From Salminus brasiliensis (lineage: Eukaryota; Chordata; Actinopteri; Characiformes; Bryconidae): a DNA stretch of 64,000 nucleotides. Under the pieces are notes generated by a model, which was not told where the DNA came from, did no database searches, and saw nothing but the letters and a program-made list of their open reading frames with translations. The DNA lies in the NCBI RefSeq assembly GCF_030463535.1, contig NC_132897.1, forward strand, positions 7,026,821-7,090,820, in the 5' to 3' direction. The position numbers and the translations under genes are program-made. Shown one piece after another: positions 1-64,000 of the stretch (the stretch's first letter is position 1; every line of letters starts with the position of its first letter).

Positions 1-1866
1 CACTAGGCTACACCACCCACTTCTGCTTGTGGTTTCCTTTTAGTTCCCAAAAACAGACCTGTTGACTGTAAAAGCACTTCATATACATACAGTAAGGCTT
101 TTACTGAATGCAGATTGTTGTAGAACACATTTCACAAGAATTTAGGAGATTTCTTTTAGCAGTATAGCTGTGTAAGCTGACATTTTACCAGAGCTGATTT
201 TTACTGTGTTGATACATGCACTCTTTTATAACTTTTGAAAGGTGAATATGCCATTAATATCACATAAATTGTATAAAGAGTTTTAATTTTGGGAGTGGGT
301 GGAGTCTGCTGTCAGCTCCACCAGCACAAAGACTAATGTTGTTATTGACCCAACCCACACATGTAGTACTTATTTCTTATGAACCAATCAGAGTTAAGAT
401 AACATTGGGCTGTGTATTGACACAAGCCTGGTGACACGCTACAGATCATGATACAATGGTCCCGATTGAATTAATTGTGTTAGGAAACCTGTTATTGTGT
501 AAAAATACAGTACAGTATACATAAAACCAGAGTATCTGAGTTCTCCAATCAGGACAGTGGGATTTGAAGGCCAAGGATTAAACACAACACAAAATGAACC
601 TCTGTCTGACACCAATCTTTACATTTAAACTATAAATTAAAAATCAATACTGTGTTTTTGAGAAACTATACAGTATTGCAAAGCATAATATTGAAATACT
701 GTGATATACGGATATTGTCTTACTTTTCTATTATCGCACTGTGAAACGTAAGCCACATTTCAGGAGCATTGAAGTGATTGAAATGATCATTTGTGTAATT
801 GATCAGGGTTAGCAACCAAGACAAACCTGAAAAGAGTGTAGAACATATTGATTTATGTAAAAATTCATAATTAAACACTATAAGAGCTTTAAATTACATT
901 GAAAGTGGCAATCATCAGGGTCCAAGCACAGAGCGAGTAGGAAACAAATGAAGGGTAGTGCTTTAAGACTGGCCTTATTTATTATAGACGAGGAGCCCTA
1001 AAAGGAGATTTGTGGACGTGACTTTCAGTAAACTAAATAATTCAAGAGCAGTTACCCCAATATTTTAGTCTCACAGTGCAAAATGATGCACCAGAAATGT
1101 CGGGTTAAAACCGTTTTCTGCTAGGAGTGATACTACAGGGGGTTCAGTGTCTTTTTCTCTGTTAATGAGTTTCTTGTCTGGTGTTGCATCACTGTTTGAA
1201 CATCGTACTAAACATAGGATCATCCTTTATTAAGACATTCTTTTATGTCTGTCTCATTCAAACACTGGTTTTGTTATACCTTTAAACTCATGTTGTGTTG
1301 CCACAATAGTACACTACATGTCCAAATGTTTGTGGACATCTCTTCTAATGAATGCATCCAGCTACTTTATGTTGCACCCATTGCTGACACAGATGCAAAT
1401 CCACACAGACAGCTTGTCTAGTCCCTGTAGAGAGAAGTACCGCCAATATAATAGGACTCTCTGCAGTAGATAAACATGAACCTATTGAGCTGTGGAGCAG
1501 TGTTCTCTGGAATGATGATGGTGCTCCACCCAATACATTTGTTGGGGAGTTAGGGATGTGGTGATCATCATCCAACATCCTGACCTCATTAATGCTCTAG
1601 TCGCTGAATGAAATCCTCAGATCCTCATAGCAAAGCTTCTCCAAAATTGAGGACAATGCCGTCCCTGGACAGTAGAGATAGTTGCTCCAACATATGCAGA
1701 ATACATTGCTTTTTAAATGCCTTGTATATGGAAGAAACAATGAATGAGCAGGTGTCCCAATACTTTTGTCCATTTAGTTTGTATTATGCACAACAGATAG
1801 AGACTGCTAAAATGATTTGGTTTATGTAATTGATTCATTATGATTTATGTGTGTTTGTGTGTTCAG
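1..1866 (+). other. abca2 intron sequence (upstream exon not in window)
   Basis: No exon-like segment with splice sites and ABCA2 homology was found before 1867. The stretch is AT-rich and holds one MITE-like element (1310-1792), annotated separately. The intron ends in a T/G-rich tract and the acceptor TTCAG before 1867. Confidence 0.7.
1310..1792 (-). mobile_element. MITE-like element, family M1 (reverse copy)
   Basis: The left end reads tacactacatgtccaaatg and the right end reads caatacttttgtccattta. They are approximate inverted copies of the family end tacactatatggacaaaa. The body holds the phrases shared by the other copies at 24293, 40122, 49476, 52720 and 63838: 'gtccctgtagagagaagtac', 'gaacctattgagctgtgg', and the 'tgaatgaaatcctcag' region. 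There is no coding capacity. The TIR-like ends and roughly 500-bp length suggest a non-autonomous DNA transposon; the superfamily is not settled from sequence alone. Confidence 0.72.
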
Positions 1867-4560
1867 GCATCACAGTGACCAATCATCCCATGAACAGGAC
1901 CAGTGCCAGCCTTTCTCTGGACTATCTGTAAGGATTCTTGTTTTCTTTTAGTGCATTTTGTCTCCTCTTTTTCTATTGGTGCTTTTCTAACCCACCCCCC
2001 CTTTTCTCACTTTGTCCACCAGGCTCCAGGGCACCGATGTGGTCATCGCTATCTTTATCATCGTGGCCATGTCTTTTGTTCCGGCCAGCTTTGTGGTCTT
2101 CCTAGTGGCCGAGAAGTCCACCAAGGCCAAGCACCTGCAGTTTGTCAGCGGATGCGACCCAGTCATCTACTGGCTTGCCAACTACATATGGGACATGGTG
2201 AGGTGGAGGAAGATTGAACAGTTCGCTGTTGCAGTGTTGTGGTGCTGAAATGTGACCTGAAATGAGTTCTCACTCTGTCTCTCTCCCCCTCCCTCTCTCT
2301 CTAGCTGAATTACCTGGTTCCGGCCACATGCTGCATTCTCATTCTGTTCGTGTTTGACCTTCCTGCGTACACGTCCCCCAAAAACTTCCCGGCGGTGCTC
2401 TCTCTCTTCCTGCTCTATGGGTACACAAACACACTGCACAAAACACACTAATGAGTCTGAATCAAGAGGATAAATAGCTAGGACATGTTTGTGTGGACAT
2501 GCAGTGACCTTCTATCTACAAAATCATCATTATTCCAAGTCATTTTGGAGCATTTCTATTGGACCGTTCATCATGAAATGTAGCTCAATGTAAAGAACAA
2601 CTCCCAGACTCACAATATATATGAAAAAGTGAAAAACGGCAAAAAAGGAGATACAAGGTTTTTGAGTGACACTACAGTATGTAAATCATCAAGTTTCAGT
2701 GTCGCTACTGTGTTCGACAATGTGAGAAACCATATAAGCAAGTCTGTTAGAGTTTTACTGAGTAACTTAGCGTGATTTGAGGCAAGTGTGTGATGATTTA
2801 TGCCTAAAGTGTGTATGGTACCAACTAGGGTTACCAGCCATCCCGTAATATACGTAATATACGGAATCGTCCTGTAATTGTAAACAAACAGATATTTTTG
2901 TTCCGTATTTTGGAGATTAGACTATTAAGACAGAGCACTGCTGCTCTCCCTCAGAACCACCTCCACATGGATCTGCTCTCCCTTTGCCGATCGTTCGCTA
3001 CCCAAACAGAGCACCTCTTCTCACTATTGGTCATGAAACAGTTCTCTCAACCAATGAGAAGCGGCATCAGTGTATGCTTCGATATGCCTGACAGAGGCTC
3101 GAGATTAAAAAAGGCAGTCTGCAGCTCAGTTTGCTGCTAAACAGAGAAGATGACCACCAATGTGTGCAAGAGAGAGTTTGTGCCAACTGCTCTGTCTGCC
3201 TCCTAGTTTTCTCCACAGTAGCTGGAGCTCCTCAGTCCAGCATCACAAGCTAAAGTTAGCTAAAGCTAAAGAAGCCAATTTCACAGCAGTAAAGAAGAGC
3301 TACTCTGATGGGCACTACAGCTGAACCAGAGGAGAGTTTGGACACACCTCGTTGAATGTGTGCTGATCATCATCTTACATACATTTGACCTAAATGCTGG
3401 AGTGACCAGTGAAAAAAAAAAGGAGGCTGAGGACACAAAGGTATCCACCTTAGTTGGGATGTTGTTGCTGGGGGGTTCAAGTAGGCCTTAGAGCTTACAT
3501 TGATCTGAAAGGAGATGATTTGGTCAGTAAGGCTGTTAAGGCTATTTACTAAACGAGTAAATGTGTATGGACCACCGTTGGTACCACCGAAAGTGGTACT
3601 ATCTTCTTCTACTATCAAAGAATAGCCCCACCAGTTTCTACAGACGTCCCTGTAGTTCCCAAGTAATACTGTATTAATTTAAAAGGGGTTAATGTACAGT
3701 AACGTTCTGTAGTTGCATGGTTTGAGAGGTATCTCCACTCTCATCCATACACATTGCCACGGTCATAGAACTTAGTCCTACTTGAAACCCCCCAGCCACG
3801 ACATCCTAACTTCAGTGGAGACCTGAGTGTCCCCTTTTTTGTCCTCTTTTTTGAAAACAATCAGATTGGATCAGATGTTTCTAAGTTCATGATCAGCACA
3901 AATTCGACCAGCTGTGCCCAAACTTTTGCCTGTAACTGTATGTATGTAGGAAAATTGCAGGCCTGCCTGTTTCTTCAAGGTTCGTATGAGAAAACCAGTG
4001 TACTTTTTTTTCATGTACTTTGATGCTTTATGCTGATTTATGGATGCAGAAAGACTCACTGCTATGCTTATATTTGTATCAACATTAACATCATATAACA
4101 TCTCATCTTTCTCTAGCTGGTCTATAACTCCTATCATGTATCCGGCCTCGTTCTGGTTCGAGGTTCCCAGCACTGCCTACGTTTTCCTCATCGTCATAAA
4201 CCTCTTCATAGGAATCACAGCCACCGTGGCTACTTTCCTCCTGCAGCTGTTTGAACATGACAAGGTACAGCACAGCGAGATAATTACTATCTTAATTGAT
4301 CTGGGTGGAAGTGAAAGCAGTACTTGTTTCGTTTTAATTGGGATGTTTTTTTTCTTTCTCTCCAAGGATCTGAAGCTGGTGAACAGCTATCTGAAGTCGT
4401 GTTTCCTCATCTTTCCTAATTATAACCTGGGTCACGGGCTGATGGAGATGGCCTACAATGAATACATTAATGAGTACTATGCCAAGATAGGTAAGCTCAT
4501 GCTCTGTCAGACATGGGATGTCCTGCTCTGCTCTTTGCTGCCCTCTAATGGCCGAATGTA

Positions 4561-4604
<44 letters not shown>

Positions 4605-5294
4605 TTTGTGTGTGTGTGTGTATGTGTGTACTTGTGTGTGTCAATGCAGGTCAGTTTGATAAGGTGAAGTCTCCATTTGAGTGGGACATCGTGACCCGTG
4701 GACTGGTGGCCATGACCATAGAGGGTTTTGTGGGCTTTCTCATCACTATTCTGTGCCAATACAACTTCCTCAGAAAACCCCAGTAAGTTTGCATGTGTGT
4801 GTGGGTGTCGGTGGTCACTGGGGTTGTCACAATACCAGAATATTGACTTTAATATGAAGTCTAGTATCAGTGTGGCCAATACTTAGACCACAATTATTAC
4901 ATTTACTAGGTCACATGCCGCAGTAAAATAGTGCTGTGCCCCACTAAAGTCACGGTGGTAGAACCTGAATTGAGCAGCAGAACTACAGGATACTCCACTA
5001 CAGGCACTACATTTCCCATAATGTTTAGGTTAAATTTGGCAAACGTTCGATACTTCATGCAACATTAGTGGTGGTAAGAGAACGGCGTCCAGCTCCACTG
5101 AGTGTTTTCGTCTTCATCGTGCAGGAGAGTGCCTGTGAACAGTCAGCCGATTGAGGATGATGACATGGACGTGGCGTGTGAACGGCGAAGAGTGCTTAGA
5201 GGAGATGCCGAAAATGACATGCTGAATATTGAAAACCTCACTAAGGTCAGACAGTAAACGTCCGTTTTACCCATTTTCTTAGCTCTTGTCTGTG

Positions 5295-5335
<41 letters not shown>

Positions 5336-7522
5336 TCAAAACAATCTCATACGTAGAACTGCATTTTGCATTTTCATTTGTAGGTGTATAAATCTCGTAA
5401 GATGGGGCGTATCCTAGCAGTGGACCGTCTGTGTCTGGGTGTCCGTCCTGGGGAGTGTTTTGGGCTGCTGGGCGTCAACGGGGCAGGAAAGACCACCACC
5501 TTCAAAATGCTGACTGGAGACGAAAGCACCACAGGAGGGGAGGCCTTTATCGGAGGACACAGGTATGGAGACGTCACCAAACAGCCATGATATATGGAGT
5601 CAAAGGTTTACTCTCACTTTCTCTCTTTACCCTCGCTCTTTACTCTCTCTTAATTCTCACTTTCTCTCTTTACCCTCGCTCTTTACTCTCTCTTAATTCT
5701 CACTTTCTCTCTTTACCCTCGCTCTTTACTCTCTCTTAATTCTCACTTTCTCTCTTTACCCTCGCTCTTTACTCTCTCTTAATTCTCACTTTCTCTCTTT
5801 ACCCTCGCTCTTTACTCTCTCTTAATTCTCACTTTCTCTCTTTACCCTCGCTTTTTACTCTCTTGCTTTCTCTTTTTACTCTCACTTTCTCTCTTAACTT
5901 TTTTTACTCTCACTTTCTCTCTTTACTCTTTTTACTCTCACTTTACTCTCACTTTCTCTCTTAACTTTTTTTACTCTCACTTTACTCTCACTTTCTCTCT
6001 TAACTTTTTTTACTCTCACTTTCTCTCTTTACTCTTTTTACTCTCACTTTACTCTCACTTTCTCTCAACTTTTTTTACTCTCACTTTCTCTCTTAACTCT
6101 TTTTACTCTCACTTTCTCTCTTTACTCTTTTTACTCTCACTTTACTCTCACTTTCTCTCTTAACTTTTTTTACTCTTACTTTCTCTCTTTACTCTTTTTA
6201 CTCTCACTTTCTCTCTTTACTCTTTTTACTTTTACTTTCTCTCTTTACTCTTTTTACTCTCACTTTCTCTCTTTACTCTTTTTACTTTTACTTTCTCTCT
6301 TTACTCTTTTTACTCTCACTTTCTCTCTTTACTCTTTTTACTTTTACTTTCTCTCTTTACTCTTTTTACTCTCACTTTCTCTCTTTACTCTTTTTACTTT
6401 TACTTTCTCTCTTTACTCTTTTTACTCTCACTTTCTCTCTTTACTCTTTTTACTCTCACTTTCTCTCTTTACTCTTTTTACTCTCACTTTACTCTCACTT
6501 TCTCTCTTTACTCTTTTTACTCTCACTTTCTCTCTTTACTCTTTTTACTCTCACTTTACTCTCACTTTCTCTCTTTACTCTCTATTTTACTTTCTTTTTA
6601 CTCTCACTTTCTCTCTTTACTCTTTTTACTTTTACTTTCTCTCTTTACTCTTTTTACTCTCACTTTCTCTTTACTCTTTTTACTCTCACTTTCTCTTTAC
6701 TCTTTTTACTCTCACTTTACTCTCACTTTCTCTCTTTACTCTTTTTACTCTCACTTTCTCTCTTTACTCTTTTTACTCTCACTTTCCCTCTTTACTCTTT
6801 TTACTCTCACTTTCTCTCTTAACTTTTTTTACTCTCACTTTCTCTCTTTACTCTTTTTACTCTCACTTTCTCTCTTAACTTTTATTACTCTCACTTTCTC
6901 TCTTTACTCTTTTTACTCTCACTTTCTCTCTTTTCTCTTTTTACTCTCACTTTACTCTCACTTTCTCTCTTTACTCTTTTTACTCTCACTTTACTCTCAC
7001 TTTCTCTCTTTACTCTTTTTACTCTCACTTTCTCTCTTTACTCTTTTTACTCTCACTTTACTCTCACTTTCTCTCTTTACTCTTTTTACTCTCACTTTCT
7101 CTCTTTACTCTTTTTACTCTCACTTTACTCTCACTTTCTCTCTTTACTCTCTATTTTACTTTCTCTTTACTCTCACTTTCTCTCTTGCTTTCTTTCTTTA
7201 CATTTTCTTTACTCTCACTTTCTGTCTTTATTATTCTTACTCTCACTCTCACTCTTGCTTTCTCTCTTTTCTCCCACTTTCTCTGTTGCTTTCTTTCTTT
7301 ACTCTCACTTTCTTTATTACTTTCTCTTTACCCTCTTTACCTCTCACTTTCTTGCTTTCTCTCCTTCTCTCTCTCTAGTATCCTGAGGGAGTTGCTGCGG
7401 GTGCAGCAGAGTATTGGCTACTGTCCTCAGTTTGATGCTCTTTTTGAAGATCTGACAGCGCGAGAGCACCTGGAGCTATACACACGCCTCCGGGGTATAC
7501 CGTGGAAGGATGAGGAGCGGGT

Positions 7523-7562
<40 letters not shown>

Positions 7563-10500
7563 TCATGACGGTTTCACAGTCACGCTCATTTTGTGGGCTC
7601 GGTCAAAGGGGCTGCTGAAAGGCCTGTAGAGAGCTGATCTGAAGGACAGTAACTACAGTTCCATTCAGATTCAGCTCCTTCTGTTTCTAATTCAGACAGC
7701 AGGACCATCTGTGCTCCCCTGGACTCCAGCATTCAGGGACGGGTGTGGCTTTGTTTGAATTTGGACTGTGGTCACAGAAGTCAGTGGTGTATGACTGTGA
7801 TTAATTCTGCCACACATTTCCATTCAGTCCTTGTGTGTGAACTTTACCTCCATATAAAATACATTTACAATGAACATGGACACATTTTCAGTTTATGGGT
7901 TGATCTCCTGCTCCTGGTTGGTTTGATGGAGTGTAGGATGCAGTTCTCTGCAGCAGCTCTGCTATTACTGTTAACAGCTCTTAAGCTACTTTAAGCTCAG
8001 TCATAATGACTCCATTTTCATCCCTATTCCCTCTTTCCCTGTAATTTATTCACATTTTACATCCCCCCTGCTTCCCTCTATCTCTCTCTCTCCCTTACTT
8101 TGTTTTTCCTGCTCTCTTTCTCCCTTACTCTTTCCTTTTTTTCTTTCTCATGCTCTCTCTCCCCCTCTTTCCTTCTCTATCCTTCATTTTCCTTTTCATT
8201 TTTACCAATCCTTTTACTCTCTCTCCGCCTTCCTGTCCCTGTGAACCCAACCCACTCTCTGACTTTATTTCTTTCCCTGTATTTTTCTGTCTATCCTTGC
8301 TGCTCGTTTTTCTTTCATATTCTCTCTTTATTTCTATCTCTCTCTGTCTCTCCCTCTTTCCCTATCTCCTCACTCTTTTACTCTCTCCCTTTCTCAGGTC
8401 GTGCAGTGGGCTTTGGAGAAGCTGGAGTTGTCTAAATACGCAGATAAGCCGGCGGGCACTTACAGCGGGGGAAACAAGCGCAAGCTCTCCACGGCCATCG
8501 CTTTGATCGGATACCCCTCTCTGATTTTCCTGGTTAGAGCTCATTAGGCCTGTTCTCCTTAAGTGCTCTTTACTGGCTGGATTGATTACAGGAAGCTCAG
8601 TAAGTCCTAACCATAATAATGTCCTCCTCTGTAGGACGAGCCCACCACAGGCATGGACCCCAAAGCCCGCCGTTTCCTGTGGAACCTCATTCTAGACATC
8701 ATCAAGACGGGAAGATCGGTGGTGCTGACCTCACACAGGTGATAAAACTGTTACGGAATTCGGAGGAGCCGAGGATAGTCAGGGTAGAAACGATTTCTTA
8801 ATTCATCCTGGTTTTGGTCGGTTTCCCAGACCCAGATTAAACCTAATCCAGGACTAAGAAGGCATTTCAGTGATAGACTGCCATTGATCCTACAATTTAG
8901 TTCTTGACGGGCCTTAATCAGTGTGCTGTTGTCTAAGGAATTGCTTGTTTTTCTCAGTATGGAGGAGTGTGAGGCTCTGTGCACCAGGCTGGGGATCATG
9001 GTTAACGGCAGGTTTAAGTGTCTGGGCAGCATTCAGCATCTCAAGAATAGGTAAGTGAGCTCACTGGTTTACAGTACTGATCAAGGTTCAGCTTCTTCAC
9101 TCTGGTTGACAAAGGATCTCTGTTCCACAGGTTTGGGGACGGTTACATGATCACAGTGCGCACTAAGACTACGGCTAGTGTGAAGGAAGTGATCCGGTTC
9201 TTCAACAGGAACTTCCCAGAGGCCATTTTGAAGGTTTGGGTTGCATGACTATTTTATGGCACTTTATCCCTGATAATGTTCAGGAAGTAATTGATTCTAG
9301 TCCATTTTACCAATCCGTCCATCCACCCATGCACCACCCCTGGTTTGGAATTAGCTCAGCCTATTGCAATCCATCTGTTTCTCTGCAGACTTACTGTTAG
9401 CCCCCTTTCACCCTGTTCTTCAATGGCCAGGACCCCACAGGTATTATTTGGGTGGTGGGTCAGCATTCTCAGCACTGCAGTGACACTGACATGGTGGTAG
9501 TGAGTTAGTAGTGTTTGTTGTGCTGCTGGTACAAGTGGATCAGACACAGCAGTTCTGCTGAAGTGTTTAAACACTGTGTCTGTCCACTCACTGTCCACTC
9601 CTACTTAGTTGGCCCACTTTGTAGATGTAAAGTAAGAGACAGAGGCTCATCTGTTGCTGCCCAGATGCTGTGGCTGGATATTTCTCAGTCCAGCAGTGAC
9701 ACTGAGGTGTTTAAACACTTGTACCAGTGCAACACACACTACTAACACACTATCACCACATCAGTGCCACTGCAGATCTGAGAATGCTGACCCACCACCC
9801 AAATACTACCTGCTCTGTGGCGGTCCTGTGGGGTAATGACTATTGAAGAACAGGGTGATAAGAGGCAAACAGTAAGTCTGCAGAAAAACAGAGGCAGGTA
9901 AACATAAATACAGTAAGAAGATACAAGAGCTTCTCATTCTGAAGAACGTAGGTGAGGTCTTGTGAGCTAGTCTGAAGAACAGAGCTTCTCCTCGACGCCC
10001 CCCCAGTCCAGCCAGCACAGCATGGATGTGTTCAATTCCATCAGCAGCAGCAGCAGCAGCAGCTCACCTGATTTACCATCATTAAGCCCTGATTTACCAT
10101 CAAACCAGGTGTTGATATGAGGAGAACTCTAAATAGTACTAGACTCCATGAGGAGAACTTTGGAGATGTTTTAATGAACACAGTGATGGAGAACCACCAC
10201 AGCTTTCAGCTTTTAGTTATTTGTATTTGTTGTAGTCTCAGTATCTTACTGATCAAAAGACACTAACTGCCCAGATTAGGACCTCTTATGGCCAAAAATA
10301 TTCTACATGCTTTATTTATGTTTGCTCTCCTCCTTCCTCAGGAGAGACACCACACCAAGATTCAGTACCAGCTGAAGTCAGAGCGCATCTCTCTGGCTCA
10401 GGTATTCAGTAAGATGGAGCAGGTGGTGGAGGTGCTGAGCATCGAGGATTACTCTGTCAGCCAAACTACTCTTGACAACGTGAGTGTTGGTTAATGCATT

Positions 10501-10969
10501 TAAAATCATGATGAGAAGCCAAAATTTGACCAGATGACAAGATGCAAACGCTCCCTTTCTCTCTTTTTTTTGTTTCCTTTTTCAGGTGTTCGTGAACTTT
10601 GCCAAAAAGCAAAGCGATAACCTAGAGCAGCAGGAGAGTTCGCCCTCTAGTGGTGGCCAGTCACCACTGCAGCGTCTTCTGAGCATCCTCAGGCCCCGGC
10701 CGGCTAATACAGAACTTAGTGCTCTGGTTAGTGAGGAGCCAGAGGAGCTGGAGAGTGACGATGATGAAGGACTTATCAGCTTTGAGGAAGAGAGGGTGAG
10801 ACTAATAGGGCGGGGAGATTTTTCCTGTTCTATCATGAATTAAAAATATTAAAAATACTTTAAAATACTTCAAATACTTAAAACACCATATAGCCACAGG
10901 CTGTAGCTCATTTTGTTCCTTTTTCCTTCTTAGGTGCAGTTGTCCTTCAACACAGATACTCTCTGCTGA
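1867..10969 (+). CDS. abca2: ABCA2-type lipid transporter, last 16 coding exons (5' part outside window)
   Basis: Full-size ABC-A transporter acting on sterols and sphingolipids in late endosome/lysosome membranes. Sixteen coding exons join in frame: 1867-1927, 2023-2197, 2305-2420, 4117-4264, 4367-4490, 4650-4782, 5125-5245, 5384-5562, 7379-7520, 8398-8532, 8635-8738, 8958-9050, 9131-9233, 10342-10479, 10586-10795, 10934-10969. All introns are GT-AG. They encode about 671 residues, roughly the last quarter of a protein that is about 2,435 aa in human. The first exon starts with two bases of a split codon, so the gene continues upstream of the window. The subfamily is set by the tail ending LSFNTDTLC and by [11 protein letters not shown], both of which match my memory of human ABCA2 rather than ABCA1, ABCA4 or ABCA7. 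Nothing is broken: no frameshift or premature stop was seen. Confidence 0.96.
2421..4116 (+). other. abca2 intron with an old unclassified repeat
   Basis: No exon was found in this 1.7-kb intron. From about 2825 the text 'ctagggttaccagccatccc' and the following cccgtaatatacg phrases look like the end of an old interspersed element. I could not delimit it or find its other end. Confidence 0.4.
4563..4640. repeat. (GT)n microsatellite in an abca2 intron
   Basis: Nearly pure GT dinucleotides with a few T interruptions, lying just upstream of the acceptor of the exon at 4650. A shorter GT run lies at 5298-5334 in a later intron, and a CA run at 7524-7559 starts a few bases after the donor of exon 7379-7520. 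Confidence 0.95.
5606..7376. repeat. pyrimidine-rich tandem repeat filling an abca2 intron
   Basis: About 1.77 kb in which the plus strand is almost only C and T with a periodic A. The first quarter-kilobase (5606 to about 5855) repeats a 43-bp unit containing 'ttaccctcgctctttactct' and 'cttaattctc', nearly perfectly. The rest is a looser array, often 28 bp in period, of the words 'tttttactctcac' and 'tttctctctttactc'. It runs directly into the acceptor of exon 7379-7520, so it also serves as that exon's polypyrimidine tract. Confidence 0.93.
8026..8397. repeat. CT-rich low-complexity tract before an abca2 acceptor
   Basis: A degenerate pyrimidine tract with no fixed unit, ending at the acceptor of exon 8398-8532. 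It creates spurious serine/leucine-rich reading frames that should not be annotated. Confidence 0.8.
9369..9897. mobile_element. long-palindrome element, family P1, copy 1
   Basis: The two halves are inverted copies of each other. The left arm (about 9375-9580) contains 'accctgttcttcaatggcc', 'attatttgggtggtgggtc' and 'gatcagacacagcag'. The right arm (about 9700-9897) contains their reverse complements: 'gacccaccacccaaatac' and 'ctattgaagaacagggtg'. Arms are roughly 200 bp with about 120 bp of unique centre. There is no open frame of note. A sister copy sits at 31176-31683 in dph7. The structure is that of a foldback or MITE-type DNA element. Confidence 0.85.
9898..10341 (+). other. abca2 intron remainder
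   Basis: No exon or recognised mobile element. A short CAG/AGC triplet run (about 10047-10062) and ordinary intron sequence lead into the pyrimidine tract and acceptor before 10342. Confidence 0.6.
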
Positions 10970-13175
10970 AGCAGCGACAAATGTGACCGAGAGAAAAGTG
11001 ACAAACTAAGCCTCAAGTAAAGATTTCAGCCTGACCAGTGAGAGACATTCCTGAGCTACATCATCTGCGGAAAAGGTCCACCCACCTGGCCTTCCATAGA
11101 GATGGCCAGTTTTTCTAGTTTTGCACTGCAACAGCGGACCTAGCATAGAGCCCTGCTGAACACCGCTGGTACATAGGCGTGTTTCAGTGGAAGGCACGGA
11201 TGGACAGTGCCCGGGAATTAGACTGAACTGATTTGGAGCACATGGATAAGACTCTGAGAAAGCCCTGGGTGTATGGCCTGCGCACTGCTATGAACCTTTG
11301 AATCGTGAATCGTGTTCTTATTTCAGATTGAAGCCTGCTGGATGGGATTACTAGAGAATGTATTTGTTGAATGGAAACACATGGTCAGATTTGGGGTTTT
11401 TATTTTTGACATTAAAGAAAAAGGACCCTGGAAAAGATCCTGAAATTAATTACATGTTCATGCTGTTCTGAACTAGTGCTTTACAGCGGTTGATGTCATG
11501 AGATAACATATCATCCTGATAAGGTATGACCATTTTTTTGGGGTTCGGCCTTTGTATCATATGTTATTTTTATGACAGGTTCTTATTCGTTATATGTAAC
11601 TACATGTCATTTCTTTTTGTAAAGTTGGACCTAATCTCCGTTAATACGTCAAACCTGCCTTGAGAGCATGCTATAGAGTCAAGCCTGTGGTATGTCCTAT
11701 ATTTTTTGTCTGTAGGTGGAAGAATGATTTATTTTCCCTACTGAGATGTTTTTTGAAGATATATATAAATATATATGTGTGTGTGTGTGATATTTTGAAT
11801 CGTTAAAAGAATGCTGGCGTACAAATGCACCTTTACGGGAGGCGAGCGAGCTTAGACACAAGACATTGACTTGAGATGATTATGCTAATATGGCCTTTAG
11901 TAATCCAGTTGGTCAGAAGCCACCCCGACACTGAGGACACCACGATATCACGTCGGGAATGTAAATTGCATGAACATATATTTTGCACATTGGTGCCTCC
12001 CGAACCTTGTTTCTGTTTTCCTCTTTAAAGGAGCATTATGTGAGAATTGGCTTTTTTTTTTGCTCTTGGGCTCCCCTTACAATTGAGGAGCGTAATTCAC
12101 TTTTACACCACTGCCGTAAATACACATCGCAATATGAGCACCCCCTCGTGAACAGCTGTACACGTGCATTTGTTGACAAGCTGAGAGAACTGTGAAAGAA
12201 GCATGTAATCTAAGGCTGTAAAGTAATCTTACGGGATTTACAAAAATATGACTTGCAGCGTTTCACAGTTCTAGCGAGAGGTCTTGATCACGCTCTACCA
12301 AAGTTTCGTAGTGCAGTAGCAGCGCAGTCTGGCCTGGAGTGGCAATGACAGAGACCCCATTCTCCTTATTACAGACGGTGGAGCATCAACATGATTCTGA
12401 AACTGATATTTGCTACATAATGTTGCTTTAATGGATAAACAGAACACTTTCTATACAGACTCCTTTAAGTTGGACTTGGGTTGTTCAGACAGTGTAGTTC
12501 TGGGCTGCATACACTTGTGTTTCCTCACTTTTAGGCAACGTGTTTTTAAAAAAAAAACAAAAAAAACAAACAGCGAACGGCATCGGGCCGATGCAAACTC
12601 CTGTGTCAGATGTCAATGTACAGTAAATGTTTGGAAATAACTGTTTCTCCATCACTGTGAAGCCAAAGGTGAACTTTTGATTCACTGTTAAAAAACAACA
12701 ATAGATTTCAGGACCTTATCAGGAGCTTACAGGTTTAATTTCTGGCGTTTTGTTTTGGAAGCCCATATAGAATGTGTCTGTGCTTATTTTGATCATTTTC
12801 TTTCCTGTAATTAATTTTTTCTGTAATTAAATTTACTGTAATGTGTCCTAAAAAGTAAAAAAAAAAAACTTTCCCTCTAATGGTTTGAAATAATTTGAAT
12901 TGATGTCCAGGATTGTATTTGCTGTAAGTTCTACCTGATCTGTGCTATCACGTGTTGACAGTCTTCAACTCTGTCCGTCCAGTGTGTGGCTCATTCAGTG
13001 CTTTTGATTGTAGCTAACAATGATGGTTTATGTTCTTCAGACGTGAGATGGAGAGATCTCATCGTTTCTGAACACGATGCTGTCTATTTCTTGAGCATTT
13101 GGAGAGGCATCCAGCTGCAGCTTCTCTAGACGAAGCCTCTGGTTGGGCTGGGTGGAAGTAATTCTTTAAAATAAA
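10970..13175 (+). other. abca2: abca2 3' UTR and downstream flank
   Basis: Non-coding sequence after the abca2 stop. Possible polyadenylation signals on the plus strand are ATTAAA at 11411, ATTAAA at 12826 and AATAAA at 13170; sequence alone does not show which is used. If the distal signals are used, the transcript would include the interspersed repeat at 12027-12432. Reading frames in this stretch have no recognisable homology. Confidence 0.55.
12027..12432 (+). repeat. interspersed repeat family R1
   Basis: Starts with 'gagcattatgtgagaattgg' and contains 'tgttgacaagctgagagaa' and 'catcaacatgattctg'. The same words occur in the same order at 59585-59825, and an inverse-oriented part lies at about 60270-60480. 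Class unknown; no coding capacity or clear terminal repeats were seen. Confidence 0.7.
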
Positions 13176-13240
13176 AGCTCCAGGCAGAAAACACTGCAGA
13201 GCTAGACCATTTGATCTTATTTTAATAATTACTAAGACAC

Positions 13241-13547
13241 ATAAAGGATAAAAGGATAAAGGTGCACGTATTCGTCACTGTACAGTGTGGACTGTACAGC
13301 GAAATGTGTCCTCCGCATTTAACCCATCTGGTAGTGAACACACACTCACACACACACACGTGTTAGGGGCAGTGAGTACACACACACACCCAGAGCGGTG
13401 GGCAGCCAACTCCAGCGCCCGGGGAGCAGAGAGGGTAAAGGGCCTTGCTCAAGGGCCCAACAGTGGCAGCTTGCCGAGCCCGGGAATCGAACCCACAACC
13501 CTGTTATCGATATCCCGGCGCTCTAACCGCTGAGCCACCACTGCCCC
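13241..13547 (-). mobile_element. tRNA-derived SINE (reverse copy)
   Basis: Read on the minus strand it begins with a tRNA-like head. Box A (tggctcagcgg) is at 13537-13527 and box B (ggttcgattcc) at 13493-13483. These are followed by a body shared with the copy at 37190-37472 and a short tail of 'ttatcc' words. The pol III boxes are intact. The body includes a CA/GT microsatellite. The head resembles a tRNA only in its boxes and does not fold into a full cloverleaf that I can see, so it is not a tRNA gene. Confidence 0.85.
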
Positions 13548-13548
13548 T

Positions 13549-13568
13549 ATGATACACATGTATCATAG
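13549..13568. repeat. short perfect hairpin next to the SINE
   Basis: tatgatac and gtatcata form an 8-bp stem around the loop acat, immediately beyond the head of the SINE. It may be pre-existing target sequence; no function is implied. Confidence 0.6.
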
Positions 13569-13689
13569 GGAGCCTCTTAAAGGACTAAATTTACATTTAC
13601 ATTAAAGGCCTTTCGCCGACGCTCTTATCCAAAATGACTTACAAAAGTGCATCACTGTTTCCTCAGAAAATACCTTTAGCTAGTTTAAC

Positions 13690-13920
13690 TTTCTGCCCTC
13701 AATTTCTTCAATTTAATAAATCGTTCCCTCAGATTAAATAAAGCGTCCTCTTTAAACTGAAGGAATGATGTAAATGATTAAACTGAGAAAACGATTTATT
13801 CACTTGAGGGAACAGATTATTAAATCTAGGAAATTATTTATTAAATCAAGGGAACAATTTATTAAATTGAAAGAACAGATTGTTAAATTGAGGAAAACAA
13901 TTTATTAAATATTTTAATTT
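13690..13920. repeat. AT-rich inverted array of a ~22-bp motif
   Basis: The motif 'aatttaataaatcgttccct' occurs in one orientation on the left. Its reverse complement, 'agggaacaatttattaaat' with variants, occurs several times on the right. The arrangement is a diverged tandem repeat with a polarity switch near 13770. Confidence 0.65.
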
Positions 13921-14188
13921 TGTTTTATGTTTTTAATTAACACTTTTCTGCCTTCATACTTGATAAGGGTTCCCTAATAATACATGTATTGGTGCAGGTT
14001 GCTGATTTATTGTTAATCTTTAAAGTAAATTCATAATTTATTTAAATCAACAATAAATTTAAGGTTTAAACAAATAATAATTTTAAAACCTTCATTAAAA
14101 GCCTTTTTAGATTAAAGAAAATATTTTAAAATTAAAATAACATTAACCTAAACATACATAAGATTCTGGCAAACCGGTCTGCCCTGCT

Positions 14189-17100
14189 AACTGTAGCTGC
14201 TGTATTGCTGGGGTGCGAGGCTGTAATTAGCTAGCTAGCTAACTGTAGCTGCTGTATTGCTGGGGTGCGAGGCTGTAATTAGCTAGCTAGCTAACTGTAG
14301 CTGCTGTATTGCTGGGGTGTGAGGCTGTAATTAGCTAGCTAGCTAACTGTAGCTGCTGTATTGCTGGGGTGTGAGGCTGTAATTAGCTAGCTAGCTAACT
14401 GTAGCTGCTGTATTGCTGGGGTGCGAGGCTGTAATTAGCTAGCTAGCTAACTGTAGCTGCTGTATTGCTGGGGTGCGAGGCTGTAATTAGCTAGCTAGCT
14501 AACTGTAGCTGCTGTATTGCTGGGGTGTGAGGCTGTAATTAGCTAGCTAGCTAACTGTAGCTGCTGTATTGCTGGGGTGCGAGGCTGTAATTAGCTAGCT
14601 AGCTAACTGTAGCTGCTGTATTGCTGGGGTGCGAGGCTGTAATTAGCTAGCTAGCTAACTGTAGCTGCTGTATTGCTGGGGTGCGAGGCTGTAATTAGCT
14701 AGCTAGCTAACTGTAGCTGCTGTATTGCTGGGGTGCGAGGCTGTAATTAGCTAGCTAGCTAACTGTAGCTGCTGTATTGCTGGGGTGCGAGGCTGTAATT
14801 AGCTAGCTAGCTAACTGTAGCTGCTGTATTGCTGGGGTGCGAGGCTGTAATTAGCTAGCTAGCTAACTGTAGCTGCTGTATTGCTGGGGTGTGAGGCTGT
14901 AATTAGCTAGCTAGCTAACTGTAGCTGCTGTATTGCTGGGGTGCGAGGCTGTAATTAGCTAGCTAGCTAACTGTAGCTGCTGTATTGCTGGGGTGCGAGG
15001 CTGTAATTAGCTAGCTAGCTAACTGTAGCTGCTGTATTGCTGGGGTGCGAGGCTGTAATTAGCTAGCTAGCTAACTGTAGCTGCTGTATTGCTGGGGTGT
15101 GAGGCTGTAATTAGCTAGCTAGCTAACTGTAGCTGCTGTATTGCTGGGGTGTGAGGCTGTAATTAGCTAGCTAGCTAACTGTAGCTGCTGTATTGCTGGG
15201 GTGCGAGGCTGTAATTAGCTAGCTAGCTAACTGTAGCTGCTGTATTGCTGGGGTGTGAGGCTGTAATTAGCTAGCTAGCTAACTGTAGCTGCTGTATTGC
15301 TGGGGTGTGAGGCTGTAATTAGCTAGCTAGCTAACTGTAGCTGCTGTATTGCTGGGGTGTGAGGCTGTAATTAGCTAGCTAGCTAACTGTAGCTGCTGTA
15401 TTGCTGGGGTGCGAGGCTGTAATTAGCTAGCTAGCTAACTGTAGCTGCTGTATTGCTGGGGTGTGAGGCTGTAATTAGCTAGCTAGCTAACTGTAGCTGC
15501 TGTATTGCTGGGGTGCGAGGCTGTAATTAGCTAGCTAGCTAACTGTAGCTGCTGTATTGCTGGGGTGCGAGGCTGTAATTAGCTAGCTAGCTAACTGTAG
15601 CTGCTGTATTGCTGGGGTATGAGGCTGTAATTAGCTAGCTAGCTAACTGTAGCTGCTGTATTGCTGGGGTGTGAGGCTGTAATTAGCTAGCTAGCTAACT
15701 GTAGCTGCTGTATTACTGGGGTGTGAGGCTGTAATTAGCTAGCTAGCTAACTGTAGCTGCTGTATTACTGGGGTGTGAGGCTGTAATTAGCTAGCTAGCT
15801 AACTGTAGCTGCTGTATTGCTGGGGCGTGAGGCTGTAATTAGCTAGCTAGCTAACTGTAGCTGCTGTATTGCTGGGGTGCGAGGCTGTAATTAGCTAGCT
15901 AGCTAACTGTAGCTGCTGTATTGCTGGGGTGCGAGGCTGTAATTAGCTAGCTAGCTAACTGTAGCTGCTGTATTGCTGGGGTGCGAGGCTGTAATTAGCT
16001 AGCTAGCTAACTGTAGCTGCTGTATTGCTGGGGTATGAGGCTGTAATTAGCTAGCTAGCTTACTGTAGCTGCTGTATTGCTGGGGTGCGAGGCTGTAATT
16101 AGCTAGCTAGCTAACTGTAGCTGCTGTATTGCTGGGGTGCGAGGCTGTAATTAGCTAGCTAGCTAACTGTAGCTGCTGTATTGCTGGGGTGTGAGGCTGT
16201 AATTAGCTAGCTAGCTAACTGTAGCTGCTGTATTGCTGGGGTGCGAGGCTGTAATTAGCTAGCTAGCTAACTGTAGCTGCTGTATTGCTGGGGTGCGAGG
16301 CTGTAATTAGCTAGCTAGCTAACTGTAGCTGCTGTATTGCTGGGGTATGAGGCTGTAATTAGCTAGCTAGCTAACTGTAGCTGCTGTATTGCTGGGGTGT
16401 GAGGCTGTAATTAGCTAGCTAGCTAACTGTAGCTGCTGTATTACTGGGGTGTGAGGCTGTAATTAGCTAGCTAGCTAACTGTAGCTGCTGTATTACTGGG
16501 GTGTGAGGCTGTAATTAGCTAGCTAGCTAACTGTAGCTGCTGTATTGCTGGGGCGTGAGGCTGTAATTAGCTAGCTAGCTAACTGTAGCTGCTGTATTGC
16601 TGGGGTGCGAGGCTGTAATTAGCTAGCTAGCTAACTGTAGCTGCTGTATTGCTGGGGTGCGAGGCTGTAATTAGCTAGCTAGCTAACTGTAGCTGCTGTA
16701 TTGCTGGGGTGCGAGGCTGTAATTAGCTAGCTAGCTAACTGTAGCTGCTGTATTGCTGGGGTATGAGGCTGTAATTAGCTAGCTAGCTTACTGTAGCTGC
16801 TGTATTGCTGGGGTATGAGGCTGTAATTAGCTAGCTAGCTAACTGTAGCTGCTGTATTGCTGGGGTGCGAGGCTGTAATTAGCTAGCTAGCTAACTGTAG
16901 CTGCTGTATTGCTGGGGTGCGAGGCTGTAATTAGCTAGCTAGCTAACTGTAGCTGCTGTATTGCTGGGGTATGAGGCTGTAATTAGCTAGCTAGCTTACT
17001 GTAGCTGCTGTATTGCTGGGGTATGAGGCTGTAATTAGCTAGCTAGCTAACTGTAGCTGCTGTATTGCTGGGGTGTGAGGCTGTAATTAGCTAGCTAGCT

Positions 17101-20100
17101 AACTGTAGCTGCTGTATTGCTGGGGTGTGAGGCTGTAATTAGCTAGCTAGCTAACTGTAGCTGCTGTATTGCTGGGGTGTGAGGCTGTAATTAGCTAGCT
17201 AGCTAACTGTAGCTGCTGTATTGCTGGGGTGCGAGGCTGTAATTAGCTAGCTAGCTAACTGTAGCTGCTGTATTGCTGGGGTGTGAGGCTGTAATTAGCT
17301 AGCTAGCTAACTGTAGCTGCTGTATTGCTGGGGTGCGAGGCTGTAATTAGCTAGCTAGCTAACTGTAGCTGCTGTATTGCTGGGGTGCGAGGCTGTAATT
17401 AGCTAGCTAGCTAACTGTAGCTGCTGTATTGCTGGGGTGTGAGGCTGTAATTAGCTAGCTAGCTAACTGTAGCTGCTGTATTGCTGGGGTGTGAGGCTGT
17501 AATTAGCTAGCTAGCTAACTGTAGCTGCTGTATTGCTGTGGTGTGAGGCTGTAATTAGCTAGCTAGCTAACTGTAGCTGCTGTATTGCTGTGGTGTGAGG
17601 CTGTAATTAGCTAGCTAGCTAACTGTAGCTGCTGTATTGCTGGGGTGTGAGGCTGTAATTAGCTAGCTAGCTAACTGTAGCTGCTGTATTGCTGGGGTGC
17701 GAGGCTGTAATTAGCTAGCTAGCTAACTGTAGCTGCTGTATTGCTGGGGTGCGAGGCTGTAATTAGCTAGCTAGCTAACTGTAGCTGCTGTATTGCTGGG
17801 GTATGAGGCTGTAATTAGCTAGCTAGCTAACTGTAGCTGCTGTATTGCTGGGGTGTGAGGCTGTAATTAGCTAGCTAGCTAACTGTAGCTGCTGTATTAC
17901 TGGGGTGTGAGGCTGTAATTAGCTAGCTAGCTAACTGTAGCTGCTGTATTACTGGGGTGTGAGGCTGTAATTAGCTAGCTAGCTAACTGTAGCTGCTGTA
18001 TTGCTGGGGCGTGAGGCTGTAATTAGCTAGCTAGCTAACTGTAGCTGCTGTATTGCTGGGGTGCGAGGCTGTAATTAGCTAGCTAGCTAACTGTAGCTGC
18101 TGTATTGCTGGGGTGCGAGGCTGTAATTAGCTAGCTAGCTAACTGTAGCTGCTGTATTGCTGGGGTGCGAGGCTGTAATTAGCTAGCTAGCTAACTGTAG
18201 CTGCTGTATTGCTGGGGTATGAGGCTGTAATTAGCTAGCTAGCTTACTGTAGCTGCTGTATTGCTGGGGTATGAGGCTGTAATTAGCTAGCTAGCTAACT
18301 GTAGCTGCTGTATTGCTGGGGTGTGAGGCTGTAATTAGCTAGCTAGCTAACTGTAGCTGCTGTATTGCTGGGGTGTGAGGCTGTAATTAGCTAGCTAGCT
18401 AACTGTAGCTGCTGTATTGCTGGGGTGTGAGGCTGTAATTAGCTAGCTAGCTAACTGTAGCTGCTGTATTGCTGGGGTGCGAGGCTGTAATTAGCTAGCT
18501 AGCTAACTGTAGCTGCTGTATTGCTGGGGTGTGAGGCTGTAATTAGCTAGCTAGCTAACTGTAGCTGCTGTATTGCTGGGGTGTGAGGCTGTAATTAGCT
18601 AGCTAGCTAACTGTAGCTGCTGTATTGCTGGGGTGCGAGGCTGTAATTAGCTAGCTAGCTAACTGTAGCTGCTGTATTGCTGGGGTGTGAGGCTGTAATT
18701 AGCTAGCTAGCTAACTGTAGCTGCTGTATTGCTGGGGTGTGAGGCTGTAATTAGCTAGCTAGCTAACTGTAGCTGCTGTATTGCTGGGGTGTGAGGCTGT
18801 AATTAGCTAGCTAGCTAACTGTAGCTGCTGTATTGCTGGGGTGCGAGGCTGTAATTAGCTAGCTAGCTAACTGTAGCTGCTGTATTGCTGGGGTGTGAGG
18901 CTGTAATTAGCTAGCTAGCTAACTGTAGCTGCTGTATTGCTGGGGTGCGAGGCTGTAATTAGCTAGCTAGCTAACTGTAGCTGCTGTATTGCTGGGGTGC
19001 GAGGCTGTAATTAGCTAGCTAGCTAACTGTAGCTGCTGTATTGCTGGGGTATGAGGCTGTAATTAGCTAGCTAGCTAACTGTAGCTGCTGTATTGCTGGG
19101 GTGTGAGGCTGTAATTAGCTAGCTAGCTAACTGTAGCTGCTGTATTACTGGGGTGTGAGGCTGTAATTAGCTAGCTAGCTAACTGTAGCTGCTGTATTAC
19201 TGGGGTGTGAGGCTGTAATTAGCTAGCTAGCTAACTGTAGCTGCTGTATTGCTGGGGCGTGAGGCTGTAATTAGCTAGCTAGCTAACTGTAGCTGCTGTA
19301 TTGCTGGGGTGCGAGGCTGTAATTAGCTAGCTAGCTAACTGTAGCTGCTGTATTGCTGGGGTGCGAGGCTGTAATTAGCTAGCTAGCTAACTGTAGCTGC
19401 TGTATTGCTGGGGTGCGAGGCTGTAATTAGCTAGCTAGCTAACTGTAGCTGCTGTATTGCTGGGGTATGAGGCTGTAATTAGCTAGCTAGCTTACTGTAG
19501 CTGCTGTATTGCTGGGGTATGAGGCTGTAATTAGCTAGCTAGCTAACTGTAGCTGCTGTATTGCTGGGGTGCGAGGCTGTAATTAGCTAGCTAGCTAACT
19601 GTAGCTGCTGTATTGCTGGGGTGCGAGGCTGTAATTAGCTAGCTAGCTAACTGTAGCTGCTGTATTGCTGGGGTATGAGGCTGTAATTAGCTAGCTAGCT
19701 TACTGTAGCTGCTGTATTGCTGGGGTATGAGGCTGTAATTAGCTAGCTAGCTAACTGTAGCTGCTGTATTGCTGGGGTGTGAGGCTGTAATTAGCTAGCT
19801 AGCTAACTGTAGCTGCTGTATTGCTGGGGTGTGAGGCTGTAATTAGCTAGCTAGCTAACTGTAGCTGCTGTATTGCTGGGGTGTGAGGCTGTAATTAGCT
19901 AGCTAGCTAACTGTAGCTGCTGTATTGCTGGGGTGCGAGGCTGTAATTAGCTAGCTAGCTAACTGTAGCTGCTGTATTGCTGGGGTGTGAGGCTGTAATT
20001 AGCTAGCTAGCTAACTGTAGCTGCTGTATTGCTGGGGTGCGAGGCTGTAATTAGCTAGCTAGCTAACTGTAGCTGCTGTATTGCTGGGGTGCGAGGCTGT

Positions 20101-21548
20101 AATTAGCTAGCTAGCTAACTGTAGCTGCTGTATTGCTGGGGTGTGAGGCTGTAATTAGCTAGCTAGCTAACTGTAGCTGCTGTATTGCTGGGGTGTGAGG
20201 CTGTAATTAGCTAGCTAGCTAACTGTAGCTGCTGTATTGCTGTGGTGTGAGGCTGTAATTAGCTAGCTAGCTAACTGTAGCTGCTGTATTGCTGTGGTGT
20301 GAGGCTGTAATTAGCTAGCTAGCTAACTGTAGCTGCTGTATTGCTGGGGTGTGAGGCTGTAATTAGCTAGCTAGCTAACTGTAGCTGCTGTATTGCTGGG
20401 GTGCGAGGCTGTAATTAGCTAGCTAGCTAACTGTAGCTGCTGTATTGCTGGGGTGCGAGGCTGTAATTAGCTAGCTAGCTAACTGTAGCTGCTGTATTGC
20501 TGGGGTATGAGGCTGTAATTAGCTAGCTAGCTAACTGTAGCTGCTGTATTGCTGGGGTGTGAGGCTGTAATTAGCTAGCTAGCTAACTGTAGCTGCTGTA
20601 TTACTGGGGTGTGAGGCTGTAATTAGCTAGCTAGCTAACTGTAGCTGCTGTATTACTGGGGTGTGAGGCTGTAATTAGCTAGCTAGCTAACTGTAGCTGC
20701 TGTATTGCTGGGGCGTGAGGCTGTAATTAGCTAGCTAGCTAACTGTAGCTGCTGTATTGCTGGGGTGCGAGGCTGTAATTAGCTAGCTAGCTAACTGTAG
20801 CTGCTGTATTGCTGGGGTGCGAGGCTGTAATTAGCTAGCTAGCTAACTGTAGCTGCTGTATTGCTGGGGTGCGAGGCTGTAATTAGCTAGCTAGCTAACT
20901 GTAGCTGCTGTATTGCTGGGGTATGAGGCTGTAATTAGCTAGCTAGCTTACTGTAGCTGCTGTATTGCTGGGGTATGAGGCTGTAATTAGCTAGCTAGCT
21001 AACTGTAGCTGCTGTATTGCTGGGGTGTGAGGCTGTAATTAGCTAGCTAGCTAACTGTAGCTGCTGTATTGCTGGGGTGTGAGGCTGTAATTAGCTAGCT
21101 AGCTAACTGTAGCTGCTGTATTGCTGGGGTGTGAGGCTGTAATTAGCTAGCTAGCTAACTGTAGCTGCTGTATTGCTGGGGTGCGAGGCTGTAATTAGCT
21201 AGCTAGCTAACTGTAGCTGCTGTATTGCTGGGGTGTGAGGCTGTAATTAGCTAGCTAGCTAACTGTAGCTGCTGTATTGCTGGGGTGTGAGGCTGTAATT
21301 AGCTAGCTAGCTAACTGTAGCTGCTGTATTGCTGGGGTGCGAGGCTGTAATTAGCTAGCTAGCTAACTGTAGCTGCTGTATTGCTGGGGTGTGAGGCTGT
21401 AATTAGCTAGCTAGCTAACTGTAGCTGCTGTATTGCTGGGGTGTGAGGCTGTAATTAGCTAGCTAGCTAACTGTAGCTGCTGTATTGCTGGGGTGTGAGG
21501 CTGTAATTAGCTAGCTAGCTAACTGTAGCTGCTGTATTGCTGGGGTAT
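14189..21548. repeat. 52-bp minisatellite, 141 full units plus a 28-bp part unit
   Basis: The unit starts aactgtagctgctgtattgc and ends with agctagctagct. First and last unit starts (14189 and 21521) differ by exactly 141 x 52, so there is no net insertion or deletion. Units differ by single bases in a few classes: gtgcgag, gtgtgag, gtatgag, ttactgg, ggggcgtg, gctgtgg, and a leading t instead of a. Each unit carries the exact 16-bp palindrome ttagctagctagctaa, except where the t variant breaks its last bases. Stops occur in all frames and 52 is not a multiple of three, so it is non-coding. It lies between abca2 and the paxx 3' end. Confidence 0.98.
16321..21548. repeat. higher-order duplication within the minisatellite (2,704-bp period)
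   Basis: Writing each unit by its variant class, units 41-92 (16321-19024) match units 93-140 (19025-21520) class for class. Each copy is a 28-unit block followed by a 24-unit block, and the second copy stops after 20 units of its last block. All blocks open with the same marker order: gtatgag, gtgtgag, two ttactgg units, ggggcgtg, three gtgcgag, gtatgag. A shorter 14-unit version opens at unit 27 (15593). Confidence 0.85.
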
Positions 21549-22221
21549 TAGTTTGTCTATGGCTGTGATTTACAGAAAAGTTTCGTCTGCTAAGCTGCAG
21601 CTGGAAGCTACTGAGCACTTGATGAAGAAAGAAGCTGATGGAGATGAATGAAGGTGGCCCTAGAGCATTTTTTTTTTTCATGTGAAACGACCAAAGGGGA
21701 AATTAAGCATATTTTTAGACTAAATATGAATTAAACACTTAGATATTTCCTACTTAAAATCTTTCATTGTAAATAAGAGTCAGACGTTTAAATCCATTCA
21801 TTTAATCATCCTTCAGTAATGCAACTGGTGCAGGGTGCTGCTGCAACTTGCTCCCAACACCAGAACTAATAGGTGTTGATATTAGGGTCAAGGACACCAG
21901 CAAACAATGAGCTTGATTCCCTATCAGAGAAAAGTGCAATGCCTTGACTGCTGAACATCACTCCTGTAAGTGCATAGACATGGATATAGCTAGCCGTTTA
22001 TTTTCTTCATGTACTGAAGCTTCATTTGAGCCCCTGTTCACTCAAATAAATGTCCTTGTAAAAGACTGACTCGACTTTTGAGCTCGTTCTGATTATTATG
22101 TTTCCGTACTCTTGTGATGAGGTGTTCAGGTGTTTTTAATATGGAAAGAAAAGATAAAATAAAATTGTTGAATTGTGCTTTTCCGGAAATTTGTCCTTTA
22201 AAAGCCAGACAGCATGCACCA
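21549..22221. other. spacer after the minisatellite
   Basis: About 670 bp of ordinary AT-rich sequence. No gene, RNA or recognised repeat seen. Confidence 0.6.
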
Positions 22222-23545
22222 AAACATTAAAACCACTAGACTGGTCATGAGAAGTGAATAACTTTGCTTTCCTTGCTACAGTGGCGTTTGTCAGGGGCTG
22301 GACATATCAGGCAGCAAGTGAGCAGTCAGTTCTTGAAGGTGATGTGTTGGCAGCAGGAAAAATGGGCAAGTACAATATCAGCACATACTGGCACATACAC
22401 ACAGTATCGGTATCAGCACATACTGGCACACACACAGTATCGGCACATACTGGCACATACACACAGTATCGGTATCGGCACATTACTGGCACACACACAG
22501 TATCGGCACATACTGGCACATACACACAGTATCGGTATCGGCACATACTGGCACATACACACAGTATCGGTATCGGCACATACTGGCACATACACACAGT
22601 ATCGGCACATTACTGGCACATACACACTGTATCGGTATCGGCACATACTGGCACATACACACAGTATCGGCACATACTGGCACATACACACTGTATCGGT
22701 ATCGGCACATACTGGCACATACACACTGTATTGGTATCGGCACATACTAGTACATGCATGAATACCATGAAGCTTTCTGACACCAACCAAACATTTAAAC
22801 AACCAGTAAAAGCAGTCATAAATAGTTATTACCATAAAACAAACAGTCATTTAATGAAACTGTTACATTTACAGCGCTTTTTGTTCTGAAATCAAAGGTT
22901 GAGTTTCAGCAGCTCGTTTAAAGACTAACACACACTGCTGTCGTGTACCTGAATGTGAAATTGCTGCAGAAGCACTTTGTTTCTAAACTGGTGTTTTTTT
23001 TTCACTTCACAAAAATGTGAATTTTATCCAGTTAAAAGCTGTTTGGTGAAGCTTCGCCAGATTATTATTTCCCTACCTGCATGTGTTTCTGAATTGTGGC
23101 AATTTTCTTTTCACAGCTCTGAAACTTTTCACATGTGCAGTTCTTCAACCAGTAAACGCTGTTCTTTCAAGCTTATTAGATCTTATTAAAAAATACAACC
23201 TATATAAATTAAAACACTATAAAGATCATCGAGTCAGAGTTGGTATCGGTCTCGGTACTCCTTATTCCTATGTGCAAGCATAAGAATCTAAGCCACTCTG
23301 ACAAGCGCCTAATTGCTATGGCCAGATGACTGGGTCAGGACATCAGGAAGGTGTGTTCCCAGGAAGCAGTGGTCAGTGTGTACGAAAAGGACAAGAGAGG
23401 ACAACCAGAGAAACAACAACAGGTTTATGGACATGAGACCTCGTTCTAGGACAGGAGATCAGGACACCACAGGACACCACAGGACACCTTCAGAGCTCTG
23501 GCACAGTAAGTCTCACGGTCAGCCATAAAAATAAGCACAACGTCA
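22222..23545 (+). mobile_element. dead mariner/Tc1-like element, family T1, split by a minisatellite
   Basis: The left end (22222-22377) reads 'cagtggcgtttgtcagggg', 'aggcagcaagtgagcagtc' and 'ttcttgaaggtgatgtgttgg'. Its continuation (23283-23545) has 'gccactctgacaagcgcc', 'gcagtggtcagtgtgtac' and 'accacaggacaccttcagag'. These phrases also occur in order in the copy at 45290-45786, and some in 32570-32866 and 41440-41968. The transposase frame is destroyed by deletions and stops. The intervening part holds a local minisatellite and about 500 bp of unrelated sequence. Confidence 0.75.
22378..22747. repeat. 35-bp/29-bp minisatellite nested in the transposon
   Basis: About a dozen copies of 'gcacatactggcacatacac' followed by acagtatcgg, with or without a doubled tatcgg, giving 35- and 29-bp versions. 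It is open in frames on both strands, which creates long cysteine/tyrosine- or histidine/threonine-rich frames of no coding value. Confidence 0.92.
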
Positions 23546-23824
23546 GAGACAGAGAAACATTAAAAACATGATTTTTGAATATAAAAAATATTTATTTCTG
23601 ATTTACAGTTAAAATAGTTACGTAATGCTTGCTCCATAATTCATTAAAACAGTCCCACAGGGGATTAAGTTAATAAAAACAGTGGAGAATATTGTTAATG
23701 CACTTGTTTGTAGGTTCTAGTAACAGCAGTGATCATGATAGTGTTGGTGGGTTAAAACTGGAACATTCAAGTCATGTAATCATCATTAATCATCAGCAGC
23801 AGGAGACTCATACGTGTGATGACC

Positions 23825-25882
23825 CTATGCATCGTCTCCATCGTCAAAATCCACTCCTGTAGCGGCCCGCTTCCTGCAGAAACAACCGAAATGGACAGTG
23901 AGAACCACAAGGACTCCTCTTCTCACAAGAAAAGTCACGTTTCTATTAATTACATTTCATATGTTATTTTTAAAAAGGCATTAGATATATTTTGATCCAT
24001 TAAATGTACAGATATTTAAACATGTTAAAAAAAGGCAAAGATCATCGCAGTCGAACAAAAACTTTACAACTTTACAGGAGAAGGAAAACCCGCCCAAACT
24101 TTCAATGGTAGTCAACGTGAAGTCAGTGAGTCACCTTCTTGTGCCTGGGTTGATGATCGAATCCCCCGGGAGGCGTTTTCTTACAGTTACAGTTGGACCA
24201 CTGGTCTGTTTCCTAGGTTCAAATCCTACAACAGAAGGCTGCCGTTATTCCCCCTGTGGTTTGATAAGGCCAGACAGGAGAAACTGACCAATAGTATTGG
24301 ACAAAAGTATTGGGACACCTGCTCATTCAAAATCAAGGGTATTAAAAAGAGTTTATCCTGCTTTTGTTGTAGTATCTGTCTCTACGGTCCAGGGAAGAAG
24401 GCTTTCTAATAGATTTTGGAACATTGCTGTGAGGATTTTGTCGCATTCAGCGACAAGAGCGTTAATAAGGTGAGGATGTTGGATGATCACCACCCTACCT
24501 CACCTTCAACTCCTCAACTCATCCCAAAAGTATTGAATGGAGCACTAACCATCATTCCAGAGAACACAGTTCCACTGCTCCACAGCTCAGTGCTGGGGGG
24601 GCTTTATACCCATATAGCCGTGCCTGGCATTAGGCAGCATGGTGCTAGTGGGTTCATGTTTATCTGCTCCAGAGTCCTATTCTGTTGGAAATACTTCTCT
24701 ACAGGGACTAGACAAGTCCTTGTGTGTGTGTGTGCGATCATTGGGGTAATGGGCAATGGGTGCAACTTAAAGTAGCATTCATTAGAAGGGGTGTCCACAA
24801 ACATTTTGAGAGTTTATGTTTTCTTCCAAAGACCAAATCATGAGGATAAACAGGATGAAAACCACATACCCATACTCTTCTTCTGTGGGCTCTTTCCAGG
24901 GCTCTGTACAGGTCCTATCAGGGTACAAAAACAACAGGCATCAAACTGACTAGGATTTCTTCCAAGGTGGTCCAATTACAGCACAATTCATGGCCTGCTG
25001 TTGTACACCTGCAGCGTCCAGCTGCGTCAGGATGTCTGCCATTTTAAACAGCAGCTCTTTGAGCTCTGTTCTTCCTTCAAGGGCTGCGAGTTTGGACAGA
25101 GACACGTTCAGGTCCGCAGGTTCGGAGTCCAGATGAAGCACAGCACCGTCCTCCTGCAGGGACACGAAAGCACGCCCGCTCCTGCATGCACCCCTGCCAC
25201 GGGACACAAGACAAGACAGCACCCTCAGGTCAACCTGGAGAAGAAGGCGGTTCATCAAGATCATCGACTATCCACTGTCTTTTCTGCTTACTTCAGCTTC
25301 AGGGCGTAATCCTCAGTCGACTTCAGTAAAAGCCTCTTCTTCTGCAAAGCAACACAGAGGACTATTTTCATTACGGCTCTCCAGAAGGAGTAGATTGAGG
25401 GGGAGAAAAAATACACGGATGACATTATGACCAAAACATTATGACCACTCAGCGATAAAGTGAATAATCACACAAACTGTGGTGTGGGATGTATGTAGGA
25501 CAGTGAAACTGGAACAGCCAGCTGTTCACTACCAGTGCCAGGCTAGCTATATAGCTAGGGTTAGTTATTCTGAGTAACTCACAAGCTGAGACAGGCTTTC
25601 TTCTGAAAGATCTGCTTTCCAAACATCTTCCCCATTGCTCAGCCTGAGGAACAAACACAGCTGAAGATGGAAATGCTGAAAATATGCAGCTTTAAAGACG
25701 AGGACCAGGGAAATATCTAGCTAGGTTGTTAATGCTGACAGTCTGAGAGCTGTGCTGTGCTGAACTCACCCAATGCTCAGCCCTCCGGCTCTCTTCTGCG
25801 TAAAACACACATATTTGGACCGGTCGTTCTTGTCTATTAAGGTGCAGAAGACAGTTTTGGGCTGAGAAACAGTTTGATCCAT
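23825..25882 (-). CDS. paxx: PAXX, Ku-binding non-homologous end-joining factor
   Basis: XRCC4-superfamily scaffold that binds Ku at DNA double-strand breaks in the nucleus. Seven exons join in frame on the minus strand: 25882-25770, 25643-25583, 25341-25292, 25193-25009, 24903-24870, 24212-24135, 23873-23825. They give 189 residues (human has 204). The start MDQTVSQPKT is the first Met. Matches to the human protein as I recall it include a C followed ten residues later by LQED in exon 4, PGDSIINPG (human PGESLINPG) in exon 6 and the C-terminal GVDFDDGD. Val181 and Phe183 fit the two Ku-contact residues of that tail. Exon 5 is least certain: acceptor 24903 keeps frame, while an alternative at 24914 would not. 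A MITE-like element sits in the intron before exon 6. A minus-strand AATAAA lies near 23590. Confidence 0.9.
24293..24814 (+). mobile_element. MITE-like element, family M1, in a paxx intron
   Basis: Near-full copy. It opens with 'tattggacaaaagtattggg' and closes with the inverse-type end 'gtgtccacaaacattttgag'. Its interior contains 'gaacacagttccactgctcc' and 'ctctacagggactagacaag'. It is oriented opposite to paxx transcription and does not touch the splice sites of exons 24870-24903 or 24135-24212. Confidence 0.8.
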
Positions 25883-26312
25883 CCTCCAGCAGGATTTTAA
25901 CAACTCAAACACGCTAAAAACTACAAAAACTACAGACTTTTAAACAGGCAACTACCCGGATGTTAACGCAAACCACGCAGTTCCTGTTTTCATCTGACCG
26001 GATTACAAAATAAAAGTCACACACAAAAGTTACTAAGCTTCTCGTTTCGTTAAATACTTATAATAATTCATATAATATCATTTAAATAACGGCAAAATTA
26101 CGGTGTGTAGCGTGGTGTGTAAGAAAATAAATCCTACCTAAATGCTAGATAAGTAGGCTCAGTAGCCAGCTAGCGCTATAGGTAAAGCTGCCAGTACACG
26201 TGTGTGTGTATGTGCTCTCCTAAACCCCTTAACATTGACTGTGGTTCGTTTTGCTGTCTCTGCTACTTGCTAGGAGTGTGTTCACACTCTGTAGTATGCT
26301 CAGTCTGCTGAG
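25883..26312. promoter_or_regulatory. bidirectional promoter interval of paxx and dph7
   Basis: Only 430 bp separate the start codons of paxx (minus) and dph7 (plus), and the genes are head-to-head. There is no clear TATA box at a fitting distance. The interval contains an E-box-like acacgtgtg near 26196. Transcription start sites cannot be read from the sequence. Confidence 0.65.
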
Positions 26313-26869
26313 ATGGGCTGGCAGTCCCGGACCCGCAGTCTGCAGGTGTTTGACACCGAGCTGAGCGCCGACAGTGTGGAGTGGTGTCCCCTGACCCAGT
26401 GGTCTCACGTTCTGGCCTGTGGCACGTACCAGCTCCAGAAAGACGACGAGAAGGTGAGATCAGTGTAAGGCATGGGGGGTGCATTTCATTCGGGTCCTCT
26501 AAGATTGTTTTCATGCAGACTGTGGCTAATATCATCTTTCCACTGTGTAAAAAAGTCCCCTGAGATTGATCATAGTTATAATAGTAGTGAAGGTGTGATC
26601 ATCTGGTTGCATGCATTACTGGGTTTCCTGGACACAGATTAAGCCTAGTCGTGATGCTTTTTCTTTGAAAAGCTCCTTTAGTGTAGGATTAAGCCTAATC
26701 TGGGTCTGAGTTTACCTGGATTAAAGTAATAAGAAAGTATGACCCATTTAATTTAGTGCTTATTAAATTCTTACATCTGAGTTACTGAGAGTGGGACTAC
26801 TATTATGTTTGTCTTCATCTAACATCTCTAGTAATATAGAAGTCTAATTGTGCACAGAAAAAGGGGAAA

Positions 26870-26901
<32 letters not shown>

Positions 26902-29900
26902 ATAATAATAATGTGTATGTATGTATGCATATATATCTCAGAAGTTTAAGTGATCTGCAAATTTCAAATGAAAAGTGAGAAACCAGATTGCCTTTGTTTA
27001 CATGCAGTGCTTAAGCACAGTAATAGTAGTTTTCCAAAATAATTAGTGCTTTAGGTTACCCTAATCAAGATTTTATATGTTTTTAAATTATTGTTGTTGT
27101 TGTTGTTGTTGTTGTTTTTAATAAATCACAGTTCAGCGTAATATATAAAATACATTTTCAAAATGTACTGTCCTCTCCGTAGTCCATACAGTCTTAGCCC
27201 TCAAGAAAATAACCTACAAAAAAGCTGTGCATTAATTGTCACAAAAAGCATATACCCTGATATCCAGCTTACAGCTGTTAAACACATCCAATTTTGCTTG
27301 AGTTATAATGCATGTATCAGCCTGGACTGTTTTTTTGGGGGGGTTTTTTGAGTGAGATACAATACAGGTCAGCCAGTCCGAGCAGAGATCATTCACATAT
27401 GATTAATTGTTAGCGATAGGGAGAGGATGAAAGTCGTCATGGACATAAAATAAGAAAATAAGTGGGTCAAAAGAGAAGAATAATGAAATCCAAGGAAAAT
27501 AAGTGGGAAAACGGACTGTTCAAAAAGACGTATATATATATTTACTGTTGGGATGAATTACATCACAGCCTGCTTTTCTGATTATATGGTCACTCAGTAC
27601 GTAAAGAACTTGAATCAGCTGCATGTTTTATTACAAAGCATTACAGTATAAATCACTAACTTTAAATATTGGGGTTCATATTGTGTTGTTGTGTCATGAG
27701 TGTGTCTTACTGTGCATTACTGTGCATTACTGTGCATGTAAATGCAATCATGATTCAGATTCATTATAGTGTTGCTCTAAATGCCAGAGTTATAGCCCCT
27801 ATTTTAATGTCTAATGCTCTGTAACTTGCAGACTTCAGTGGGGTCCACGACTCCAAGCCGAACGGGTCGACTGTACCTGTTTGAGTTTCATTCCCAAGGA
27901 TCTTTCACCCCACCGCTAACCGAAACTCAGCGAATCGACACTCCAGCTATATTGGATCTGAAATGGTAAGTGCAGCTAATGTACATTTATACTAAAGTAT
28001 TACATGTGTTCAGTCAAAGTCCTTACAGGCAAGTTTGTGGCCATCTTTGTAATGCAGAAACACACTGGAAACTGTAGGTCAGATTACCGTTTCTACACCA
28101 TATTTCAAATTACTGACAAATGTAGTTTGTAGATTTTGGCTCAATAAAACACAAAAAACCTGATTCTTTATTTTGATTCTGGCCACTGTGCTGTAGCCAG
28201 ACTGTACTGAGCAACCAGACGCTTTGTTAAGCGTTGCGAGAACCAGCCAGTGTCTGGTCACCTCATTTATAACCTCTCTGGTTCAGTTTAAACCCTGTGG
28301 TTTTAATGCTGCAGGTTTGTGCTTGTTTAGTTGATTTGAAGTTGACATGAGTTTTTCTCCTGTAAGGTGTCATGTTCCAGTGTGCGAGCGCCCCATGCTG
28401 GGAATGGCTACAGCTCGTGGAGAAATACAGTTACACAGACTGGTCGATACACAGGTAAAGGTTTGACGTGCACTTTGTATTGGTCATTTGGCATTCTGAT
28501 GACTTTTGTCTTCTGTTTTATCTGCTGAATGTTCTTTGCCTTGTTGACACCGCTGTGTAGCAGCAGGGCAGCTGTTTGGAGCATGTGTTGAGCACAGAAT
28601 TGGGCCCTGACAGATTAGCTCTGTCGCTGGACTGGTCAACAGGGAGAGGTGAAAGGTAAGGCAGTTTAAGCATTGAACGCTGAATCTACTAAAGTCTGGA
28701 TAAATGAGTGGAGACTCCATTTACCTTGGAAGTAGAATGACGGAGCTGGGGTGTTTTATAGTAAATCTAACCAAAATATGTCCCATGTCAGTCTCAGGTT
28801 TGTATTGTTAGGAATACCAGTTGATAACAGTACATTCTGCTGTATTTTGTGCATCCAAACATCATGGAAACACGTCCACAGATAGAAGCTAAACAATACT
28901 GTGTGTATGACTGAGTGCTTAGTGCTAATTAACTGATAATTAACACCACTGCTTATATCACTGTTGATGTGCGGCACGGCCATCTTGGATTTTGAACTCT
29001 TTGGGTTGGTGAGGCTCTCCCAGCTTTCCGAGTAGAAAATCCGGCTTGTGAAGGCTTTCCAGTTAAACGTTCCTACATGGAGCTTGGAAAATCCGACATC
29101 CCAGTTGAAATGGAGCGCAGCATTAAACCTCGACTGCTAGACAGCAAACTCGTCCTCCTGGCCCTCAAACAAACTTTGCATCCACCTCCACCCCCTCTCT
29201 ACTATTTCTTCCCTCATTTACCAAACCGACAGGTGGTGCAGCTTCATGTGCAGGCCACAGGAAAGCCGAGCGTCCATTGTCTTGCTTTCAGTATCTCAGT
29301 GTATCGTAAACAATTAAATCGTAACCCCTGTATCATGATGAGTATCTCATCGTCAGGTTATTGCCGATACACTAATGCCCTTACTGTTATTAATGCCCTA
29401 ACTGTTACACTATTATTAAACCAGGGTTTTTTAATAAGCTTGTGTTTAGTGCTGTTGGTGCATTATTAGTATACACCACAGTGTACATTTCTCTCTCTCT
29501 CTGTTTACAGCAGTGACACTCGTTTGGTGTCCAGTGACTCAACAGGCTCTCTCACTGTGCTGTCTCTCGGCGAGACCAGCCTGAATCCCATTTCCCAGTG
29601 GAAAGCTCATGACTTTGAGGCCTGGATTTCAGCTTTCAGTTACTGGGATACGCAGCTGGTATATTCTGGTAAGGCCAACATATTTTTGACAGAAATACCT
29701 TTTTGAGGTAAATTGTACTTATTAATATTACACTAATTTATATATTATATGTTCAGTCTTTCTTGGCAGAGTAGCATCACGTTGTCTTTACATTAAAAAA
29801 AGCATCCCTTCATCTCTCTTTCTCTTCATCGTGTCTTTGTACTACACAGTTTTTGTTTGCCTTTCTGTGTGTGTTTATTTGACCATTTCCGACATTACTG

Positions 29901-32388
29901 TGTGACTCAGGCGGCGACGACTGCAAACTTAAAGGCTGGGATCTAAGAATGGGTCCCTCTTCTCCCACTTTCACCAGTAAAAGGTTAGACTTCTGATGAA
30001 ATAAAACTAAATAAAAACATGTGTCTTTTGCTTTATACAAAAAAGGAAGGGGAATGAAATTTTGGCTTGGTTTGCTATTTGGATATTCACGTTTTTGAAG
30101 TATTCATTGTTCTGAATAGAAAATAAAAGCAGTTGCACACAGCTTGTTTAGTCCATGTAGTGGAAGAATTACTGACAATAGAATAAGACTCTATGGCTCC
30201 TTACTGGTTTTGTTCACACGCTCCGTTCACATGACAGCTGCTCAGTCTATGTGTTTTCACAGCAGCTCTGCGTCTAGATTAAGGGAATTATTACTGTAAA
30301 CAGTAACAGTGGCAGGAACACTGTATTCCACACTGGTGTAATCAACTCCTTAACGCAGAAAGGCTTATTACACACAAAGGTGTATTACTCAGTAACTACA
30401 GGGTCTTCTATACAAACTGTGGTAGGGCTGTGATATAGGGCATGAGTCCTGAACCGTTCCTGGTTATCTCAAGAAAAATGCCAGATGACGTCACTAACTA
30501 ATCGACTATTAAATTAGTTGCCAAATAATTTAGTTGTCGATTGCACCCCTACAAGCCATTAGTGCCCAATGTTTATGGTCTCTTTCTTCATTCATAGGCA
30601 TTCTATGGGAGTGTGCAGCATACACAGCAATCCTCACAGAGAGCATGTTTTAGCCACCGGCAGGTAAAACTACTTCAGTCTCGCTGTGACAGTTTTGGAG
30701 AATTAGCAGCATTTTTGCAGCTTGACTGTTCCTTTATATGGCTGTTCTTTGCATGTGCCTCAGTTATGATGAAAATGTGCTGTTGTGGGACGGGAGGAAC
30801 ATGCGGCAGCCCCTCAGTGAAACCTCAGTGGGCGGAGGGGTGTGGCGACTCAAGTGGCATCCCACTCAAGAACACCTGCTCCTGGCTGCATGTATGCACA
30901 ATGACTTCCACATTCTTCACTGCCAGCAGGCCATGGGTAAGCCCATCAAAGCAGTATGTTCTGTTACTGTCCAGTTATTCTAAAGAGGCTGAATGTGTTT
31001 GTGTTTGAACAGCCTAGTCTAATCTTCACCCCAGAGTTTCTCAACTAGCCAAGAAATGTGTGGTGTCTTTAATTGTGCACTGGAGCGACGAGGTTAATGT
31101 TGCTAAGTAGTGGAAGCTAATAGCCACCAGTCAGTGTTGTTCCAACTGCATGATTAAATTCCCACTAATAAAATGTAGTCCATCTGTTTCTCTACTTACT
31201 TTGTTAGCCTCCTTTCACCTTGTCCTTCAATGGTCAGGACCCCACAGGACTGACCAACACAAAGTATGTATCTGGGTGGTGGGTCATTCTCCACCCACTG
31301 TCCACTCTATTAGACACTCCTACCTAGTTGGTCCACCTTTTGGATGTAAAGTCAGAGACAGAAGCTCTTTCATCAGTGCCCACAGGACGCTACTGCCCAC
31401 AGAACGCAGCCGGCAGGATATTTCTCGAACCACTGGACTGTTCTCTGTCCAGACGCTGAGGTGTTTAAAACTCCAGCAGCACTGCTGTGTGTGTGATCCA
31501 CTATTCGTACCAGCGCAACACACACTATTAACACACCACTACATCAGTGTCACTGCAGTGCTGAGAATGACCCATCACCCAAATAATACCTGCTCTGTGG
31601 TGGTCAGTCCTGTGGGGTCCTGACCATTGAGAAACAGGGTGAAAGGAGGCTAATAGAGTATGCAGAGAAACAGATAGACTGCAGTCTGGTATTATATAAC
31701 TAGTGGCTTTAATAAAGTGGCAGGTCTGTGTATAGTTGTCAATTTCAGCACTACTCAACTCTGGATATTGAGATAATGAGTGGCATATGGGCCATCCACA
31801 GGGCATGGTGGGTAATGCGCTTACATGTATGATCAGTAAAATTCTCCTGAGATATGTACATAGAAAATATTCAGTTATCGGTGAAGGCCCCCATCCTATA
31901 TCAGTGCATCTCCACTTTATAATGACTTATGTAATGCTGTTTTCTAATTTCTCTTTGTTTTGTTTTTTTCAATAGATGGAAATGAAGGATCATGCCCTAT
32001 CTTAGCTTCATACATCCTTCACAATTCTTTAGCCTATGGAGCAGACTGGTCATGGCTTCCCCTTAGCAGCCCCCCACCCTCCTCTCCTCAGGAACCAGCG
32101 CCAGCTACTGTGGAATTCACAGAGCCTGGGGGACACCTGAGGATCCAGTATGAGTCACCAACTGCCAGCTTTGACACTTCTCTGGAGGATGACTCTGGGC
32201 GATACATCCCTGACCATTCTCCACCACCAGAGAAGACTCAGCCATCCCCAGCTCCTCTCCCAAGCCTGGGGGACAATTCTGCTTCCATGTCTTGCCTGCT
32301 AGCCACCTGCTCCTTCTATGACCACATGCTGCATGTGTGGAGATGGGACTGGAGCCCAGAAGAGACTGAGCCTGCTCCGTCTTCTTAA
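26313..32388 (+). CDS. dph7: DPH7, diphthine methylesterase (WD-repeat protein)
   Basis: Removes the methyl ester from the diphthine intermediate on eEF2, just before the final amidation by DPH6. Nine exons join in frame: 26313-26453, 27832-27965, 28367-28454, 28561-28655, 29511-29668, 29911-29983, 30598-30663, 30764-30936, 31976-32388. They give 446 residues (human 452). The N-terminus [14 protein letters not shown] and LACGTYQLQ is the DPH7 hallmark. Middle exons form WD blades, for example [45 protein letters not shown] and [13 protein letters not shown]. The last exon carries a proline/acid-rich insertion of about 75 residues before the closing blade [15 protein letters not shown]. All introns are GT-AG. 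The gene is divergent from paxx and convergent with mrpl41, the latter as in human. Confidence 0.95.
26454..27831 (+). other. dph7 first intron with small repeats
   Basis: Holds a short foldback-type repeat at about 26630-26720, whose 'cacagattaagcctagtc' is answered by 'aggattaagcctaatctg'. It also holds (ACT)n/(AAT)n at about 26872-26910 and (TTG)n at about 27090-27116. No exon was found. Confidence 0.6.
28656..29510 (+). other. dph7 intron
   Basis: No mobile element or exon recognised. The reading frame at 29077-29469 ends without splice sites or homology. The intron closes with a CT run and the acceptor TTTACAG. Confidence 0.6.
31176..31683. mobile_element. long-palindrome element, family P1, copy 2 (dph7 intron)
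   Basis: Same organisation as 9369-9897. The left arm contains 'accttgtccttcaatggtc' and 'atctgggtggtgggtcatt'. The right arm contains 'atgacccatcacccaaat' and 'tgaccattgagaaacaggg'. The outer ends, 'atctgtttctctacttact' and 'cagagaaacagatagactg', are also inverted. It lies wholly in the last dph7 intron. The left arm is shorter than in copy 1. Confidence 0.85.
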
Positions 32389-32569
32389 GCATTCAGCTTA
32401 GGATAGACAGCTCATTTTAACAGAAACAGTGTTTGGAGTACAGACAGGGTAATAGTTGGAGCTAAATGGATGACATAGTGGAAGAACAGTATCTGGAGAT
32501 GTTTATGATGTAGAGGATCGCGGGGCACAAACTGACACTGTTTGGTGTTTGCTAAATAATTCGCAGGGT

Positions 32570-32866
32570 GTAGGGTGTTTCCAGTATGCAGTGGACAGTA
32601 CCTACCAAAAGTGGTTCAAGAAATGAACCACCTGTAAAGTGGCGACAGGGTCATGGGCACCTAAGGCTCATTGATGTGATCCACGGAGGCCCCACCTCAC
32701 AACTCACAGGACTTATAGGATCTGCTGCTGCTCACATTAGTCTTTGTGTCAGATACCATAGGACACCTTCAGAGGTCTTGAGGAGTCCATGATGATCTGT
32801 TGTGGCGCAAGGGGGACCTACACAATATTAGGCAGGTGGTGCTAATGTTATGGCTGATAAATGTAC
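32570..32866 (+). mobile_element. mariner/Tc1-like remnant, family T1 (3' part)
   Basis: Reads 'gcagtggacagtacctacc', then 'gcgacagggtcatgggcac', 'ggaggccccacctcacaac' and 'ggacaccttcagaggtcttg'. It ends in 'aatattaggcaggtggtgct' and 'aatgttatggctgataaat'. The middle of the transposase is deleted. Confidence 0.8.
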
Positions 32867-33844
32867 TTTAAAATGTATACAGAGGGTAATGCTGAACCTC
32901 CCACATTTTCTCTTGTAGGGCTTAGATGTAACACTACCTCCACCATATGGAAGAGGGACTTTAGCAGGGCTAGCCCGCACTGTGATATATATATATATAT
33001 ATGCATGCTTTAAAATGGTGCTATAATACAGCCAGCAACATGGTCTGATTACTGTCCGAATAATCATAAGCTGTGTTCCTCTGTGTTAGTTTGGTCCCCA
33101 CTTTCCTCTACATTTATTAATGGGTCCATATAATGGAAAACCAAATTTCTCACTTTTTTTTAATTTTTATTTTAATGAAAGTCTGATGTAGTGACCTGCA
33201 TCTTTCTGCAGAACCGGCGCGCCGGCCGCAGTTCCAGACCAGCATATTCAGACCAGCAGTTTCAAAACGTGCCATAGTTGTGCCCCACCTAGCAGGGTGC
33301 TGTTTAAAAGCAATGCTGTGATTCCAGTTTAAAGCAGTTTTCATATTAAACATTAAAAGCAACCCTACTAGGCCTTGGTTAAGCTACTGCTGTCTCTTGT
33401 ACAAATTGTCCAAATACTATTGAAGTGTGATCAAATCAAAATATTAATTCCCCACTCTTTTGGTTTTTAACCGAAAAGAAAGAGCCAAATCAGTGTTTTA
33501 TGCTTTGTACTGCACCATGCAGACCAGCGGGTGCATCAATACTGTAGTAACAGAAAAATCCTCTATATTCCATCATCAATTGAGGTGGAGTTACAGATGT
33601 AGCTGAACTGAATGCTGCTGACCACTAGGGGGCGCACTGGCCACAACTGGAACAGCTAAAGTCAGTAAAGTGAGCAGCATAAAATGGTTAATGTTGGACA
33701 AATCACTCAGTTTAAAAAAAAAGAAATGCTGCAGTGAGGATGTATGTAAAAAGTTAAGTTATCTGGCTAAACTAAGAGACCCTGTTATTTGAATGAGGTG
33801 CAATACCAAGCAGCCAATCAGAGCAGAGATCATTTACATACACC

Positions 33845-34290
33845 ATTCAGACATAATGTTAATACCATGTTCTTATTATTGAGTAGGTCTTCCTTGTGCT
33901 GCCACCAAAGAACTGACCAGTAGAGGCATGGACTTCACAAGACCTTTGATGGCACTAAGATATGTAAGCAGCAGTTCTTTTAAATACTGCAAGTTTTAAG
34001 GGAGGGTTACCTTATTTTTTATACCAGGAAAACCCCACCAAACCTGCCTGATGATTTGGAGCTGTTCTGACCAAGTCGTCTACTCACCACAATTTGGTTC
34101 TTGACAGAGTGGCTCAGGTTCTTATGCTTGCCCATTTTCCTGCTTTTCACATCACTTTCAAGAGCTGACTGTTCACCTGCTGCCTAATATGTAGATCCCA
34201 TCCCAGGAAAGATGCCACTGTAGATGAAGGTAATCAATGTTTTTCACCTCACCTGTCAGTGGTGCTAATGTTATGGCTGATTGGTGTATA
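33845..34290 (-). mobile_element. mariner/Tc1-like remnant, family T1 (reverse copy)
   Basis: Minus-strand copy. On the plus strand 'gaggcatggacttcacaag' and 'acctttgatggcac' are inverse forms of the family 3' part. 'ctgttcacctgctgcctaat' and 'acctgtcagtggtgctaatg' are inverse forms of its 5' end. It is internally deleted and carries no open frame. Confidence 0.72.
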
Positions 34291-34691
34291 GAAGTCTTGA
34301 AGGCACAGTAACAACAAAAAGTGGGTTTAGTTCTAAGGGGAAGATGTAGAATATGAACCCTTTGTAAAACATGATATCTTGTTCTATATGTTTTATGTAT
34401 TTATGAGCATTTACATGACCCATTCGTTCCTCCTCCTGTTGAGTGGAGCATTTACACACATTTCTGTAGCCAGTTATGGACACATGGATGCACATGAAAA
34501 AAAACAGCAATAAATAAAAATTTATATAAGCATGTTTTATATAGAAACAATGATGTTGAGCTGTGAGGATTTCCTACAGGGTTCAATTTAAAGACCAAAA
34601 ATAATCTGCAATATTTTTGTAATGGACCAGACTTTCCGGCTCTACAGATGTTTGTCTTTTACAGTCCACTAATCACTGTTACGATGTACAT

Positions 34692-35099
34692 TCAACGAAC
34701 AAAGTTTTTGGGATGCAGCTTGAACAACTTTCCATCCTGCGTTTTCTCTAATCCGTATTTTTCCAGCTGTTCCTTGTCAAACATGCCCGCCTCAATGTCC
34801 TTCTCAATCTGTGGGGCGACCACCTGGTCGAACAGACTTTCTGCCGTCACAGGCTGTTCCGTCCCAGCCGGGGCCCTGTAGGAAACATAGGGCTTCAGAT
34901 TGAATCCTTGTAGGCTGGGCACAACAAACTCGGGGATCATTTCCCGCACAGGAATGAATTTCCTGCTGGACGTCAGTATTCCAGCTGGCATGGCTCCTCT
35001 GCTTTTGTAAAACGTCCGAGGGCCGCGCTTGCTCGTCATCTCAGCTGTCCGGTCTGCCCCCCGGACGAGGCCACGAGTCAGCGCTGATAGCAGCCCCAT
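34692..35099 (-). CDS. mrpl41: mitochondrial large-subunit ribosomal protein mL41
   Basis: Vertebrate-type mitoribosomal large-subunit protein, acting in the mitochondrial matrix after import. A single coding exon of 135 residues (human 137). Start [17 protein letters not shown] was chosen because it matches the family N-terminus (human MGVLAAAARCLVRGADR). The open frame runs upstream to 35156, but a splice acceptor CAG lies at 35116-35114, so that extension is intronic. Conserved blocks are [41 protein letters not shown] and the C-terminal [12 protein letters not shown]. The 5' UTR is split, with a non-coding exon at about 36128-36250. The gene is convergent with dph7 and divergent from pnpla7, as in human. 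Confidence 0.95.
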
Positions 35100-35159
35100 C
35101 TGCTTGGGTTGTCCTGCGCAGAAACAGATGCAGGTTTTCATTTGAAGGTTAAACAAGAA

Positions 35160-36127
35160 AAAAAAAAATCCTATAGTGGATATAGACGATATTATTTAGA
35201 TAACATTTACATATCCCAATCTCGTCCAGATCATTCGCTGCATTTTTTTTTTTACCTCATAGCTACTCTTTAAACTGCGTGGAAGTTTCATTAGGAGTGC
35301 ATCAGCGGAAATGACTTGGAATACAACTTTATTACAGACACTTACATTAAAAGTAAAGACCGTTTTCACCTTTTCCTGTAAAGCTACAATTATGAAGGGT
35401 AGTTGGGTCAGGACAGTGACAATATGAAAAATAAGCTTCAGAAACAGCCTATATGGAAGCCTAAATGGAAATTACTGGTGGAACTGAGAAGAAATATTGA
35501 AGGCTAGGCTCTGGCCAGTGAAAGAAAGTATGGGTTAACCGTGTTCAATTGGATTAAACTCATCTCCAGATCTCCAGATAACAGAGCCTGACCCTTAGAC
35601 AGTAGGGCCACCCAGGACAGCACTAGCCTGGGCTGTTACTTTGAGAAAAGGGCACAGTTCAAGGCAGCCAATCAGAATTCAAATCAATCAATATTTACGA
35701 ATCAGTAACTAAAACAGCTGAGATTAGTGTCAGGGGATAAAGGGAGCTGGAAAATGATCAAAAAGTATCATTATCACACATATAAGGGGGTCTAAACCAG
35801 GGAGATCAGGGTCTACGTGCCCTTTAACATACCGTTGGTTTATCATTAATCAGCAGTAGCTGCATATTATTAAATAACAATCAATTTTAGCCAAAAACCA
35901 CACATTTGAAGTGGACGTGTGGCACAGGAGCACATGCCAAATAACGTTACCATCAACTCGCTGCGTTAGCCAGCTAGCCTAATAACATCCACCCTAAATG
36001 AAAACACCGCGTTTAATTAATTTAAGACTCCACACACCTCATATACACATCTATAAACATCTACCAAACAGTACAGCACGCATTTACTGCCAGAAAGTGC
36101 GTGTATGTATTGAGTTACCGCACTCAC
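35160..36127 (-). other. mrpl41 5' UTR intron
   Basis: Sequence between the non-coding first exon and the coding exon (acceptor at 35116-35114). AT-rich with short poly-A/T runs. No other feature was recognised. Confidence 0.6.
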
Positions 36128-36352
36128 CTTGAAAACAGCGTGCACGCCGAAAACGAGCTGGCTGCACAATCGCAGAACGGGCGTTCAAAAAAGGTCGCTC
36201 CTGATAGGTCGAGCCGCTTCGCGCCGACCAATCAGAAGGCCGGGTACTGGTGGAGGGGTTCTAAGAGCCCGAGAGTGGATGTGAGAGCATGTGTTGACTG
36301 AAGCAGACAAGTTTGCCGTGGACAAAGGGAGGGGGGCTGAGGGAGCGAGCCA
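36128..36352. promoter_or_regulatory. shared GC-rich promoter of mrpl41 and pnpla7 with both 5' UTR exon edges
   Basis: On the minus strand GTGAGT at 36127-36122 is a good donor for a non-coding first mrpl41 exon, spliced to the acceptor before 35113. On the plus strand GTAAGT at 36353 is a good donor for a non-coding first pnpla7 exon, spliced to 37065. Between them is CpG-rich sequence with an NF-Y-type CCAAT box (gaccaatcag, 36226-36235) and an adjacent E2F-like ttcgcgcc. There is no TATA box. Exact start sites are not visible. Confidence 0.65.
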
Positions 36353-37067
36353 GTAAGTAATCAATGCATTTCATTTACCGGCTTCAGGAGATTGATTGGA
36401 TATTAGTATAGGCTCGAGTGGGCACGAGTAGATTTGCTGTGGCTGCTCATTTCCAGCACTCGTCTGTATCCGATTACTTGTTGACCGACGTGGTCTGTGT
36501 GTAAACAACGGTACTCCGGCTGCTGAATGCTAAGCCAGGACCCTCCTCCTGACATTATGTGGATGTCCGAGCTCTAAAAAGGCTGTAAACTGCTGCATTC
36601 GTGGGCTGGAAGTCTTGCCTGAGTCTTTGATTTCCCCTTGAAACACAGCGGGTATGAGATTGCATTAGGACGAGGGGGGTCCGGTTACAGTGGACCTTTG
36701 CTCTGCTGGTTTTCTAGCTGCAGCTGCAGGTGCTGTGCTGTGCTGTGCTGACCTGTGGTCAGATGGTCAGATATGTCAGCCACAGGTTTAACACACCACT
36801 CACTCAGGCTGCTGGGTCTCTGCCTCCAGTGCCTCCACTGTTTTGGACTTCAGCTATTTGTAGAGGGGCGTGCTCTTCTCCTCTTACAGGACAGTTTACA
36901 GCAGTGGTACTGTACAATAGTGCCTGGTCCTTCTCCACCACCTCCTTCTGTATGCTTTGCGACCAGCGAACTGGTCACAATGACACACAAACCTGAGATA
37001 AGCCTATTAATCAGAAATATGTGAAGTATGTGCACCCAGCTTGACTCTTAAGTTTTCTGTGCAGGAA

Positions 37068-63800
<26,733 letters not shown>

Positions 63801-63837
63801 GAACAACATCCTATTTCTTTATGAACGTTTATGAACA

Positions 63838-64000
63838 TATTGGACAAAAGTATTGAGACACCTGCTTAATAATTGTTTCTTCTGAAATTCAGGGTATTAA
63901 ACCAGAGTTTATCATGCTCTTGTTGGAGTAACTTCTACTAGATGTTGGAGCATTACTGAGAGGATTTGATTGCATTCAGCGATTTCAGTAGCGTTAGTGA
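63838..64000 (+). mobile_element. MITE-like element, family M1, cut by the window end
   Basis: Starts with 'atattggacaaaagtattga' and continues with 'gattgcattcagcgatttca', as in the copy at 24293. It runs off the end of the window. It begins just after the candidate last pnpla7 exon. Confidence 0.78.

Follow-up and report, generated by a model that had tools for sequence, protein, structure and literature searches.

A homogeneous 52-bp minisatellite of Salminus brasiliensis, probably the internal repeat of an old DNA transposon expanded locally by block duplication

Genes and repeats at the locus

The window – the whole 64,000-nucleotide stretch of contig NC_132897.1 of Salminus brasiliensis that was analysed – carries an ABC-transporter gene in its upstream part, with an ABC2_membrane_3 domain at 4.0–4.8 kb and a sub-threshold ABC_tran match at 8.3–8.5 kb. 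Downstream lie PAXX (24.95–25.27 kb, minus strand), the gene for mitochondrial ribosomal protein L41 (34.7–35.2 kb, minus strand) and cNMP-binding and patatin domains, an order that probably resembles that of human 9q34.3 (ABCA2, PAXX, MRPL41, PNPLA7). The repeats of the window would fit an otophysan fish. The element that is the subject of this study sits between the ABC-transporter gene and PAXX; its parts are listed in Table 1.

The window holds other tandem repeats. A second minisatellite (5765–7256), pyrimidine-rich on the plus strand and within the region of the ABC-transporter gene, has periods of 28, 56 and 84 bp with 79–80% matches and 9–13% indels, and is thus heterogeneous, unlike the 52-bp array; GC skew at 6–8 kb of the window is -0.57. 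A third tandem array (22372–22755; 35/164-bp period, TATCGGCACATACTGGCACATACACACAG type) lies about 0.8 kb past the right end of the putative transposon described below.

Table 1. Features of the 52-bp array, of the element around it and of SINE-like repeats near its units (window positions unless a locus is named).
Feature	Position	Strand	Remarks
Left target-site duplication copy, presumed, 8 bp	13094..13101	.	AGCATTTG; abuts left terminal repeat
Left terminal inverted repeat	13102..13148	+	Scored over 13107-13148; best in window, score 65
Younger insertion, presumably SINE-like	13241..13547	-	95.6% identical to L014:2234-2551; relatives in L020 and L021
AT-rich interior of putative transposon	13996..14050	+	80% identical to L041:1473-1527 (55 bp; E 1.4e-7)
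Shared left-edge sequence	14151..14183	+	Score 38 vs shuffle maximum 27 (250 shuffles); 3 bp off array
52-bp tandem array	14186..21546	+	141 full units plus 29-bp partial; TRF and unit-by-unit cutting
52-unit block (2,704 bp), first copy	16110..18813	+	Identical to 18814-21517
52-unit block, second copy	18814..21517	+	Extends to right end of full units
Degenerate unit at the edge, with shared right-edge sequence	21547..21581	+	By eye nearer family consensus than array core; edge score 24, below shuffle maximum 27 (weak)
Right terminal inverted repeat	21582..21613	-	Score 52; 24/28 aligned columns identical to left repeat
Right target-site duplication copy, presumed	21614..21621	.	AGCACTTG; 7/8 identical to 13094-13101
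Presumed SINE-like repeat copies near units	L014:2234-2551; L020:1570-1713; L021:2546-2781; window 13241-13547		

An array of 141 units of one length

The 52-bp minisatellite is confirmed as a real feature of the assembly. A tandem-repeat finder and a unit-by-unit comparison, both run on the assembled sequence, gave the array as the original prediction had described it, that is, 141 units at a constant spacing of 52 bp: TRF reported a period of 52, 141.6 copies, 98% matches and 0% indels, and when the units were cut out one by one all 141 full units measured exactly 52 bp. Only the boundaries moved, by 2–3 bases, from 14189..21548 to 14186–21546. The 142nd unit start, at 21518, falls 141 x 52 bases after the first and opens the partial unit.

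That point variants alone separate the units also held. Six sites vary (unit positions 4, 22, 26, 29, 30 and 31), all by substitution and none by an indel, and the 141 units fall into eight types represented 56, 47, 12, 10, 6, 5, 4 and 1 times. No substitution is private to any of the 141 units: the single-copy type (H) recombines existing variants, joining the position-4 variant of type E to the position-30/31 state of type A. Such a combination is as expected of a crossover within one unit, whereas recurrent mutation would need two changes. Five of the six variable sites are clustered in 10 bp (unit positions 22–31; P = 0.011 by simulation); at positions 29–31 CpG, TpG and TpA states are involved.

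Block duplications within the array

The striking feature of the array is block copying, not constant length. Units 37–88 (numbered from 0) are identical to units 89–140, and the exact match runs for 2,754 bp at an offset of 2,704 (16089–18842 = 18793–21546), reaching the right end of the array. In the string of unit types the longest non-overlapping repeat spans 52 units, compared to at most 12 in 300 shuffles. A shorter block of 13 units occurs at unit indices 38, 66, 90 and 118, its first 12 units recur at index 24, and the first 23 units of the array comprise the two commonest types only. These are exact multi-unit duplications, in register. The absence of any difference between the 2,704-bp copies places a bound of roughly 55,000–280,000 generations on the age of the last duplication, given assumed mutation rates of 1e-8 to 2e-9 and with gene conversion ignored. 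Among nine arrays examined, exact repeats longer than 1 kb are found only here and in C2a, an array elsewhere in the genome that contains an exact 1,182-bp repeat at an offset of 1,340.

We infer that the block duplications were caused by unequal exchange, either between sister arrays or between homologous ones; gene conversion may instead have been responsible. An unlikely alternative is that extrachromosomal circles derived from the array were copied by a rolling-circle mechanism and then reintegrated: a circle reinserted into the array would likewise leave an exact tandem copy of 52 units. However, no circle-specific trace was found, and the other arrays of the family (see below) are diverged, with variants of their own, so that circles from the window array did not recently seed the 24 other loci.

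A different concern is that the 52-unit perfect duplication, or even the whole length of the array, is an artefact of assembly, produced by a repeat-graph path walked twice or by the joining of haplotypes. Consensus smoothing or a doubled path would also be expected to yield two 2,704-bp copies without a difference and units without private substitutions. Nevertheless, the array sits on a chromosome-sized contig (34.0 Mb), smaller block repeats with different neighbours are nested within it, and the block repeat of C2a has another length and is exact for 1,182 of the 1,340 bp of its offset; an artefact is for these reasons improbable.

If block copying is what shaped the array, what of the missing indels? 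The original prediction had proposed recent amplification of multi-unit blocks, and the 52-unit perfect duplication and the recurring 13-unit blocks bear this out; the reason offered for it – substitution without slippage – proved weak. In nine related arrays of at least nine units (from which units outside 38–66 bp were first dropped, lowering the indel count) there are 293 distinct substitution variants vs. 109 distinct indel variants. Because variants are copied together with blocks, the substitutions recorded in the window array may go back to only six events; given the proportion of indels in the nine related arrays, the probability of observing no indel is 0.15, 0.11 and 0.08 for six, seven and eight events, respectively. 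With six sites varying, the number of mutations must have been very small, and zero indels are unremarkable. No indel was counted among the 17 units of the related array C17 either, although they contain 37 distinct substitutions. The constant length of the array is thus attributable to youth and in-register copying rather than to a special bar on slippage.

A dispersed family of diverged units

A 312-bp query retrieved diverged versions of the unit from the same assembly (1.07 Gb) at no fewer than 24 further loci, the smallest with about 1.5 units and the largest with arrays of kilobases. Membership in this dispersed and apparently transposon-borne family was absent from the original prediction. 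Unit length is mostly 44–60 bp across loci and 52 bp in most, as in the family consensus, and over the 25 loci the units span 72 to 7,361 bp, such that few-unit copies exist alongside long arrays. Long arrays are more homogeneous than short ones: distinct substitutions number 6 in the 141 units of the window, 20 in 80 units (C2a) and 8 in 85 units (C19a), and seven arrays of 9–32 units have 23 to 54 each. Seventy unit types, taken from 18 loci, gave a poorly resolved tree (52 columns); in it the five window units group together (96/78), while several other arrays fail to form one group each.

No stop-to-stop reading frame of at least 90 codons exists within the array and no Rfam family reaches its gathering score in the window. 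A coding or RNA role was rejected on these grounds, and function is unnecessary to explain the array. A hairpin-driven role was likewise rejected, the single-strand fold of two units being no better than that of shuffles (z = 0.49), as was a link to phages, among which the 312-bp stretch has no near match; an exact 17-mer shared with viral contigs at three stretches was taken as chance. The sequence strings of the unit were not found in the literature searched. That selection keeps the array, for example as a cluster of binding sites for neighboring genes, would accord with the recurrence of the palindrome TTAGCTAGCTAGCTAA in the family consensus, but recent copying accounts for the homogeneity, the fold of two units is unexceptional and many other copies of the family have decayed: we consider selection very unlikely.

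Terminal inverted repeats near the units of about half of the loci

Comparison of flanks revealed that array edges at different loci have sequence in common. An edge sequence drawn from the patterns of L035 and L019 reached a score of 34 or more on eight flank sides out of 50 (the two source loci are among the eight and are not independent), in all eight cases no further than 23 bp from the array and always in the same orientation; the maximum from 250 shuffles was 27 and reverse-complement scores did not exceed 24.5. For L035 the end of the array was chosen manually, at the remnant of a unit (position 1620), the last scored unit ending at 1298. Flank-vs-flank alignments scored as high as 87, compared with at most 39.5 after shuffling; simple repeats account for some of the alignments listed. 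The right flank of L035, used as a query, matched ten places, seven of them at new loci. By eye, decayed 52-bp units adjoin the flank at four of the seven (L036, L037, L040 and L042) and perhaps one decayed unit does so at L038; no clear unit was seen by eye at the flank edge in L039 or L041. In both L041 and L035 the right end recurs upstream in inverted form, and from this the terminal inverted repeats were recognised.

The distribution of these repeats was determined with a 71-base consensus, obtained from an alignment and built in part from loci that were later scanned, over the 25 loci (119.7 kb), which had been chosen by their units alone. Matches were found at 13 of 25 loci, with both ends present at three; no terminal repeat was detected at the remaining 12 at the threshold used. 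Every upstream match (6/6) is in the left orientation, 227–1,038 bp from the units, and every downstream match (9/9) is in the right orientation, 10–78 bp from the units (measured for L035 from the hand-placed end): all 15 flanking matches thus have the expected orientation. One further match lies between two blocks of L009, and all matches in the 119.7 kb scanned fall within 1.2 kb of units. As controls, the remaining 55 kb of the window scored at most 33 and shuffled loci at most 29.

Within the window the two best matches in the whole 64 kb (13107–13148 and 21582–21613) bracket the array, the best score outside the element being 33. Extension of the left repeat to the consensus end adds 13102–13106, giving an element of 13102–21613. 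The chance of a match of at least 7/8 for one pair of target duplications is about 0.0004. At the other two-ended loci the corresponding 8-bp sequences agree at 4/8 (L019), 4/8 (L035) and 2/8 positions (the rearranged L041), so that among four two-ended loci only the window appears to have a convincing target duplication; the identification of a transposon therefore rests mainly on the terminal repeats. Elements of the hAT type have short terminal repeats of CAG..CTG type. Right ends of the present family often read ...CTACTG; left ends vary (CAGAGG, GAGAGG, AAGAGG and others). The putative transposon may be described as hAT-like, on the strength of a single 8-bp target duplication.

A young, presumably SINE-like repeat occurs inside or within 0.7 kb of 52-bp units at four of the 25 loci, the window included. 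As the carrier of the units it was rejected, because its copies retain about 88–96% identity from locus to locus while the units there differ far more strongly, and because it interrupts the units in L014 and L021. At L041 the left end together with about 117 bp of outside flank is repeated, inverted, at the right side (1209–1394 and 1734–1901), which suggests that this locus may be a rearranged or foldback copy of the element.

If the units were instead a free satellite family, with no transposon, then the common edges would be due to chance or to independent insertions into one target repeat. The 12 loci lacking a terminal repeat, and the edge sequence at L039 and L041 where no clear unit adjoins it, are compatible with this. 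What makes it quite improbable is the uniform orientation of the 15 flanking matches, the fact that left interiors are also common to loci, and the window itself, with both ends and a 7/8 target duplication.

Origin and growth of the array

Taken together, at least 24 diverged unit loci, the adjoining terminal repeats and the 7/8 target duplication make a transposon-internal repeat the most likely source. The array is probably a tandem repeat from inside an old DNA transposon, non-autonomous and with terminal inverted repeats, that was expanded locally by multi-unit block duplication. According to this hypothesis a transposon family would, presumably long ago, have scattered a few 52-bp units to many sites – a step supported by the common terminal repeats and flanks – and the units would then have decayed at many of them. 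The array in the window, and to a lesser extent several others, would have been lengthened by in-register duplication of multi-unit blocks, the last visible step in the window being the duplication of 52 units at once. In-register block copying would leave the unit at 52 bp and spread a few point variants through the array.

Classical (centromeric or heterochromatic) satellites form very long heterochromatic arrays; the present array, by contrast, measures 7.4 kb and is found in a gene-bearing region 7.0 Mb from a contig end. An origin from transposon-internal repeats with subsequent block copying is a type already known, and its traces here are unusually clear. A young, homogeneous minisatellite is in all probability tied to a fossil transposon with both ends still readable. 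In PMC4079207, Tetris of Drosophila virilis is described as a non-autonomous foldback transposon whose internal tandem repeats also form the TIR-220 satellite. Both cases concern an inverted-repeat DNA transposon with internal repeats that exist also as kilobase-size, more homogeneous arrays, and the 8–10 bp target duplications of Tetris are similar to the presumed 8-bp duplication here. However, the Tetris unit is about 220 bp and lies inside the terminal repeats, whereas the 52-bp unit lies between the interior and the right terminal repeat, and the genomes are unrelated. The Xstir and miDNA4 MITEs of Xenopus, as presented in PMC12628747 and PMC9659126, likewise carry internal sequence as a single monomer or as an array; miDNA4 belongs to Tc1/mariner, whereas the one good target duplication of the present family is 8 bp long, a hAT-like length, and the likeness is one of structure as described. 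The table rows examined in PMC7599744 and PMC9659126 name no hAT source for minisatellites or satellites.

A further parallel comes from a frog minisatellite, also of 52 bp, that according to PMC10794172 derives from a SINE/tRNA-V and expands in distal, recombination-rich regions, the expansion being attributed to recombination. There too the 52-bp sequence that expands comes from a dispersed element; unlike here, the parent is a SINE and the arrays are subtelomeric, and this likeness again is one of structure as described (PMC10794172). The equal unit length is probably chance.

The 25 sister loci, of differing size in one genome, provide a natural series for array growth, and raise the question of what makes a long array out of a few internal repeats, the candidates being position, unit sequence and chance. 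One answer, which we put forward tentatively and think rather doubtful, is that the 52-bp unit, with its perfect 16-bp palindrome, is a portable module prone to expansion, which the transposon scattered and which flares independently and repeatedly into kilobase arrays where recombination is high; if true, one old element family would be a nursery of new minisatellites. That longer spans lie nearer contig ends is a weak fit with recombination-driven growth: over the 25 loci, span decreases as the distance from the closer end of the contig grows (Spearman -0.48, P = 0.016), and the trend is weaker when position is expressed as a fraction of the contig (Spearman -0.38, P = 0.063). All eight spans of at least 1.4 kb (a cut-off chosen post hoc) are within 7.1 Mb of a contig end, and of these eight largest spans that of the window is the least distal.
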